Source of the DNA: Agarivorans litoreus
GTDB taxonomy: Bacteria > Pseudomonadota > Gammaproteobacteria > Enterobacterales > Celerinatantimonadaceae
Length of the DNA stretch: 64,000 nucleotides
Direction: 5' to 3'
Assembly: GCF_019649015.1 (NCBI RefSeq)
Contig: NZ_BLPI01000001.1
Coordinates: 1,835,001 to 1,899,000 of the forward strand
Shown: in pieces, positions 1-64,000 of the stretch
Layout: the number at the start of each line of letters is the position of its first letter
How positions within the stretch are numbered: position 1 is the first letter of the stretch
Position numbers and translations under genes: made by a program
Notes under the pieces: model-generated
Databases searched by the model: none
What the model was told of the DNA's origin: nothing
What the model saw: only the letters and a program-made list of their open reading frames with translations

Positions 1-1904
1 TCACAACAGGTTGAGTTTTCCACTACACCGGTATCAATGGTTAAGCGTTGGTAGTATCCCGGTACAATTTTATCCAACACCGACTTATCGTTGCTAGGGC
101 CAGAACCATGGGTATGGTTATACACCACATCCATAATCACTCGCATATCTTGCTGATGTAAATGCTTCACCATTTGGCGGAATTCTAGAATACGCTGTTT
201 GCCATGTGCATCAGTAGCATAGCTGCCTTCTGGCACATTAAAGTGGAACGGGTCGTAACCCCAGTTAAAGCTATCGTACTGGCGTAAATCGTTCACTAAA
301 GCCTGTACTTTTTCAGTGGCAGGATTTTCATCAACATAAGCTTGCAGCACATCTTCAATCACCGCCGACTTATCGGTACCGTCTTCACACACGCCAGCAT
401 TGGCATTTAGCTCACACAGCTCACCAATGGTGCCATCAATGTCTACGCGATTTACTTCATCAACCGTAGCAATATCAAACACTGGTAACAGGTGCACATT
501 ATTTAAACCGCGATCGCGTAACTGCATTAAATGCTTATAACTGGCGCGTTCTTCATCGGTAAAGGCTAAGTACTTACCGGTATATTCTGGATTACCATCT
601 TCATCGGCAAAACTAAAATCTCGTACCTGTGTTTCGTACAATACGTAATCGGTCGGTGAGTCAATGGTTGGCGGAACAATGCTGTCCCAACCACTTGGGA
701 ACAATTCACTGTCATTTTGTAAATCAACGACCTGCGAATGGGTGCTATTAGCCGATAAACTGAGTGAGTAAGGGTCGGTCACCATTAACGTTTCAATACG
801 CTGACTATTTGGATGGTATACCTCCACTTGATAGCGGTAAAAAACATCCACCATATTAGGCATCGCATCGCTAGACCAAATACCCGTTGCAGGATCAAAC
901 TCCATAGCCACAAAGCCTTGATCGGCGCGTGCGCTTAAGTCTTCATCGTACAAGGCCAGCTTTACATCTTTAGCCGTAGGTGCCCAAAGACGGAAAGTTG
1001 TTAAGCTGTCTTGAATCACCGCACCCAGTGGCTCATCTTTAGCATTTTCCCAATATAGGTCATCTAGCGCCCCAGGAATTTGCAACAAGGTAGCAGCAAC
1101 CACTTCTTCATCTTGATTATACGCCGCAGCCACTAGCTGGCCTTTTATCACCTCGGCAGCTTGTTCTGCATTTAATTCGTAAGCTTGTAAATGCGCTAAA
1201 TGAGGGAATTGAGCTTTCACCTCTGCTGGCATCTCAGTAATGTTTAATTCTAGGGCTTCGCCACCCTCTATTGTCTTATCTTCGATATTCACCGAAATGC
1301 CAGCATTGGCAGAATGGTACAGTTTAAATTGGCTACCATTTGCATCCCATAGAATGAGGTTATCACGCACCCAATGTGCACTTGCGCCAACAATGCCAAC
1401 TGGAGGTTGGTTTACCTCGGTATAATCGGTATCTACATACACCTTGTCATCGCCCGCCTTTATCAAGCCATGTTTGTAGTCTGTGTAGTAGAAGCGCAGG
1501 TCGCCAGTTTGACCACCTTGCTCTAAATTACGCGGGATCATATTGATACACTCACCAGCATGATAAGCGTCAATCACCCAGTAAGCGCCGTAAGTTTCGT
1601 TAATGCCGGTGTATGCCATGCCAGCATCCCAACCACCTGTAGCGTCACCGTCAGTGCCATCGCCCCAACCATTACAACTGGCATCGTTCCAGCCGTGAAT
1701 AGTCCAACCTTGGTAGTATTCTTCTAAAGACTGATTGCTTGCTTTGGCATCGTTTAAACGGTAATAAATGGCAATTTGACCGTCTTTTAGGTCTACAAGA
1801 CCGTTTTGATCACCATTGTCATTGTTACTGCTGCTATTACAGGCAGCCAACGAAACTGCAGCCAGCACTGGCAACGTTAACCTTGCCACTTTAGATAATT
1901 CCAT
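1..1904 (-). CDS. pulA: Pullulanase-type alpha-1,6-glucosidase, lipoprotein (partial)
   Basis: The leftward gene runs off the window's left edge, leaving about 634 codons from the N-terminus. It starts at the ATG at 1904 after an AGG-containing ribosome site. The N-terminus is a lipoprotein signal with lipobox LAAC, then a Ser/Asn-rich linker and a CBM41-like starch-binding region with aromatic residues (about residues 30-140). Central parts resemble the N-terminal domains of GH13_13 pullulanases. The type I pullulanase signature appears as FNWGYDP (near residue 545) and GH13 conserved region I as DVVYNHT (near residue 592). The catalytic Asp/Glu lie beyond the window. Such enzymes hydrolyse alpha-1,6 branches of pullulan or starch at the cell surface. 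Family assignment is firm; the exact substrate is inferred. Confidence 0.93.
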   Translation of the reverse strand, partial: MELSKVARLTLPVLAAVSLAACNSSSNNDNGDQNGLVDLKDGQIAIYYRLNDAKASNQSLEEYYQGWTIHGWNDASCNGWGDGTDGDATGGWDAGMAYTGINETYGAYWVIDAYHAGECINMIPRNLEQGGQTGDLRFYYTDYKHGLIKAGDDKVYVDTDYTEVNQPPVGIVGASAHWVRDNLILWDANGSQFKLYHSANAGISVNIEDKTIEGGEALELNITEMPAEVKAQFPHLAHLQAYELNAEQAAEVIKGQLVAAAYNQDEEVVAATLLQIPGALDDLYWENAKDEPLGAVIQDSLTTFRLWAPTAKDVKLALYDEDLSARADQGFVAMEFDPATGIWSSDAMPNMVDVFYRYQVEVYHPNSQRIETLMVTDPYSLSLSANSTHSQVVDLQNDSELFPSGWDSIVPPTIDSPTDYVLYETQVRDFSFADEDGNPEYTGKYLAFTDEERASYKHLMQLRDRGLNNVHLLPVFDIATVDEVNRVDIDGTIGELCELNANAGVCEDGTDKSAVIEDVLQAYVDENPATEKVQALVNDLRQYDSFNWGYDPFHFNVPEGSYATDAHGKQRILEFRQMVKHLHQQDMRVIMDVVYNHTHGSGPSNDKSVLDKIVPGYYQRLTIDTGVVENSTCC

Positions 1905-2796
1905 TCCGAGATAACCTCATTAGTTTTATTTTTATAGTGTTTAATGCTTTGAAACTTTCATTTTTCAGCCTATACATCTAATTAAGCCAAAACTGTGAGA
2001 TATGCCTAGCTAAGGCTTAAGCGTTCAAATATCAATCAATCGATTTCTCATTTATCTACCCGCGTCACTATTTTATTCTAAAAAATAAAAATAACTTAGA
2101 TAATAAAACCATGAAAAGGTGAAATTCAGGCAGATTATGGTTTAAAAGGTAGTTTGCAAGCGCGGACTTAAAAAAGAAAAGCACCAGTAATCAGATTTAG
2201 TGCTTAAAAAGGGGCTAACTTTTCATTGAGCAAGTGCTAGCAGAAACAGCACTATACTAGGGTCTGTTGATCTTTGGTGTTGAAATTTTGTTCGAGATAA
2301 GCGGGCTTTAATCGCGGCGAGCACTTAGAAGCCTAGTGGGCTAAGCAAAAAGTGCTTAACAAAGAGTAAAGTTCGCTTATCCGAACCCTTCGGGCAGCAT
2401 TTCTTAGCCATTTATTTAACGTTAGCGAGTGATTATTAAGCCCATTTAACTGCACACTCACTGCCTTGCCTAAATAGCTAATAAATTGCTGCAAAAACCA
2501 TCAGCAAAGATCAACAGACCCTAGGCATAGTTACGCCCCAAAAACCATCAGATACGCGCCATAGTAGTGCGTTTAATTGCAATCTTTTTTGAAACAAATT
2601 TCTCCAGCCCTACCTACAGCAATTTTATGTGCAAACGGTACATTTCGTGCAGAACAAAAATCACCCATTTGCACAACAAAACTCAAGCCAAAAGAACAGC
2701 ATATTTGGCACATCTTTTGGAACGCTTAACACGATGGAATAACTAGCGTGACCACCAATATAGCGATTGTTGTCACCAATAGATGGAGTTAACACA
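1905..2796. other. Divergent intergenic region pulA/codB
   Basis: About 890 bases without a convincing gene. The AT-rich part at 1905-2256 should hold the pulA promoter. A complete MITE copy fills 2257-2524. The rest, up to the codB ribosome site GGAG at 2785-2788, should hold the codB promoter. I could not fix -35/-10 boxes with confidence. Confidence 0.6.
2257..2524 (+). mobile_element. MITE copy 1 (268 bp, 20-bp TIRs)
   Basis: A non-coding element bounded by inverted repeats: left end CTAGGGTCTGTTGATCTTTG, right end its reverse complement. Near-identical copies lie at 10291 (inverted), 14336 and 41574. All copies have TA directly outside GGGTCTG...CAGACCC, so a TA (or CTAG) target duplication is plausible. 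The interior has a hairpin-prone stretch (AGCC..GGGCT within GCACTT..AAGTGC) and no transposase. This copy lies between pulA and codB and may carry or displace promoter elements. The parent transposon is not in the window; the TA target and GGG ends would fit IS5/IS427- or IS630-type transposases, which is inference. Confidence 0.88.
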
Positions 2797-4056
2797 ATGA
2801 GCCAAACTAACGATTTTCCACTCTCGGCGGTTCCACAAGACGCCCGTAAAGGTTTTTGGTCTACCGCTTTTGTACTTTTAGGGTTTACTTTCTTCACTTC
2901 CACCATGTGGGCAGGTGGCACACTTGGCACCTCATTTAGTTTCACCGAGCTGCTGTGGATCATACTAATAGGTAATTTGCTATTAGGTAGCTATGCCGCT
3001 GGGCTGGCTTATGTGGCGTATAAAACCGGCTTAAACTCGGTGTTGCTAGGGCGATACTGTTTTGGAGAGCATGGTAGCAAGCTGTCTGACATTATCTTAG
3101 GTTTTACCCAGATAGGCTGGTACGCCTGGGGTACCGCCACCATAGCGATTATTCTGCTTAAGCTGCTCAATTTACCCGAAAGCTACGCAACACCTTTAAT
3201 GGTGCTGTTTGGCTTTGGCTTTTGTATTACCGCGTTTATTGGCTACAAAGCCTTAGAAGTTCTTTCCAAAATATCTGTCCCCGCCATGCTGGCATTTATC
3301 GGCCTGTCGATTTACCAAGGCAGTATTGATATAGGTGGCTTATCCCAACTTAGCAACATTGCGCCAAGCGATACCATGGCATTCTCTGCGGCAATTACGT
3401 TGGTATTTGGGACCTTTGTAAGTGGCGGAACCCAAGCAACCAATTGGAGCCGTTTTGCTAAGTCTGGCCGCATAGCGGTTATCACTACTTTGTTAGCTTT
3501 CTTTATTGGCAATGGCTTAATGGTATTTGTCGGCGCGTTCGGCGCGATGGTTTACCAACAAGCCGACATCGTAGACGTACTAGTAAGCCAAGGCTTTATT
3601 TTGGTTGCCATTTTGATGTTATTTGCCAATATCTGGACAACCCAAGACAACACTATTTACAACTTTGCCGCTGCCGGCTGTAACTTGATGAGAACCGACA
3701 AGCGCCGCTTAATTACTTTAGTTGGTGCAGCCATCGGCACCCTGCTAGCAGTATTTGGCATGTACAACCTGCTTATCCCATTTTTAATCCTTTTGGGCAC
3801 CTTTATTCCACCCATTGGCGCCATCATCATGGCTGATTTTTGGTTTAAACATCGTGGGAACCCACCAGCATTAGAGCAAATTAAGCTGCCTAGTTTCGAT
3901 AAATGTGGTTTAGCCGCATACGCGGTTGGTTCGGCTGCAGCCTACTATTCCCCTTGGATAGCGCCGTTAGTTGGGATTGTTGTGTCGGCCAGTTTCTATG
4001 GTGTATTGCTGCACATTAGCTCGGCTCAGCCCTTAGCCAAACAAACGGCCAGTTAA
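2797..4056 (+). CDS. codB: Cytosine permease CodB (NCS1 family)
   Basis: A 419-residue inner-membrane transporter of the nucleobase:cation symporter-1 family, the length of E. coli CodB. The N-terminus (MSQTNDFPLSAVPQDARKGF) and the following TFFTSTMWAGGTLGTSFSF segment align closely with E. coli CodB from memory, and about twelve hydrophobic segments are visible. The chosen ATG at 2797 has GGAG eight bases upstream; an in-frame start 30 bases earlier lacks such a site. It is first in an operon with a PucR-like regulator (11 bases downstream) and codA, so its role is uptake of cytosine for deamination to uracil. Confidence 0.93.
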   Translation: MSQTNDFPLSAVPQDARKGFWSTAFVLLGFTFFTSTMWAGGTLGTSFSFTELLWIILIGNLLLGSYAAGLAYVAYKTGLNSVLLGRYCFGEHGSKLSDIILGFTQIGWYAWGTATIAIILLKLLNLPESYATPLMVLFGFGFCITAFIGYKALEVLSKISVPAMLAFIGLSIYQGSIDIGGLSQLSNIAPSDTMAFSAAITLVFGTFVSGGTQATNWSRFAKSGRIAVITTLLAFFIGNGLMVFVGAFGAMVYQQADIVDVLVSQGFILVAILMLFANIWTTQDNTIYNFAAAGCNLMRTDKRRLITLVGAAIGTLLAVFGMYNLLIPFLILLGTFIPPIGAIIMADFWFKHRGNPPALEQIKLPSFDKCGLAAYAVGSAAAYYSPWIAPLVGIVVSASFYGVLLHISSAQPLAKQTAS

Positions 4057-4067
4057 GGAGGTAGTGC

Positions 4068-5264
4068 TTGGCTATTCGCGCTAAAGATATTCCCCTAATC
4101 CCCGGTTTAGAGAGCATTAACTTGCTTACCGGGGAAGCTTCTCAACAAGCTATTCGCTGGCCATACTTAGCCGAGAACAAAGAGCTAGCACCTTGGTTAA
4201 CCGGTGGTGAACTCGTCTTTGTTACCGGCATAAATTTGCAACGAAGTGAACAAGAGTATTATCAACTTATAGATGAAGCTTTAGAAAAGTCGGCAGCAGG
4301 CATGGTTATTCTGACCCACTCAGAGTTTATCGACACCATTCCCGAGTGCGTGATTAGCTACGCCAACCAACATCAATTTGCTGTACTAGAGCAACCTTAC
4401 AGCTTGCCTATGGTTAAAGTGACCGAGCTAATTTGTAAGGCCTTAATTCAAGACAACCTATCTAGCCACTCGCTACAGCATTTTATTAGCCATGTGATTA
4501 ATAGCCCCAACCAACTGTCGTTGTTGTCTCGACACCGCGCCAAAGAATTAGGCTTAAACTTTGATGCGGCCATTAGTATTGCCCAGCTACAACCACAAGT
4601 TAGCGATGCAAGTGACTTAAATGTTTGGGTATTTCAACTTCGCCAGTGGCTAAATCGCATGCGAAGCCCCTACCCGCTAATTGAAGATCATCATGGCTGG
4701 TATTTATTATTGCCCATTCAAGCCCAAGACTCTTTAGAGCAACAACGTAGCCTTTGGCAGCAACTCAATCAGTATTTAATGCAACAAAAGCTTAAATACA
4801 ATTTGGGTGTGAGTGTTAGCCCACAAGGCTTAAACCAGTTGGCCAATGCTGCTTTGCAGGCTAGACAAGCAGCAGAGTTTAGCCAATTACAAAGCCATCA
4901 TTCCGCCATTGTGCACTACTTAGATTTAGGGGTGAGCCGAGTATTTGCCGCCATAGAAGATCCGCAAATTTTACTGAATTTTTGCTGCGACAAACTCGGG
5001 CCCTTATTCCATTGCCAAGAACCTAGCTTAATCACCCTTAAGCATACGCTGCGCTGCTACTTTGACAATTTAGCTAGCCTAAGACAGACCGCCAAAGAGC
5101 TAAATATTCACCGAAATACGCTCAGCAATCGTCTCGCCAAGGTACAAACGCTCACTGGTTGTGACCTAGAACAAGCGCAGCAACGTCTAGAATTACAAAA
5201 TGCCCTGCTGATGGAGCCAATAACAATCCAACGGCAACAACATTCTGTTCAAGGATTATCATGA
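4068..5264 (+). CDS. PucR/CdaR-type transcriptional regulator
   Basis: A 398-residue regulator. Residues 1-120 match the PucR N-terminal (purine catabolism regulator) domain, beginning IPLIPGLESINLLTG. The C-terminus has the PucR-type helix-turn-helix around SLRQTAKELNIHRNTLSNRL (about residues 345-365). The start is TTG at 4068, supported by a full AAGGAGG site six bases upstream that overlaps the codB stop region. Its stop overlaps the codA start (ATGA), so translation is probably coupled. Lying between codB and codA, it probably controls this operon in response to a pyrimidine or purine ligand; the ligand is inferred. E. coli codBA has no such embedded gene. Confidence 0.88.
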   Translation: MAIRAKDIPLIPGLESINLLTGEASQQAIRWPYLAENKELAPWLTGGELVFVTGINLQRSEQEYYQLIDEALEKSAAGMVILTHSEFIDTIPECVISYANQHQFAVLEQPYSLPMVKVTELICKALIQDNLSSHSLQHFISHVINSPNQLSLLSRHRAKELGLNFDAAISIAQLQPQVSDASDLNVWVFQLRQWLNRMRSPYPLIEDHHGWYLLLPIQAQDSLEQQRSLWQQLNQYLMQQKLKYNLGVSVSPQGLNQLANAALQARQAAEFSQLQSHHSAIVHYLDLGVSRVFAAIEDPQILLNFCCDKLGPLFHCQEPSLITLKHTLRCYFDNLASLRQTAKELNIHRNTLSNRLAKVQTLTGCDLEQAQQRLELQNALLMEPITIQRQQHSVQGLS

Positions 5265-6517
5265 AAATTATTAACGCACGTTTAAGAGGGCAAACAGAGC
5301 TGTTTAGTCTATCTGTTGCCCAAGGGCTAATTACTCATATCACTCCGCAAGCCGCGGCTTTATCAGCTAACTTGCCAAAATATGAAGAAGCGATAGATGC
5401 GGCAGGTAATTTATTATCTGCTCCTTTTGTTGAGCCGCATATTCACTTAGACGCAGTGCTCACTGCCGGGCAGCCCTCTTGGAACATGAGCGGAACCTTA
5501 TTTGAAGGCATTGAACGCTGGAGCGAACGCAAACCGCTGCTCACTCCCGAAGACATTGAACAACGGGTGTTAAAAACCGTGCAACTGTTGGTTGAAAATG
5601 GGGTGCAGTACATTCGCACCCATGTTGATGTGACCGATCCACAACTCACCGCGCTTAAAACCATTGCTAAGCTAAAACCTAAGCTGTCTTCTGCAATTAA
5701 TTTACAAATTGTTGCCTTTCCCCAAGAAGGGATCTGGTCTTTTCCCAATGGCAAAACCTTAATGGAGCAAGCCATTGAAGAGGGGGCAGATGTGATAGGA
5801 GGTATTCCCCACTTCGAATTTACCCGCGAATATGGGGTAGAGTCGATGCGCTGGGTGGTGAAGCTCGCCAAACAACATGATCTATTGGTAGATGTGCACT
5901 GCGACGAAATAGACGACGAAGCATCGCGCTTTTTGGAGGTATTAGCCACCGCAGCCTTAGAGCTTGATATGGGCGAGCGTGTTACCGCCAGCCACACCAC
6001 CGCGATGCATTCTTACAACAACGCCTATTGTTCTAAGTTATTTAGGCTACTCAAAAAATCTAAAATAAACTTTGTTTCTTGTCCTACCGAGAGCATTCAC
6101 TTACAAGGCCGCTTTGATACCTATCCTAAACGACGCGGCGTAACGCGAGTGAAAGAGTTATGCGAAGCCGGCATGAATGTCTGCTTCGCCCAAGATTCTA
6201 TTCAAGACCCTTGGTATACCTTAGGCAACGGTAAACTGCTACGAGTATTAGACGCTGGCTTACACATCTGCCACATGATGGGTTATAAAGAGCTATCTAA
6301 AGCCTTAGATCTTATTACCAACAATGGCGCCAAAACCTTACAAATAGAAGCTGAATACGGTATTGAGGTAGGCAAACCTGCAAACTTTATTTTGCTGGAA
6401 GGAGAAGACGATTTATCGGTGATTCAACGCCAAGGCGAAGTACTGTTATCGGTGCGTAATGGCGAGATACTGGTTCAGCGTCAACCAGCTAAGCTAATTA
6501 AACATTGTTCATTTTAG
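5261..6517 (+). CDS. codA: Cytosine deaminase CodA
   Basis: A 418-residue amidohydrolase that converts cytosine to uracil and ammonia in the cytoplasm. Visible metal and catalytic motifs are EPHIHLD (near residue 58), VHCDE (His plus catalytic Glu), SHTTAM and AQDSIQDPW (the metal-binding Asp). E. coli CodA is 427 residues with the same motif order. The start overlaps the upstream regulator's stop by four bases. A strong hairpin terminator follows at 6574. Together with CodB it forms the cytosine salvage route. Confidence 0.94.
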   Translation: MKIINARLRGQTELFSLSVAQGLITHITPQAAALSANLPKYEEAIDAAGNLLSAPFVEPHIHLDAVLTAGQPSWNMSGTLFEGIERWSERKPLLTPEDIEQRVLKTVQLLVENGVQYIRTHVDVTDPQLTALKTIAKLKPKLSSAINLQIVAFPQEGIWSFPNGKTLMEQAIEEGADVIGGIPHFEFTREYGVESMRWVVKLAKQHDLLVDVHCDEIDDEASRFLEVLATAALELDMGERVTASHTTAMHSYNNAYCSKLFRLLKKSKINFVSCPTESIHLQGRFDTYPKRRGVTRVKELCEAGMNVCFAQDSIQDPWYTLGNGKLLRVLDAGLHICHMMGYKELSKALDLITNNGAKTLQIEAEYGIEVGKPANFILLEGEDDLSVIQRQGEVLLSVRNGEILVQRQPAKLIKHCSF

Positions 6518-6566
6518 GCTGAGTAAACGACAAGTAATCGGCTAGAAGGCGCTTTAACAGCGTATA

Positions 6567-6595
6567 AAAAAACGGACCTAACAGGTCCTTTTTTT
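6567..6595. terminator. Rho-independent terminator after codA (bidirectional)
   Basis: Hairpin GGACCT-AAC-AGGTCC at 6574-6588 with seven T on the right and a run of A on the left. It can end codA rightward and the YSC84-like gene leftward. Confidence 0.85.
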
Positions 6596-6614
6596 AGTAC
6601 CTATACCTAAGACC

Positions 6615-7160
6615 CTAGTTAGCGGTAAAGTTAAATTTCTGTCCGCCAATACTGGCTTCATACATTAAACCACCTTTAGCTAAGGTGAATACTGCATAAC
6701 CACTTACATAATGCGCTTTAGATTGGGTTTCACCCGCGGCTGCTCCAGTGCCAGAAGTACCTGCTTGAGCAGAAGCGCCAACGGTTAAAGCCACTGCGCT
6801 CGCTTGAGCACCAAACTCGAAGCTGCCGCTAGTAAACTCGTCGTAAGCGCGTTTATCTTGAAGGAAAATGATTTGGCTAAACGCTTGCCCACCGAGTTGG
6901 AAACCAAGTGTAACTTGGCCCATATTTACGCTGCCTGTAGATGCTCCGCCTCGGTAGACTTTACCCTCACCGTAAGCGCCACCAATACCAATGCCACCCT
7001 TACCAATGGTAGGAAACACCGCATAGCCATAAGCATTGTTAAAAAATGGGGTGGTTCGATCAGATTTTTTGAACTGCTGAATCGTAGCTTGATAATCGTC
7101 TGCGACGGCTTGAAAGCTTAATACAAGCACACCAACGCACAGTGCCAACCATTTCTTCAT
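6615..7160 (-). CDS. YSC84-related exported lipid-binding-domain protein
   Basis: A 181-residue protein with a signal peptide (hydrophobic LALCVGVLVLSFQAVA, cleavage before DDYQ). The mature part has the Gly-rich repeats of the Ysc84/SYLF family: YGYAVFPTIGKGGIGIGGAYGEG, then VTLGFQLGGQAFSQIIFL and the C-terminal YAVFTLAKGGLMYEASIGGQKF. Bacterial members are periplasmic or envelope proteins of uncertain role; the eukaryotic domain binds phosphoinositides. It is monocistronic and separated from galM by about 97 bases. Confidence 0.85.
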   Translation of the reverse strand: MKKWLALCVGVLVLSFQAVADDYQATIQQFKKSDRTTPFFNNAYGYAVFPTIGKGGIGIGGAYGEGKVYRGGASTGSVNMGQVTLGFQLGGQAFSQIIFLQDKRAYDEFTSGSFEFGAQASAVALTVGASAQAGTSGTGAAAGETQSKAHYVSGYAVFTLAKGGLMYEASIGGQKFNFTAN

Positions 7161-7257
7161 AAATAAACATCCCTAGATTTGGAGTATGGTGCAAGCAGCA
7201 TACACGATGTATGTGAAAATCGGTACGCTGCCTACAAAAACTTCAATATTGGAAAAT

Positions 7258-8289
7258 TTATGCCGTGGGTTGATACACGCGATAACAGGTTTGATATTGA
7301 TAACGTTCGCCTGGCTTTAACCAACAGCTTTGGTGTGGCCAATCTGGGCGGTTGGGAGAGTCTGGCAAAAATTGGGTTTCTAAAGCAACGCCACTATGAG
7401 CCTGATACACTTCGCCGTTGTGCCCCGGATTACCGGTTAGGAAATTACCAGTATAAAGCTGGATCGCAGGTTTATTGGTATACACTTCCATTGCTAGCGA
7501 CGCGTCATCGGCAATAATACGGGCTACTGGCTTGCCATCACTCACCACCTGTTCTTGCAGCAAGTAACTATGATCGTATCCGCCCACTAGCTGCTGATCG
7601 GGATCTTTCTTAAGATCTTTAGCAATCAGCTTAGCTTGCCTAAAATCAAAGCCAGTTCCTTCTACAGGTTTTAAGCCATCAACCGGAATACCATCAGCTG
7701 CTACTGGCAGGTAATGATCTGCTGCAATGTATAAGTGGTGCTGTAATACCGTTGAGCTCGCGGCATTCAAATTAAAATAACTATGGTCGGTGAGATTTAC
7801 TGGACAGGCTTTATCTACAGTAGCTGAGTAATCCAGTACTAACTGATTATCTTCATCTAAGGTGTAATCAAGCTGCGCTTGCATATTACCAGGAAATCCA
7901 CACTCTCCATCGGCTGAGCTAATAGTAAAACGAACTTTGTTGTCTGCCAGCTGCTCGCCTAGCCAATCGCGATGGCTAAAATCATTGGCGCCATGTAATT
8001 GGTGCTCATCTTGATTGGCACTTAAGGCATAAACCTGCCCTTGGTACTCAAAGCGCGCTTGCTTGATGCGGTTAGCATAGCGCCCCACCGTAGCACCTAA
8101 GTAAGCGTCTTGTTTTAGGTAATCCTCAAAGCTGTCACAACCCAGAACCACTTCACGTAACTCACCGCTACTAAGTTTTATTTTTAAACTGGCTAGGGTA
8201 GCTCCCCATGCCAATACCGTGGCCTCACTCCCCTTAGCATTCCTAAGGGTAAACGTTTGCACTTTTTTATCTTGCTGTGCGAAAGGCAT
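7258..8289 (-). CDS. galM: Aldose 1-epimerase (galactose mutarotase)
   Basis: A 343-residue cytoplasmic enzyme interconverting alpha and beta anomers of galactose or glucose. The family motifs are HQLHGANDFSHRDW, the catalytic-His motif TDHSYFNLN, GYDHSYLL and the catalytic Glu in GVALETQFLPDSPN. Start ATG at 8289 with AGGAG five bases upstream. The other Leloir genes are not nearby, so it is a stand-alone sugar gene here. Confidence 0.92.
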   Translation of the reverse strand: MPFAQQDKKVQTFTLRNAKGSEATVLAWGATLASLKIKLSSGELREVVLGCDSFEDYLKQDAYLGATVGRYANRIKQARFEYQGQVYALSANQDEHQLHGANDFSHRDWLGEQLADNKVRFTISSADGECGFPGNMQAQLDYTLDEDNQLVLDYSATVDKACPVNLTDHSYFNLNAASSTVLQHHLYIAADHYLPVAADGIPVDGLKPVEGTGFDFRQAKLIAKDLKKDPDQQLVGGYDHSYLLQEQVVSDGKPVARIIADDASLAMEVYTNKPAIQLYTGNFLTGNPGHNGEVYQAHSGVALETQFLPDSPNRPDWPHQSCWLKPGERYQYQTCYRVYQPTA

Positions 8290-8548
8290 GAAAAACTCCT
8301 AAAACTAATTCAATACAATGAGAGTAACAAAAAGGTGGGAAACCTCTGCAACCCGCTAAATAAGGCGATACTAGCCTAGCTTAACGGAAGATTTTTGATG
8401 CAGTCCACAGTTCAACATAAGACGCAAAAAACGTAATAGCCTTAACAACAAAAAAGTGAACTTAATCACCTTTTATACTAGGCGAAATGACGATGTTTTC
8501 ACAACCAATATTACTGTTTGAAGTAATTAAACAGCTAAATACATGCGC

Positions 8549-9436
8549 TTACCGCAAGTTTTTAACAAGGTTAGGGAGCACCCAAAGTTTATCTTCATCA
8601 ATCGGCGTCTTTGGATGTAAAGACGGATTGCGTAGTTTAAACACCAAGCGATTTTCCATTAAATCTGCCAATTTGTGGTAATTAAATTTTTTAAATAGCG
8701 CTTCAAAACTACCATCATCAATGGCTAGCCTTAAACCTTGCTCTAAACGCTCGGCTAACACGGTGTTTTCTGGGTTTACAAAGTAATAAATGGGTGCGGG
8801 ATAACTGAGTAATATTCTTGGCTCTGCAACAAAACCTTCCCGTTGATGCTGTTTTAATTCGGCACCTACTTCGCTAATACCTCGAGGAAAATAATCAAAG
8901 CGGCCGCGCTCTAACATGCCAAACAAACCTTCATAGGTTTTGCCTTCAATTACTGGCAAACGATTGTATTCTAGTATCTCAATATCAGGCCAGCCCATAC
9001 CTTGCCCTGCGCGCATTTGAGCCAATTCACTAAGCTGTTGAATGTCTCTAAATCGACGAAGGTCTTCTCGGCGGATCATCAATACCCGCTGGCCTAATAA
9101 GCCCTTCAATAAAGGAATGCGTACAGCCAGCAGTTTTGACTCACGCTCAAGGCTGGTCATGGTCCAAACTACATCTATACAACGCTTGCGCTGTAACTGC
9201 TGTAGCGCCCTATCTTGCATCATCCGCACTGCGCAAGTTTGCGTTTGGTAGGCCCCAAAACCCGCTTCAGTTTTACTCAAAGCTAAGTTCAGCAATTCTA
9301 CGAAATATTGTTGGCGTTTATCGTTATCGCTTTCGGGTTGAGCATGTCTCACCACGATATTTGCTGCATGGACTTTCGCTAAAGCAATCACAAAAATGAC
9401 TAATATCCATAAATAGCGGCAAGGCATAGGAATCAT
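8549..9436 (-). CDS. Periplasmic solute-binding-like protein
   Basis: A 295-residue exported protein: signal peptide about residues 1-24 (YLWILVIFVIALAKVHA), then an SBP_bac_3-like fold suggested by VRHAQPESDNDKRQQYFVELL at the start and YFVNPENTVLAERLEQGLRLAIDDGSFEALFKKF near the end. It has no neighbouring ABC transporter genes, so it may be a stand-alone sensor or binding protein. Two in-frame ATGs (9436, 9427) compete and neither has a strong ribosome site. A degraded paralogue lies immediately upstream at 9578-10054. Substrate unknown. Confidence 0.75.
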   Translation of the reverse strand: MIPMPCRYLWILVIFVIALAKVHAANIVVRHAQPESDNDKRQQYFVELLNLALSKTEAGFGAYQTQTCAVRMMQDRALQQLQRKRCIDVVWTMTSLERESKLLAVRIPLLKGLLGQRVLMIRREDLRRFRDIQQLSELAQMRAGQGMGWPDIEILEYNRLPVIEGKTYEGLFGMLERGRFDYFPRGISEVGAELKQHQREGFVAEPRILLSYPAPIYYFVNPENTVLAERLEQGLRLAIDDGSFEALFKKFNYHKLADLMENRLVFKLRNPSLHPKTPIDEDKLWVLPNLVKNLR

Positions 9437-9577
9437 CCATCATTAACTCATTCGCTAATTGTATGAAATCGGCGAGTCAAGCAGCAAGCAAACAGATCAA
9501 CAAAACATCAACAGCTATGAAATGATAACTCACCAATAAAACCAATTTTTCATAAAATGAGACAGCGAGAGTAATTC

Positions 9578-10054
9578 TTAGTTAATAGTGAGCCAAAGCG
9601 GGCTTTGCTCGCTAGGTGTGCTAGCGTGTAAATAGGGCTTATTTAGTTTAATCACCGTGCGAGATCTTAGCTCGTTAACTAGATTGTCGTATCGATAGCG
9701 AGAAAACAGTGCATCAAAGCTACTATCGCTAAAGGCGATCCATAAACTTTGTTCGATACGCGCTGCGGTGCTCATTGTCCACACCATATCAATACCGTGG
9801 TTATTTTACAGCTGCAGCAAAGAGCGATTTGGGCGCATTTTGGCTTTATTGCTCTCGAGACGAAACGGCCCAAGCTCCTGCTCAGTTTTAGACAAGACCA
9901 AGTCGAGTAAATCGATAAAGTAGCGATTTCGTAAGTCTTTCGCCTTGCGGCGCAATATGGCGTACCAGCTGAGGGCTTAGCTCAGCGGCAATAGATATCG
10001 AGCAAAGCGATAGACTGGTAAACACAATCTGCAATAGCCTTTGTGTTAATGACT
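9578..10054 (-). pseudogene. Degraded paralogue of the solute-binding protein
   Basis: Conceptual leftward translation gives a signal-like N-terminus, then LVRHIAPQGE, a frameshift, KDLRNRYFIDLLDLVLSKTE, an in-frame stop near 9810, MVWTMS, and then directly RIEQSLWIAFSDSSFDALFSRYRYDNL. These blocks are collinear with VRHAQPE, RQQYFVELLNLALSKTE, VVWTMTS and RLEQGLRLAIDDGSFEALFKKF of the neighbour at 8549. About 125-140 residues between VWTMS and RIEQ are missing. One frameshift, one stop and one large deletion make it a clear pseudogene of a tandem duplicate. Confidence 0.85.
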
Positions 10055-10175
10055 GCAAAACGACTCAACAAATAGATAGTCAAACTCTTTAATACTTACC
10101 AGTGACGTAAGCTATGTATCATAAGCTTACCACTAAGGTTTATACTTGGCTTAACCTCAACAATAAGGATTAGCT

Positions 10176-10787
10176 TTGCTGCATTCATTACTCAACAACA
10201 GCGTTATAGCTTTAAGTATATTAGTGCTCACTGCTTGCTCCACAGGGAACCATGGCTCCTATGCCGAGCGGAGCTTTTATCAAGGAAATACTAGGGGCTG
10301 TTGATCTTTTCTGATGGTTTTTGCAGCAATTTATTAGCCATTTAGGCAAGGCAGTGAGTGTGCAGTTAAGTGGGCTTAATAATCACTCGCTAACGCTGAA
10401 TAAATGGCTAAGAAATGCTGCCCGAAGGGTTCGGATAAGCGAACTTTACTCTTTGTTAAGCACTTCTTGCTTAGCCCACTAGGCTTCTAAGTGCTCGCCG
10501 CGATTAAAGCCCGCTTATTTCGAACAAAATTTCAACACCAAAGATCAACAGACCCTAGTAACTTAAGATATATTGGTCCCGCCAGTGGCAAACACTGCCA
10601 AACGTATGCTTTATATCTATTTCCATTAAAGCAAAACCCATCAACAGCACTCGCCTTAGCGCAAGCAAAGCAATCTCAAGACTCCACCCTAATGCTAACC
10701 GACCTTAGTATTAGTGACGTTACGCAATGGGGAATTGGCTACGCTAAACGCTGTATATTGGTCACCGCAGACGCCTACGGGAAATAA
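10176..10787 (+). pseudogene. Small lipoprotein gene split by MITE copy 2
   Basis: From a TTG at 10176 (AAGGA at 10165-10169) the frame reads a lipoprotein signal ending LVLTAC, then STGNHGSYAERSFYQGNT, and enters the MITE at 10291, where it reaches a stop after three more codons. Beyond the MITE, at 10559-10787, the same protein continues as NLRYIGPASGKHCQTYALY to GYAKRCILVTADAYGK and a TAA. Removing the element plus one copy of its CTAG target joins the halves in frame (..GNT-S-NLRY..) to give about 114 residues. The function of the intact protein is unknown; it resembles small gammaproteobacterial lipoproteins ending in a (K/T)xCIxVxxDAY-like tail. Confidence 0.85.
10291..10558 (-). mobile_element. 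MITE copy 2, inverted, inside a lipoprotein gene
   Basis: Same 268-bp element as at 2257 but in reverse orientation. The left TIR carries changes (CTAGGGGCTGTTGATCTTTT) and the right TIR is canonical. It is flanked by CTAG on both sides, which gives an in-frame empty site when one copy is removed. Confidence 0.9.
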
Positions 10788-10802
10788 GCGTTTTCTAAAG
10801 TT

Positions 10803-10840
10803 AGGTGATGAGCCGAGGTTAAACGTCGAACTCCCACAGC
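10803..10840 (-). repeat. tRNA-Pro 3'-half remnant (distal)
   Basis: The leftward strand reads GGGAGTTCGA, an inserted or altered T-arm stretch, then CTCATCACC. It resembles the T-arm and acceptor end of the intact tRNA-Pro at 11006. It lacks the final CGACCA and sits downstream of terminator 10867. Confidence 0.55.
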
Positions 10841-10866
10841 TCTTACTTATTATTCAGCCATAAAAA

Positions 10867-10894
10867 AAAGCCCCGTCATAACTGACGGGGCTTT
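10867..10894. terminator. Second terminator of the tRNA operon
   Basis: Perfect 12-bp stem AAAGCCCCGTCA / TGACGGGGCTTT with loop TAAC. An A-run on its left gives a T-run for leftward transcripts. Confidence 0.85.
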
Positions 10895-10899
10895 CTAAT

Positions 10900-10940
10900 T
10901 GTGGTCGGTGATGCGCCAAGGTTAAAAGGCGAACTCCCCA
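10900..10940 (-). repeat. tRNA-Pro 3'-half remnant (proximal)
   Basis: The leftward strand reads GGGGAGTTCG, a replaced segment, then CGCATCACCGACCA. The acceptor strand, discriminator and CCA match tRNA-Pro, but the D and anticodon arms are missing. Confidence 0.65.
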
Positions 10941-10970
10941 TTCATTGCTCAATTCCAAGCTAAAGAAAGC

Positions 10971-10999
10971 AAAAAGCCTGCTCGATGAGCAGGCTTTTT
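10971..10999. terminator. First terminator of the tRNA operon
   Basis: Perfect 13-bp stem AAAAAGCCTGCTC / GAGCAGGCTTTTT with loop GAT, directly downstream of tRNA-Pro on the leftward strand. Confidence 0.9.
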
Positions 11000-11005
11000 A
11001 GAAGG

Positions 11006-11082
<77 letters not shown>

Positions 11083-11109
11083 ATTTTCTTGATATTTCAG
11101 AAGACTAAA

Positions 11110-11198
11110 CCCTCTGGTCCCGCTCTTTATGAGCTTCGCGATGATGCGCTATCAAGCTGCGCTAATCACCGATTTTCTTGATATTTCAGAGGACTAAA
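11110..11198 (-). repeat. tRNA-Pro 5'-half remnant, copy 1
   Basis: An 89-bp unit that duplicates the 5' half of tRNA-Pro and its 5' flank. The leftward strand has CGGTGATTAGCGCAGC, a D-arm with one change, an inserted foreign piece in place of the anticodon stem-loop, then GGGACCAGAGGG and the same leader as the true gene (TGAAATATCAAGAAAAT). It has no T-arm, so it cannot be a functional tRNA. Confidence 0.75.
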
Positions 11199-11261
11199 CC
11201 CTCTGGTCCCACTCTTTATGAGCTTCGTGACGATGCGCTACCAAGTTGCGCTTGTCATCTT
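11199..11261 (-). repeat. tRNA-Pro 5'-half remnant, copy 2 (more diverged)
   Basis: Second tandem unit with the same inserted segment (CTCTTTATGAGCTTCG on the + strand) and a D-arm match. The acceptor strand is degraded (GATGACAAGCGCAAC instead of CGGTGATTAGCGCAGC). Confidence 0.65.
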
Positions 11262-11334
11262 AATTATTGTAGAGCAAGCTCTTAACAATAATCAAACTAT
11301 TGCGATAACAACGAATCTCGTTGCATCTAAATAA

Positions 11335-11410
11335 TGGGGTGAGTAATGGGATTTGAACCCACGACAACCGGAATCACAATCCGGGGCTCTACCAACTGAG
11401 CTATACCCAC
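11335..11410 (-). tRNA. tRNA-His (GUG)
   Basis: A 76-nt gene with encoded CCA. Leftward it reads GTGGGTATAGCTCAGTTGG; the anticodon loop ATTGTGATT has anticodon GTG, and the T-arm has GGGTTCAAATCCC. A G precedes the 5' end, as needed for the histidine G-1. Confidence 0.95.
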
Positions 11411-11440
11411 CACTGAGTATTTCGAGCGTTTCCGAAGCAA

Positions 11441-11517
11441 TGGCGCACCCGACAGGAGTCGAACCTGTGACCTTCGCCTCCGGAGGGCGACGCTCTATCC
11501 AGCTGAGCTACGGGTGC
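11441..11517 (-). tRNA. tRNA-Arg (CCG)
   Basis: A 77-nt gene with encoded CCA. Leftward GCACCCGTAGCTCAGCTGG, anticodon arm CGCCCTCCGGAGGCG (anticodon CCG), T-arm AGGTTCGACTCCT. First gene of the operon; the argX-hisR-proM order is partly retained compared with E. coli argX-hisR-leuT-proM. Confidence 0.95.
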
Positions 11518-11681
11518 TCAACGCTGGCGGAGGCGTATATTAGGGTTTTAGCCCCGCCCTGTAAAGACATTTTAGAAAAAAACTGGTAATTGCTGACTTT
11601 TCCAGCAAGCCTTGCAAAAACCAGCAATTTTAAGGCTAGCTAAACCACCAAAATCAGCTTTGTCAATTTAACAATGCACTC

Positions 11682-13220
11682 CTAAATCGTGCTAAAACCT
11701 GCGTAAGCTATTCCGCTTAAATAAGCCATTTCTCGATGCCACGTTGCCAAGTCGTCTTTAGTGAATTGATTAAGATGATGATGCCCACACGCACGTGCCA
11801 TAACCTGCATTAGCGCTACCGATGCATCAAAGAAATTAGCCAATTGCTGAGCCGATTTGTCCACCTTTAAACGCTGGCGTAAATCGGCATTTTGGGTGGC
11901 AATCCCAGCTGGGCAATTATTGGTATTACAGATCCGCGCTGCCACACAACCTATGGCTTGCATGGCACTATTAGATACCGCTACACCATCGGCTCCTAAA
12001 GCCATGGCTTTGACAAAATCCATAGGTAAGCGCAAACCGCCTGTTATAATCAAACTCACCCTGCCACTGGCACCTTGTTGGTCAAGATAGCGTCGCGCTC
12101 TGGCTAAGGCCGGAATGGTAGGCACACTAATATGGTCCCTAAATATTTCTGGTGCTGCCCCAGTACCGCCGCCACGCCCATCTAATATGATGTAGTCAGC
12201 GCTGCTATCTAAAGCAAATTGAATATCTCGCTCGATATGGTTAGCACTTAACTTAAAACCAAGGGGAATGCCGCCGCTTATTTCACGCACCCGATCGGCA
12301 AAATGTTTAAAGTCTTTGCTACTGTGTAAATCAGCAAAGGTGGGCGGGGAGATTGCCGGTTGCCCTTCAGCTATGCCACGAACTAAAGAAATTTTGCCAT
12401 GGTTTTTATTGCCAGGTAAATGCCCTCCGGTGCCGGTTTTGGCACCTTGCCCTCCTTTAAAGTGAAAAGCTTGAACTTGAGTTAGCAGTGATTCTTGATA
12501 ACCAAATTTGGCGCTGGCTAACTCATAAAGGTAACGGGAATTTTGTTGCTGCTCTTCAGCCAGCATGCCGCCTTCGCCAGAGCAAATACCAGTTCCAGCC
12601 AACTCGGCGCCTTTAGCCAACGCGATTTTAGCTTCTTCCGATAAGGCACCAAAACTCATATCAGAGACAAACAGAGGTATCTTTAGCTGCAGTGGCTTTT
12701 TCGCCTCTGGGCCGATAATCAGTTCTGTGGCCACAGATTGATCTTCCATCAAAGGCTTTTTGGCCATTTGTGCCACCATCACTTGAATGTCGTCCCAATG
12801 TGGCAGAAGATGCCTAGGTACTCCCATCGAGGTCATTGCTCCATGGTGACCCAGTTTTGATAAACCTTCACGCGCCAATTGATGAATAAAGGCAACGGTG
12901 GGTTCTTCAGTGGTAGCAGTGGCTTGAGGTGCAGCACTTTTTGTTTGAGGCTGTGGGGCTTCTTGGCCTATTTGCTCGGCGCTAAACTGCTTATGGCTGC
13001 CATCACAAAATGGGCTATTCCCCGTGGTTTTACAAGCACATAAATAAGCATCACCACTTTCTTCTGCGGTAAAAGCCTTGGGGCTAAGGCCAGTACCTGC
13101 ATGGCTACCATCACAAAAGGGTTGGGATTTAGAACGACCACAGCTGCAAAAGTAGTATTGGTCTCCCTTAGTTAAACTCACCTTGTTGGGTTTGTCATCG
13201 GCAATAATCGGCTTAGTCAT
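11682..13220 (-). CDS. Double-CDGSH / glutamate synthase-domain fusion
   Basis: A 512-residue protein. Residues 25-40 (CSCGRSKSQPFCDGSH) and 61-76 (CACKTTGNSPFCDGSH) are two CDGSH-type motifs, each expected to bind a [2Fe-2S] cluster through three Cys and one His. Residues about 110-512 form a ferredoxin-dependent glutamate synthase-like TIM barrel with an FMN/2-oxoglutarate region (ILDGRGGGTGAAPE) and the Cys-rich motif CVAARICNTNNCPAGIATQ, which fits the GltS [3Fe-4S] spacing C-x5-C-x4-C. No amidotransferase domain is present. It is probably an FMN redox enzyme fed electrons through its own Fe-S domains. True glutamate synthase activity is not shown. Confidence 0.88.
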   Translation of the reverse strand: MTKPIIADDKPNKVSLTKGDQYYFCSCGRSKSQPFCDGSHAGTGLSPKAFTAEESGDAYLCACKTTGNSPFCDGSHKQFSAEQIGQEAPQPQTKSAAPQATATTEEPTVAFIHQLAREGLSKLGHHGAMTSMGVPRHLLPHWDDIQVMVAQMAKKPLMEDQSVATELIIGPEAKKPLQLKIPLFVSDMSFGALSEEAKIALAKGAELAGTGICSGEGGMLAEEQQQNSRYLYELASAKFGYQESLLTQVQAFHFKGGQGAKTGTGGHLPGNKNHGKISLVRGIAEGQPAISPPTFADLHSSKDFKHFADRVREISGGIPLGFKLSANHIERDIQFALDSSADYIILDGRGGGTGAAPEIFRDHISVPTIPALARARRYLDQQGASGRVSLIITGGLRLPMDFVKAMALGADGVAVSNSAMQAIGCVAARICNTNNCPAGIATQNADLRQRLKVDKSAQQLANFFDASVALMQVMARACGHHHLNQFTKDDLATWHREMAYLSGIAYAGFSTI

Positions 13221-13352
13221 ACCCTCTCCTTGCGCAAAAATGGCGGGGCATACTCGCCCTGCATTTACTTAGCTTAGACGCTTTCTCTCCAAAGGGGAGC
13301 AACAAAACCTGAGTAGCAAAAGATGCTAAAGGCTATTAAATGACAGCCTAGA

Positions 13353-13805
13353 TTAGCGCTGTAAGGCGTCTTCTGCGCTAAATGTTTTTTTAAAACTAAA
13401 GGCCTGAGCAGTATCTCCGTGCTTCCTTAATAATTCTAAACGCTCAAGTGCCTCAGCGGTGCTGGGAACATGGCCATCTTCCACCCACCACAATACGTAA
13501 GTTGCCAACGGCGATTTATCAAACCACTCTGCCCGGCGTTTCATAATGTCGATGTGATGTGTTTTAAACATAAAGTGCTGCAGACTAGCTAAAGACTCCC
13601 ATACCGATAAATTGACAATCATCCTTGGGTTATCAAAAGCTTGCACATCAGTCGCATTGCCGGTGTCGTCTTTAAGCCGCCAAATAAAGCCCTCGCTCGC
13701 ATCAGCAATGGCATTAATGGGATCTAAATTATCGACAAAATCTTTGAGCAGGGGTGAATCTAAATCATCTTTGGCGGTAGCTATATTTAACTGCGCTAGT
13801 TGCAT
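13353..13805 (-). CDS. DUF3291 family protein
   Basis: A 150-residue cytoplasmic protein resembling the DUF3291 family (MQLAQLNIATAKDDLDSPLLKDFVDNLDPINAIADASEGFIWRL.. and SVWESLASLQHF.. YVLWWVEDGHVPSTAEALERLE). The ferredoxin-like fold recalls monooxygenase-type dimeric domains. Its start overlaps the stop of the upstream GNAT gene, so the two are translationally coupled. No known activity. Confidence 0.8.
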   Translation of the reverse strand: MQLAQLNIATAKDDLDSPLLKDFVDNLDPINAIADASEGFIWRLKDDTGNATDVQAFDNPRMIVNLSVWESLASLQHFMFKTHHIDIMKRRAEWFDKSPLATYVLWWVEDGHVPSTAEALERLELLRKHGDTAQAFSFKKTFSAEDALQR

Positions 13806-14305
13806 GTTTTCTCCTTAGTTTGCTCATTAAGTGTTAGGCGCATTGGCACATCTATAATGCCCTTGGTATTGCGCTGTTCTTGCTCGGCAACAAAGCCCCA
13901 AGCCTGATACATCGCTTTAGCAGATAACGACGCATTAACCGTAAATTCGCCCTTATTGCCGTTTGCTATACATAGGGCTTTAGCGTGTTTCCAAAGGCGA
14001 CTTGCCAAGCCTTTTCCTTGAGCAAGCTCGGCAACAAAAAGGTGATAAAGGTGACTGTTATCCCGAGTGGCAACCACACCTAATAACTCCACCTTACCTG
14101 CCTGTTTTTGCTCGGCGAGGTGATAACAAAAACCCTCGCGGATATAAGAACGAATTGCTTTTTCGCTCATCGATCTCAGCAAGCGCTTTGCTGCTTGCTC
14201 GGTAAAATCATCCAGCAAGAAACGACGAGACAAATCGCAAAGTAATTGGCTAATGGCCGCAGCGTCCTCCACTTTGGCAGCTCGGATGGTTACATATGAA
14301 TTCAC
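13796..14305 (-). CDS. GNAT family N-acetyltransferase
   Basis: A 169-residue acetyltransferase: the acetyl-CoA loop is recognisable in HLFVAELAQGKGLASRLWKHA (Q/RxxGxA pattern, about residues 93-110), with a preceding strand and the C-terminal AMYQAWGFVAEQEQRNTKG. Substrate unknown. It overlaps the DUF3291 gene by ten bases. MITE copy 3 begins only 30 bases upstream of its start, so its native promoter may have been displaced or replaced. Confidence 0.85.
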   Translation of the reverse strand: MNSYVTIRAAKVEDAAAISQLLCDLSRRFLLDDFTEQAAKRLLRSMSEKAIRSYIREGFCYHLAEQKQAGKVELLGVVATRDNSHLYHLFVAELAQGKGLASRLWKHAKALCIANGNKGEFTVNASLSAKAMYQAWGFVAEQEQRNTKGIIDVPMRLTLNEQTKEKTCN

Positions 14306-14335
14306 TTGTTTTCCTCGTAAAAACCAAAGCTTGAA

Positions 14336-14607
14336 CTAGGGTCTGTTGATCTTTGGTGTTGAAGTTTTGTTCGAGATAAGCGGGCTTTAATCGCGGCGAG
14401 CACTTAGAAGCCTAGTGGGCTAAGCAAGAAGTGCTTAACAAAGAGTAAAGTTCGCTTATCCGAACCCTTCGGGCAGCATTTCTTAGCCATTTATCCAGCG
14501 TTAGCGAGTGATTATTAAGCCCAGCCCATTAACCGCACACTCTCAGCCTTGCCTAAATGGCTAACAAATTGCTGCAAAAACCATCAGCAAAGATCAACAG
14601 ACCCTAG
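14336..14607 (+). mobile_element. MITE copy 3 (272 bp)
   Basis: Same orientation as copy 1, with both TIRs intact (CTAGGGTCTGTTGATCTTTG and its complement). A few extra bases in the interior (AGCCCAGCCCATTAACCGC region) make it slightly longer. It occupies the divergent promoter region between the GNAT gene and the MATE transporter, which otherwise holds no gene (14306-14749). Confidence 0.9.
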
Positions 14608-14749
14608 ATACTCCAGCAGCATTTGCACAAACAATAAGCATAGCCCTTATTTGTTAGCTTTCCCTCTTGTCAGATCCATTAAAGTGAATATGATGGAGCT
14701 GCAATTCGGTGCTCACTGAGTACTTTCTATTCCTTAACCTTGGCCAATC

Positions 14750-16087
14750 ATGCTTAGTAAAAACATTACCTTACAATTTTGGCGCTATTCCATTCCTTCG
14801 GTTGTAGCCATGATTGTGAGTGGCATTTACCTAATTGTTGATGGCATGTTCATTGGCCAAGTGCTCGGTGCAGAAGGATTAGCAGCCATTAACCTAGCTT
14901 GGCCGATTATATTTTTGGTCACCGGCTTAGGTTTAATGGTGGGTGTAGGTGGCGGTGCGTTAATCTCTATTGCCAGTGGTGAGGGCAAAACCAGCAAGGC
15001 GCAGAGCCTGTTAAGCCACGCCTTCTTGCTCATGCTAATAATGGCAGTGCTGTTTAGCGCCATTTTAGCTTTATTAGGCGCCAAACCCATTACCTTGCAA
15101 GGAGCCAGCGGCAATATTCAAGTTATGGCCGAGAGCTACCTAGGCATTTTAGGTAACGGCGCGCTGGTTGTATTGTTTAGCTGCGCCCTACCCATATTGA
15201 TTAGAAACGACAACTCTCCCAACTTTGCCACCCTATTGATGATAGTGGGAGCATTGGCCAACATCGGCCTCGACTATTTGTTTATTGTAAAGTGGGATTG
15301 GCAACTAGCGGGGGCGGCTTACGCCACTTTAGGCGCACAAGCTCTGGTAATGTTCTTGGCGATTGCATACTTTTTCTCTCGCTACAGCAGCTTGAGTTTT
15401 CAAGTTAGCGGTTTTTGCTTAAAGCCAAAGTACCTCGCCAATATAAGTAATTTAGGTTTAAGCAGCTTTTTTACTACGGTATATACCGCCTTTATTACCT
15501 TGGTGCACAATTACTTATTCTTACGTTATGGCAGTGTGACCGACACCGGCGCCTATGCCATTGTGTTGTACTTAAGCGTTATTTATTACTTTATTGCCGA
15601 AGGGTTTGCTAACGGCATGCAGCCTCTCATCTCCTATAACTTTGGCGCTAAACGCTACGACAATGTACTAAAAGTGATGGCGCTAGGCTTTAGCATTATC
15701 CTAGGCAGCGGTGTAGCGGCGGTGTTTTTGATGAACCTATTTAGCGAACTAAGCGTGTCAATATTTAACAACGATGACCCTGTATTATTAGACGCCACGG
15801 TAAGCGGTATTCGTTTACACCTGTGGGCCATGCCATTAGACGGCTTAATTTTTACCGGTGCGGTGGTATTTCAGTCGATAAACCGCGCCAATCGCGCTAG
15901 CTTTATTTCGGTCGGCAACATGGCTATTCAACTGCCGTTTATGTTGCTGCTGCCCGCCACTTATGGCGTGGTGGGGATCTGGCTGGTAATGCCGCTATCT
16001 ACGGTAATACTTAGCGCAGTAGTAGCGTGGTGGCTGGTAAGTTTGGTAAAACAACTTAAAGCAGAGTTCACGCCACCAGCAGCGTAG
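14750..16087 (+). CDS. MATE family efflux transporter
   Basis: A 445-residue inner-membrane antiporter with about twelve hydrophobic helices in two homologous halves. The N-half begins SIPSVVAMIVSGIYLIVDGMFIGQVLGAEGLAAINLAWP, typical of the NorM/DinF-like MATE family, and the C-half has YFIAEGFANGMQPLISYNFGAKRYD, the family hallmark. It would export cationic or organic compounds using Na+ or H+. It is monocistronic with a terminator at 16101. The start ATG lacks a strong ribosome site. Confidence 0.92.
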   Translation: MLSKNITLQFWRYSIPSVVAMIVSGIYLIVDGMFIGQVLGAEGLAAINLAWPIIFLVTGLGLMVGVGGGALISIASGEGKTSKAQSLLSHAFLLMLIMAVLFSAILALLGAKPITLQGASGNIQVMAESYLGILGNGALVVLFSCALPILIRNDNSPNFATLLMIVGALANIGLDYLFIVKWDWQLAGAAYATLGAQALVMFLAIAYFFSRYSSLSFQVSGFCLKPKYLANISNLGLSSFFTTVYTAFITLVHNYLFLRYGSVTDTGAYAIVLYLSVIYYFIAEGFANGMQPLISYNFGAKRYDNVLKVMALGFSIILGSGVAAVFLMNLFSELSVSIFNNDDPVLLDATVSGIRLHLWAMPLDGLIFTGAVVFQSINRANRASFISVGNMAIQLPFMLLLPATYGVVGIWLVMPLSTVILSAVVAWWLVSLVKQLKAEFTPPAA

Positions 16088-16100
16088 CTTTACAAACAAA

Positions 16101-16124
16101 AACGCCGAGCATTAGCTCGGCGTT
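16101..16124. terminator. Terminator between MATE gene and aldo/keto reductase
   Basis: Hairpin AACGCCGAGC-ATTA-GCTCGGCGTT with A-rich left and TTCTTCC right flanks, in a convergent position serving both genes. Confidence 0.8.
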
Positions 16125-16143
16125 CTTCCTGAATATGCAGTGT

Positions 16144-17115
16144 TTAAGGTAAAGCTTTGCCACGCGATGTGACATACAGCTGATACCATTGCTCGCGACT
16201 AAGCTGTAGTTTAGTGGCATCTCCACAGGCGCGAATCCGGTCTGGGTTTACACTGCCTATAACTGGCTGAATCCCAGCGGGGTGGCGCATTAGCCACGCG
16301 AGTACAACGGCCTCTGGCGAACTTGAGTTTTGATCGGCGTATTGGCGAACGAGCTGCGCAGTATCACGCTGGGCTTGACTGGCATTTGATAAATCGGCGC
16401 CACTAAACAAGCCACGCGATAAACTACCCCAGGCCTGAATTTGCACCTTATTCATAGCGCAGTATTCTAGGGTTCCAGCAGTAAAACTGTGGCCTTTTAC
16501 TTGCTCGTCATTTACTGCAATGTTGTGATCAAGCCAATCTATTTTAGACAAGCTCATCTCTAACTGATTAGCCACTAGCGGAAAACTCAGCAGCGATTGC
16601 AAATGCGCAATTTGTGCTCCACTCATGTTAGATACACCAAAGTGCTGCACTTTACCGCTATCTTTAAGTTCGCTAAGCACCGCGGCCACTTCGTCCATTT
16701 CGGCCAAAGGATCGGGGCGGTGCAGCATCATCACATCAATGGTTTCACTTTGTAAGCGGCGCAGCGAATCTTCAACACTTTGACGAATGTAATCTGCCGA
16801 CCAATCGTAACGACCACACCACTGCTCATCACCAAAACGAATTGCCGCCTTAGTTTGCAGAATAATTTGCTCACGCAGCTCTGGGCGCTGTGCCAATACT
16901 TGACCAAATACTTGCTCAGCCTTACCCATGGTATAGATGTCGGCGTGGTCAAAATAGTTAATGCCTATTTCTAAGGCCGCATCAATAGCGGTATGCGCTT
17001 GGTTTAAGTGATCTTGCGTTACAGGTGAGTTATCCCAGTTTCCGCCTAAACCCATACAGCCATATACCAAACGACTTGCCTTAGGAAAAACCCGATTAAT
17101 CGGTGATGCAGCCAT
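16144..17115 (-). CDS. Aldo/keto reductase (YdhF-like)
   Basis: A 323-residue TIM-barrel NADPH oxidoreductase. The catalytic tetrad region is visible as YFDHADIYTMG (Asp, Tyr), the Lys in IILQTKAAIRF, and the His in VMMLHRPDPLAEMDEVA. The cofactor region is PVIGSVNPDRIRACGDA. It resembles E. coli YdhF in sequence and length. I prefer the ATG at 17115 (AAGG upstream) to the start 36 bases earlier. It follows puuB by about 140 bases in the same direction and could act on aminoaldehydes, but that is only inference from context. Confidence 0.87.
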   Translation of the reverse strand: MAASPINRVFPKASRLVYGCMGLGGNWDNSPVTQDHLNQAHTAIDAALEIGINYFDHADIYTMGKAEQVFGQVLAQRPELREQIILQTKAAIRFGDEQWCGRYDWSADYIRQSVEDSLRRLQSETIDVMMLHRPDPLAEMDEVAAVLSELKDSGKVQHFGVSNMSGAQIAHLQSLLSFPLVANQLEMSLSKIDWLDHNIAVNDEQVKGHSFTAGTLEYCAMNKVQIQAWGSLSRGLFSGADLSNASQAQRDTAQLVRQYADQNSSSPEAVVLAWLMRHPAGIQPVIGSVNPDRIRACGDATKLQLSREQWYQLYVTSRGKALP

Positions 17116-17256
17116 TACGTGCTTACCTTTATGATTACGAATATTAGGCAAGTATAACGATAAATCAGCGGGCGCTAATAGGTTTATAGGCAGAAAATAC
17201 GAACTATAGTACGAGAAACAAGGATTGAACGGCTGGCGCTTGGCCAGCCGATAGCA

Positions 17257-18534
17257 CTAAAGCAAATCTCGAATTCGGTAATAGGTCATGGCAAGCACTA
17301 AGGCGGGAGTACGTAATAAGCGCCCACCAGGAAAAGGCATGTGTGGAATTTTATCGAATATGTCAAAGCGCTCAGAGGTGGCCATAATCGATTCCGCCAT
17401 TAGCTTGCCCGCCAAACCCGTAGCTGCAATGCCGTGGCCGGAGAAGCCTTGGGCAAAATACACATTTGGCGCTATTCGGCCAAAGTGAGGCGCACGGTTA
17501 ATAGTGATGCCGACATTACCGCCCCAGGCAAACTCCACCGGTTCATCGCTTAATTGAGGAAATACCCAATCCATGCGTTGTTTCATGGTTTGCGCTAAAT
17601 TACGTGGTTCAATACCTGAATAACTCACTCGGCCACCAAACAACATGCGGTGATCGCCAGAACAGCGGTAATAATCCAGTACAAAGTTGATGTCGCATAC
17701 CGCCATGTTGTTGGCGATCAGTTCGCGTGCACGCTCTTCACCTAAGGGTTTCGTGGCACAAATATAAGTCCCTACCGGCATTACTTTGCTTTCTAGCTTA
17801 CTGTTTAGTCCTTCCATATAGGCATTACAGGCCAACACCACGTGTTGGCAACTCACGCTAGCCTGCGCGGTATGAAGTTTAACTTTAGCGCCGTGTTCAA
17901 TTTTGATGACCTTGCTGTCTTCATAAATGCTAGCGCCAGCTTGTTCGGCAGCCTTTACCAAGCCTAAGGTGTAATTAAGCGGATGTAAGTGACCGCTATT
18001 TGAATCAAACATCCCACCCAAGTAACGTGGACTATTAAGTTGGCTGGCGAGTTGCTCTTGCGACCAATACTGTAAATGCTCATAGCCGTAGTCTTCACTC
18101 AGCTGCTGCTGCCATGCTTTTAACTCGCGAACATGACGATCTTTAATCGCTACGTGAATTTGGCCATCTTGCCAATCACAATCGATTTGGTGTTTGCGAA
18201 TGTTGTCTTTAGTAACAGCTAGCGATTCAACCGAGAGATCCCACAATTTTTTGGCATCATCTTTACCCACTAATTTCTCTAGGGTGGACTGTTCACTGGC
18301 CCAGCCAAAAATAGCTTGCCCGCCACTTCGTCCCGAGGCTCCCCAGCCCACGCGACTACCTTCCAGCAAAATAACCTTATAACCTTGGCTGGCTAACTCT
18401 AGTGCGGTGCTAGCGCCAGTTATACCGGCACCCACTACACATACATCAGCCTGATGCTCGCCTTGTAGCTGCGGATAATCTAAGTGCACATTTGCACTCG
18501 CCGCATAATATGAATTTGCATGCTGCGCTTTCAT
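17257..18534 (-). CDS. puuB: Gamma-glutamylputrescine oxidase PuuB
   Basis: A 425-residue FAD-dependent amine oxidase of the DadA fold. The Rossmann dinucleotide motif is VCVVGAGITGASTALELA (residues 31-48), followed by VILLEGSRVGWGASGRSGGQ. The N-terminal SYYAASANVH and C-terminal PHMPFPGGRLLRTPALVLAMTYYRIRDLL match E. coli PuuB (426 residues). It oxidises gamma-glutamylputrescine to gamma-glutamyl-gamma-aminobutyraldehyde, releasing H2O2 and ammonia. The ribosome site is AAGGTG. It lies 38 bases after the puuA-like gene and is surely co-transcribed with it. Confidence 0.93.
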   Translation of the reverse strand: MKAQHANSYYAASANVHLDYPQLQGEHQADVCVVGAGITGASTALELASQGYKVILLEGSRVGWGASGRSGGQAIFGWASEQSTLEKLVGKDDAKKLWDLSVESLAVTKDNIRKHQIDCDWQDGQIHVAIKDRHVRELKAWQQQLSEDYGYEHLQYWSQEQLASQLNSPRYLGGMFDSNSGHLHPLNYTLGLVKAAEQAGASIYEDSKVIKIEHGAKVKLHTAQASVSCQHVVLACNAYMEGLNSKLESKVMPVGTYICATKPLGEERARELIANNMAVCDINFVLDYYRCSGDHRMLFGGRVSYSGIEPRNLAQTMKQRMDWVFPQLSDEPVEFAWGGNVGITINRAPHFGRIAPNVYFAQGFSGHGIAATGLAGKLMAESIMATSERFDIFDKIPHMPFPGGRLLRTPALVLAMTYYRIRDLL

Positions 18535-18572
18535 TTTCTCACCTTAAACTAAAAAACAAATCTGCTGTTGCA

Positions 18573-19943
18573 CTACACCATTTGCTGATACCACTTCTGC
18601 TCTAAAGGTGTTACTTGCGCTTCAAAGCGCTGCCACTCATTAAGTTTATTGGCATGGTATACATGGCTAAAATCTGCACCTAGTAGCGACCACAAGGTGG
18701 AGTGCTCAAATTCGGCTAAGGCCTGTTCCCAAGAGCTTGGTAAGGCAGGAGCTGGCACTTTGCTGGCATCGCCAGTTACCGCTTCAGGGCAATCCAGCTG
18801 CTGGTCTAAGCCATGGGTAATCCCGGCCAATAAGGCCGACATAACAATATAAGGATTACAATCAGCGCCTGCTACGCGATGTTCAATGCGGGTATTCTCA
18901 GCGCTGCCAGAGGGTATGCGCAAGGCAACAGTGCGGTTGTCCCAGCCCCAATTAGCCTGCAGCGGCACAAACATGTCGGGTTGAAAACGACGATAAGAAT
19001 TGGCATTAGGTGCCAGCAAGGCAATTGCCTGCGGCATAGTGTTCAACAAACCCGCCAAAGCATATTCAAGCAAGCCTTGGTCAGTAGCAAAAAGGTTATG
19101 CCCGTGCTTATCCAACATACTAATATGCACATGGCAGCCATTGCCGGAGTGTTCGGCATAAGGTTTGGCCATAAATGTCGCGAGGTAACCGTGCTGTTTA
19201 GCCACGGCCTTTATGGCTCTCTTTAGCAAAATAGCTTGATCACAAGCTAGCAAAGGATCGGTTTGATGCTGTAAAGTCACCTCGAATTGCCCAGGGGCAT
19301 ATTCGGCAATAACATTGTCGCTAGGAATATTTTGAGTGTGGCAATAGTCTTGGATATCCCGAATAAACGCATCAAACTCATCTAACTCATCAAGAGAGTA
19401 TACTTGGGTTTGCTGCATTCGCTGCTGCGACTTTGGCAATAATGGTGCTTGAGGCTGACGATTTTCGCTGCGAGCATCAAGTAAGTAAAACTCCCACTCA
19501 ATGGCCACACAGGGAAATAAATTTTGCTGATACAATTCTTGCAATACTTTACTAAGTAATTGTCGCGGGTCTGCAAAAAATGGCGAACCATCAACTTCAT
19601 GCATGGTTAACAAAGCTTGCGCAGCGTTTTTCTTCCAAGGGATCATCGACAAGCTATGTGGTAACAAGTGACAAATTCGGTCGCCATCACCTTGCTCAAA
19701 ACCTAATCCGGTTTCCTCCACGGTATCGCCACAAATATCTAGCGCAAATACCGAAGCGGGTAAACACATTCCCTCTTGGGCAATTTTGGCTAAAGCCGCA
19801 GGCTCAATGCGCTTTCCGCGAATCACACCATTCATGTCAGAAAGCATTAGATCAATACTTTCTAATTGCGGATGAGCCGCCAAAAAATCCTCTACTTGTT
19901 GAAGCATGCTGATGGGTTGAATCTGTGATTGGTGTTTCAACAT
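18573..19943 (-). CDS. puuA: Gamma-glutamylputrescine synthetase PuuA
   Basis: A 456-residue glutamine synthetase-fold ligase. The N-terminal segment IDLMLSDMNGVIRGKRIEP and LPASVFALDICGDTVEETGLGFEQGDGDR closely resemble E. coli PuuA (472 residues). Catalytic-domain motifs include EWEFYLLD, NGCHVHISM, APNANSYRRFQPDMFVP and NRTVALRIPSG. It ligates putrescine to the gamma-carboxyl of glutamate using ATP, the first step of the Puu pathway. It is transcribed divergently from a second paralogue at 20178, with two copies of a palindromic motif between them, and heads the leftward puuA-puuB unit. Confidence 0.92.
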   Translation of the reverse strand: MLKHQSQIQPISMLQQVEDFLAAHPQLESIDLMLSDMNGVIRGKRIEPAALAKIAQEGMCLPASVFALDICGDTVEETGLGFEQGDGDRICHLLPHSLSMIPWKKNAAQALLTMHEVDGSPFFADPRQLLSKVLQELYQQNLFPCVAIEWEFYLLDARSENRQPQAPLLPKSQQRMQQTQVYSLDELDEFDAFIRDIQDYCHTQNIPSDNVIAEYAPGQFEVTLQHQTDPLLACDQAILLKRAIKAVAKQHGYLATFMAKPYAEHSGNGCHVHISMLDKHGHNLFATDQGLLEYALAGLLNTMPQAIALLAPNANSYRRFQPDMFVPLQANWGWDNRTVALRIPSGSAENTRIEHRVAGADCNPYIVMSALLAGITHGLDQQLDCPEAVTGDASKVPAPALPSSWEQALAEFEHSTLWSLLGADFSHVYHANKLNEWQRFEAQVTPLEQKWYQQMV

Positions 19944-19990
19944 AATTAACAGTCCCTTGGCTAAATCGTCCCCTAATCCCTATAAATTTA

Positions 19991-20004
19991 CAACACAGTG
20001 TTAA
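19991..20004 (-). promoter_or_regulatory. Putative PuuR-like operator, site 1
   Basis: Leftward TTAACACTGTGTTG, containing the perfect palindrome AACAC-A-GTGTT (19992-20002). It differs at one base from site 2 at 20063 and lies 48 bases upstream of the leftward puuA start. The PuuR-like regulator is encoded at 27048. Binding is inferred. Confidence 0.5.
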
Positions 20005-20062
20005 GTATAATGCAAATTAAATTGAACAATAAGCTGAAAAAGGGACTATATTTAGTTTTTAT

Positions 20063-20076
20063 TTAACACTCTGTTG
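20063..20076 (+). promoter_or_regulatory. Putative PuuR-like operator, site 2
   Basis: TTAACACTCTGTTG, matching site 1 at 13 of 14 positions in opposite orientation, about 100 bases upstream of the rightward glutamylpolyamine synthetase operon. Confidence 0.5.
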
Positions 20077-20177
20077 ACTTTAATGAAAAATCATGACAAT
20101 TGTTAATAGTGCGGGGTGAAAATTAGGCAAAGTAAGAAGCTGCCCCAATTTACTTAACAGATTTATGACAGGTGATT

Positions 20178-21509
20178 ATGGATAACGTCAGGAAGTGGTT
20201 TGAGCAAAACCGAATAACCGAAGTTGAGTGTCTCATCCCCGATATAACCGGTAATGCTCGCGGCAAAATTATCCCCGCTAACAAATATCTGAAAGAAGGC
20301 GGTATGCGCCTGCCTGAATCAATTTTTTACCAAACAGTGACTGGTGACTGGCCTGACGATGACGACTTATTCGATTGGACCGAAAAAGACATGCGCTTGG
20401 AGCCAGATACCGACAGCCTGCGTTTTGTACCTTGGGCCAAAGAGCCTACTGCTCAGCTTATTCACGATTGTTACGACAGCCAAGGCGAGTTGATTGGCAT
20501 GGCGCCACGCTCTGTTCTGAAAAAAGTACTCGCACTGTATGAGAAAGAAGGCTGGAAGCCGATTGTAGCGCCAGAGCTAGAGTTTTTCTTAGTGAAGAAA
20601 AACCTCGACTGGGACTATCCACTAGAGCCACCCATTGGGCGTAATGGTCGTCCAGAAACTGCACGTCAGTCTTTTAGCATTGATGCGGTAAATGAGTTTG
20701 ATCCGCTGTTTGAAGACATGTACGACTACTGCGAAGCACAGAACCTAGATGTAGATACCTTGGTCCATGAATCTGGTGCAGCGCAAATGGAAATTAACTT
20801 TGATCACGGCGAGCCAACGTTAGCCTGTGACCAAGTATTTCTTTTCAAACGCACCATGCGCGAAGCAGCCTTACAGCATGATACCTATGCCACGTTCATG
20901 GCTAAGCCAATGGAAGATGAACCTGGTAGCGCCATGCATATTCACCAAAGCCTAGAAGACTTTAATGGCAACAACTTGTTTGCTAACGAAGATGGCAGCA
21001 ATAGCCAGTTGTTTTTAAGTTTTATCGCCGGTTTACAGCAATTTACTCCCGCTAGCATTGCCTTTTATGCCCCTAACGTGAACAGCTATCGACGCTTAAT
21101 GTTTGGCGACTCGGCGCCGATTAATTTGCAATGGGGCATCGACAATCGCACCGTGGGTTTACGTGTGCCACTATCAGATCCGCAAAATCGCCGCGTAGAA
21201 AACCGCTTTGCCGGCGCCGACGCCAACCCTTATCTAGCCATGGCGCTTACCTTAGCCTGCGGCTACATCGGCATGAAAAAACAATTGACACCTTCGGCCG
21301 AAGAAACCGGTGATGTAAGCGAGGATCGCTACACTCTACCCGGCACTTTAGAGGAAGCATTGGTTGAGTTAGAGCAATGCGACGAACTAAAAGAAATACT
21401 AGGTGAACGCTTTGTGAACTGTTACGTGGCAGTAAAACGTAAGGAATACCAAACCTACTTCAAGGTCATTAGTTCTTGGGAACGTGAGTTTTTGTTACTC
21501 AACGTATAA
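20178..21509 (+). CDS. Glutamylpolyamine synthetase (second PuuA-type paralogue)
   Basis: A 443-residue glutamine synthetase-fold protein starting MDNVRKWFEQNRITEVECL. Motifs: APELEFFLVKK, SAMHIHQSL, APNVNSYRRLMFGDSAPINLQWG and NRTVGLRVPLSD. It differs clearly from the PuuA at 18573 and resembles the Pseudomonas Spu/Pau glutamylpolyamine synthetases, so it may act on another polyamine (spermidine, cadaverine, diaminopropane) or be an isozyme; this is inference. I chose the ATG at 20178, with AGG at 20171-20173, over a GTG six bases upstream. First gene of a seven-gene rightward operon. Confidence 0.88.
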   Translation: MDNVRKWFEQNRITEVECLIPDITGNARGKIIPANKYLKEGGMRLPESIFYQTVTGDWPDDDDLFDWTEKDMRLEPDTDSLRFVPWAKEPTAQLIHDCYDSQGELIGMAPRSVLKKVLALYEKEGWKPIVAPELEFFLVKKNLDWDYPLEPPIGRNGRPETARQSFSIDAVNEFDPLFEDMYDYCEAQNLDVDTLVHESGAAQMEINFDHGEPTLACDQVFLFKRTMREAALQHDTYATFMAKPMEDEPGSAMHIHQSLEDFNGNNLFANEDGSNSQLFLSFIAGLQQFTPASIAFYAPNVNSYRRLMFGDSAPINLQWGIDNRTVGLRVPLSDPQNRRVENRFAGADANPYLAMALTLACGYIGMKKQLTPSAEETGDVSEDRYTLPGTLEEALVELEQCDELKEILGERFVNCYVAVKRKEYQTYFKVISSWEREFLLLNV

Positions 21510-21541
21510 ACCCAGAGTTAACTCAGCCACAAGGAGGCGAA

Positions 21542-22900
21542 ATGAGCACAGCAACATTGACGATACAACAACAAGACAGCGCCCACTGTTTACACCCTTT
21601 CACTAACTTTAAAGAGTTAAATGCCAAGGGAGCTAGAGTGATAGAACGAGGCGACGGTGTGTTTGTATTCGACAGTGAGGGCAATAAGTTGCTCGATGCC
21701 ATGGCCGGCTTGTGGTGTGTAAATCTAGGTTATGGTCGCCAAGAATTAGTTGATGCTGCAGCCAAACAAATGCAACAGCTGCCTTACTACAATCTGTTTT
21801 TTCAAACTACTCATAGCCCTGCTGTTGAGCTATCAGCACTGTTGGCAGAACTCGCGCCAGAGGGTTTAAATCAGGCCTTTTTTACCGGCTCGGGTTCAGA
21901 ATGTAACGATACGGTAGTGCGCATGGTACGCCACTATTGGACCAGTAAAGGACAGCCCGATAAGTTAGAAATAATTAGTCGCAACAATGCTTACCATGGT
22001 AGCACCATGGCAGGTGCTAGCTTAGGTGGCATGGGCTTTATGCATGCCCAAGGTGGCTTACCATTGCCCAATATTAGCCACATCGATCAACCTTATTGGT
22101 TTGAAGAAGGCCAAGGTCAAGATCCGCAACAGTTTGGTTTAGAACGCGCCCAGCAGCTAGAGCAAAAAATTCTAGAGTTAGGTGAAGACAAGGTGGCAGC
22201 ATTTATCGCCGAACCTATCCAAGGTGCAGGTGGCGTAATTATTCCACCAGATTCCTACTGGCCTGAGATTCAACGTATTTGTGACAAATACGATATTTTA
22301 TTGGTAGTAGACGAAGTGATCTGTGGATTTGGCCGCACTGGTGAATGGTTTGCCAGCCAAACCTATAATATTAAACCCGATTTAATGTGCTTGGCTAAAG
22401 GCATTACCTCGGGTTATCTGCCACTTGGCGCGGTAATGGTGTCAGATAAGGTGGCTAAAGGCCTAACCGAGGCCGATACCGAATTTGCCCATGGCTTTAC
22501 CTATTCTGGCCACCCAGCAGCTTGCGCGGTAGCCATTGAAAACATTCGCATCATGCAGCAAGAGAACATTATTAGCCGCGTACGTGATGAAATCGCCCCT
22601 TATTTAGCCCAACGCTGGCAAGAACTGGCTAGCCACCCCCTGGTAGGCGAGGCGCGCAGTAAAGGCATGGTGGCAGCCATAGAGCTGGTTGCCGATAAAA
22701 ACACCCTACAACGCTTTAGCAAAGAGCAAGGCGCTGGCGGTGTGTGTCGCGATATATGCATAAACAATGGGCTTATCATGCGCGCTTGCGGCGATACCAT
22801 GATTATTTCACCCCCATTGGTTATTACAAAACAACAAGTCGATCAGTTAATTACACTGGCAAAACAAAGTTTGGATGACACTCTGCAGGCATTGAGTTAA
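21542..22900 (+). CDS. Class III aminotransferase, polyamine type (SpuC-like)
   Basis: A 452-residue PLP enzyme. Visible are the cofactor phosphate region FTGSGSECNDTVVRM, the NAYHGSTMAGASLGGM segment, the PLP-ring Asp in VVDEVICGFGRTG and the Schiff-base Lys in LAKGITSGYLPLGAVM (about residue 287). Length and sequence fit omega-amino acid/putrescine:pyruvate aminotransferases such as SpuC. It would move the terminal amine of putrescine or another polyamine to pyruvate, giving aminobutyraldehyde. Ribosome site AAGGAGG; it sits between the synthetase and the polyamine-binding protein gene. Confidence 0.9.
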   Translation: MSTATLTIQQQDSAHCLHPFTNFKELNAKGARVIERGDGVFVFDSEGNKLLDAMAGLWCVNLGYGRQELVDAAAKQMQQLPYYNLFFQTTHSPAVELSALLAELAPEGLNQAFFTGSGSECNDTVVRMVRHYWTSKGQPDKLEIISRNNAYHGSTMAGASLGGMGFMHAQGGLPLPNISHIDQPYWFEEGQGQDPQQFGLERAQQLEQKILELGEDKVAAFIAEPIQGAGGVIIPPDSYWPEIQRICDKYDILLVVDEVICGFGRTGEWFASQTYNIKPDLMCLAKGITSGYLPLGAVMVSDKVAKGLTEADTEFAHGFTYSGHPAACAVAIENIRIMQQENIISRVRDEIAPYLAQRWQELASHPLVGEARSKGMVAAIELVADKNTLQRFSKEQGAGGVCRDICINNGLIMRACGDTMIISPPLVITKQQVDQLITLAKQSLDDTLQALS

Positions 22901-22946
22901 TCCGCGAAGCAGTACGAGCAATCACCACAAGGATTTGGAGAACAAC

Positions 22947-24056
22947 ATGAAAAACGCTAGCTTTACCCTAACCCTAGCCTCCCTGTTAACTGCCAGCGCA
23001 TTTACCCTGCAGGCAGCCGAAGAAAAAGTACTTAATGTGTACAACTGGTCTGATTATATCGCCGAAGACACCATCGCCCAGTTTGAAGCCGAAACCGGTA
23101 TTAAAGTGGTTTACGATGTATTCGATTCAAACGAAGTGCTAGAAGCCAAGATTCTTTCCGGCTCAACCGGTTTTGACATTGTGGTGCCAACTTCAGACTT
23201 TTTAGCCCGCCAAGTTCAGGCTGGTGCGTTTATCAAATTAGACAAAACAAAACTGAGCAATTACGGCAATTTAGATGATAAAATTATGTCTATGCTTGAT
23301 GAAACTGCAGATCCGGATAATCAATATGCAGTGCCTTACCTATGGGGAACCACGGGTATAGGTTACAACGTAGACAAAGTTAAAGAAGTATTAGGCGACA
23401 ACGCCCCAGTAGATAGTTGGGATCTGGTATTTAAACCAGAGAATATGGAAAAACTACAAAGCTGTGGAGTAGCATTTTTAAATGCGCCTACCGAGTTATT
23501 TGCAGCTGCGCTGCATTACGTAGGTAAAGATCCAAACAGTGTTGATCCTAACGACTACAAAGACACTGGCGAGGCATACAAACTGCTCAAATCAGTACGC
23601 CCTTATGTGACTTATTTTCACTCTTCGCAATACATTAACGACTTAGCGAACGGTGACATTTGTGTGGCCATTGGCTGGTCTGGTGATGTATTACAAGCCT
23701 CAGATCGCGCTGCCGAAGCCGATAACGGTGTAGTGGTTGAGTACGTTATCCCGCAAGAAGGAGCCTTAGCCTGGTTTGACCTAATGGCCATTCCAGCGGA
23801 TGCACCACATAAAGATAATGCACACAAATTTATTAACTTCTTGCTACAGCCAAAAGTGATTTCGGAGATCTCTAACTACGTATGGTATGCCAACCCAACG
23901 CCTGCCTCTAAAGAGTTTATTGATCCAGAAATTATTGAACATCCGGGTATCTATCCAAGTGACGAAACCTTAGCTAAATTATATGGAGCCAAGGTAATGC
24001 CAGCAAAAGCGTCTCGAACTCTGACACGCTCTTGGACTAAGTTTCTTCAAAACTAA
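22947..24056 (+). CDS. potF: Polyamine ABC transporter, periplasmic binding protein (PotF-like)
   Basis: A 369-residue binding protein with a Sec signal peptide (FTLTLASLLTASAFTLQAA). The mature part starts EEKVLNVYNWSDYIAEDTIAQFEAETGIKVVYDVFDSNE, the standard PotF/SpuD opening with the NWSDY polyamine-binding motif; later CVAIGWSGDVLQA and GALAWFDLMAIP add family contacts. The start at 22947 is set by GGAG six bases upstream. It delivers putrescine or related polyamines to the PotGHI permease encoded next. A hairpin plus T-run follows its stop, which would make it more abundant than the membrane components. Confidence 0.93.
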   Translation: MKNASFTLTLASLLTASAFTLQAAEEKVLNVYNWSDYIAEDTIAQFEAETGIKVVYDVFDSNEVLEAKILSGSTGFDIVVPTSDFLARQVQAGAFIKLDKTKLSNYGNLDDKIMSMLDETADPDNQYAVPYLWGTTGIGYNVDKVKEVLGDNAPVDSWDLVFKPENMEKLQSCGVAFLNAPTELFAAALHYVGKDPNSVDPNDYKDTGEAYKLLKSVRPYVTYFHSSQYINDLANGDICVAIGWSGDVLQASDRAAEADNGVVVEYVIPQEGALAWFDLMAIPADAPHKDNAHKFINFLLQPKVISEISNYVWYANPTPASKEFIDPEIIEHPGIYPSDETLAKLYGAKVMPAKASRTLTRSWTKFLQN

Positions 24057-24061
24057 GTAAT

Positions 24062-24094
24062 CACTTGCCACCCAAGGGTGGCAAGTGCGTTTTT
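24062..24094 (+). terminator. Attenuating hairpin between potF and potG
   Basis: CACTTGCCACC-CAAG-GGTGGCAAGTG at 24062-24087, followed by CG and TTTTT. It is a strong stem within the operon. Partial termination or 3'-end protection of the binding-protein mRNA is the likely effect. Confidence 0.8.
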
Positions 24095-24116
24095 GATTCT
24101 TTATGGAGGATCCGCA

Positions 24117-25256
24117 ATGGCTGCGGTGTCACACATTTCAAAGCTTCCGGTTGATGGCGAGAAAGCCCCAGAACCTTTGTTACACATTGAAAATTTAAGT
24201 AAAGACTACGACGGCGCAATAGCCGTAGACAACGTAAGCCTGACCATAAACAAGGGCGAAATTTTTGCCCTATTGGGTGCATCGGGTTGTGGTAAATCCA
24301 CTTTACTAAGGTTGTTAGCTGGCTTCGAAAAGCCCAGCGCTGGCAAAATTATTCTCGATGGCCAAGAGCTGATTGGCGTGCCTCCTCATCAGCGCCCTGT
24401 GAATATGATGTTTCAATCCTATGCGCTATTTCCCCACATGACCGTGGAACAAAATATCGCCTTTGGCCTAAAACAAGATAAGCTGCCCAAAGATGAAATT
24501 GGCGCAACCGTAGCTAAGATGCTCGAGCTAGTGCGCATGAAAGACTACGCTCGCCGCAAACCGCATCAATTGTCGGGTGGACAGCGTCAACGCGTGGCAC
24601 TGGCTCGTAGCCTAGCTAAACGCCCAAAACTGTTATTGTTAGACGAACCGATGGGTGCACTAGATAAAAACCTGCGTGGTCAAATGCAGCTTGAAGTAGT
24701 GGATATTCTAGAAAAGGTTGGCGTTACCTGCGTAATGGTAACCCACGACCAAGAAGAAGCCATGACCATGGCAAGCCGCATTGCCATTATGAATCGCGGC
24801 CAGTTTATTCAAGTGGGCGAGCCGGAAGAAATTTACGAATACCCCAACTCACGTTTTAGTGCCGAGTTTATTGGCTCTGTAAACGTATTTGAAGGGGTGT
24901 TGCGTGACAATGATAACGACAGCGCAACTATCGACAGCCCAGAACTTGGTTATCCGATTAGCTTAAATCACGGCGTATCATCGGCTCCTGGCGTTCCGTT
25001 CATGGTGGCAGTTCGCCCCGAAAAAATGAGTATTTTCAAAACCCTTAAAGGGCGCCATAACAATGTATGTCAAGGCAAGGTAGAAGACATAGCCTATCTT
25101 GGCGATCAGTCTATTTACTATGTGCGTTTAGCCAGTGGTAAACGGGTCACCGCGGCTATGCCCAATAGCAGCCGCCACCGCAACAATATGCCAACCTGGG
25201 AAGACCAAGTGTACTTGTGCTGGCAAGCCGACAGCTGCGTGGTACTCAAAATATGA
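24117..25256 (+). CDS. potG: Polyamine ABC transporter ATPase (PotG-like)
   Basis: A 379-residue ABC ATPase: Walker A GASGCGKST, Q-loop in MMFQSYALFPHM, signature LSGGQRQRVALARSLA, Walker B LLLLDEPMGALD and switch His in THDQEEAM. The C-terminal TOBE-like part is present (VRPEKMSIF). Start ATG at 24117 after TGGAGGATC; an upstream in-frame start would lie inside the attenuator. It energises the PotHI channel. Its stop overlaps the potH start (ATGA). Confidence 0.94.
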   Translation: MAAVSHISKLPVDGEKAPEPLLHIENLSKDYDGAIAVDNVSLTINKGEIFALLGASGCGKSTLLRLLAGFEKPSAGKIILDGQELIGVPPHQRPVNMMFQSYALFPHMTVEQNIAFGLKQDKLPKDEIGATVAKMLELVRMKDYARRKPHQLSGGQRQRVALARSLAKRPKLLLLDEPMGALDKNLRGQMQLEVVDILEKVGVTCVMVTHDQEEAMTMASRIAIMNRGQFIQVGEPEEIYEYPNSRFSAEFIGSVNVFEGVLRDNDNDSATIDSPELGYPISLNHGVSSAPGVPFMVAVRPEKMSIFKTLKGRHNNVCQGKVEDIAYLGDQSIYYVRLASGKRVTAAMPNSSRHRNNMPTWEDQVYLCWQADSCVVLKI

Positions 25257-26176
25257 CCATGCTTAGCGACAAACTTAAACAAAGGCTTAATCGCTGGGTG
25301 CCAAGTGGGCGCTGCACCATTATGGCGGTGCCTTACTTTTGGCTATTTTTATTCTTTTTAATGCCGTTCTTTATTGTCTTTAAAATCAGTTTTGCCGAGG
25401 CAATGATTGCCATTCCTCCCTATAGTGAGTTAATCACTATGGTGGATGAGCAAGTGCAAATACTGCTCAATTTAGGCAACTATGGTTACTTAATCGAAGA
25501 CGATCTCTACATTAGTTCCTATTTGCAGTCGCTACGCATTGCCGCGATTTCCACCTTTTTGTGTTTTGTGATTGGCTTCCCAATGGCTTGGGCCATCGTG
25601 CATTCAAGCCCTGCTAACAGAAATATCCTGCTAATGCTGATCATTCTACCCTCGTGGACCAGCTTTTTAATTCGGGTTTATGCATGGATAGGCATTCTTA
25701 AAAACAACGGTTTCTTAAACAACATCTTGCTCTACCTAGGTGTTATCGATGAACCGCTGCAAATACTGCACACCGACACAGCCGTTTATATTGGCATTGT
25801 GTATACCTATTTGCCGTTTATGATCCTGCCCTTATACACCGCACTTATGCGAGTTGATTATTCGCTAATAGAAGCGGCACGTGATTTAGGTGCCTCGACC
25901 CTAACGGTGTTATTCAAAGTGCTATTACCGCTAACTAAAGCTGGCATTATTGCAGGCTCAATGTTGGTATTTATTCCCGCAGTAGGTGAGTTTGTTATCC
26001 CTGAGTTACTCGGTGGGCCTGACTCAATCCTAATTGGTAAGGTGCTGTGGCAAGAGTTCTTTAATAACCGTGACTGGCCTGTTGCCGCTGCAGTAGCTTC
26101 GGTAATGCTATTACTATTAATGGTGCCAATTATGTTCTTTTACCGTTATCAAAAACGTGAATTGGAGGCCAGCTAA
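25253..26176 (+). CDS. potH: Polyamine ABC transporter permease (PotH-like)
   Basis: A 307-residue inner-membrane protein with about six hydrophobic helices and the binding-protein-dependent permease EAA loop (LIEAARDLGASTLTVLFKVLLPLTKAGI). It starts at the ATG overlapping the potG stop by four bases. With PotI it forms the heterodimeric translocation path for polyamines. Confidence 0.92.
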   Translation: MTMLSDKLKQRLNRWVPSGRCTIMAVPYFWLFLFFLMPFFIVFKISFAEAMIAIPPYSELITMVDEQVQILLNLGNYGYLIEDDLYISSYLQSLRIAAISTFLCFVIGFPMAWAIVHSSPANRNILLMLIILPSWTSFLIRVYAWIGILKNNGFLNNILLYLGVIDEPLQILHTDTAVYIGIVYTYLPFMILPLYTALMRVDYSLIEAARDLGASTLTVLFKVLLPLTKAGIIAGSMLVFIPAVGEFVIPELLGGPDSILIGKVLWQEFFNNRDWPVAAAVASVMLLLLMVPIMFFYRYQKRELEAS

Positions 26177-27021
26177 TGGATGCGATCCCGGTTTACAAAA
26201 CCAAGTGGAAGTGGCTGATCCTCAGCCTTGGCTTAGCCTTTCTATATCTGCCTATTTTAAGCCTAATTGCTTATTCGTTTAACGCTAACCGCTTAGTGAC
26301 GGTTTGGAGTGGCTTTTCTACCAAGTGGTATGGGGCACTGTTCAACGATTCGCTACTGATGAATGGCATTAGCTTAAGCTTACTCATTGGTTTTTTGTCT
26401 GCATCAGCAGCGGTTGTGTTGGGAACTCTCGCCGCCTTTGTGATGACCCGCTATAGTAAGTTTAGAGGTGAAACTAGCTTTGCCTTCATGATTACCGCGC
26501 CCTTAGTTATGCCAGAAGTGATCACTGGCTTAAGCTTGCTATTGCTGTTTATTTCTTTAGGCCAAGTATTTGATCTATTTAGCCAGCGCGGCATGCTAAC
26601 CATTTGGATTGCTCACGTCACCTTTTGTACCGCTTATGTTTCGGTGGTGGTGAGTTCGCGCTTACGCGAACTAGACAAGAGTATTGAAGAAGCCGCCATG
26701 GATTTAGGGGCTACCCCATTTAAGGTGTTTTTTGTAATCACCCTGCCCACTATTCTTCCAGCCTTGGTTGCAGGCTGGTTATTGGCCTTTACCTTATCCT
26801 TAGACGACCTAGTAATTGCCAGCTTTGTATCTGGCCCTAGTGCAACTACCTTACCGATGGTGGTGTTTTCTAGCGTAAGGTTAGGGGTAAGTCCCAAAAT
26901 TAATGCCCTAGCTACCCTGATTATTGGTGTAGTATCTGTCGCTACTTTTATTGCTTGGTGGTTAATGGCCAAAGCAGAAAAACGCCGCTTGCTGGAATTA
27001 AGAGTTCGCAATAGTCAATAG
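26176..27021 (+). CDS. potI: Polyamine ABC transporter permease (PotI-like)
   Basis: A 281-residue inner-membrane permease with six predicted helices and the EAA loop (SIEEAAMDLGATPFKVFFVITLPTILPAL). The start overlaps the potH stop by one base (TAATG). It is the partner of PotH. Confidence 0.92.
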   Translation: MDAIPVYKTKWKWLILSLGLAFLYLPILSLIAYSFNANRLVTVWSGFSTKWYGALFNDSLLMNGISLSLLIGFLSASAAVVLGTLAAFVMTRYSKFRGETSFAFMITAPLVMPEVITGLSLLLLFISLGQVFDLFSQRGMLTIWIAHVTFCTAYVSVVVSSRLRELDKSIEEAAMDLGATPFKVFFVITLPTILPALVAGWLLAFTLSLDDLVIASFVSGPSATTLPMVVFSSVRLGVSPKINALATLIIGVVSVATFIAWWLMAKAEKRRLLELRVRNSQ

Positions 27022-27047
27022 GCGTTGATATTTGAGGAACAAATTTA

Positions 27048-27590
27048 ATGGATGTTGGAAAACGCCTTAAAAGTATTCGCCTAATGCGCGGTATTTCGCA
27101 GCGCGAACTAGCCAAGCTCAGTGGGGTCACCAACAGTATGATCTCGCAAATTGAGCAAAACCAAGTCAACCCCTCGGTTGGCTCCTTAAAAAAGATCCTC
27201 GATGCGATCCCCATTTCTATGGGTGAGTTTTTCACCCTTGAAATGGAAAGTGACGATAAGATTTTTTATAGTGCCGAAGAGCTTACCGACTTGGGCGATG
27301 GCAAAGTAAAAATGCTGCTGGTTGGTAGTAAACAAAATGGTCGACAACTGGCAATTTTGCGCGAGATTTACCCGCCAGGCGCAGATACTGGCACCGAATT
27401 TATTCAACACGAAGGTGAAGAAGGTGGCATTGTAATCCGCGGAGAAATTGAAATTACCGTAGGCAGCAAATCTAAAGTACTAAAAGCTGGGGATTCTTAT
27501 TACTTTGAAACCCGTAAGCCACATCGCTTTCGCAATAAAAGTAAGGAAGAGTGTGAGCTCATCAGCGCCGCGACGCCACCTACTTTCTAA
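27048..27590 (+). CDS. puuR: PuuR-type XRE-cupin transcriptional regulator
   Basis: A 180-residue regulator with an N-terminal XRE helix-turn-helix (about residues 1-60; ISQRELAKLSGVTNSMISQIEQNQVNPSVGSL) and a C-terminal cupin (GEEGGIVIRGEIEITVGSKSKVLKAGDSYYFETRKPHRF). E. coli PuuR has this architecture and represses the puu genes until putrescine is present. It is the last gene of the polyamine operon, 26 bases after potI, so autoregulation is likely. Candidate operators are the TTAACACTSTGTTG sites at 19991 and 20063. Confidence 0.9.
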   Translation: MDVGKRLKSIRLMRGISQRELAKLSGVTNSMISQIEQNQVNPSVGSLKKILDAIPISMGEFFTLEMESDDKIFYSAEELTDLGDGKVKMLLVGSKQNGRQLAILREIYPPGADTGTEFIQHEGEEGGIVIRGEIEITVGSKSKVLKAGDSYYFETRKPHRFRNKSKEECELISAATPPTF

Positions 27591-27601
27591 GGGCTGTAAT
27601 A

Positions 27602-27626
27602 AAAAGGCCGCTGATGCGGCTTTTTT
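27602..27626. terminator. Terminator between puuR and RND pump (bidirectional)
   Basis: GCCGC-TGAT-GCGGC stem (27607-27620) flanked by AAAAAG on the left and TTTTTT on the right, between two convergent units. Confidence 0.85.
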
Positions 27627-27650
27627 ATTGGTAAACAACATGGCTAAGTA

Positions 27651-30600
27651 TTAATGCGCTACGGTGGGCTCACCTACCGATGGGATTTTGCGCTTGCCTT
27701 TGGCAATTATCGAAAAGACCACTGGCACAAAGAAGAATGACAGCATAGTGGTAAGCACCGTACCACCTGCAATGGCTACCGCAAACGGCGGCCAAAAGCC
27801 GCCACCTTCTAAAATTAGCGGTAAGAAGCCACCCACAGTGGTGATAGTGGTAGAAATAATATGCCGAGTGCAACTGAGCACCCCAAAACATATCGCTTCA
27901 TGATCGCCAGCACAGGCTTTAGCATCAGATTTAAGCTCGGCAACAATCACAATGGCCGCATTAATCGCTAAGCCCACCAGACCTAATAAACCAATAATCA
28001 CGGTAAAACCGAAGGGGTAATTAAATACAAATACACTTAACAAGCCTAAACCTGCCGCTTGAATAGCAGTAATCATAATTAAGAAGCTTAAACGGAAGGA
28101 GTTAAACGACAGCACCACCACAGTAATCAGCAATACCGCGATAATGCCAACACTGGCCAATAAATTGCCCACCGCCTCATTACGCTCGGCACCTTCACCA
28201 CCGAACTCTAAGCTATATCCAGCAGGAAGCGGAATATCGGCTTGTTCTAAACGCTCCCGAAATACTTCTAGCACTTGCTCAGGCAGAATATCGGTTTGCA
28301 AATAACCTTCTACGGTGTTTACTCGCTTACCATTACGACGCGGTATTTCGCCGCGACTGGGGCGAATATCTAGTTCTGCGATAGATGCTAGCGGTATATT
28401 CCCGGCCACTTGGCTGGTAAGGGTTATATCACCTAAGTTCTCAACGTGTTTACGTTGCTCATCGGCCAAACGGATCCTTACCGGCAAAGACTCACTGGCC
28501 TCGAGCACGCTACCGTTGATCCGACCCTGCAGGTTTGCCTGTAACTGACCGGCAATATCAGTTAATACAATGCCGCTTAAGCGAGATGCTTCTTCATTAA
28601 CCTTTAACCACACCTTGGGTGTACCCGCCAACAAAGTAGCGCGCGTATGCGTAACGTGGGGGATCTCGGAAAGAATGCGCCGGTATTGATCACCCAGTTC
28701 TTTAAGTTTATCTAGATTGGGGCCGTAAACCCGCAGCTCAATTGGCGCGTTAAAAGGAGGCCCCTGCTCTAGCTTCCGGACTAAAATTTGCGCCTCGGGA
28801 TAGAGCAAATCAAACTCGACTTGTAACTTAGGAATCAAATCATTAGCAGCTCTAAAGTCGTCAGTCTTAATCATTGCTTGGGCGTAGTTTTTGGCACCCT
28901 GCTGGCGCAGCATCAAGTTGTAGTAAAACGAGGGGGCATTATTGCCTACAAACCAACTCACCGAGCTGATGCCCTCTTTGGCATATAAATGCTCGGTTAA
29001 CTTTTCGGTTAAACGTTCGGTGGCGTAGATACTCGATTGTGGCGCCATGTACACTTCAATTTGGAACATGTCACGATCAGACGGCGGAAAGAATTGCTCG
29101 GTTAAACTGCCAGCGCTGTAGAAACCCAAAATTGGCAGGCTAGATACCACAATAATTGCTAGTTTAGGGTAGCGTAGACTAGTACGTAAACAGGCTTTAA
29201 AGGCACCGCTGAGCCAAGTAACTTGCACGCCTTTTTCGTACCAATGATCGGCAGTTTGTTGTGAAGGCAAAAAATGCCCAGAGAAAATCGCCACTAGGGT
29301 ATGCGAAATAAAGTAAGAACCAATTAGCGAGAAAATCACGCTAAGTGCAATACCACCAACAAACTCACCGGCAGGTCCTGGCATTAATACAATCGGTAAG
29401 AAAGCAAGAATGGTGGTTAAAGTAGACCCCAGCAATGGCAGCCACAAATGAGCTAAAGACTCTTTAACCGCCTGTAAACCGCTCTTGCCCTGCTGGCGCT
29501 TTTGGGCAATGGTGTCGGCCATCACAATGGCGTTATCCACCATAATACCCAAGGCTACCACTAGGCCGGTTACTGACATTTGGTGAATGGGCAAGCCGTA
29601 AAACTTCATACAGGCTAAGGTGAACATTACCGTTAGTGGCAAGGACAAACCAACAATAAGCGCCGAACGCCAACCTAAAGTAAGCAGCAACACCACCACA
29701 ATAATGGCAAAACCAATCAGCACGTTAACCACTAACTCACCAAGACGTTTAGCGGTATAACCATCTTGTTCAAAGATAACCTCGGCGCTGACATTACTGG
29801 GCAAAATGGTACGGTAGTCATCCAGTGCTTGGTTCACTCGAGCGCTCCACAAATCGACCCGATATTCAGAGAGCATTCTTATGCCCACTACCACCGCATA
29901 ATCGCGCTCTACTACAGCAATTTGCTCGGGTGGAGATTTAAGCTGGCGTGTTACTTTGGCCAAATCACCTAAGCGGAATACATAACCATTTTCGGCGCTG
30001 CTTACTGGGATATTCTTAATCCGCTCTAGCGAGTTAAGCTCCCCTTCCAGCTCCAGTTGCATTCGCGTATTGTCGTTGGTCAGTTCGCCTGCCGATACTT
30101 TGGCATCGGCTCCGGCGATAATTTGCGACACTTGCTCGGTGGTTAGCTGCATGGCGCCCGCTTGGTAGGGTTCAATTTCTACCAGTATTTCTTCTTCACC
30201 CTGCCCTTGTAAGTCAACAAAGTCGGTTCCTGCCACATTGCGCAAACGGTTTTGTAACTCTTTAGCATAGCGACCAAGAATAGCTAAATCGGTATCTCCG
30301 GGGCCTGTCCAACGCAGTGCAACCAAGGTGGTAAACGCATAACCTCGGTCATCATCGACTACTGGCTCAGAACTCCCCAAGGGCAACAAGGGGGGGAGCT
30401 CTCCCACCAAATCGCGCACCCTTGCCCATACGGGAACAACATCTATCACTTCATCTTTAAGCTCAACTTGCAGCACCGAAAAGCCAGGACGAGAAGAGGA
30501 TTGAACCCGTTTAATTTCCGGCAACTTACGAATTTTATTTTCGATGAGCTCAGTGACCAAGGCTTCAACCCGTTCTGCTGAGGCGCCGGGATATTGAGTC

Positions 30601-30737
30601 ACAATACTGGCAAAGCGACTGGTAATTTTAGGATCTTCGCTGCGCGGTAAGGTGCTAACCGCCCCCATGCCAGCCACCACAATCAGCGCAATAAGCAGGG
30701 CAATTAAACGCCCATTGTTATAAATGGCTGCAATCAT
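27651..30737 (-). CDS. RND efflux pump inner-membrane transporter
   Basis: A 1028-residue AcrB-superfamily permease: N-terminal helix, periplasmic porter domain, the TM block with GLVVALGIMVDNAIVMADT (proton-relay Asp region) and a duplicated second half with GLLGLVGLAINAAIVIVAE. The start ATG overlaps the stop of the adaptor gene by four bases. It would exchange protons for substrates extruded through a TolC-like channel, which is not encoded in this two-gene unit. Its place inside the polyamine cluster raises export of polyamines or toxic aldehydes as a hypothesis. Confidence 0.92.
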   Translation of the reverse strand: MIAAIYNNGRLIALLIALIVVAGMGAVSTLPRSEDPKITSRFASIVTQYPGASAERVEALVTELIENKIRKLPEIKRVQSSSRPGFSVLQVELKDEVIDVVPVWARVRDLVGELPPLLPLGSSEPVVDDDRGYAFTTLVALRWTGPGDTDLAILGRYAKELQNRLRNVAGTDFVDLQGQGEEEILVEIEPYQAGAMQLTTEQVSQIIAGADAKVSAGELTNDNTRMQLELEGELNSLERIKNIPVSSAENGYVFRLGDLAKVTRQLKSPPEQIAVVERDYAVVVGIRMLSEYRVDLWSARVNQALDDYRTILPSNVSAEVIFEQDGYTAKRLGELVVNVLIGFAIIVVVLLLTLGWRSALIVGLSLPLTVMFTLACMKFYGLPIHQMSVTGLVVALGIMVDNAIVMADTIAQKRQQGKSGLQAVKESLAHLWLPLLGSTLTTILAFLPIVLMPGPAGEFVGGIALSVIFSLIGSYFISHTLVAIFSGHFLPSQQTADHWYEKGVQVTWLSGAFKACLRTSLRYPKLAIIVVSSLPILGFYSAGSLTEQFFPPSDRDMFQIEVYMAPQSSIYATERLTEKLTEHLYAKEGISSVSWFVGNNAPSFYYNLMLRQQGAKNYAQAMIKTDDFRAANDLIPKLQVEFDLLYPEAQILVRKLEQGPPFNAPIELRVYGPNLDKLKELGDQYRRILSEIPHVTHTRATLLAGTPKVWLKVNEEASRLSGIVLTDIAGQLQANLQGRINGSVLEASESLPVRIRLADEQRKHVENLGDITLTSQVAGNIPLASIAELDIRPSRGEIPRRNGKRVNTVEGYLQTDILPEQVLEVFRERLEQADIPLPAGYSLEFGGEGAERNEAVGNLLASVGIIAVLLITVVVLSFNSFRLSFLIMITAIQAAGLGLLSVFVFNYPFGFTVIIGLLGLVGLAINAAIVIVAELKSDAKACAGDHEAICFGVLSCTRHIISTTITTVGGFLPLILEGGGFWPPFAVAIAGGTVLTTMLSFFFVPVVFSIIAKGKRKIPSVGEPTVAH

Positions 30738-31861
30738 TGGCTGTGCGCCTTGCTTGGGTTAACCGTTTGACCGGGCACATAACGGTGCATTCCTGTAGCA
30801 ACAATGGCTTCGCCAGCTTGCAGCGCGCCTCTCACAAAAGCTTGCTCTTCGGTGGCATAACGCACACTTACATCACGGCGTTCTAACTTAAAGCTTCCAT
30901 CACTTTGCGCCACAATGGCATATACATTCCACAAGCCTCTTACCCCGTCGGTAATCGCGCTCACTGGCACCCAATAACCCGGTTCTTTAACGGTTTCCAC
31001 TACATTTAGATAGGCCAACTGGCCACTCACTAAGCGATCGTTATCTGGTAACGCAAAACGTAATTGCACAGTACGCGTAACCGGATCTACCTGACCGCCC
31101 GCAGCCACTAAATCCACCGAATAATTGCGTTTTGCCACCGTTACCGATTTTGGGGTAACCAAATCTACGTGCTCAAGCAAACGCACTGGCACGCCCACTT
31201 TTACTTCATTTGCACCTTGCTGCAACACCGTAAGCACCGGTTGAGATGCCCCCACTACCGCACCTTCAGACACCGTTCGTTTATCAATAATACCGTTATA
31301 AGGAGCCAGTAATGTAGATTTTTCGATGCGGGTGCGATTAGCTTTAATTGAAGCGTCGATACGTGCTTTATTGGCTTTTAAGGATTTTTGCTGAGCTACC
31401 AGTTCATCAACACTTTGCGCCGAGGCATATCCGTCGCTCTTAAGGGATTTAACCCGTTTTAAGTTAGCTTGAACTAGAGCAGCATCGGCTGCTATTTGTT
31501 GTAGTTGTGCTTGTAAGTCTATGTATTCAATTTCTAGCAGCTCGGTGTCTAGCTGCATCAGCACATCACCTTGCAAAACACGTTCGCCTTCATCTACGAA
31601 TATTTTGGATATTTTACCAGCCAGTTCAAAACCAATATCGGCACGCTGTTTAGCAATAACTTGCCCAACAAACTGCCGTTCAACTGCATAGTCCTCACTT
31701 AATACCGGCACAAAAGTTTGTACTTGTTGCACATTCACCGAAGTATCGGCAAACAGTTCGTCATCTGCGGCAACAGCATGCTGACTCAATGCATTCACTG
31801 CCATCCCCCAAAAAACAAGGGATATGAGTAAAAAGGTGAATGAAAATAATGGCCTAGGCAT
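30734..31861 (-). CDS. RND periplasmic adaptor (membrane fusion protein)
   Basis: A 375-residue HlyD/AcrA-type adaptor: N-terminal signal or anchor (about residues 1-30), split lipoyl domain (IGFELAGKISKIFVDEGERVLQGDVLMQLD and ..LLAPYNGIIDKRTVSEGAVV), an alpha-hairpin between them and the beta-barrel/MP domains. It is co-transcribed with, and translationally coupled to, the transporter at 27651. No typical lipobox cysteine is seen, so anchoring by the hydrophobic N-terminus or release to the periplasm are both possible. Confidence 0.91.
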   Translation of the reverse strand: MPRPLFSFTFLLISLVFWGMAVNALSQHAVAADDELFADTSVNVQQVQTFVPVLSEDYAVERQFVGQVIAKQRADIGFELAGKISKIFVDEGERVLQGDVLMQLDTELLEIEYIDLQAQLQQIAADAALVQANLKRVKSLKSDGYASAQSVDELVAQQKSLKANKARIDASIKANRTRIEKSTLLAPYNGIIDKRTVSEGAVVGASQPVLTVLQQGANEVKVGVPVRLLEHVDLVTPKSVTVAKRNYSVDLVAAGGQVDPVTRTVQLRFALPDNDRLVSGQLAYLNVVETVKEPGYWVPVSAITDGVRGLWNVYAIVAQSDGSFKLERRDVSVRYATEEQAFVRGALQAGEAIVATGMHRYVPGQTVNPSKAHSQ

Positions 31862-32017
31862 ATAAACGTCCGTGTAACAAAAAGTAGTGAGAGCTTCATT
31901 CAGTGTAGGAAGAGTGCTCTTTAGTGTCTAGTGTTTGCTTGCTCAATTAGCCTGCTATTTTCTACTAACAGGCTAGCTATGTCATTTTATACAAAACACT
32001 TGTAGTAATTAGAGAAG

Positions 32018-32034
32018 CAATTCACAATGAATTG
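32018..32034. promoter_or_regulatory. Palindromic operator candidate upstream of agmatinase
   Basis: Perfect inverted repeat CAATTCA-CAA-TGAATTG, 29 bases before the agmatinase start and in the intergenic region shared with the divergent RND operon. It may bind a dimeric regulator; which one is unknown. Confidence 0.45.
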
Positions 32035-32062
32035 TTAACTATTTCATAGCAAGGAATAAATA

Positions 32063-32986
32063 ATGAGCACGCTTGCCGATCATCCTGATTACTCGCTGTA
32101 CTCCAACGCAAATACCTTTTTACGACAGCGCTTAGATCATCGTCCCGAGCAAAGTGATGCCGACGTGGTGATAACGGGCCTTCCTTTTGACTTAGCCACA
32201 ACCGGGCGCTCCGGTGCGCGATTGGGTCCTGATGCCATTCGCCGCGCGTCAGTCAACATCGCTTGGGAAGAAAAACGCTGGCCTTGGGATTTTACATTGC
32301 TCGAACGAATCCGTTTAGTGGATGCTGGAGACTTAGTCTTTGATTGTGGTGAGCAAGCACAATTTGTAGAAAGACTCGAAGTCTACGCCAAACAACTACT
32401 AAAAACAGGCAAAACCATGCTTAGCTTTGGTGGCGATCACTTTGTTACGCTGCCACTATTGCGCGCTCACGCAAAACAATTCGGGAAAATGGCGCTAATA
32501 CATTTTGACGCGCACACTGATACCTACAGCGAAGGTAGCCGCTACGACCACGGCACCATGTTTTACCATGCGCCCAAAGAAGGTTTAATCGACCCTACGC
32601 ACTCAGTACAGGTAGGTATTCGCACTGAGTATCAGCGAGTGGGCCACCCATTCACAGTCATCGATGCTGACCAAGCCAATAACCTAAGCATTGAGCAAGT
32701 GGTAGATAGCATCCGTAAGCAAGTGGCGGATTTGCCAATTTATCTTAGCTTCGACATAGATTGTTTAGACCCCGCCTACGCGCCAGGCACCGGTACGCCA
32801 GTTGCTGGCGGTTTAAGCAGCAATCGAATTCTGCAAATCTTGCGTGGTTTAAAGGGTTTAAACATTGTCGGCATGGACGTAGTAGAAGTCGCGCCCGCTT
32901 ATGATAATAGCGAAGTGACAGCATTGGCCGCAGCGACCATTGCAGTGGAATTATTACACCTTTGGGCTGCTAAAAACCGCCCGTAA
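32063..32986 (+). CDS. speB: Agmatinase
   Basis: A 307-residue ureohydrolase hydrolysing agmatine to putrescine and urea. Its Mn-binding motifs are [11 protein letters not shown] (His), FDAHTDTY (Asp-x-His-x-Asp) and [18 protein letters not shown] (Asp-x-Asp). E. coli SpeB is 306 residues with the same motifs. Ribosome site AAGGAA. It feeds putrescine into the Puu pathway encoded around it. Confidence 0.95.
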
Positions 32987-33034
32987 CTAGCTCTCTGGCC
33001 AATACAGCTATACTTGTAGTGACAAGCTAAGATA

Positions 33035-33058
33035 ACTGGCAATACTTTAGTTGCCAGT
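33035..33058. other. Stem-loop after speB
   Basis: ACTGGCAA-TACTTTAG-TTGCCAGT, an 8-bp perfect stem between speB and the small gene at 33104. There is no T-run, so it is not a classical terminator; it may be an mRNA-stabilising or regulatory structure. Confidence 0.45.
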
Positions 33059-33103
33059 AACATCTTGGTTTAGCCACCTCATTAGGATGTATAGGAGGAC
33101 GCT

Positions 33104-33307
33104 ATGAGTGATTGTTGTTTATTGCCTAAGGGCACCGATCTGATTAGAGCGGTTAAGTATATCGGCGAGCACCATTGTCATGATGCTCGCTCCTTAAACG
33201 ATGTAGCGTTTCGCTTTGACTTGAACCCTCTGGATCAACAGTTCATTTTGGACCACTTTATCGAGCAGCCCGATCCCATTAACGCTAAGTCAAATCAATC
33301 CAAGTAG
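33104..33307 (+). CDS. Small protein of unknown function (67 residues)
   Basis: The ORF begins ATG after a strong ribosome site (TAGGAGGACGCT) and encodes MSDCCLLPKGTDLIRAVKYI.. with several His and Cys residues (CC near the N-terminus, HHCHDAR). The predicted fold is alpha-helical and no family is recognised. It lies downstream of speB in the same direction and its 3' end overlaps the convergent puuC gene by 23 bases. The ribosome site makes expression likely. Confidence 0.6.
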   Translation: MSDCCLLPKGTDLIRAVKYIGEHHCHDARSLNDVAFRFDLNPLDQQFILDHFIEQPDPINAKSNQSK

Positions 33308-34781
33308 ACTTAAGCTCGGTGTATTTTTCTAGCGCATGCAAGGATTTGTCGCGCCCATTCCCCGACTGCTTAAATCCACCAAAGGGCATGGTCATATCAC
33401 CGCCATCCCAATTGTTCACAAATACTGTACCCGCCCGCAGGGCGCGTGAAGTGCGCACCGCAGTATTAATGTCACTGGTCCACACTCCGGCGGCTAGGCC
33501 GTATTCAGTATCATTGGCTAAGGCAATGCCCTGCTCAAGCTCGTCAAACACTTGAATCACTAATACTGGGCCAAAGATCTCTTGCTTAACGATATCCAGC
33601 TTGGCATCTACATCATCAAAAATAGTCGGTTTAAGGAAGTAGCCACCACTTTCCTGTAAGGCTTGCTCACCGCCACATAACAACTTCGCACCTTGAGCTT
33701 TTGCTTGGTCTATAAAGCCCAGTACTCGCTGCATCTGTACTTCGTCAACCATTGCCCCCATGCTGGTATTGGGATCCAATGGGTTGCCCGGTTGCCAGTT
33801 ATCAACAAGGGTCAGCATTTTATCTACTAAGGCTTTATGCACACTGCGATGCACGATAAGCCGAGAGCCCGCAGTGCAAACTTCACCTTGATTATAAAAA
33901 ATCGCTGCAACCGCAGTGGCGGCGGCTTTATCTAAATCGGCAACATCAGCACACACCAAATTCGGGCTTTTACCACCACACTCCATAAAAGCACGTTTTA
34001 AGTTCGATTGCCCGGAAAACTCCACCAGCTTTTTACCCACAGCAGTAGAGCCAGTGAAGGTAATGCAATCCACATCCATGTGCAGTGCTAAAGCCTGCCC
34101 AGCGGTGTGCCCATAACCCGGCAACACATTAAACACGCCATCGGGAATGCCCGCTTGCTTCGCCAGCTGCGCTAAATACAACGCACTTAAGGGGGATTTT
34201 TCCGAAGGTTTTAAAATAACCGAATTACCGGTGGCCAAGGCAGGTCCGATCTTCCACGAGGCCATCACTAAGGGAAAATTCCACGGCACAATGGCAGCCA
34301 CTACACCCAAGGCCTCTCGTGTCACTAAAGCAAGAGCATCGGTGGTAACTGGCGCGACTTCATCATAAACCTTATCTATCGCTTCACCATTCCAAGCAAT
34401 ACAACGGGCGGTGGCGGGCGCGTCGTAAGAGAGCGCATCGCCAATCGGTTTGCCCATGTCTAAGCTTTCTAACAGTGCTAATTGTGCTTGATGTTGTTCA
34501 ATTAGCTGAGCAAAAGCTTGTAGCACTTGCTTGCGCTCGGCCGGAGCAAGGCTTGACCACACCCCGCTTTGATAAGCAGCCCGTGCAGCGCTTACCGCCA
34601 ATTCAACATCGGCGGCATCACACTCAGCCACCTCAGCTAGCACTTGACCGGTCGCGGGGTTAATGCTGCTAAAGGTTTTTCCTGATTGCGCATCCACAAA
34701 CGCTCCGTTAATAAATGCCTTAGTGGGGAATTCCAATTCCCGCGCTTGTTGTTGCCAATAAGCTAGATCCTGCTGCGCCAT
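33285..34781 (-). CDS. puuC: Gamma-glutamyl-gamma-aminobutyraldehyde dehydrogenase PuuC
   Basis: A 498-residue aldehyde dehydrogenase (E. coli PuuC 495). Visible motifs: NAD-binding VPWNFPLVMASWKIGPALATGN and TGSTAVGK, catalytic Glu region MECGGKSPNLV, catalytic Cys in YNQGEVCTAGSRL, and the C-terminal MPFGGFKQSGNGRDKSLHALEKYTELKSTWI. The N-terminus AYWQQQARELEFPTKAFINGAF resembles PuuC. It oxidises gamma-glutamyl-aminobutyraldehyde to gamma-glutamyl-GABA. The ATG at 34781 is preceded by GGAGGGAAC, so I prefer it to a start 24 bases upstream. Confidence 0.92.
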   Translation of the reverse strand: MAQQDLAYWQQQARELEFPTKAFINGAFVDAQSGKTFSSINPATGQVLAEVAECDAADVELAVSAARAAYQSGVWSSLAPAERKQVLQAFAQLIEQHQAQLALLESLDMGKPIGDALSYDAPATARCIAWNGEAIDKVYDEVAPVTTDALALVTREALGVVAAIVPWNFPLVMASWKIGPALATGNSVILKPSEKSPLSALYLAQLAKQAGIPDGVFNVLPGYGHTAGQALALHMDVDCITFTGSTAVGKKLVEFSGQSNLKRAFMECGGKSPNLVCADVADLDKAAATAVAAIFYNQGEVCTAGSRLIVHRSVHKALVDKMLTLVDNWQPGNPLDPNTSMGAMVDEVQMQRVLGFIDQAKAQGAKLLCGGEQALQESGGYFLKPTIFDDVDAKLDIVKQEIFGPVLVIQVFDELEQGIALANDTEYGLAAGVWTSDINTAVRTSRALRAGTVFVNNWDGGDMTMPFGGFKQSGNGRDKSLHALEKYTELKSTWIDLT

Positions 34782-34870
34782 GTTCCCTCCGGATGAATCC
34801 ATCAACTGTTACCCAATAATGAACAAAACTACACAAATATTAAATTTTATTCCATACTTGATACAGTTTA

Positions 34871-34888
34871 TTTAACATTCAGTGTTCT
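34871..34888. promoter_or_regulatory. Putative PuuR-like operator upstream of puuC/amidotransferase
   Basis: TTTAACATTCAGTGTTCT contains AACA..TGTT half-sites and, reversed, AACACTGAATGTTAAA, sharing AACACTG with the TTAACACTGTGTTG sites near 20 kb. It lies in the divergent promoter region of puuC and the glutamine amidotransferase. The spacing differs by two bases from the other sites, so this is tentative. Confidence 0.35.
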
Positions 34889-34916
34889 GTATATAACTAT
34901 TCTTTAGGTGTTTACT

Positions 34917-35639
34917 ATGCAAATAGCAATTCTTAACTGTGACAGAGTTGATAAGCAACTAGCTGAAAGTTATGGTGAATATCCCGATATGTTCATTGAA
35001 CATTTAAGCGCACAGGATGCACAGCTACAGTTCGAAGTGTTCAATGTACTGAACAGTGAGCTACCTAAGCTAAACCAATTCGATGGTTTTTTGATTACCG
35101 GAAGCAGACACAATGCCTACGATCAACAACCGTGGATTTTGCAATTAATGGCTTGGGTGCAACAATGTGAACAATTACAGCGCCCCCTTGCAGGAATTTG
35201 TTTCGGCCATCAAATTATCGCTCGAGCAATGGGTGGGAAAGTAGAGAAATCAAGCGCTGGCTGGGGTTTGGGCGTGGCTAAAAACACCCTAATTGCTGCA
35301 CCTTCTTGGGCAAACCCCGTTGAGCAAGATAGCTTATCGATATTAGTTAGTCATCAAGACCAAGTAACAGCCCTTCCTAAACAGGCCAAGTTGCTTGCCA
35401 GTAGCGATTTTTGCCCGTACTTTATGTTTGAGCTTGGTCAACATACTTTTGCAATACAAGGACATCCGGAGTTTTCCTCGGGCTATGCCGAAGCATTAGT
35501 CGACAAACGACAAATGATCTTATCGCCAACTCAGTTCGTTCTAGCTAAAACAAGTTTAAAACGTCCGGTAGATGCCGAGTTAGTATTCTCGTGGATCCTG
35601 CAACTTTACCGCTCAGGCATAAATAACCAACAAGCTTAA
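34917..35639 (+). CDS. Class I glutamine amidotransferase-like protein (PuuD candidate)
   Basis: A 240-residue protein with the class I GATase triad: nucleophile Cys in LAGICFGHQIIARAMGG and His/Glu in FAIQGHPEFS. It resembles GMP-synthase-like stand-alone amidotransferases (YfeJ type) rather than the peptidase C26 form of E. coli PuuD. Placed divergently from puuC, with an operator-like motif between them, it may hydrolyse gamma-glutamyl-GABA to glutamate and GABA, the one Puu step with no obvious gene here; this is inference. Start ATG at 34917; a GTG nine bases earlier sits too close to the ribosome site. Confidence 0.8.
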   Translation: MQIAILNCDRVDKQLAESYGEYPDMFIEHLSAQDAQLQFEVFNVLNSELPKLNQFDGFLITGSRHNAYDQQPWILQLMAWVQQCEQLQRPLAGICFGHQIIARAMGGKVEKSSAGWGLGVAKNTLIAAPSWANPVEQDSLSILVSHQDQVTALPKQAKLLASSDFCPYFMFELGQHTFAIQGHPEFSSGYAEALVDKRQMILSPTQFVLAKTSLKRPVDAELVFSWILQLYRSGINNQQA

Positions 35640-35746
35640 GCAAACCAACTGTAAATAAAGGTAAAAGCAGTGCCCCAAGACTCGACAAGGCAATCCAAGC
35701 AACGTTAAATAACAGTATTAACACGGATCGAATAATAGGAAATGGA

Positions 35747-37150
35747 ATGCGTTTGGCTAAATGGACTTGGATAGCGCTAGTTATTACAAGTTTAGGTGCT
35801 TGCAGTATGCACGATACTCCCGCCCACGAGCCCGTTGTTAACTTAACAGCGACTAGCTGGACAAGCGAATATCAGCAAGGGGAATTCAACCAACAGCGCT
35901 TTGAAAAAGCCTTACCTTCTGCCCTACAAACGCTAATTAGCGAAGCATTGGTCAACAATCCCGGATTACAGCAACAAGGATTTGCCCTTGATCAACAACT
36001 GTACCAAGTAAAAATTCAAACCTCGCAAAGCTGGCCCATTGTTGAAGCCTTTTTAACCGGCCAGCGCAGTGGCAGCGATACCAACACTGCCACTCAACTG
36101 CGAGTAGGCCTAGATATAAGCTGGGAAATCGATTGGCTAGGTAAACTTGATGCCTTGCAACAAGCTGCAGTATTAGATGCCAAAGTAAGCTTTGAGCAAT
36201 GGCAACAAGCGCAAATTCGTTTAGCGGCAAATACCGCGCAACAGTGGTATAACGTAATTGAGGCTCAGCAGCAGCAACAGCTCATTGAAGAGCGTTACCA
36301 CAACCTCAAAGCCAACCTGCAAATTATTGAAGAAAGTTACCAAAGCGGTTTAAACAAGGCCTTAGATGTTTACTTAGCGCGCGCTGACTTAAGTGCTTCT
36401 CAAGCTCAGCTAAACTCTCGAAACAATCAACTCATTCAAGCACAGCGCGAGCTAGAGCTGCTGCTTGGTCGCTATCCAGCTGGCGAAATTACTGTTACTG
36501 GTCAGCTTAACGTTCCATTAAACACCATTCCTGCCGGTGTACCTTCTGAGTTGTTGCAACGTCGACACGACATTAAAGCCGCTCAATATCAACTCGCTGC
36601 GGCTGACTTGCGGGTTTATGCCGCTTATAGAGATCGCTTCCCTAGCCTCACCCTCACCGCCAGCGGCGGTGGGCAAAGCAGCCAACTCAATCAGCTAGTT
36701 AATGGCGAATCATTAGTGTGGTCTTTGTTTGCTGGCGTTGCCGCACCAATTTTTGATGCAGCCCGCCGCGAAAACCAACAACTCAAGCAATATGCAATAG
36801 CCCAGGGTCTAAACTCTGCTTATTTAGAAAAAGTACTAGCTAGTTTTGGCGAAGTAGAAAAAAGCCTCTCACTAGAGCCAAATCTTTACCAAAATGCCCT
36901 GTTGTTAGCCACGGCAGCGGAAGACTCCAAACAAGCGGAGTCTCTGGCCTTTGAAAATTACCTAGCGGGTTTAAATGGATACGTCACGGTGCTGGAGTCT
37001 CAACGGCGCGCCTTTGATGCGCAAAGTAGCGCCATTAGCGCACTTAATTTGCAGCTTCAAAATCGCATAGCGCTTTATCTCGCCTTAGGCGGTCATCTCG
37101 AACAAGCGCAAACCACGCGTGAGGCTTTTGCCTCCGAGCCTTTATTTTAA
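35747..37150 (+). CDS. Outer-membrane efflux lipoprotein (TolC/NodT family)
   Basis: A 467-residue OMF protein with a lipoprotein signal (lipobox LGAC, Cys19). Two repeated OEP domains follow; the typical motifs include LISEALVNNPGLQQQGFALDQQLYQVKIQ, WEIDWLGKLDALQQAA and SELLQRRHDIKAAQYQLAAADLRVYAAYRDRFPSLTLTASGG. It forms the outer-membrane channel of the tripartite pump encoded with the next two genes. Confidence 0.92.
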   Translation: MRLAKWTWIALVITSLGACSMHDTPAHEPVVNLTATSWTSEYQQGEFNQQRFEKALPSALQTLISEALVNNPGLQQQGFALDQQLYQVKIQTSQSWPIVEAFLTGQRSGSDTNTATQLRVGLDISWEIDWLGKLDALQQAAVLDAKVSFEQWQQAQIRLAANTAQQWYNVIEAQQQQQLIEERYHNLKANLQIIEESYQSGLNKALDVYLARADLSASQAQLNSRNNQLIQAQRELELLLGRYPAGEITVTGQLNVPLNTIPAGVPSELLQRRHDIKAAQYQLAAADLRVYAAYRDRFPSLTLTASGGGQSSQLNQLVNGESLVWSLFAGVAAPIFDAARRENQQLKQYAIAQGLNSAYLEKVLASFGEVEKSLSLEPNLYQNALLLATAAEDSKQAESLAFENYLAGLNGYVTVLESQRRAFDAQSSAISALNLQLQNRIALYLALGGHLEQAQTTREAFASEPLF

Positions 37151-37166
37151 TGGAGCATTGCTATAT

Positions 37167-38330
37167 ATGGCCAAACTGATACGACTTAGCCTGCCACTGC
37201 TGGTAATTATTGCTGGCATAATGATTAGCCAGTATATCAAGGCAAACAAGCCACAGGCTCAACGTAAACCGCAAGCGGAAATCGCTAAACTTGCTGTAGA
37301 GGTAAGCCCACTAACCTTGCAAAGTTATCAAGCCAGCGTAAGCTCGTTTGGCACGATTCGCCCGCACACCGAAAGCAACCTAGTTGCTCAGGTTTCAGGT
37401 AGCATCACCTATGTCTCGGATAATTTTCGTGAAGGCGCGTTTTTCGAAAAAGACGAAGTGCTACTTAAAATTGATGCCAGAGATTACCAAAATGCCATTA
37501 CCATCGCCGAAGCAGAGTTACAAACCAGCCAGCTACAATTAGTCGAAGAGCAAGCCAAAGTAGAACAAGCACTGCGTGACTGGAAACGCCTTGGTAAAGG
37601 AAAACCGGCTAATGATTTAGTATTACGCAAACCCCAATTGGCCGCTCAAGAAGCTTTAGTCGCCTCAGCTAAAGCCAAGTTAACCCGCGCCAAGTTAGAT
37701 CTAGAGCGCACCGTAATTCGTGCCAGCTACGCCGGAAGGATTTTAGCAAGGAATGTCGAGCTGGGTGAATACGTAAGTAGCGGTAAAAACCTCGCCAGCA
37801 GCTACGCTGTCGATTATTTGGAAGTACGATTGCCACTTAGCTTAAACCAGCAAAGTGTATTAAACATTCCCGAAAACTATCGCCGTAAACAAAATCCAAG
37901 CAATAAACCACTGGTAGATTTAAGTAGCAACGTTGGTGCCCAAGAATATCATTGGCAGGCGCAAGTAGAGCGCAGTGAAGCCGCACTTGACAGCGCCAGC
38001 AGACAACTCTTTGTTGTGGCAAAAATTGATGACCCCTTCGGCCCAGCCAACGAAAACAAACCGGCGCTTAAAATTGGCCAATTTGTTAGTGCAAAAATCA
38101 AGGGGAAAATCTTAGATGAGGTATTTATTATCCCTCGCAGCGCTCTCTATTCGGGGCAACAAGTGATTGTATTGGAAGACGGATTACTACAAAGAAAATC
38201 AGTCAATATTCTGTGGCAAGACCAGCAAAGTTATATTGTGAAAGGCGGCATTGAAGCTGGCCAGTTGTTAGTAACCACACCACTTGGCAGAGTCATTAGT
38301 GGCACACCAGCCAAGCCCATAGGAGCCTAA
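37167..38330 (+). CDS. RND periplasmic adaptor subunit
   Basis: A 387-residue HlyD-type adaptor: N-terminal membrane anchor (LIRLSLPLLVIIAGIMISQYI), lipoyl halves (RPHTESNLVAQVSGSITYVSDNFREGAFFEKDEVLLKID and RASYAGRILARNVELGEYVSSG) and beta-barrel region. I chose the ATG at 37167 (GGAG upstream), since an earlier in-frame start overlaps the OMF gene extensively. It joins the outer-membrane channel to the transporter encoded next. Confidence 0.9.
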   Translation: MAKLIRLSLPLLVIIAGIMISQYIKANKPQAQRKPQAEIAKLAVEVSPLTLQSYQASVSSFGTIRPHTESNLVAQVSGSITYVSDNFREGAFFEKDEVLLKIDARDYQNAITIAEAELQTSQLQLVEEQAKVEQALRDWKRLGKGKPANDLVLRKPQLAAQEALVASAKAKLTRAKLDLERTVIRASYAGRILARNVELGEYVSSGKNLASSYAVDYLEVRLPLSLNQQSVLNIPENYRRKQNPSNKPLVDLSSNVGAQEYHWQAQVERSEAALDSASRQLFVVAKIDDPFGPANENKPALKIGQFVSAKIKGKILDEVFIIPRSALYSGQQVIVLEDGLLQRKSVNILWQDQQSYIVKGGIEAGQLLVTTPLGRVISGTPAKPIGA

Positions 38331-38389
38331 AGCATGCAGCAAACTCGAATACGTGCAGCCTTGCTTAAGCGATTAGGGGGTCACCTACT

Positions 38390-41300
38390 ATGCATGGACT
38401 AATAGCTTGGTTCACCCGTAATCACGTTGCAGCTAATTTGCTAATGGTGCTAATTGTTGGACTAGGTTTGTACTCGGCTAAATTTCGATTACCGCTAGAA
38501 GTTTTCCCAGAATTCGAACTTGATATGGTCAATGTGAGCATTGCTCTGCCCGGCTCCAGCCCAGAAGAAAGCGAAGAAAGCTTAGCCATTCGAATTGAAG
38601 AAGCGATCAGCGATATTGAAGGGATTGATCAAATATCTTCGGTTTCACAAGAAGGCGCTGCGCGGGTGAGCGCCGAGATCAACTCTCACTACGACACTCG
38701 TGATGTAATGAACGATATTAAATCACGCATCGATGCCATTAATACCTTTCCCAGTGATGCTGAGCGCCCCGTGGTTAGCCTTACCCAGCGTAAGCGAGAA
38801 ACCATTACCGTGGCCGTATCTGGGGACTTAACTCATAGCGAATTGCGCTTAGTAGCAGAATCGATTCGTGATGAATTATTGCAGCTGCCTGAGCTAACCC
38901 AAGTTGAATTGGATTCGGTAGCTCCTTACGAAATCTCCATCGAAGTCTCAGAGCAAAAGCTACGCGAATATGGTCTAGAGCTAAGTAAAGTTGCTCAAAC
39001 CATTAGCCAAGCCTCGTTCGATTTATCTGCAGGTTCAGTAAAAACCCAAGGCGGTGAGATACTACTGCGCACCAAAGGCCAAGCTTATGTAGGTGATGAG
39101 TTTGCCAACTTGCTAATTATTAGCCGCGCCGACGGCACCCGCATTCGCTTATCCGACATTGCCACGGTGGTGGATGGTTTTGAAGAAACCCCCATCGAGA
39201 ACCGCTTCAATAACCAACCCGCGGTGATGATCGAGGTTTACCGAGTTGGCGACCAAAGTGCTATTGCCATCTCGGATGCAGTGAAGCAATACATTAGCAA
39301 CAAGCAACCGTATTTACCGCAGGGGATCTCACTAAACTATTGGCGAGACAGCGCTAAAATAGTAAAAGCACGTTTGAACACCTTAAAAAATAGTGCCATT
39401 CAAGGTTGTTTATTAGTGGCCTTATTGCTGGCTATTTTCCTGCGACCCGCCATCGCAGTATGGGTGTGTATCGGCATTCCCATTAGCTTTATGGGTGGCT
39501 TATTGCTCATGCCGACCCTGGACGTTACCATCAATATCATCTCGCTGTTTGCCTTTATCATGGTATTGGGGATCTTAGTAGACGATGCCATTGTCACCGG
39601 CGAGAATATTTATACCCACCTAAAAGCGGGTGAAGAACCGCTACACGCTGCCATTAAAGGCACCCAAGAAGTCGCCGTACCAGTGACTTTTGGCGTGCTT
39701 ACCACCATTGCCGCCTTTATGCCATTGATGATGATTGATGGGGTGCGAGGCAAAATATTTGCGCAAATCCCACTGATTGTTATTCCGGTGCTACTGTTTT
39801 CTTTGGTGGAATCAAAATTAATTCTGCCCGCCCATCTAAAACACATAAAACCTGCCAGTAAAAATCCCGGGCGCTTTAGTTATTGGCAAAACCGTTTCGC
39901 CAACGGCTTTGAAGCGGCTATTTTAAAGTTTTATAAACCGCTGCTAAAGGCCGCCCTATCTCGACGACTACTAAGCGCCGCCATTGCCATTAGTATTTTT
40001 GTAGTGGTGTTATCTTTAGCCACCGCTGGCTGGGTGCGTTTTATTTTCTTCCCTAGGGTGCCTAGTGAAACCGCCCGCGCCACCTTAGTTATGCCTGCGG
40101 GAACCGCCTTTAATACCACCGACGATTACGTTAATCGAATGCTAACGGCTGCCTTAGCGTTACAAGAAAAATACCGTGACCAAGAGACTGGCGATAGCGT
40201 TATTTTGAATATTTTGGCCACCAGTGGTTCTAGCGGTGGCTCGGGCAGTGGCCAAAGCAATAGAGGCCGAGTGATATTTGAAATAGAACCGCCCGAATCA
40301 CGCACCAACCCAATTAGCAGTGGCGATTTAGTCAGAGAATGGCGACAACTTATCGGTAGCCTGCCTGGCGCAGAAAGTTTGACCTTTAGAGCCGAAATAG
40401 GCCGCGGAGGTTCGCCCTTAGATGTGCAATTCAGCAGTAACGATTTTGCAGCGATGGCGCAGGTGGCCAAGCTTACCAAACAAAAACTACAAGAATACCC
40501 CGCGGTATTTGATGTAGAAGACAGCTTGGCCGACGGTAAACTAGAACTACAACTCAACATTAAGCCGCAAGCCCAAGCGTTAGGCTTGAGCTTAAATGAT
40601 TTAGCCCAGCAAGTAAGAAGTGCGTTTTTTGGTTATCAAGTACAGCGCATTCAGCGTGGCCGTGAGGATGTAAAAGTATACGTTCGCTACCCCGCCAGCG
40701 AACGCCGCTCTCAATACAACCTCAATAACATGCTTATTCGCACCCCAGATGGGGCCGAGTTACCGTTTAGTGAAGTAGCCAGCGTCACTCCTTCGCAAAG
40801 CCCAGCTACCATTACTCGCATAGACCGCTTACGCACCCAAAACATTCGGGCCGATGTGAACAAAGAGCAAGCCAATATTGAGGTGATAAAAACAGAACTA
40901 CAGCAGTGGCTAAACCAAACCTTAGTAGCCTATCCACAGGTAAACGCTAGCCTAGAAGGCGAAGCCAAAGAACAACGAGAATCCTTTACCAGTTTAGGCT
41001 TTGGCTTGTTGTTTGTGCTGTTTGTTATCTACGGTTTACTAGCGATTCCATTTGGCTCCTACTGGCAACCCTTAGTAGTTATGTCGATCATCCCCTATGG
41101 CGCAGTGGGTGCAGTATTAGGTCACATGATTATGGGCATGCCATTAACCATTATGAGCATGATGGGCATGTTGGCACTGACCGGTGTAGTAGTAAACGAC
41201 AGCCTAGTATTGGTGGACTACATTAATCGCCAACGTAAAAAAGGGGTGGACTTAATGAGCGCGGTAGCCAATGCCGGCGTGGCCCGTTTTAGAGCAGTAA

Positions 41301-41533
41301 TACTCACCTCGCTCACCACTTTTGCAGGTTTGATGCCGCTGATTTTCGAGAAAAGTACCCAAGCTCAATTTTTGATCCCTATGGCGGTATCATTAGGCTT
41401 TGGCATTATCTTCGCCACCATGATCACTTTGTTGATTGTGCCAGTTAACTACCTGTTGTTAGAAGACGCCCAACGAGCACTGAAACAAGCCAAGCAGTGG
41501 TGGCTGCGCGGATTTGAATCTCCAAGTAATTAA
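38390..41533 (+). CDS. RND efflux transporter, inner-membrane
   Basis: A 1047-residue AcrB-superfamily permease with two repeated halves. Motifs: IRLSDIATVVDGFEETPIENRF, FAFIMVLGILVDDAIVTGENI (TM4 acidic residues for proton relay) and MMGMLALTGVVVNDSLVLVDYI. GGGGG lies nine bases before the start. Last gene of the OMF-MFP-RND operon. Substrate unknown. It is followed by MITE copy 4. Confidence 0.93.
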   Translation: MHGLIAWFTRNHVAANLLMVLIVGLGLYSAKFRLPLEVFPEFELDMVNVSIALPGSSPEESEESLAIRIEEAISDIEGIDQISSVSQEGAARVSAEINSHYDTRDVMNDIKSRIDAINTFPSDAERPVVSLTQRKRETITVAVSGDLTHSELRLVAESIRDELLQLPELTQVELDSVAPYEISIEVSEQKLREYGLELSKVAQTISQASFDLSAGSVKTQGGEILLRTKGQAYVGDEFANLLIISRADGTRIRLSDIATVVDGFEETPIENRFNNQPAVMIEVYRVGDQSAIAISDAVKQYISNKQPYLPQGISLNYWRDSAKIVKARLNTLKNSAIQGCLLVALLLAIFLRPAIAVWVCIGIPISFMGGLLLMPTLDVTINIISLFAFIMVLGILVDDAIVTGENIYTHLKAGEEPLHAAIKGTQEVAVPVTFGVLTTIAAFMPLMMIDGVRGKIFAQIPLIVIPVLLFSLVESKLILPAHLKHIKPASKNPGRFSYWQNRFANGFEAAILKFYKPLLKAALSRRLLSAAIAISIFVVVLSLATAGWVRFIFFPRVPSETARATLVMPAGTAFNTTDDYVNRMLTAALALQEKYRDQETGDSVILNILATSGSSGGSGSGQSNRGRVIFEIEPPESRTNPISSGDLVREWRQLIGSLPGAESLTFRAEIGRGGSPLDVQFSSNDFAAMAQVAKLTKQKLQEYPAVFDVEDSLADGKLELQLNIKPQAQALGLSLNDLAQQVRSAFFGYQVQRIQRGREDVKVYVRYPASERRSQYNLNNMLIRTPDGAELPFSEVASVTPSQSPATITRIDRLRTQNIRADVNKEQANIEVIKTELQQWLNQTLVAYPQVNASLEGEAKEQRESFTSLGFGLLFVLFVIYGLLAIPFGSYWQPLVVMSIIPYGAVGAVLGHMIMGMPLTIMSMMGMLALTGVVVNDSLVLVDYINRQRKKGVDLMSAVANAGVARFRAVILTSLTTFAGLMPLIFEKSTQAQFLIPMAVSLGFGIIFATMITLLIVPVNYLLLEDAQRALKQAKQWWLRGFESPSN

Positions 41534-41573
41534 ACCAAATGGCGCAGCTCAAGCAAAAAAGGAATTAGCTTAA

Positions 41574-41841
41574 CTAGGGTCTGTTGAACTTTGGTGTTGA
41601 AGTTTTGCTCGAGATAAGCGGGCTTTAATCGCGGCGAGCACTTAGAAGCCTAGTGGGCTAAGCAAGAAGTGCTTAACAAAGAGTAAAGTTCGCTTACCCG
41701 AACCCTTCGGGCAGCATTTCTTAGCCATTTATTCAGCGTTAGCGAGTGATTATTAAGCACACTTAACTGCACCACTCACTGCCTTGCCTAAATGGCTAAT
41801 AAATTGCTGCAAAAACCATCAGCAAAGATCAACAGACCCTA
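41574..41841 (+). mobile_element. MITE copy 4
   Basis: Same element and orientation as copies 1 and 3. The left end is CTAGGGTCTGTTGA followed by one change (ACTTTG); the right end finishes AACAGACCCTAA, so the outer base differs from the CTAG of the other copies while the TA is kept. It sits between the convergent ends of the RND operon and the HDOD gene. Confidence 0.9.
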
Positions 41842-41870
41842 ATCCCTTTTTAATTTTAAGTGGCAAGTAC

Positions 41871-42695
41871 TTAAGCCAAGCTGCTTGCAACCATTTGCTG
41901 ACCTTGCTCCACCGCCTCTGCAATAAATTCAGCTACTTTATCTTTATTCACACCAACAACTTCACATAAAGGTGCGGGCAAATTATTAGCCACCAACTCA
42001 CTACTTAACCCTGCATTGAGTGCGTGGTGAGCGAAAATGGCGAGGCGAATCAATACTGCTGGCTTAGACACCTCTTCAAAATCCATAGGATTAAGCTGCT
42101 GCTCGATAGCATCAGTGATGACTGGAGAAAAGTTCCAACGACGCGCAAGTTCTCCTCCAATTTGCGCGTAATCTAAACCTAGGGTTTGGCGTTGCGCCGA
42201 CACCCGCGTTTCTCCAGTTTCTAAGCTCAACTCAATTAAGCCCGCTTCTTCGGGTGTTGCACTGGCTATTAGTAGCTCACCAAAGTTGTGTAACATGCCG
42301 CAGGTAAAAGCCATTTCTGGTTCTATATCAGTGCTTTTCGCCAAGGCTTGCGCCAACAACGCCACATACATGGCTTGGCTCCAGAATTGCTGTTGATCAA
42401 AGTTTTTACTTGGCATCATGCCATTTAAACCCGCTGCAACCACTAATGAACGGACCCGCTTTAAGCCAAGGCGAATCGCTGCAGCTTCAATAGAATCTAT
42501 CTGCTTAATGCCACGAAATGCTGCCGAATTAGCCATCTTCAAAACATTCGCGCCTAAAGATTGGTCCGTCGCCAGCTTTTTACCTAATTGATGTAAATCG
42601 ACATTCTCGTCGTTAATGCTGGTTAGCAATTCCTGCATAATTTGCGGCATCACCGGTAGTTTTTTTACCTGCTGGAAAAAGGCTTCCAGTTCCAT
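41871..42695 (-). CDS. HDOD domain protein
   Basis: A 274-residue single-domain HDOD protein (PVMPQIMQELLTSINDENVDLHQLGKKLATDQSLGANVLKMANSAAFRG at the start; MAFTCGMLHNFGELLI in the middle). HDOD proteins are signalling scaffolds related to HD phosphohydrolases but usually without catalytic metal residues. Start ATG at 42695 with GGGAG six bases upstream. No fused GGDEF/EAL domain. Target unknown. Confidence 0.87.
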   Translation of the reverse strand: MELEAFFQQVKKLPVMPQIMQELLTSINDENVDLHQLGKKLATDQSLGANVLKMANSAAFRGIKQIDSIEAAAIRLGLKRVRSLVVAAGLNGMMPSKNFDQQQFWSQAMYVALLAQALAKSTDIEPEMAFTCGMLHNFGELLIASATPEEAGLIELSLETGETRVSAQRQTLGLDYAQIGGELARRWNFSPVITDAIEQQLNPMDFEEVSKPAVLIRLAIFAHHALNAGLSSELVANNLPAPLCEVVGVNKDKVAEFIAEAVEQGQQMVASSLA

Positions 42696-42740
42696 GGAAT
42701 ACTCCCTAAAAATAATGTGAAGCACTGCATGCTTTCACGT

Positions 42741-42755
42741 ACCAATTGGTCAAAA
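42741..42755. promoter_or_regulatory. ACCAATTGGT palindrome upstream of HDOD gene
   Basis: A perfect 10-bp palindrome followed by CAAAA, in the promoter region of the HDOD gene. It contains ATTGGTCAA, which recurs reversed as TTGACCAAT in the pntA promoter at 54113. Confidence 0.3.
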
Positions 42756-42865
42756 AATAAGCGTCATTTCACATCGGTGCAACAAGTTGACTTGTTTATC
42801 ACCAAATTGACCCACACTGAATCTTATATGCAGATTAGTTTGACCTTATAGGCGCAGAAAATACA

Positions 42866-43078
42866 GTGACGATCGCACAAAATGACAGGAAAACTTGGCC
42901 GAGCTGTAAACCTATTACGCAAGGTTTATCACAACAGGAACTAAAAGAATTAATTTTAGGAAACAAAACCTTAGATTATGGTTCATGGCTACATTGCTTA
43001 GGTGCAGAGCGCTTGGTTGACGAGCAAGAATACCCCAGTGCCAGCCAAGCGCATATTGTCAGTGATGCCTTAGCGTAA
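42866..43078 (+). CDS. Hypothetical small protein (70 residues)
   Basis: A GTG-initiated ORF encoding MTIAQNDRKTWPSCKPITQG.. QHELK-like helical residues with no family I recognise. There is no good ribosome site and its end overlaps the TetR gene by nine bases in convergent orientation. It lies in the short gap between the HDOD and TetR genes. It could be a real small protein or a chance ORF. Confidence 0.4.
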   Translation: MTIAQNDRKTWPSCKPITQGLSQQELKELILGNKTLDYGSWLHCLGAERLVDEQEYPSASQAHIVSDALA

Positions 43079-43726
43079 AAACTGCTCAGGCACATCTTCT
43101 AACAACACCATTTTACGTATTTGATTTAAATTTACTTGATACCAAGTGAACTGGTGTAAGTGCTCTTCTGGACTACAACCAATCGTTCCCGCCATAAAGT
43201 TTCGAGTAAAGCTATACAAATACAAACAAATACTGGTTAGCGCTTCGTCATCCCATGTTGAACCATTTTCTCTGAACGAAAGTTTAGTATGCTGCATAAC
43301 AATATCGCGATGCCAACTTTCCATGGCCTTAAAATCTTTATCATGTGTAAACAACTCATGAAAACTGACTAACATTATTTCAGTTTCTGGTAATTCATTA
43401 ATGAGTATTTGAGCACTGTCTTTATATTCAACGATATTACCATTAGCTTGGCGAAGGTTACGTTCCTCTACCACTGTTTGCACTTTCTTAAACCAGCGAA
43501 GAGCCAATTCAAAAAAAATCGCTTCCTTGTTCTTAAAGAAACGATATAACGATGCGATATCAATCTGAGCATGCTGTGCAATTAAATTGGTATTTACCGA
43601 TGCCATGCCCTGCTCTTTAATCAGAGACAAGGTACTGTCTAAGATATGTTCCACTAGCCGCCTGGTTCGCTCTTGGCTTGGCTGCTTGCGCATCGCCAAA
43701 TGGTCAGGTACGACATAGTTTTCCAT
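43070..43726 (-). CDS. TetR family transcriptional regulator
   Basis: A 218-residue regulator. The N-terminal TetR helix-turn-helix is clear: RRLVEHILDSTLSLIKEQGMASVNTNLIAQHAQIDIASLYRFFKNKEAIFFELA. The C-terminal ligand domain is variable and gives no ligand. The ATG at 43726 (AGAGG upstream) is preferred over a GTG two codons earlier. It is divergent from argA with about 250 bases between, where TGACT-CATT-AGTCA (43933-43946) could be an operator. Confidence 0.87.
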   Translation of the reverse strand: MENYVVPDHLAMRKQPSQERTRRLVEHILDSTLSLIKEQGMASVNTNLIAQHAQIDIASLYRFFKNKEAIFFELALRWFKKVQTVVEERNLRQANGNIVEYKDSAQILINELPETEIMLVSFHELFTHDKDFKAMESWHRDIVMQHTKLSFRENGSTWDDEALTSICLYLYSFTRNFMAGTIGCSPEEHLHQFTWYQVNLNQIRKMVLLEDVPEQFLR

Positions 43727-43932
43727 AGACACCTCTTATTGATAAATAACATAAACCAATTTTCGTCAGCTAATCCAGATTTAATCAAGCCTAGCTGAGA
43801 TAATACAGCAGCTTATACTCCACAAACCCAAACTAAACAACTCTTACGCAGCATAACTGTGTATAAGTTTTGTCAACATGAAAAACTTATTGCTCGACAA
43901 TGCTAAGGAATATGCAACAATACGAAAATATT

Positions 43933-43946
43933 TGACTCATTAGTCA
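43933..43946. promoter_or_regulatory. Inverted repeat in the TetR/argA divergent region
   Basis: TGACT-CATT-AGTCA, a 5-bp inverted repeat about 33 bases upstream of the argA start and in a typical TetR operator position. An ArgR box could not be recognised. Confidence 0.35.
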
Positions 43947-43978
43947 GATCTAACAACTAGTTATTCACGGAGAAGAAT

Positions 43979-45310
43979 TTGGACCGCTCGGCCGAAGATT
44001 TAGTCAACTGGTTTCGTCAGTCGGCACCCTATATTAATGCCCATCGGGGTAAAACCTTTGTTGTAATGCTTAGCGGCGAAGCCAGCAGTAGCAGTAATTT
44101 TAGCAACATCATCCAAGATATCGCACTACTTAAAACTCTTGGCGTTAAAATTGTTTTGGTATGCGGAGCCCGTCCGCAAATCGACAGCCTGATTGCCGCT
44201 CACCAACACAGCTGTTTATTTGCAGGTGAACAACGCATAACCGACGAGCGTAGCCTAAATATTATTAAGCAGGCTGTTGGCCAAATTCAAATGGATATCG
44301 AAGCTCAGTTATCCATGGGCTTGGTTAATTCCCCCCTGCATCAAGCGCATATTAATGTGGTTCGTGGAAATTTTGTCGTCGCCCAACCGATAGGCGTAGA
44401 AGACGGCATCGACTTTTTACACACCGGAAAAGTACGCCGCATTAACCACCAAAGTATTAAACGCCAGTTGGATCATGGTGAAATAGTCATGGTGTCGCCA
44501 TTAGGCGTTTCAGTTACTGGCGAACTATTTAATATTTGTTCGGAAGACATCACTACTGAAATAGCTGTTTCCTTAAAAGCTGATAAGGTGATTTATTTCT
44601 GCCCTGAGCAAGGTATACACGATGACCAAGGGCAATTAGTTAGTGAATTACTACCAGACACTGCGAATCAACTGATGCGCTCCGAGCCCTTTCTGCGAGA
44701 GACCGACAAGGACACCTTACGCTATTTACGTGCCGCCATTCAATGTAGCGACCGAGGCATTGATCGCTGCCACTTAGTGAGCTACCAGCAAGATGGTGCG
44801 CTGCTGCAAGAGCTCTACACTCGAGATGGCAGCGGAACGCAGTTGGTGCAATATAGTTACGAGCGAGTACGTGAAGCTAGGCTAGATGACATTAATGGCA
44901 TTATCGAATTAATAAGACCATTAGAAGAAGAAGGCATTTTAGTGCGTCGCTCACGCGAACTACTGGAGATGGAAATTGAACGCTTTACCATTGTAGAGCG
45001 TGACGGCATGATCATTGGCTGTGCTGCACTCTATGCCTTTGAACAAGAAAACATTGGCGAACTGGCCTGTTTAGTCAGCCACCCGCAATATCGTCAAGCC
45101 AGCCGTGGCGACCGCTTGTTGCAAGCAATTGTTAAACGCGCTCGCCAGCAAGGCTTAAGCAAGCTATTTGTTCTCACCACTAAAAGCATTCATTGGTTTA
45201 GAGAGCGCGGCTTTGCCCCCGCCGATTTTGAGGATCTTCCTACTGAAAAGCAGGCTATCTACAACCTGCAACGACGCTCTAAGATCTTGATAATGGATAT
45301 CACTCAATAA
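43979..45310 (+). CDS. argA: Amino-acid N-acetyltransferase ArgA
   Basis: A 443-residue N-acetylglutamate synthase, the length of E. coli ArgA. Residues 1-280 are an amino acid kinase-like domain (FVVMLSGEASSSSNFSNIIQDIALLKTLGVKIVLVCGARPQID) and residues 290-443 a GNAT domain (IGELACLVSHPQYRQASRGDRLLQAIVKRARQQGLSKLFVLTTKSIHWFRERGF). It makes N-acetylglutamate from acetyl-CoA and glutamate, the first step of arginine synthesis. The start is TTG at 43979, supported by GGAG six bases upstream. Confidence 0.95.
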   Translation: MDRSAEDLVNWFRQSAPYINAHRGKTFVVMLSGEASSSSNFSNIIQDIALLKTLGVKIVLVCGARPQIDSLIAAHQHSCLFAGEQRITDERSLNIIKQAVGQIQMDIEAQLSMGLVNSPLHQAHINVVRGNFVVAQPIGVEDGIDFLHTGKVRRINHQSIKRQLDHGEIVMVSPLGVSVTGELFNICSEDITTEIAVSLKADKVIYFCPEQGIHDDQGQLVSELLPDTANQLMRSEPFLRETDKDTLRYLRAAIQCSDRGIDRCHLVSYQQDGALLQELYTRDGSGTQLVQYSYERVREARLDDINGIIELIRPLEEEGILVRRSRELLEMEIERFTIVERDGMIIGCAALYAFEQENIGELACLVSHPQYRQASRGDRLLQAIVKRARQQGLSKLFVLTTKSIHWFRERGFAPADFEDLPTEKQAIYNLQRRSKILIMDITQ

Positions 45311-45347
45311 GCGCCCCGGCGCTCACTTTTCGCCAAACCGCTAAAGC

Positions 45348-45373
45348 AAAAAACCAGCTCGATAAAGAGCTGG
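45348..45373 (-). terminator. Leftward terminator after porin gene, distal
   Basis: CCAGCTC-GATAAA-GAGCTGG with six A on its left, giving a T-run for transcripts coming from the porin gene. Confidence 0.8.
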
Positions 45374-45403
45374 CAAAATGACAAACATAAGAAAATAAGG
45401 AAG

Positions 45404-45427
45404 CACGCTAAGCAGGCGCTTAGCGTG
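45404..45427 (-). terminator. Leftward hairpin after porin gene, proximal
   Basis: Perfect 10-bp stem CACGCTAAGC-AGGC-GCTTAGCGTG just after the porin stop. Its leftward flank is only moderately T-rich (CTTCCTTATTTTC), so it may end or protect the transcript. Confidence 0.6.
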
Positions 45428-45439
45428 TAAGTGTCTCTC

Positions 45440-46456
45440 TTAGAAGTCGTAGCGTGCTGCGAAGTGGAACTCGTTTTTAGCGTCATCAATATTGTTAATT
45501 TGGTAAGCCGCAACAATACGTAATTGCTTAGTTAAGTTATAACGCCCTTCAATGGTGTAGTAATCTACTTCGTCAAATTTGGCGGCGCCTTCTGGCTCAA
45601 TTTCAGCTTTGTTCCACATAGCTTGAGCGCGGAAATCCTTAGTGAATTTGTAACCAGCCACTAATTCATAACCAGTGTGCTTATTTTTCGCATCAGAACC
45701 ATGCAATTTAAAGGCTTTGTTGTTTTCACCCTTGGCGTAGTTAAATGCCGCATAAACGCCGTTGGCGTCGTAGTTAATACCTGCCAGAGCCATTTTACTA
45801 TCTTTAACATCGCCATTATTAGCAATGTTGTATGCCGCGCCCAAACCTAGGCCAAAATCAAAAGTGTAAGCTAAAGCAACACCATAAGCAGAGTTGTCGA
45901 GGCTAGCTCCAGTGTCATCTTTCTCATTATCGTTAAACTTGTAAGAAGCGTGAATATCAAAACCGCTGAACTCGCCAGCGTACTTAAGCACGCTGTTTGA
46001 GCGGCCAATACCTTCTTCACGGCTAGAGCTGATACCGATAGCTGAGTTACCGTAAGGGTTAACGTAGCTTGAATCTGTCCAATCAGCGATCAACTCTAAA
46101 GCACCGTAGTTACGACCGAACGTTACTTCACCAAAGTTGCCACCGAAGCCAGCGTAAGCTAAACGTGCTTTAGTTGCTGAAGTGTTGTCTTTTTCGTCGT
46201 TATTTTCCATTTGTAGCTCGTAACGACCAAGAGCGTAGTTAGACTCACCAACTTTAGATTTAACTTTAGCGCCAAAACGAACGTATTGGTCAGCACCAAA
46301 ATTGTCAGAACGGCCTTCGTCGTCACCCGCTGTGTAACCGGCATATACACGGCCATATAGATCTACTGCGTGTTTTTCATCTTCGTAAACTTTAGCAGCG
46401 TTAGCAGAACCAGAAGCAGCAGCAACCGCCAAAGCGATAAGAGTAAGCTTTTTCAT
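45440..46456 (-). CDS. General porin (OmpU/OmpC-like outer-membrane trimer porin)
   Basis: A 338-residue Gram-negative porin: signal peptide (MKKLTLIALAVAAASGSANA), start AKVYEDEKHAVDLYGRVYAGY and alternating beta strands such as VTFGRNYGALELIADWTDSSYVNPYG. It ends with aromatic Phe (FHFAARYDF), needed for BAM insertion. Ribosome site AGGGA five bases before the ATG. Its promoter region has four ATGACAG-like half-sites in 11-bp phase, as in Pho boxes, so phosphate-starvation control is likely. Confidence 0.92.
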   Translation of the reverse strand: MKKLTLIALAVAAASGSANAAKVYEDEKHAVDLYGRVYAGYTAGDDEGRSDNFGADQYVRFGAKVKSKVGESNYALGRYELQMENNDEKDNTSATKARLAYAGFGGNFGEVTFGRNYGALELIADWTDSSYVNPYGNSAIGISSSREEGIGRSNSVLKYAGEFSGFDIHASYKFNDNEKDDTGASLDNSAYGVALAYTFDFGLGLGAAYNIANNGDVKDSKMALAGINYDANGVYAAFNYAKGENNKAFKLHGSDAKNKHTGYELVAGYKFTKDFRAQAMWNKAEIEPEGAAKFDEVDYYTIEGRYNLTKQLRIVAAYQINNIDDAKNEFHFAARYDF

Positions 46457-46518
46457 TTCAATCCCTAAAAAATGTGAAGTACATCAAGTAAAAGTTGCAC
46501 AAATCTTAGGATTGAAAA

Positions 46519-46558
46519 ATGACAGCGAAGTGACTGAAATATTAAAGATTAATGACAG
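46519..46558 (-). promoter_or_regulatory. Two tandem Pho-box-like sites in the porin promoter
   Basis: Plus-strand half-sites ATGACAG at 46519, GTGACTG at 46530, ATTAAAG (5 of 7 matches) at 46541 and ATGACAG at 46552 are exactly 11 bases apart. On the leftward strand this gives CTGTCAT-type repeats separated by 4-base gaps, the known PhoB layout. They lie 63-102 bases upstream of the porin start. PhoB binding is inferred from consensus knowledge. Confidence 0.6.
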
Positions 46559-46665
46559 CGAAACTTTATCTAAAAGTTTGCAATAGTTTAATTTTTAAGG
46601 ATTTTATTTGACACCTTGGAGTTGTCACAGTCAATGCCAGAATAAAGTATAGCCAAGAGCTAAAT

Positions 46666-47259
46666 CTAAAAACGGTAGTTCAATCCGAGATTTAGGCCTA
46701 ATTGCGACCAATAACTACCGACAAATGTAACTTGGCAACCAGGCCCGCATTCTATCTTGGAGCCATCGTTAACAAAGGTGCCATATAGACGGCCTTCTAG
46801 TTTTAAATCGAGGTTTTCAGTGAGGTGATAAAAGTAACCGCCACCTAAGCTAATAGAAAAGCGTTGGGTATCACCACCTGGGCTAGCGGAAAAGTGGGTA
46901 ACACCAGCGCCACCGCTGGCAAAGGTTTCAAAGTTTTCATATTGCCAACGGCGAGATGCGGTTAAATGAGCATATACTACGTCAACATCAGTAGTAGCCG
47001 AGTCGTCCATCTCGGTGTTTTGCCAAGACACCAGCGCTCCCACGTAGTTTTCGTAAGTCTCACGCTTGCGGTTTTCGCCACGACTAGTAGCAAAATCAAA
47101 GGCGGCCATATAAGAAGGGGCCGAACGAACCGAGTAGGTCTGTTCAGTGTCTAGGTGGGTCATTTCGCCGCCAAAGGTATAGCCAGCACCAATGCTTACA
47201 TCCGCGAGTGCGGGCAGCGAAACACAGCACGCCAATAACAATCCTATTTTTCTTAGCAT
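46666..47259 (-). CDS. Outer-membrane beta-barrel protein
   Basis: A 197-residue exported protein: signal peptide (MLRKIGLLLACCVSLPALA), about eight amphipathic beta strands and C-terminal Phe (LGLNLGLNYRF). The barrel is OmpA-/OmpW-like in size. Function unknown. It carries one CGPGC Cys pair near residue 172, probably a loop disulfide. Confidence 0.8.
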   Translation of the reverse strand: MLRKIGLLLACCVSLPALADVSIGAGYTFGGEMTHLDTEQTYSVRSAPSYMAAFDFATSRGENRKRETYENYVGALVSWQNTEMDDSATTDVDVVYAHLTASRRWQYENFETFASGGAGVTHFSASPGGDTQRFSISLGGGYFYHLTENLDLKLEGRLYGTFVNDGSKIECGPGCQVTFVGSYWSQLGLNLGLNYRF

Positions 47260-47317
47260 CAGTCACTTCCTGTTAGACACATCAACAGTGTCTAACATTC
47301 AGTAACTTAAACCAAGC

Positions 47318-47512
47318 TCAAATCGCCTTAAATTGATTAGTTATCACATCATAGTGATAACCAATAGTTTCTAAGCGGCGGGCTAAAGAACGCTCTTCAA
47401 ATCCAAAGGTTAAGGCTAAGTCTTCAAGGCTATTGCATTCTAAGCGCAACTTCTCATTTACAATACCTAGCAAGATATTGGCTTCAAGGTTCAACATATA
47501 GCTTGCATCCAT
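47318..47512 (-). CDS. DUF4250 family small protein
   Basis: A 64-residue protein MDASYMLNLEANILLGIVNE.. ending IGYHYDVITNQFKAI. The pattern LLxxVNxKLRxExxSLxxL..xIGYxYdxxxNQF is typical of DUF4250. The ATG at 47512 has AGGAG six bases upstream; a longer frame to 47539 lacks one. Function unknown. Confidence 0.8.
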   Translation of the reverse strand: MDASYMLNLEANILLGIVNEKLRLECNSLEDLALTFGFEERSLARRLETIGYHYDVITNQFKAI

Positions 47513-47636
47513 AATCGACTCCTCATCTATTGGCTGCATAGAGATAATTTGAGCTTAGTTAAACAATCCTCACTTTTGTAGCTAAGCGCTAGCAACAATG
47601 CTGTATTTTTTTGTTTACTTAAGTGATAAGCAACAA

Positions 47637-47660
47637 AAAGCCCGGCGAGTGCCGGGCTTT
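47637..47660. terminator. Terminator after grxA
   Basis: AAAGCCCGGC-GAGT-GCCGGGCTTT, a 10-bp GC-rich stem with an A-run on the left serving leftward transcription. Confidence 0.85.
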
Positions 47661-47677
47661 AATGAGATAACCTTGTA

Positions 47678-47935
47678 TTAGATATCAAACTGTTCGCGCA
47701 TTAGTGCTTCATACTCGGTACACCCGCCAACGTGTTTCTCGTCAACAAAAATCTGCGGTACAGTTTCAACCGGTTTACCTACAGTTTTTTCAAGGTCAGC
47801 CTTTGAGATGCCTTCAGCATGAATATCAACATAACGGTAGTTATAGTCTTCGTGTGCTTCGCTTAATTGCTCGGCGATCTGCTTGGCACGAACACAATAA
47901 GGGCAACCAGGACGACCAAAAATTACTGCAAACAT
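47678..47935 (-). CDS. grxA: Glutaredoxin 1 (GrxA)
   Basis: An 85-residue dithiol glutaredoxin with active site CPYC at residues 11-14, glutathione-binding TVPQIFVD and GGCTEYEAL. Closely follows E. coli GrxA (85 residues), which reduces ribonucleotide reductase and mixed disulfides in the cytoplasm. The start at 47935 is set by GGAG six bases upstream. Confidence 0.95.
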   Translation of the reverse strand: MFAVIFGRPGCPYCVRAKQIAEQLSEAHEDYNYRYVDIHAEGISKADLEKTVGKPVETVPQIFVDEKHVGGCTEYEALMREQFDI

Positions 47936-48082
47936 CTTAAACTCCAAAACCAATGTGAATTAGCCTTACTATAACGGCTAGTCAGCAAATAAAAAAATCG
48001 AATATGTCATTACTAGCGATAGGTTGAATCTATCAAAGAAAATAGAACTTACTACTTAGCAAAATCTTTCAGCTGCCAGGGA

Positions 48083-49372
48083 TTACTCTATCAACGCCAA
48101 CAAGCGCGACTTAAACAGCCCTGCAAAGTTTTTACGCATCGCTTCATCTACCATGGGTTCAACACAATTAACGGTAATGCTTAAACAACCGCCAAGGCTT
48201 TGGGCACCCAGCCAAAAAATCGCCCCTACTAAATGCTGGGCCGCGGTAAAATAATATCGTTGTGGCACGATGTTAATTGAATCTAATTCAGCAAACATCG
48301 AATCTAAGCGGCCTAGGTTAGATAAGTGCATGCAGTTGAAACGGCCTGCCACTTGCTGCATTTCATCATCGGCCCGGCGAGGGGCTTGCGCGTTCCACCA
48401 ATTATCATTGCACGACACCAAATGTAAGCCCGTCGCGACTTTTTCACGATAGGCCTGTTTGATTTGCTGCACACGCTGCCAAAAGTCTAGTGGTTCTTTG
48501 CCTTCAATCTCGAAAGAAAACATTGATACGTAACACGCCAGCTCTTGATGGTCGACCGGTGGTTCCACTATTGGCCGAACGTTAGCATTACCACCAGCAC
48601 TAACCCCAATGGCAGGCGACTTAGCCAATGCTATAGCCGCTTCTGCTGCTGCACCATACAAAGCTATAGTTAGACTTACTTGGTGTTGGCGACATACCGC
48701 CAACAAGCGCTGAGATTGCTCTTGGCTAAAGCTTAACAACTCTAGTTTGTTATGCTGCTCTTGCTTAAGGCCAGTTTGATTTAACCACACTCCGGCTTGA
48801 GCAGCAGTAATTGGCTTTGCAAAGGGATTATCATTAATGGCGTATTCATCCAGTGCCAATGCATCATGCACACAAGCGCGCACTGACAAAGCTTGGATCT
48901 CGGGTACCGTCTGTTGAGCCACCTGTTCATGCCGTAATAACCACTCGGCCAGCAAGGACGCCGCCGACAGGCCATCACAAATACTGTGATGCATACTGAT
49001 GATTAACCCCGACTGCTGCTGACCTAACAAAACCGATACCCGCCAAAGCGGACCGCCAACTTCAAGTGGAATATTGGTTTGCTGCTGCATGGTATCGCTT
49101 AATGCTTGCATAAAAGGCAGCTTAGTTTCATCTATATGAATAAACTCACATTCAGGTTGGCTAGCACACTCTTGCCACTGCCATTGCTGCGCGACTTGTT
49201 TTAAACACAGTGACAAAAACGGGTGGCGAAGTTGCAATAACTGATGGATTCGCGGAATAAAGTGAGTGTTTATCTTACCTGTTACTGTCACCGCATTTAC
49301 TACCAGCATGGCACCGCTGCTGGTTAAGTCAGCAAACAATGACTCGGTTTTACCCAATTGGCGAATTGTCAT
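48083..49372 (-). CDS. Condensation/PapA-like acyltransferase
   Basis: A 429-residue protein of the chloramphenicol acetyltransferase/condensation-domain superfamily. The catalytic motif HHxxxDG is MHHSICDGLSA (about residue 147), and the C-half has the expected bridge segments (GVSAGGNANVRPIV and FNCMHLSNLGRLD). It would transfer an acyl group to a hydroxyl or amine. The ATG at 49372 fits AGGGGG five bases upstream better than the overlapping ATG at 49375. It follows the MFS transporter in one operon, so it may modify a compound that the transporter exports. Confidence 0.8.
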   Translation of the reverse strand: MTIRQLGKTESLFADLTSSGAMLVVNAVTVTGKINTHFIPRIHQLLQLRHPFLSLCLKQVAQQWQWQECASQPECEFIHIDETKLPFMQALSDTMQQQTNIPLEVGGPLWRVSVLLGQQQSGLIISMHHSICDGLSAASLLAEWLLRHEQVAQQTVPEIQALSVRACVHDALALDEYAINDNPFAKPITAAQAGVWLNQTGLKQEQHNKLELLSFSQEQSQRLLAVCRQHQVSLTIALYGAAAEAAIALAKSPAIGVSAGGNANVRPIVEPPVDHQELACYVSMFSFEIEGKEPLDFWQRVQQIKQAYREKVATGLHLVSCNDNWWNAQAPRRADDEMQQVAGRFNCMHLSNLGRLDSMFAELDSINIVPQRYYFTAAQHLVGAIFWLGAQSLGGCLSITVNCVEPMVDEAMRKNFAGLFKSRLLALIE

Positions 49373-49420
49373 CATAACCCCCTAAGGCAAGTAAACTGCA
49401 GATAACTCAATAGGCAGCAA

Positions 49421-50602
49421 TCATTGCATAGTTGGGGCTTTAACTTTCACTATCTGGATCACCATGTTAAGTATTAAGGCTAAAGCCATCACGCTAAATA
49501 TGATCGCCATCGCACTCGAGCTTGGCATCAAGGCGGTGGTTAATACACCAACCGCCAAAGCAGTGAGTGTCATTTGGGTAGTACCACTTAAAGCCGATAC
49601 CGTGCCAGCTTGTCCAGAAAAGTGTCCAAATAAACCAGATTGAGAAATAGGATAAATAGCCCCAACACTAATGCTGATTAAGCTCATTGCTGTAATCACC
49701 CAAATTAATGAGCTTGAATGGGTGAGCAATATAAACGCCGCGATAAAGGGCAACAGTGAGGCTAACAACAAAATGCTCTGCTCTGTCCAGCGACCATTAA
49801 AGCGGCGAGTAAAGGCACTACCTAAAGCTAAGCCTGCTGCGGGGATTATCATCACCAACCCAAAGTCATCGGCTGACAAACCAAAATCATGCTGCAATAT
49901 AAAAGGCGCGCTGCTGATCATATACATCAAACCAATACTGGCGATCCAAGCAAAGCTTGAGTAATGAATAAAGTGGCGATTAATGGCAAGACTCAAGTAG
50001 TTATTTAGAACTCGCTTCATATTAAGCGGCGGACCTACCTCTGTTTGTGTTTCAGGTAACAGCTTAGCGGCAATTACCAGTAAACTTGCCCCAGCAATAC
50101 CAATGATCACAAACAAATAGTGCCAGCCCCAATAAGCCGTCACTATGCCACCAATAACCGGGCCTAAAACAGGAATAACCGAAGCCGCCATGCCCAACCA
50201 AGCAAAACCATGTTTTAGCTCTTTACCACGATAACTGTCACTGATTAAGCAACGCGCCAATATCTGATTACTTCCTGCGCCTAAACCTTGAATAAGTACC
50301 CCAGCTAATAACAAATCAAGATGATTAAAGCCCAAAAATGTGAGTAGGTTACCCAGCAGGAAAACAGCCTGCCCCAGCCAAAATACCCGCCGCCTGCCAT
50401 AACTATCTGCTAGCGGGCCATAAAATAGTTGGGATATACCCAAGCCCAAAATAAACACCACGATAAGGCGCTGCACTAAGTGCTCTTCTACCGCAAAATG
50501 CATGGCCATTTCTGGTAAGGCAGGAGTCAACAGACCATTGGTTAATTGGGAACAAGCGATAAAGGCAATAGAAAAAAACAGCGGGATCCGTGAATAGCTC
50601 AC
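49421..50602 (-). CDS. MFS drug transporter, Bcr/CflA (EmrD-like) family
   Basis: A 393-residue inner-membrane protein with twelve hydrophobic helices and MFS motif A (LFYGPLADSYGRRRVFWLGQ) after TM2. The closest resemblance is to EmrD/Bcr-type drug:H+ antiporters. The likely start is GTG at 50602, since GGAG lies seven bases upstream; a longer frame from ATG 50620 has only a weak site. It is followed 48 bases later by the acyltransferase and is divergent from a LysR regulator. Confidence 0.88.
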   Translation of the reverse strand: MSYSRIPLFFSIAFIACSQLTNGLLTPALPEMAMHFAVEEHLVQRLIVVFILGLGISQLFYGPLADSYGRRRVFWLGQAVFLLGNLLTFLGFNHLDLLLAGVLIQGLGAGSNQILARCLISDSYRGKELKHGFAWLGMAASVIPVLGPVIGGIVTAYWGWHYLFVIIGIAGASLLVIAAKLLPETQTEVGPPLNMKRVLNNYLSLAINRHFIHYSSFAWIASIGLMYMISSAPFILQHDFGLSADDFGLVMIIPAAGLALGSAFTRRFNGRWTEQSILLLASLLPFIAAFILLTHSSSLIWVITAMSLISISVGAIYPISQSGLFGHFSGQAGTVSALSGTTQMTLTALAVGVLTTALMPSSSAMAIIFSVMALALILNMVIQIVKVKAPTMQ

Positions 50603-50719
50603 TAATAAACTCCAATACATCAGCGTTCTTCATTGTAAAACAAAGCCAAAAGCGGATAATCATTCATCAAAGACATGATTTATTTCCTTACAGGAAACAA
50701 TTAATCAAGGAGGCTGAAT

Positions 50720-51616
50720 ATGGATTGGTTGAACGCAGTGCAAACCTACATAGCAGTGGTAGAAAGCAGCAGCTTTGTACAAGCCGCCCAGCAACTCAAC
50801 ATCACTACCTCCGCCTGCAGTAAACGTATCTCATGGTTAGAGTCACAATTGCATTGCCAATTATTATTGCGCACGACTCGCAGGGTGCGCACCACCGAGC
50901 AAGGCCAGCAGTTTTATTTGCAAAGCTGCGATTGGTTAAGCCAGTTCAATAATATGCGCCAACAACTTGGCCCCTCTAGCCTTGGTTTAACTGGTAGCCT
51001 CTCTATTGGGGCTCCTGCGGTATCGGGCAGTTTATTTGTAACGCCCTTAATTGCATCATTTTTACCCAAGCACCCACACCTCAATATCGAGTTATTAGAA
51101 GTAGAGCCAGGGGAAATTCCAGATTTATCGCTCGATATTGTAGTGACGCGCCAGCTAGACAATTTTGATAGCGCCAGCTATCGCATGCTGCATCTATTCA
51201 ATTACGCGGTGAAATGTTTTGCCAGCCCCACATTTTTGGCTAGCTGCGGCCCAATACAAAGTGCAAAGCAACTGCAAGCTCTGCCGCTATTGTTGGTGCA
51301 AGGGCAAATAAAAGCAGGCGGCGTAAAACTAAATGAAGGAACCGTGCTTAACCAAGCTTGTCGCTTTGTTACTCACGATCCTATGGCGGCCATTCAAGCA
51401 GCAGTTCACCACATGGGCGTAGTATTAGTATCGGAAGATCTGGTACAACAACATCTATTAGACGGGAAGTTAATTGAAGTACTGCCTGGCTTATTGTCTG
51501 AGCAACGCAGCGTATGCGCCTATTATCCGGCTCAGCGTTTTGAAAACCCCAATATCAGCGCCTTTTTACAGCACTTACGTGAACAAAGCCAAGCCGCCAG
51601 CAATAACCTTCAATAA
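50720..51616 (+). CDS. LysR family transcriptional regulator
   Basis: A 298-residue regulator with an N-terminal winged HTH (MDWLNAVQTYIAVVESSSFVQAAQQLNITTSACSKRISWLE..) and a C-terminal substrate-binding fold. AAGGAGG precedes the ATG. It is divergent from the MFS-acyltransferase operon with about 117 bases between, so it probably regulates that operon. Ligand unknown. Confidence 0.9.
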   Translation: MDWLNAVQTYIAVVESSSFVQAAQQLNITTSACSKRISWLESQLHCQLLLRTTRRVRTTEQGQQFYLQSCDWLSQFNNMRQQLGPSSLGLTGSLSIGAPAVSGSLFVTPLIASFLPKHPHLNIELLEVEPGEIPDLSLDIVVTRQLDNFDSASYRMLHLFNYAVKCFASPTFLASCGPIQSAKQLQALPLLLVQGQIKAGGVKLNEGTVLNQACRFVTHDPMAAIQAAVHHMGVVLVSEDLVQQHLLDGKLIEVLPGLLSEQRSVCAYYPAQRFENPNISAFLQHLREQSQAASNNLQ

Positions 51617-51653
51617 CTGGCAGCTTGTTTTGCTCAGCCTAGGCTGTTCCCAC

Positions 51654-52073
51654 TTAACTAATTTCTATTTGCTGCTTTTCACTCACCTTAGCAACAGCTT
51701 TGGGCGCTTTAAGCATTAACAGGCCGTTGACTAATTCAGCGCTAATATCCTCAGCTTGAATTGCTTTACCAACATTAATGTTTCTTCGGAAAAAGCCACT
51801 ACGACGTTCTTTGCGCAGTACATTGTCGCCCTGTTGTTGATGTTTCTGCTCAATTTTGGCTTGAATACTCAAAACACCATCGTGTAGCTGCACATCAATA
51901 TCTTCCTTAGCCACACCAGGCAACTCGGCAACAAATAAGTAGCTATCTTCTTTGTCGATGATATCGACACGCGGTTGGAAAAAGCCATCATCACGCATGG
52001 CAAATTGTGGGCTAAAAAGCTGCTCCCATAAATGGTCTTCTCCAAACCAATGGTCTCTAGGTAACATGTTCAT
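51654..52073 (-). CDS. Hsp20/alpha-crystallin small heat-shock protein
   Basis: A 139-residue ATP-independent chaperone. The alpha-crystallin domain is seen in FQPRVDIIDKEDSYLFVAELPGVAKEDIDVQLHDGVLSIQA and GFFRRNINVGKAIQAEDISAELVNGLLMLKAPK. The start at 52073 is preceded by AAGGAG, five bases before the ATG. The IbpA-type thermosensor fold upstream was not recognisable. Confidence 0.9.
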   Translation of the reverse strand: MNMLPRDHWFGEDHLWEQLFSPQFAMRDDGFFQPRVDIIDKEDSYLFVAELPGVAKEDIDVQLHDGVLSIQAKIEQKHQQQGDNVLRKERRSGFFRRNINVGKAIQAEDISAELVNGLLMLKAPKAVAKVSEKQQIEIS

Positions 52074-52264
52074 AATAAGCTCCTTAGTTATGCTCAACAC
52101 TAAACAACAGCTTACTCAATCTAATTTTAGTTGAGACAAAGCAACCTAACTGGAGAGTGAAACCAAAAAAGCCAACGAGTTTGACCTAAAGCAAACTCAT
52201 CGTTAACTAATGTTTTGGTGCTTAGAAAAGGTACAAATTATGCTGCAAAATGGCGGGTATAAAA

Positions 52265-52290
52265 AAACCGCTAGCCAAAGCTAGCGGTTT
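52265..52290 (-). terminator. Terminator for the 41-residue gene
   Basis: AAACCGCTAGC-CAAA-GCTAGCGGTTT, an 11-bp stem with seven A on its left. It ends leftward transcripts from the small gene at 52347 before the Hsp20 gene. Confidence 0.85.
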
Positions 52291-52346
52291 AGGATGTAAC
52301 AAGCGTTAGTTCGAGTCACGAGTTAAAAAGGCAACTACGGGGTAGT

Positions 52347-52472
52347 TTACTCGGCCGCTTCAACATCTGATTCGCATTCTTTTGCTTCGATATCTTCACT
52401 GATTGGAAGGCGCACAAAAAAACCTTTACCAGTTGCAAAACAACGCATCGTTTGTTGTTGATCTTGTTCCAT
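52347..52472 (-). CDS. Small protein of unknown function (41 residues)
   Basis: The leftward frame reads MEQDQQQTMRCFATGKGFFV.. and ends in a very acidic tail rich in Glu and Asp, with a TAA stop. GGAG lies nine bases before the ATG (GGAGATTTATCTAAATG), and a strong terminator follows about 57 bases after the stop, so it looks like a compact monocistronic gene. It has one Cys in an N-terminal basic/aromatic part (RCFATGKGFFVRLP) and a second Cys in the tail. No family recognised. Confidence 0.6.
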   Translation of the reverse strand: MEQDQQQTMRCFATGKGFFVRLPISEDIEAKECESDVEAAE

Positions 52473-52993
52473 TTAGATAAATCTCCTAAGTTGTTGCAAG
52501 GGTGAAAAAGTTAAATGTTATGTTTAATTTCTCGTTATATTTTGCTTATTGCCACTTGCGTAAGTAAGGCTAGCTAGTGAATAAAAATTGCACAAGAAAT
52601 AATCAGTAAAAATTCCATTTAGCCAAACATTTCTTGATCTAGCTCAGTCTTGCGGGAGGTAATCTATAGGCTTTTGCTAGAAATGTGAAGTACTAATTTA
52701 CCACTTTGGGGATGCAAGCCAAATCCACAAAAAATAATACCCATTAAAAACAACAACTTAAAAATTCAGTAAAATATGGAAAAATAACACTTATAGCTAT
52801 TTGATATGACAAAACCGAGCTATATATATATTTGGCTATATTTGTCATTTGCAGTAAAAATAACAATAGCTGAATCAGTCACTTACACTAAGCAGTCATC
52901 CAAACAAAGCGAAGCGAATAAATATTCAAAATAGCGACTAATGACATAAAGGATATTTATGAAGTTAGAGCGCAGACCGCTCATAGGCTAGGC
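52473..52993. other. AT-rich intergenic region
   Basis: About 520 bases, very AT-rich, with runs such as TATATATATATTTGG. It should hold the promoter of the 41-residue gene. No ORF with a ribosome site, tRNA or clear repeat is visible. Confidence 0.5.
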
Positions 52994-53155
52994 TTAGCGC
53001 TTTTTGATTTTTACAAAATCGAAGAAAAGCCATAATGCAATAATGGTTGCCGACACCACCACACCATATTCTAGATAAAGATGGATATAACCAAGAAAAA
53101 AGCTTACCACGGGTAAAGCAAATACAAGCAACAAGGCCAACAACAAATAGCCCAA
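52994..53155 (-). CDS. Small membrane protein (53 residues)
   Basis: The leftward frame starts TTG at 53155 with GAGGAG six bases upstream and encodes about 53 residues: two hydrophobic helices (GYLLLALLLVFALPVVSFFLG; GVVVSATIIALWLFFDFV) separated by HLYLEY and ending KIKKR. Positive C-terminal residues suggest a cytoplasmic end. No family recognised, but the ribosome site and two clean TM segments support a real gene. Confidence 0.6.
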   Translation of the reverse strand: MGYLLLALLLVFALPVVSFFLGYIHLYLEYGVVVSATIIALWLFFDFVKIKKR

Positions 53156-53442
53156 AATAGTCTCCTCTTTTTGTTAGATTATATCCTGAGAAATTCCCGC
53201 CAAGCTACTGCAAAGTAGGTAATTGAGAGCGATTTCACTGAGATATTAACTAAGGCAAGAAATAGCAAAATGAAAGCGTAATTAGGTAATACAATAACCT
53301 TTTCCGAATAAAGTAGGGCATCAAATTAGATGTTTTTTTGGGCGCTTATGATAGTCACTGTGAAAGTAGCGCTATTACACCGCCAATGGCAGCACAAAGC
53401 AAATAACCAAGGGCTTATTGGCATCCTATACTCAGCGCTGGA

Positions 53443-53886
53443 TTATTCAAAGTAAGATTTAAGTTGCAGTTGCACGTGGCCATCTTTCCAAACAGTGGTA
53501 TCGATTTGCGTTTTGCAAATTGCACACAAAATTTTGTTCGATAAGGTTAAGTGGCTCGACAAACGGTTACCTTTGACGCGAAACAGTAAATTACCCTGCG
53601 CTTGCCAACGCACACCACCACGCCAATTAGCGCGCCATTGCGGCACTTGCTGGTAACGTAAAAACTTAGATTGCTCTGTAGTATTCGTGGGAACTTGATT
53701 ACGATTAGTGCTTAGCGCACTAAAATGTTGCTCTTGTAACCAGTTAATATCATTAAATAAATCGTTAGCAGCTTGAGGTTGTTCGAGCTCATTCTCAACA
53801 CTAAAATCAAGTGCCAATGTAGGTTTTGCCTGAACCATGTTTGCCCACACCAATACTGCAATCATTAACGATAATGCAATACCCAT
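53443..53886 (-). CDS. Exported protein of unknown function
   Basis: A 147-residue protein with a signal peptide (MGIALSLMIAVLVWANMVQA, then KPTLALDF). The mature part contains NWRGGVRWQAQGNLLFRVKGNR and a CAICKTQ CxxC-type pair near residue 118. The ATG at 53886 has GGAGG five bases upstream. No domain recognised. The gap at 53156-53442 downstream shows nothing further. Confidence 0.65.
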   Translation of the reverse strand: MGIALSLMIAVLVWANMVQAKPTLALDFSVENELEQPQAANDLFNDINWLQEQHFSALSTNRNQVPTNTTEQSKFLRYQQVPQWRANWRGGVRWQAQGNLLFRVKGNRLSSHLTLSNKILCAICKTQIDTTVWKDGHVQLQLKSYFE

Positions 53887-53898
53887 AACAACCTCCAA

Positions 53899-54300
53899 CG
53901 CACCATAAGTATTAGTTAACTACTTCCTCTTTTGGTTTAGTTAGCCTCTTGCACCCTAACAATATAATTAAAGCACCTTTATTAAAGAGTAGTAGAGCTA
54001 ATGAATTCCTGCTATTTCCATGCCACTACTAAGTTTTTACACAGGTGGCGATTTACATTTTGCTAACTTTGTTCAACCTAGGCGTAACCTATCACACCGA
54101 TAAACTTTACAAATTGGTTTGACCAATGGAAATAAGCGATACTTTTGTGCGAAGTTACTTGACTGTTAGGCCGTAGTTTTCTTTCATACACACCAAATGC
54201 GAAAAATTAGCTAACATGCAGTAGCTAACAAACATTTAATATGCAGCGACGTGTTGCCAACACAGCAACTCAACATAACAACCATTAGCAGGAACACACT
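53899..54300. promoter_or_regulatory. pntAB promoter region
   Basis: About 400 bases without a gene. It contains the perfect inverted repeat ATTGGT-TTG-ACCAAT at 54113-54127, which shares TTGACCAAT with the site at 42741. AGGAACACACT precedes the pntA ATG. Confidence 0.45.
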
Positions 54301-55860
54301 ATGCAAATCGGAATACCTAAGGAGATCTTCGACCAGGAGAGCCGGGTAGCCGCCACCCCAAAAACCGTAGAGCAGTTGCTTAAACTAGGCTTCTCTGTGG
54401 CAGTGGAAAGCGGTGCAGGAACAGCAGCCAGCTTTAATGATGATGCTTATAGCGAAGCAGGCGCAGAAATTGTAAGCAAAGAGCAAGCATTTCAAGCTGA
54501 CCTCATCTTTAAGGTTAACGCTCCACTAGACGGAAGCGACAACACCACCGACGAACTTTCTCTTATAAAGGAAGGCGCAACGGTAGCCAGTTTTGCATGG
54601 CCTGCACAAAATCCAGAATTACTTGAAAAATTTAAAGCAGCCAAGGTTAACTTATTAGCCATGGACATGGTGCCACGGATTTCTCGTGCTCAATCTTTAG
54701 ACGCTCGTAGCTCGCTAGCCAACGTAGACGGCTACCGCGCAGTGGTAGAAGCAGCTAACCACTTTGGCCGTTTCTTTACCGGTCAAATTACAGCCGCAGG
54801 TAAGGTACCACCCGCTAAAGTATTGGTAATTGGTGCAGGTGTAGCCGGTTTGGCAGCCATTGGTACCGCTGGTAGCTTAGGTGCCATTGTTCGCGCCTTT
54901 GATACTCGCCCAGAAGTAAAAGAACAAATTAACTCTATGGGCGCCGAGTTCCTAGAGCTTGATTACGAAGAAGAAGATACTGGCAGCGGTGACGGCTACG
55001 CCAAGGAAATGAGCGCAGCCTTTATTGAAGCCGAAATGGCCTTGTTCCGCGAACAAGCCAAAGACGTAGACATCATTATTACCACCGCATTAATTCCAGG
55101 CCGCCCAGCACCTAAGCTAATTTTGGCCGACATGGTTGAATTAATGAAGCCAGGTAGCGTAATTGTTGATTTAGCAGCAGCCACTGGCGGTAACTGTGAG
55201 TTAACCGAGCCAGGCAAGATTGCTGTTAAACACGACGTCACCATTATTGGCTTAACCGATATTTCTCGCCGTTTGCCTGCTCAAGCTAGCCAACTTTACG
55301 GCACCAACTTAGTAAACCTACTTAAGTTGCTTAGCCCAGAGAAAAATGGCGAAATCAACATCGACTTCGAAGACGAAGTTTTACGTGGCGTAGCCTCGGT
55401 TAAAGATGGCGAAATCACTTTCCCACCACCAGCAATTCAAGTAAGTGCTCAGCCTCAAGCCAAAGCGCCTGCTGCAGAACCGGCTCCAGTGGAACAAGAA
55501 AAACCAAGCAAGCCTTGGCTAAAACCAGCGCTAGCAGCAGCCGGTGCAGCCGCTTTTGCTTGGGTAGCCGACGCAGCACCAGCAGACTTTGTACAGCACT
55601 TCACTGTGTTCTTGCTGGCTTGTGTAGTGGGTTACTACGTAGTTTGGAACGTAACACATGCCTTGCACACTCCATTAATGAGTGTAACCAACGCCATTAG
55701 CGGCATTATTATTGTGGGCGCCTTAGTGCAGATGAAAGCCGACACTTCCTGGGTAGTACTACTGCTCTCGGGTATCGCCGTGCTTATCGCCACTATTAAT
55801 ATCGCCGGTGGTTTTACTGTGACTCAGCGGATGCTGAAAATGTTCCGTAAAGACGACTAA
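54301..55860 (+). CDS. pntA: NAD(P) transhydrogenase subunit alpha
   Basis: A 519-residue protein (E. coli PntA 510). N-terminal alanine dehydrogenase-like domains bind NAD(H): [23 protein letters not shown] and the Rossmann motif [34 protein letters not shown]. The C-terminal part has membrane helices ([39 protein letters not shown]). It couples proton movement to hydride transfer from NADH to NADP+. The linker before the helices (residues 380-400) is Ala/Pro/Glu-rich. First of a two-gene operon. Confidence 0.96.
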
Positions 55861-55874
55861 GGAGAAATAGTCAC

Positions 55875-57275
55875 ATGTCTCAAGGTATAGTTTCTGCAGC
55901 GTATTTAATCGCTGCCCTATTGTTTATCTTCAGCCTAGCCGGCCTAAGTAAACAAGAAACCGCCCAGCGCGGTAACATCTTTGGCATCATCGGTATGGTT
56001 ATCGCCGTACTCGCCACATTAGCTAGCACCCAAGTAACCGGCGGTAGCTGGATTATTACCCTAGCCATGGGTATTGGTGCCGCTATTGGTATCCGTTTAG
56101 CCCTTAAAGTTGAAATGACCGAAATGCCAGAGCTGGTTGCTATTTTGCACAGTTTTGTAGGTATGGCAGCGGTATTGGTTGGTTTCTCAAGTGCTATCGA
56201 CCACGGCTCGTTAATTGATTCAGTTACTGGCTTAATTGATCCAGTAGCAAAATCTATTCACGACGTAGAAGTATTCCTAGGTATCTTTATTGGTGCTGTA
56301 ACCTTCACCGGTTCGGTAGTCGCCTTTGGCAAACTTCGCGGCCTTATTAGCAGTGCCCCTAAAGCCCTACCAGGCGCTCACTGGTTAAACTTAGCCATGA
56401 TTGTAGTATCAATCTACCTAGGCAGTATATTCATGGACAGCGGCTCTATGTGGCCACTGGTTATCATGACCTTTATCGCCTTTGTATTTGGTTACAACCT
56501 AGTATCTGCAATCGGCGGCGCCGATATGCCAGTGGTTGTATCGATGCTTAACTCATACTCTGGTTGGGCAGCAGCAGCGGCAGGTTTCATGCTAGGCAAC
56601 GACTTGCTAATTGTAACTGGTGCACTAGTAGGTAGCTCGGGTGCGATTCTGTCTTACATCATGTGTAAAGCAATGAACCGCTCGTTCATCAGCGTAATCT
56701 TAGGTGGTTTTGGTAGCGAAGGTGGCACGGTAATAGCCAGCGATGCAGACCAAGGCGAACATACCGAAGTACAGGCTGAAGAAGTCGCCGAGATGCTAAA
56801 AGATGCTAACGAAGTAATTATCGCACCTGGTTACGGCATGGCGGTTGCGCAAGCCCAGTATCCAGTAGCCGAAATTACCAAAAAGCTGCGTGATAAAGGC
56901 GTAAACGTACGTTTTGCTATTCACCCAGTAGCAGGTCGCTTACCTGGCCACATGAACGTATTGTTAGCCGAGGCCAAAGTACCTTACGACATCGTAATGG
57001 AAATGGACGAGATTAACGAAGACTTCGCCTCTACCGACGTAGTACTAGTAATTGGTGCTAACGACACGGTTAACCCTGCAGCTAAAGAGCCAGGCAGCCC
57101 AATTGCCGGTATGCCAGTACTTGAGGTATGGGATGCGAAAAACGTGATTGTATTTAAACGTTCAATGGCCACTGGTTATGCTGGTGTTCAAAACCCATTG
57201 TTCTTTAAAGAAAATACAGACATGTTGTTTGGTGATGCTAAAGAAACGGTTCAGAAGATCCTTTCTCATATCTAA
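55875..57275 (+). CDS. pntB: NAD(P) transhydrogenase subunit beta
   Basis: A 466-residue protein with about eight to nine N-terminal TM helices and a C-terminal NADP(H)-binding domain ([75 protein letters not shown]). E. coli PntB is 462. Start ATG at 55875 with AAGGAGA upstream. Forms the complex with PntA. Confidence 0.96.
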
Positions 57276-57296
57276 GCAAATGATGTGTTGATGATG

Positions 57297-57322
57297 AAAG
57301 CCGCTCATTGAGCGGCTTTTTT
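57297..57322 (+). terminator. Terminator after pntB
   Basis: GCCGCTC-ATT-GAGCGGC stem with TTTTTT following, 25 bases after the pntB stop. Confidence 0.9.
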
Positions 57323-57345
57323 GTATCTTCTATATCGCAGTGACA

Positions 57346-58209
57346 TCAACTTTCTTCAAAATTAACAGGGTCATCAACATCGCGATAAATATTTACTGAG
57401 TAATCTTTCTTGTTGGGAGCAGCAACATGTATTGGTATCCCTCGCTCCTTACAGAGGGTAGCGATAACTTTTCGATTAGTTTTATCCATTCTAGAACCAA
57501 TAATCACACCAATTAGAGCTTTATCAGAAACAGTTTCAACTACTCCTGACTTAGCATTTTCTTCATCACTTTCAGCAAATAGAACACTACGAATCTCAGC
57601 TTCATAATTCCAGCGAATATGCTTTTGATATGTAAAGTTAAAATTAAATAATTCAGTTTTAGCAAAAACCTGATTCATCATTTTACCTTTCGTGAAGCTG
57701 AATTGCTTAGCTCGCTCTGTCACTGATGCGTTTAAATCTCTGTATGTGATCTTTTTAACTCTTTTGTTATAGTCAATTTGATTTAGGCTTATTTTCTCAT
57801 GGTTAGATAACTCTGCTTTATCATAGATAAAACAAAGGCCTGTCATACCATTCGCATAATGAGACCACATCAACGGCTCATCGCAAGCGCCACTAAAACA
57901 ACAAATAAAAGTTCCAGTCGCATTTTTCCCTAGGTCCTCAAGTTGGGTCTTAATAAATTTCTTGTAAGAATCCAAAACCCGATTTTCTTCCTGTTGAATA
58001 TATAATGACATCAGCTGATTATGAGATAGTAATTTAAGGTGCTCATTGATTTCGGGTAGTTTCTCGATCTTAAACTCATTCCAATCAAACTCAAACGGAT
58101 GCTCAAAGGGATCATTGAGGAGGCGAACATGAGAATGCCAAAGTTCACTCTCTATCAACTCCCTGATCGTATTTTCGCTGTAGCTTCTATAACGATATAG
58201 CTCATTCAT
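57346..58209 (-). CDS. DUF2971 domain protein
   Basis: A 287-residue cytoplasmic protein of the DUF2971 family, recognised by the N-terminal LYRYRSYSENTIRELIESELWHSHVRLLNDPFE and FICCFSGACDEPLMWSHYANGMTGLCFIYD. DUF2971 genes are scattered and often occur in mobile or accessory regions; the activity is unknown. Base use is clearly more AT-rich than its neighbours and it is followed by a repeat-rich stretch, both consistent with acquisition by transfer. Confidence 0.85.
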   Translation of the reverse strand: MNELYRYRSYSENTIRELIESELWHSHVRLLNDPFEHPFEFDWNEFKIEKLPEINEHLKLLSHNQLMSLYIQQEENRVLDSYKKFIKTQLEDLGKNATGTFICCFSGACDEPLMWSHYANGMTGLCFIYDKAELSNHEKISLNQIDYNKRVKKITYRDLNASVTERAKQFSFTKGKMMNQVFAKTELFNFNFTYQKHIRWNYEAEIRSVLFAESDEENAKSGVVETVSDKALIGVIIGSRMDKTNRKVIATLCKERGIPIHVAAPNKKDYSVNIYRDVDDPVNFEES

Positions 58210-58659
58210 TTAATCAGTTACCTAACACCTCTAATTCTTAAGACACATTACATGTTTTTAGAAAAGTTGGTCAAAAGGCGACTTCTCAAAGTGAGAGTTA
58301 AAAATAAACTAACAAAAACTAATAACAGTTATAGAATTCTTTACAACTGAATACGCCCCTACTTATTTGGCTTTTTACCCAGCTTCGGTTGCGGATTTCG
58401 CCCTGACGGCGACTTCCTTAAGCTTCAAACAGCTAAAGCTTAACTAAGGAAAAAGAAAGGCTGCCCCAGCATCATCTTCTTCCTGCGTTGCTCACTCACT
58501 GCGGCGTCAAAACAACTCGCTACGCTCAAACAGGTTTTGCCTATACCCGCAGCTCGCTTGCGCTACTCGGCGATGATGAGGGGGAAGGAAGATCAAGAGC
58601 GCAGCTAGCTAGATAAACAGAAAAAACTTAACACTCCCACTCTTTGCTCTTCAGAACCA

Positions 58660-58852
58660 TCATCTCCGCCGAGTAGCGGAGTAATCAAGGGATTAAACCG
58701 AGGACTGTTTGAGCGTAGCGAGTTTCCGAAGGTGCCCTTGTTAACGAGCAACGGAGGATGTAAGGAGATGCGGGTGGCCTTTCTTTTGTACCCTTTTCTT
58801 TGGCCAAGCAAAGAAAAGGGTATCGCCGGCAAGGCGAAACCTGAACCAACAC
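58660..58852 (+). repeat. Intergenic repeat copy A with long hairpin
   Basis: Shares with copy B the blocks CCGAGGACTGTTTGAGCG, AGCGAGTTTCCG and GCCTTTCTTTTGTAC, and a hairpin here 58789-58822: TACCCTTTTCTTTG-GCCAAG-CAAAGAAAAGGGTA, a perfect 14-bp stem. Blocks like CTTTTCTTTGGC..AAAGAAAAG are common non-coding repeats in marine gammaproteobacteria. Confidence 0.8.
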
Positions 58853-58912
58853 CAAGCAGTGGTTCAAATGAAACGAATATAAACACAAGCTCACAGCTCT
58901 GCTTTCAATACA

Positions 58913-59106
58913 CCATCATCGCCGCCGAGTATCGCAGTAAATTAACGAATAAGCCGAGGACTGTTTGAGCGCAGCGAGTTTCCGTAGGCGCGTTGATTTA
59001 TGAGAAACGCATGATTCAAGGGAATGCGGGGCGGCCTTTCTTTTGTACACTTTTCTTTGGCCGCACAAAGAAAAGGGTATCGCCGCCAAGCCAAAACCTG
59101 AACCCA
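58913..59106 (+). repeat. Intergenic repeat copy B with long hairpin
   Basis: Second copy, with hairpin 59046-59079 (CTTTTCTTTG-GCCGCA-CAAAGAAAAG plus flanking pairs). The middle parts of the two copies diverge, while the conserved blocks and the hairpin are kept. Confidence 0.8.
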
Positions 59107-59162
59107 CAAAGTGCCTAGCAAGCAAAATAATTAACGAGAAGAGGAAGCTTACAAATACAAAA

Positions 59163-59182
59163 AAACCGCTAATTAGCGGTTT
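59163..59182 (-). terminator. Terminator after yaiL
   Basis: AAACCGCTAATTAGCGGTTT, a self-complementary stem with A-run on the left, just downstream of the leftward DUF2058 gene. Confidence 0.75.
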
Positions 59183-59202
59183 CTTCTCAAACTAACAGCC
59201 CA

Positions 59203-59724
59203 TTACCACATCAAATCATCTGGGATTTGATAATCAGCATACGGGTCGTCTTCATCAATCACATCTTGGCTTGGGTCGTTAATTAGCACAACTACGCTTT
59301 CGTCACGTTGGGCGATTTTTTCCGCCACAATCGTAGGGACTACTTCATAAGCTTCGCCCAGAGTAACAATGGCTAAGCGGCCGTTACTAAGCTGCTTGCG
59401 CAGTTCTTCGGTAACATAAATCTTTTTAATTAGGCCTTCATGGGTGAAGTTGTAAGCTTCTTCGCCGCGCTTTCTGTCTAACATGTTCATCTCAATCAAT
59501 TGCTTGATTTGAGCGGCAACGGCTTTTTTGGCTTTTTCAGCATTTTGTTGCTGAGCTAACTCGGCGTCACGTTGTTGTTGGTTAAGCTTGGCTTGCTCGG
59601 CTGCTGCTTTTACTTCCTTGGCCAAGGTGCGTGATTTTTTATTGGTTTTGCCTACTTTTTTGGCTTTTTTCTTGTCAACTAAACCAGCTTTAAGCATCTG
59701 CTCTTGCAGCGATAACTTGGCCAT
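59203..59724 (-). CDS. yaiL: DUF2058 (YaiL-like) nucleoprotein/polynucleotide-associated protein
   Basis: A 173-residue protein starting MAKLSLQEQMLKAGLVDKKK with a highly charged, coiled-coil-prone Lys/Gln/Ala-rich middle (residues 15-75) and a C-terminal domain AYNFTHEGLIKKIYVTEELRKQLSNGRLAIVTLG.. ending PYADYQIPDDLMW. This is the YaiL/DUF2058 architecture. The ATG at 59724 is preferred over a longer frame by 57 bases because it matches the family start. Role not known with certainty. Confidence 0.88.
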   Translation of the reverse strand: MAKLSLQEQMLKAGLVDKKKAKKVGKTNKKSRTLAKEVKAAAEQAKLNQQQRDAELAQQQNAEKAKKAVAAQIKQLIEMNMLDRKRGEEAYNFTHEGLIKKIYVTEELRKQLSNGRLAIVTLGEAYEVVPTIVAEKIAQRDESVVVLINDPSQDVIDEDDPYADYQIPDDLMW

Positions 59725-59846
59725 AACAAATTTATACCTTTGAATTCGATGGGTGAAATTACAATGCAGCAGTGCTGCCACTAAAGGCCTAGATAATACG
59801 TGAAGCGGCTACAAATTTGAACCTATAGCGAACAAGTTAACCAGGC

Positions 59847-60374
59847 CTACTCGGCTTGTGGCGCTAGGGTTAACGACAAGGGTTGATCTTGCGGATAGCC
59901 CGACAAATCAATCTCGCTACCATTAAGTTTTAAGCTAAAACCCTCGATTTGGGAAAAGTACAAGGATGCTGGGTGCATTACCTGCCAAGTGCGCAGATCG
60001 CCCATTCCTAACCAGCCATCAAATACCACTTTATCGCGGCCATCAATAAGCAATAATTCGGCTCGGTCGTCGGCTTCAATTTCTAGCTCTATCACTTGCT
60101 CTGGCTTTAATGCTTCTGGTTGCCACAAATCACTTGGAGCAACCCAGTAGTAGGTTCTTGCACCTTGCCAACGATGGGGTAACTGAGCAGGCGGGCGAAT
60201 TGGGTAAATAGGTCGAATTGGGCGTTCAATAGGATGGCTAGGGATTGGCCGCTCTATGGGTTGCTCGGGTTTGTGTAGCGGTGCTGGGCGCGCGGATTGC
60301 TCCGCCATGCAGGCTTCTATAGCGCCAATCGCTAACAGCAAAGCTAAACCTATATTACAAAGAAACCTTAACAT
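59847..60374 (-). CDS. Exported proline-rich protein of unknown function
   Basis: A 175-residue protein: signal peptide (FLCNIGLALLLAIGAIEACMA), then a Pro/Ile/Arg-rich repeat region (PIERPIPSHPIERPIRPIYPIRPP, residues about 35-60) and a domain starting WQGARTYYWVAPSDLWQPEALK with alternating strands. The Cys in IEAC is not a good lipobox because of Glu at -2. It is divergent from recG with 95 bases between. No family recognised. Confidence 0.65.
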   Translation of the reverse strand: MLRFLCNIGLALLLAIGAIEACMAEQSARPAPLHKPEQPIERPIPSHPIERPIRPIYPIRPPAQLPHRWQGARTYYWVAPSDLWQPEALKPEQVIELEIEADDRAELLLIDGRDKVVFDGWLGMGDLRTWQVMHPASLYFSQIEGFSLKLNGSEIDLSGYPQDQPLSLTLAPQAE

Positions 60375-60469
60375 TTCTCGCCCCAACTACAGTTAAACCC
60401 TTGATTAGTAATAATAGCCGAAAAATTCATATATACTCTTATTACATGATCATAATTACAGTGGTTTAA

Positions 60470-62551
60470 GTGGAATTAAGCAGCCTACCCATCACCGCCC
60501 TTAAAGGAGTGGGTGACAAACTTGCCGAAAAGCTCCTGCGCCTACATATTCGAAATGTCGGCGACTTGCTGCTGCACTTACCCCTGCGTTATGAAGACCG
60601 CACTCGCGTATGGCCAATTAACGATTTACTGCACGGTGCGCATGTTTCGGTACATGGTGAAATTACCAAGGTAGAAACCATTCATGCCCGTCGGCGCATG
60701 CTAACGTGTCGCATCAGCGATGGCAGCGGCAGTATTACCCTGCGCTTTTTCAACTTTAATAACGGCCAAAAAGCAGCCATGCAACAAGGTAAATGGATGC
60801 GTTGCTTTGGCGAAGCCAAGCGCGGTAAACATGGTTGGGAAATGATCCATCCGGAATACAGCATTGTTGCCGATCCTAGTGCACCCTTAATGGATGAAAA
60901 GCTTACCCCGGTTTATCCCACTACCGAGGGTTTAAAGCAGCTCAATTTGCGTAAGCTCAGCGAGCAAGCTTTTAAGTTGTTAGAACAATACCCCTTGGTA
61001 GATTGGCTACCACCCGCATTACGCCCCCATGGTTTAGATCTTAACCAAGCCTTAATGCAGTTGCATCGCCCCGATCCAGATACCGAGCTCAGCTTGTTAG
61101 AAGAAGGCCGACATCCTGCCCAGCAGCGTTTGGTATTAGAAGAATTAGCCGCCCACCAGCTCAGCATGTTAAAGCTACGCCAAGAGCAACAGCGCCAAGC
61201 GGCCATTGCTTTACCGCTTGCCAGTGACTTAGAACAGCAATTTTTGGCCCAGCTCCCCTTTAAACCAACCAATGCCCAACAACGGGTGGTGGCCGAAATT
61301 AAAAGCGATACCCAGCAGCCACATGCCATGATGCGTTTGGTACAAGGTGATGTAGGCAGCGGCAAAACCTTAGTTGCAGCCATGGCGGCTTTGCAGGCCT
61401 TAGCTAATGGTTATCAAGTGGCACTGATGGCTCCCACCGAAATATTGGCCGAGCAGCATGCGCTTAACTTTGCCAAATGGTTCGAACCCCTAGGTATTAA
61501 AGTTGATTGGCTTGCTGGCAAACAAAAGGGCAAAGCTCGCAACGAAGCTATGGAGCGCATAGCCAACGGCGAAGCGCAAATGGTAGTGGGCACTCATGCC
61601 ATTTTCCAAGAGCAAGTACAATTTGCCAAACTCGCCTTAGTGATTATCGACGAGCAGCACCGCTTTGGGGTGCATCAACGCATGGCCTTGCGGGAAAAAG
61701 GCGCCGCTGTAGATGGCAGCTCTACTCTACCGCATCAGTTAATTATGACGGCTACCCCTATCCCTCGCACCTTGGCGATGACGGCCTATGCCGATTTAGA
61801 GCTGTCGATTATTGATGAGCTGCCACCGGGCAGAACCCCAATTAAAACCGTGGCCCTGCCCGATACCCGTCGTGAGCAAGTGATCGAACGGGTGTATCAG
61901 GCTTGCCATAACGACGGGCGCCAAGCTTATTGGGTTTGCACTTTAATTGAAGAATCAGAAGTCCTGCAGTGCCAAGCAGCCGAAGACACCGCCGATACTT
62001 TACAGAAACAATTACCCGATTTACGCATTGGTTTAGTGCATGGCCGCATGAAACCGCAAGAAAAGCAGTGGGTAATGGAGCAGTTCAAAAACCATCAGCT
62101 TGATTTACTGGTGGCTACCACCGTAATCGAGGTGGGTGTGGATGTACCTAACGCCAGTTTAATGATTATAGAAAACCCCGAACGTTTAGGTTTAGCTCAG
62201 CTCCACCAGCTACGTGGCAGGGTCGGTCGAGGCCAAGTGGAAAGCCACTGCGTATTGATGTACCACAGCCCCTTGTCTAAAACCGCCAGTTCTCGTTTAA
62301 GTGTATTGCGCGACAGCACCGACGGTTTTGTAATTGCCCAACGCGATATGGAAATTAGAGGCCCTGGCGAACTACTTGGCACCAAGCAAACCGGTTTAGC
62401 AGAATTTAAAATTGCCGATTTAGTACGAGACCAAGCAATGATAGGTGAAGCGCAGCGCCTGGCTAAACAACTTCTTCAGCAAACACCGGTTGCTATTGAA
62501 CCTTTAATTGACCGTTGGTTAGCCGGCCGCGAGCAATTCGCGCAAGCTTAG
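60470..62551 (+). CDS. recG: ATP-dependent DNA helicase RecG
   Basis: A 693-residue helicase (E. coli RecG 693). N-terminal wedge/OB domain (residues about 1-230), Walker A GDVGSGKT, DEQHRFGVHQR (DEXQ box), TATPIPRTLAM (motif III), VATTVIEVGVDVPNA and QLRGRVGRG (motifs V and VI). It reverses stalled replication forks and branch-migrates Holliday junctions. The start is GTG at 60470 with no strong ribosome site. A decayed copy of its 3' end occurs at 63139-63358. Confidence 0.96.
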   Translation: MELSSLPITALKGVGDKLAEKLLRLHIRNVGDLLLHLPLRYEDRTRVWPINDLLHGAHVSVHGEITKVETIHARRRMLTCRISDGSGSITLRFFNFNNGQKAAMQQGKWMRCFGEAKRGKHGWEMIHPEYSIVADPSAPLMDEKLTPVYPTTEGLKQLNLRKLSEQAFKLLEQYPLVDWLPPALRPHGLDLNQALMQLHRPDPDTELSLLEEGRHPAQQRLVLEELAAHQLSMLKLRQEQQRQAAIALPLASDLEQQFLAQLPFKPTNAQQRVVAEIKSDTQQPHAMMRLVQGDVGSGKTLVAAMAALQALANGYQVALMAPTEILAEQHALNFAKWFEPLGIKVDWLAGKQKGKARNEAMERIANGEAQMVVGTHAIFQEQVQFAKLALVIIDEQHRFGVHQRMALREKGAAVDGSSTLPHQLIMTATPIPRTLAMTAYADLELSIIDELPPGRTPIKTVALPDTRREQVIERVYQACHNDGRQAYWVCTLIEESEVLQCQAAEDTADTLQKQLPDLRIGLVHGRMKPQEKQWVMEQFKNHQLDLLVATTVIEVGVDVPNASLMIIENPERLGLAQLHQLRGRVGRGQVESHCVLMYHSPLSKTASSRLSVLRDSTDGFVIAQRDMEIRGPGELLGTKQTGLAEFKIADLVRDQAMIGEAQRLAKQLLQQTPVAIEPLIDRWLAGREQFAQA

Positions 62552-62573
62552 CTGAATGAAAAACTTTGTTAAC

Positions 62574-63118
62574 TCCCTATATCACTGCTGCTCACACCGT
62601 TACTTAATACCTACGTAGGACTTCATCCTTCATACTCGAGTGTGAGACACCAAAAAGTTCAATTATGCTTAACACACTTAATTATTGTCTTACATCAAAA
62701 GGTGCTTGTTATGTACGTTAAAAATAAATGCTTAGTCGCTACTCTACTTCTTTCATTATCTGCTCCTAGCTTTGCCAACATCATTGTTGATACACAAAAT
62801 GTAGATACTGAGAAGTATCATGCAGACATGTATGAGTGTCAGGCATTATCACAACAAGTCGACCACACCCAAACAGACTCTTTAGGTCGAGATATGCTGG
62901 GCTCTACCGCAAAAGGTGCAGCGCTAGGCGCAGCCGGTGGGGCAATTGCCGGTAGCAGTGGCTCTAAAGGTGCAAAAGTGGGTGCAGGTATTGGCTTGAT
63001 TGGCGGCGTACTAAAACATAGCTCTCAAAAACATCACGCAGAGCAAGAGTATACTGAAGAACAACAAGGCGTGATGAGAAATTGTATGGTGGGCAGAGGT
63101 TATAACGTACTTAACTAA
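62574..63118 (+). repeat. Tandem duplication, copy 1 (glycine-zipper unit)
   Basis: The segment from CCCTATATCACTG through the palindrome CCTACGTAGG and the whole coding region recurs from 63596 on, with an offset of about 1022-1024 bases. Upstream parts diverge, but identity is near-complete from the palindrome onward. Confidence 0.85.
62711..63118 (+). CDS. Glycine-zipper exported protein, copy 1
   Basis: A 135-residue protein: signal peptide (MYVKNKCLVATLLLSLSAPSFA), mature part NIIVDTQNVDTEKYHADMYECQALSQQV, then a glycine-zipper region AKGAALGAAGGAIAGSSGSKGAKVGAGIGLIGGV (about residues 73-106). Cys43 and Cys127 may pair. Glycine-zipper proteins of the YMGG type sit in the outer membrane or periplasm. 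The start ATG at 62711 gives the signal peptide; the longer frame to 62642 does not. Function unknown. Monocistronic; the second copy follows about 1 kb later. Confidence 0.8.
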   Translation: MYVKNKCLVATLLLSLSAPSFANIIVDTQNVDTEKYHADMYECQALSQQVDHTQTDSLGRDMLGSTAKGAALGAAGGAIAGSSGSKGAKVGAGIGLIGGVLKHSSQKHHAEQEYTEEQQGVMRNCMVGRGYNVLN

Positions 63119-63138
63119 AACTGCGTGCTTTGCTTGGT

Positions 63139-63358
63139 GATTGCCCTGTGCAACATCAAAACTAAAGGCCCTAATAAACGACTTGGCACCAAGCAAACTG
63201 GCTTAGCCAAATCTAACATCGCCGATTAAGCGCGAGACCACGCAATGATATATAGTCCAATGCGACTGGCTAAATAGCTTTACAGCAATCGCCAGTCGCC
63301 ATTGCACCCTCAACTAACCATTGGCTAACGAGCCGTGAGCAATTCGTCCAAGCTTAAT
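63139..63358 (+). pseudogene. Decayed duplicate of the recG 3' end
   Basis: Collinear with recG 3' coding sequence from about 62331 to 62551 (offset 806-807): blocks ATTGCCC, GGCCCT, GACTTGGCACCAAGCAAAC, GCGAGACCA.GCAATGATA, GCGAGCAATTCG and CAAGCTTA are kept, but the intervening sequence has many changes and an in-frame stop (GCCGATTAAGCG). It marks the left part of the tandem duplication. Confidence 0.8.
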
Positions 63359-63374
63359 TGGATGAGACACGCTG

Positions 63375-63578
63375 CTAAGTAATGCTAAATATCTCATCGC
63401 GACACTCTTCCACCAAAATCTCCTGTAACCATAGGTACAAAGGATTTTGTCGATTGCGGTAGTGGAATACATAACCAGCATCATATTTAAGCGCCAAGCT
63501 TCTAAACGCTTCGCTTAACTGTAATTGCCTAATGCCATTTTGTGCTTCACATCTCTCTAAATTCGTCACAAATCCCAA
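63375..63578 (-). CDS. Small hypothetical ORF within the duplication gap
   Basis: A leftward 67-residue ORF starting TTG, MGFVTNLERCEAQNGIRQLQ.., ending EECRDEIFSIT. It lies in the roughly 220 bp present only between the recG remnant and the second glycine-zipper copy. No ribosome site stands out and no family is recognised. Confidence 0.35.
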   Translation of the reverse strand: MGFVTNLERCEAQNGIRQLQLSEAFRSLALKYDAGYVFHYRNRQNPLYLWLQEILVEECRDEIFSIT

Positions 63579-63734
63579 GCTTTAAGCTTTCGTGCCCCTA
63601 TATCATTGTTGCCAACACCATTACTAAATAATACCTACGTAGGACTTCATCCTTCATACTTGAGTGTGAGACACCAAAAAGTTCAATTATGCTTAACACA
63701 CTTAATTATTGTCTTACATCAAAAGGTGCTTGTT

Positions 63735-64000
63735 ATGTACGTTAAAAATAAATGCTTAGTCGCTACTCTACTTCTTTCATTATCTGCTCCTAGCTTTGCC
63801 AACATCATTGTTGATACACAAAATGTAGATACTGAGAAGTATCATGCAGACATGTATGAGTGTCAGGCATTATCACAACAAGTCGACCACACCCAAACAG
63901 ACTCTTTAGGTCGAGATATGCTGGGCTCTACCGCAAAAGGTGCAGCGCTAGGCGCAGCCGGTGGGGCAATTGCCGGTGGCAGTGGCTCTAAAGGTGCAAA
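63735..64000 (+). CDS. Glycine-zipper exported protein, copy 2 (partial)
   Basis: The second copy of the gene at 62711, cut by the right window edge after about 88 codons. The visible coding sequence differs from copy 1 by only one base (AGC to GGC in the Gly-zipper). Upstream of it the same promoter segment (CCTACGTAGG palindrome) is duplicated. Confidence 0.82.
   Translation, partial: MYVKNKCLVATLLLSLSAPSFANIIVDTQNVDTEKYHADMYECQALSQQVDHTQTDSLGRDMLGSTAKGAALGAAGGAIAGGSGSKGA

Follow-up and report, generated by a model that had tools for sequence, protein, structure and literature searches.

A 262-bp MITE splits a small gene for a probable lipoprotein in the 4.34-Mb genome of Agarivorans litoreus, within a 64,000-nucleotide stretch of DNA that was analysed as a whole (the window). 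The insertion is real and breaks the gene. As an event it is ordinary and cleanly documented, and the structured MITE family is of more interest than the split gene itself. In the best overall explanation, to which we assign a probability of about 0.85, an IS5-family-type MITE was moved in trans, presumably by a transposase like that of an IS of Vibrio salinus, and inserted at the central TA of a CTAG site in the gene, duplicating the TA. In-frame stops would then have ended translation, and the whole lipoprotein would no longer be made. Taken on its own, the account of the insertion is close to certain.

The split gene for a probable lipoprotein and its intact relatives

The 5′ part of the gene lies at 10176–10293 on the plus strand; it has a TTG start after AAGG, encodes a putative signal sequence with the lipobox LTAC and ends in the target TA. 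The 3′ part follows the MITE at 10558–10787 on the same strand. The first in-frame stop, a TGA at 10302–10304 (plus strand), comes from the MITE and closes the N-terminal half as an ORF of 42 aa (10176–10304; ...LTACSTG...FYQGNT, then RGC and the stop). The MITE and its duplication together measure 264 nt (3 × 88), and since this number is divisible by three, the two halves of the gene keep a common reading frame despite the insert. A frameshift was thus ruled out as the cause of the break, which consists in six in-frame stops supplied across the MITE (10302, 10335, 10377, 10380, 10401 and 10488). When the 264 nt were removed in silico, 348 nt were left, equal to 115 codons and a stop, and apart from the insert no further stop or frameshift was found in these codons. 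The initial annotation had correctly stated that excision restores the frame, although its wording that the halves join in frame only when the element is removed was imprecise.

A lipobox of the form L-[TS]-A-C was recognised by eye in all five genes, that is, the split gene and its four intact relatives described below. The N-terminal half alone reached 11.8 bits with the model LPAM_1 (cut-off 20). Neither half of the split gene matched a Pfam or NCBIfam family at cut-off, and the four intact relatives matched no Pfam family at cut-off. The product of the split gene is a probable lipoprotein.

The C-terminal half matched five of 60 genomes, all of the same genus: its own, G001, G003, G004 and G005. 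In the latter four, out of the six other Agarivorans genomes compared, the gene was uninterrupted and aligned without a gap over the insertion point. It formed a single open frame of 118–125 codons that spans both halves, with a TTG start at the equivalent place. The remaining two genomes (G002 and G006) showed no match to the lipoprotein gene. G005 matched Agarivorans sp. Toyoura001 without a difference over 3113 bp (L150 against L059), and the genus was accordingly taken to be Agarivorans. A profile built from the four intact relatives matched the split gene's own genome twice, with residues 1–44 in the 5′ part and residues 40–118 in the 3′ part, so that both halves are homologous to one protein. 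In G001, the insertion site reads CTAG, without an insert, and both flanks of the insertion match G001 and G004 in order. Within the order, the profile matched 12 of 394 genomes and five of 115 genera. A search of a contig collection with the C-terminal half returned no relative from that collection, which may omit records close to the genome of origin. The claim of the initial annotation that a MITE splits a lipoprotein gene is borne out by these matches, as is its expectation of an uninterrupted gene in relatives.

The insertion was apparently recent. We read it so because the gene carries no second defect and because its dN/dS was 0.12 against G004 and 0.19 against G001, the two nearest relatives; together with the whole gene in four of the six other genomes, this supports the earlier proposal of a recent insertion into a formerly intact gene. 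That the MITE landed in a gene already decaying and dead is quite improbable. The gene seems dispensable, since two of the six other genomes of the genus have no match to it, and both dN/dS values somewhat exceed the 0.09 found between G004 and G001. They are nevertheless well below 1, and 115 codons without another stop or frameshift speak against prior decay. Multi-copy repeats of 262 bp are able to mislead assembly, but an assembly artefact is hardly credible here: the flanks on both sides are collinear with G001 and G004, the copy in question has three differences from the consensus of its kind, and the TA duplication is clean.

As had been recognised at the outset, the downstream half of the gene forms a chimeric ORF with MITE sequence (10491–10787, plus strand; 98 aa), in which about 22 codons of MITE origin are fused to the 3′ part, continuing as SNLRYIGPASGK...TADAYGK. 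This ORF has no lipoprotein signal of its own and is probably not a real gene. The creation of chimeric ORFs by MITE ends is a warning for annotators. A consensus scan of positions 10100–10900 gave one promoter-like site over the right junction (10545–10574), downstream of the GTG of the chimeric ORF, and one terminator-like site within the MITE (10426–10447). Since shuffled sequences gave means of 1.4 and 0.7 such sites, respectively, neither site carries weight as evidence.

Two further features were observed beside the gene. On the minus strand, three short ORFs at 9578–10058 look by eye like pieces of a neighbouring 295-aa protein (8549–9436), and are apparently what is left of a decayed tandem paralogue of its gene. 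A tRNA at 11009–11082 has beside it repeats (10804–10938 and 11083–11260) that resemble leftover tRNA ends.

Copies, target duplication and landing sites

The MITE occupies 10294–10555 on the plus strand, begins with G, ends with C and contains no transposase gene; its boundaries were set from the flanks of 45 copies and from empty sites. The left terminal inverted repeat (10294–10309, plus strand) forms the outer stem of a fold with the right one (10540–10555, minus strand). With flanking bases counted in, the repeats have 28-nt arms at 86% identity. The longest ORF lying fully inside the element encodes 53 aa (10321–10482). The element has the marks of a MITE: it is short, lacks a transposase gene, and has terminal inverted repeats, a target duplication and many near-identical copies.

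At least 41 full or near-full matches with 96–100% identity were found in the host genome, where 40 of the 96 candidates from a first look had been scored. Altogether the MITE occurs at about 66 places, some of them partial or detected by one end only; this figure stands for 65 merged match clusters, one of which is a tandem pair. That pair (G000:C1:3099886-3100409, L023 and L024) has one CTAG in common. Of the 45 copies whose flanks were examined, 43 are complete, and two of these (65.5% and 91.2% identity) were dropped for the consensus. The other 41 differ from the consensus by one to seven substitutions over 260 positions, the copy in the lipoprotein gene by three.

Three other copies lie in the window, all on the minus strand. 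The copy at 41577–41839 sits within a terminator-like hairpin, and this hairpin is intact in G001 and G004, where the site is empty and reads CTAA. The site of the copy at 14339–14604 is empty in G004 and holds a shortened copy in G001 (L081:3558-3699). The break in the shortened copy has GCAGCATTT in common with the flank, which suggests that it arose by a short-homology deletion. At the site matching the third copy (2260–2521), G001 has CTAGGGTCTGTT (L081, near 15715), possibly a short vestige of a MITE copy that has since gone.

The initial annotation had taken CTAG as the target duplication. This was not borne out by the flanks, which were examined at 45 of the approximately 66 places. Among the 43 complete copies, 36 had flanks of the form YTAG...CTAR, and the other seven deviated. 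The 36 clear sites comprised 17 CTAG/CTAG, 10 CTAG/CTAA, six TTAG/CTAG and three TTAG/CTAA. A 4-bp duplication would be expected to leave equal flanking 4-mers, but these were unequal in 19 of the 36 copies with a clear site. The copy at 41577 (window plus strand) has CTAG on its left and CTAA on its right, and the same site without the copy in G001 and G004 is CTAA. A 4-bp CTAG duplication was therefore ruled out. As read from these flanks, the MITE duplicates only TA, which in the lipoprotein gene stands at 10292–10293 (left copy) and 10556–10557 (right copy). Since the MITE begins with G and ends with C, an insertion around the central TA of CTAG mimics a duplication of all four bases.

Landing sites were classified with open frames standing in for genes (a start codon and at least 100 codons, within 1000 bases). 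Among 45 copies, eight had their TA in a stop codon, six lay inside a frame, including the copy in the lipoprotein gene, and 31 did neither. The window has 1386 further YTAR sites, of which 27 were in stop codons, 1070 inside frames and 289 in neither class. Copies are thus strongly depleted inside frames (p = 9e-19). Outside frames, stop codons are mildly over-represented (8/39 copies vs 27/316 sites, p = 0.039). Without the start-codon requirement the stop-codon count was 9/45, and the stricter count of 8/45 was used. Because the MITE begins with G, a stop codon that is hit is rebuilt as TAG; this was the case in L017, L033, L034, L035, L040, L044, L092 and L100. A TA-targeting element with G and C at its ends can therefore occupy stop codons and leave the protein unchanged.

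A two-arm fold conserved across genera

Homologous copies with 67–73% identity were found in Shewanella, Vibrio and Pseudoalteromonas. The MITE folds with z = −6.8 and −7.4 on its two strands. The consensus fold of 20 sequences has 80 pairs and consists of the outer stem formed by the ends and two hairpin arms, left (10324–10420) and right (10430–10524), both given for the plus strand. In this fold 95.6% of 1600 cells are paired (96.9% in the 16-pair outer stem), and 43 of the 80 pairs show compensatory changes, that is, changes on both sides. On all five measures, the observed value was reached by none of 500 shuffles, controls that ignore the kinship of the sequences. When the structures were slid by one to three columns, 36–49% of cells were paired.

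The right arm contains a highly conserved internal loop near CTTTGTT (10451–10457) and CGCCGCG (10496–10502). Its six unpaired columns average 97.5% identity, and the adjoining stems 79% and 68%. High conservation is not general to the loops of the fold, since the others average 64–89% (92% for one that has three columns). Within the order, a model of the right arm matched 110 of 394 genomes, which represent 31 of 115 genera. Among 369 genomes drawn from the class it matched seven, four of which are outside the order and had weaker scores. Neither the right-arm model nor a search with the MITE gave a match in the genus-mate G003, and phages had no match for the homologous copy L128.

Wobble pairs did not name an active strand: G-U and A-C events numbered 15 and 21 in the 20 sequences (p = 0.41), and 29 and 50 in an alignment of 44 sequences (p = 0.024, against the strand shown), from which five sequences of the own genus (L130, L131, L134, L150 and L154) and L155, whose ends were not located, were left out. 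An RNA from one strand is thus unsupported by wobble asymmetry. With Rfam 15 at the gathering cut-off, only tRNA was found in positions 9000–12000 of the window and in 10 loci that carry homologues of the MITE; three sub-threshold matches were taken as chance. The literature searched gave no description of the family, and an earlier account of Shewanella members is possible in Romine et al. 2008, a study of mobile elements in Shewanella oneidensis that the review PMC10969869 cites. The part of PMC7953158 that shares a 12-base word with the MITE is a primer table and unrelated. As far as this literature and Rfam 15 show, the structured family appears to be without an earlier description.

Private mutations in the 41 own copies number 73, a sample with limited power, and do not avoid the fold: 39 are on paired sites (44 expected with 158 of 260 sites paired; p = 0.23) and 32 on sites conserved across genera (36 expected; p = 0.41). 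Of the 39 stem mutations, 24 disrupt the pair, 14 result in G-T and one keeps a Watson-Crick pair. Once inserted, single copies seem not to be constrained by the fold and to drift freely. Because private mutations do not avoid it, the fold more likely serves the spread of the MITE itself. It would be kept since folding copies propagate, whether by means of a folded DNA strand or of RNA, and is probably maintained via which copies multiply and not by the host at each site. We give the step that the fold serves propagation about an even chance.

Two other origins of the conserved fold were weighed. The core could be a functional RNA or a regulatory element that is useful to the host at landing sites and was spread by the IS5-type ends. 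Compensatory changes in 43 of 80 pairs, a loop so much better conserved than its stems (97.5% vs 79% and 68%) and a one-arm model found in 31 of the 115 genera of the order would fit such a role. Usefulness to the host is nevertheless unlikely, given that private mutations hit stems (39/73) and conserved sites (32/73) about as often as chance predicts, that wobble pairs favour neither strand clearly, that G003 lacks a match and that no Rfam family was recovered. The compensatory changes could also be a by-product of template switching between palindromic arms during replication, in which case the fold would have no function. The MITE is indeed a long imperfect palindrome, which matches reverse-oriented copies over its length at 55–58%, and both strands fold about equally well; in a palindromic element, compensatory changes can come about without selection. 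We take this origin seriously but consider it doubtful, because the unpaired loop is among the most conserved parts and arm-to-arm copying would tend to erase such a loop (other loops are less conserved), and because just one of the 39 private stem mutations still forms a Watson-Crick pair with its partner in the consensus.

Returning to a fold that serves the element's own spread, one family of folded mini-transposons on IS5-type ends may have spread through an order of Gammaproteobacteria with marine and related members. The two-arm fold and the unpaired loop would have been kept, the folded form would be active in mobility, bound by the transposase or by a host protein, and the terminal G would make insertions into TAA and TAG harmless by rebuilding TAG. 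We offer this tentatively, as a possible and not yet a probable picture. With its many copies, many genera and a transposase-less fold that evolves by compensatory change, the family makes a direct test possible of whether folded DNA or RNA aids the movement of an element.

Kin elements and known systems

The ends of the MITE align to two IS copies of V. salinus, over 30–42 nt at 83–91% (L070) and 30–41 nt at 76–88% (L063). Both copies carry a transposase gene and measure 883–884 bp without the TA. Their flanks are CTAG...CTAA (L070) and CTAG...CTAG (L063). The 253-aa protein of L063 scored 262 bits with NCBIfam NF033580 (cut-off 110) and also has DUF4096 and DDE_Tnp_1, and the MITE ends thus match an IS whose transposase is of the IS5 family.

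Searches of the host genome with the V. salinus protein and with NF033580 found neither a matching transposase nor a parent IS. The matches to the transposase family PF01609 numbered 22. Among 10 such loci examined, none showed a transposase bracketed by MITE-like ends; in one (L074) a MITE copy lies downstream, and single loose end matches were seen in three more. As far as these searches reach, the MITE would be an orphan in its own genome. Because no matching transposase was found there, its mobilisation in trans is something we infer, and its present mobility is unproven.

NF033580 gave no match over the cut-off in the six other Agarivorans genomes. In one of them, G006, there were 33 matches below the cut-off, mostly open frames of 240–315 codons. 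Two genomes of another genus (G008 and G010) contain many broken copies of a V. salinus-like transposase. Ends of G010 contigs (C1 and C8) match the V. salinus transposase at 98–100%, as if several copies of a newly acquired IS had broken the assembly.

The MITE and the IS5-family copies of V. salinus are alike in their ends and in a TA-type insertion pattern. They differ in that the latter are 883–884 bp long with a transposase gene and, beyond the ends, share only matches of 8–17 nt with the MITE among the matches listed. The IS427 group of the IS5 family is presumably alike in size and TA duplication, going by ISfinder descriptions.

Bacterial MITEs are described, in the review PMC10969869, as elements of less than 500 bp with terminal inverted repeats and a target duplication and without a transposase, which occur in many copies, have a stable predicted fold and lie mostly outside genes. 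The 262-bp MITE shares these traits. It is unlike the MITEs described there in the compensatory stem changes that extend over several genera and in an arm model that reaches 31 of 115 genera.
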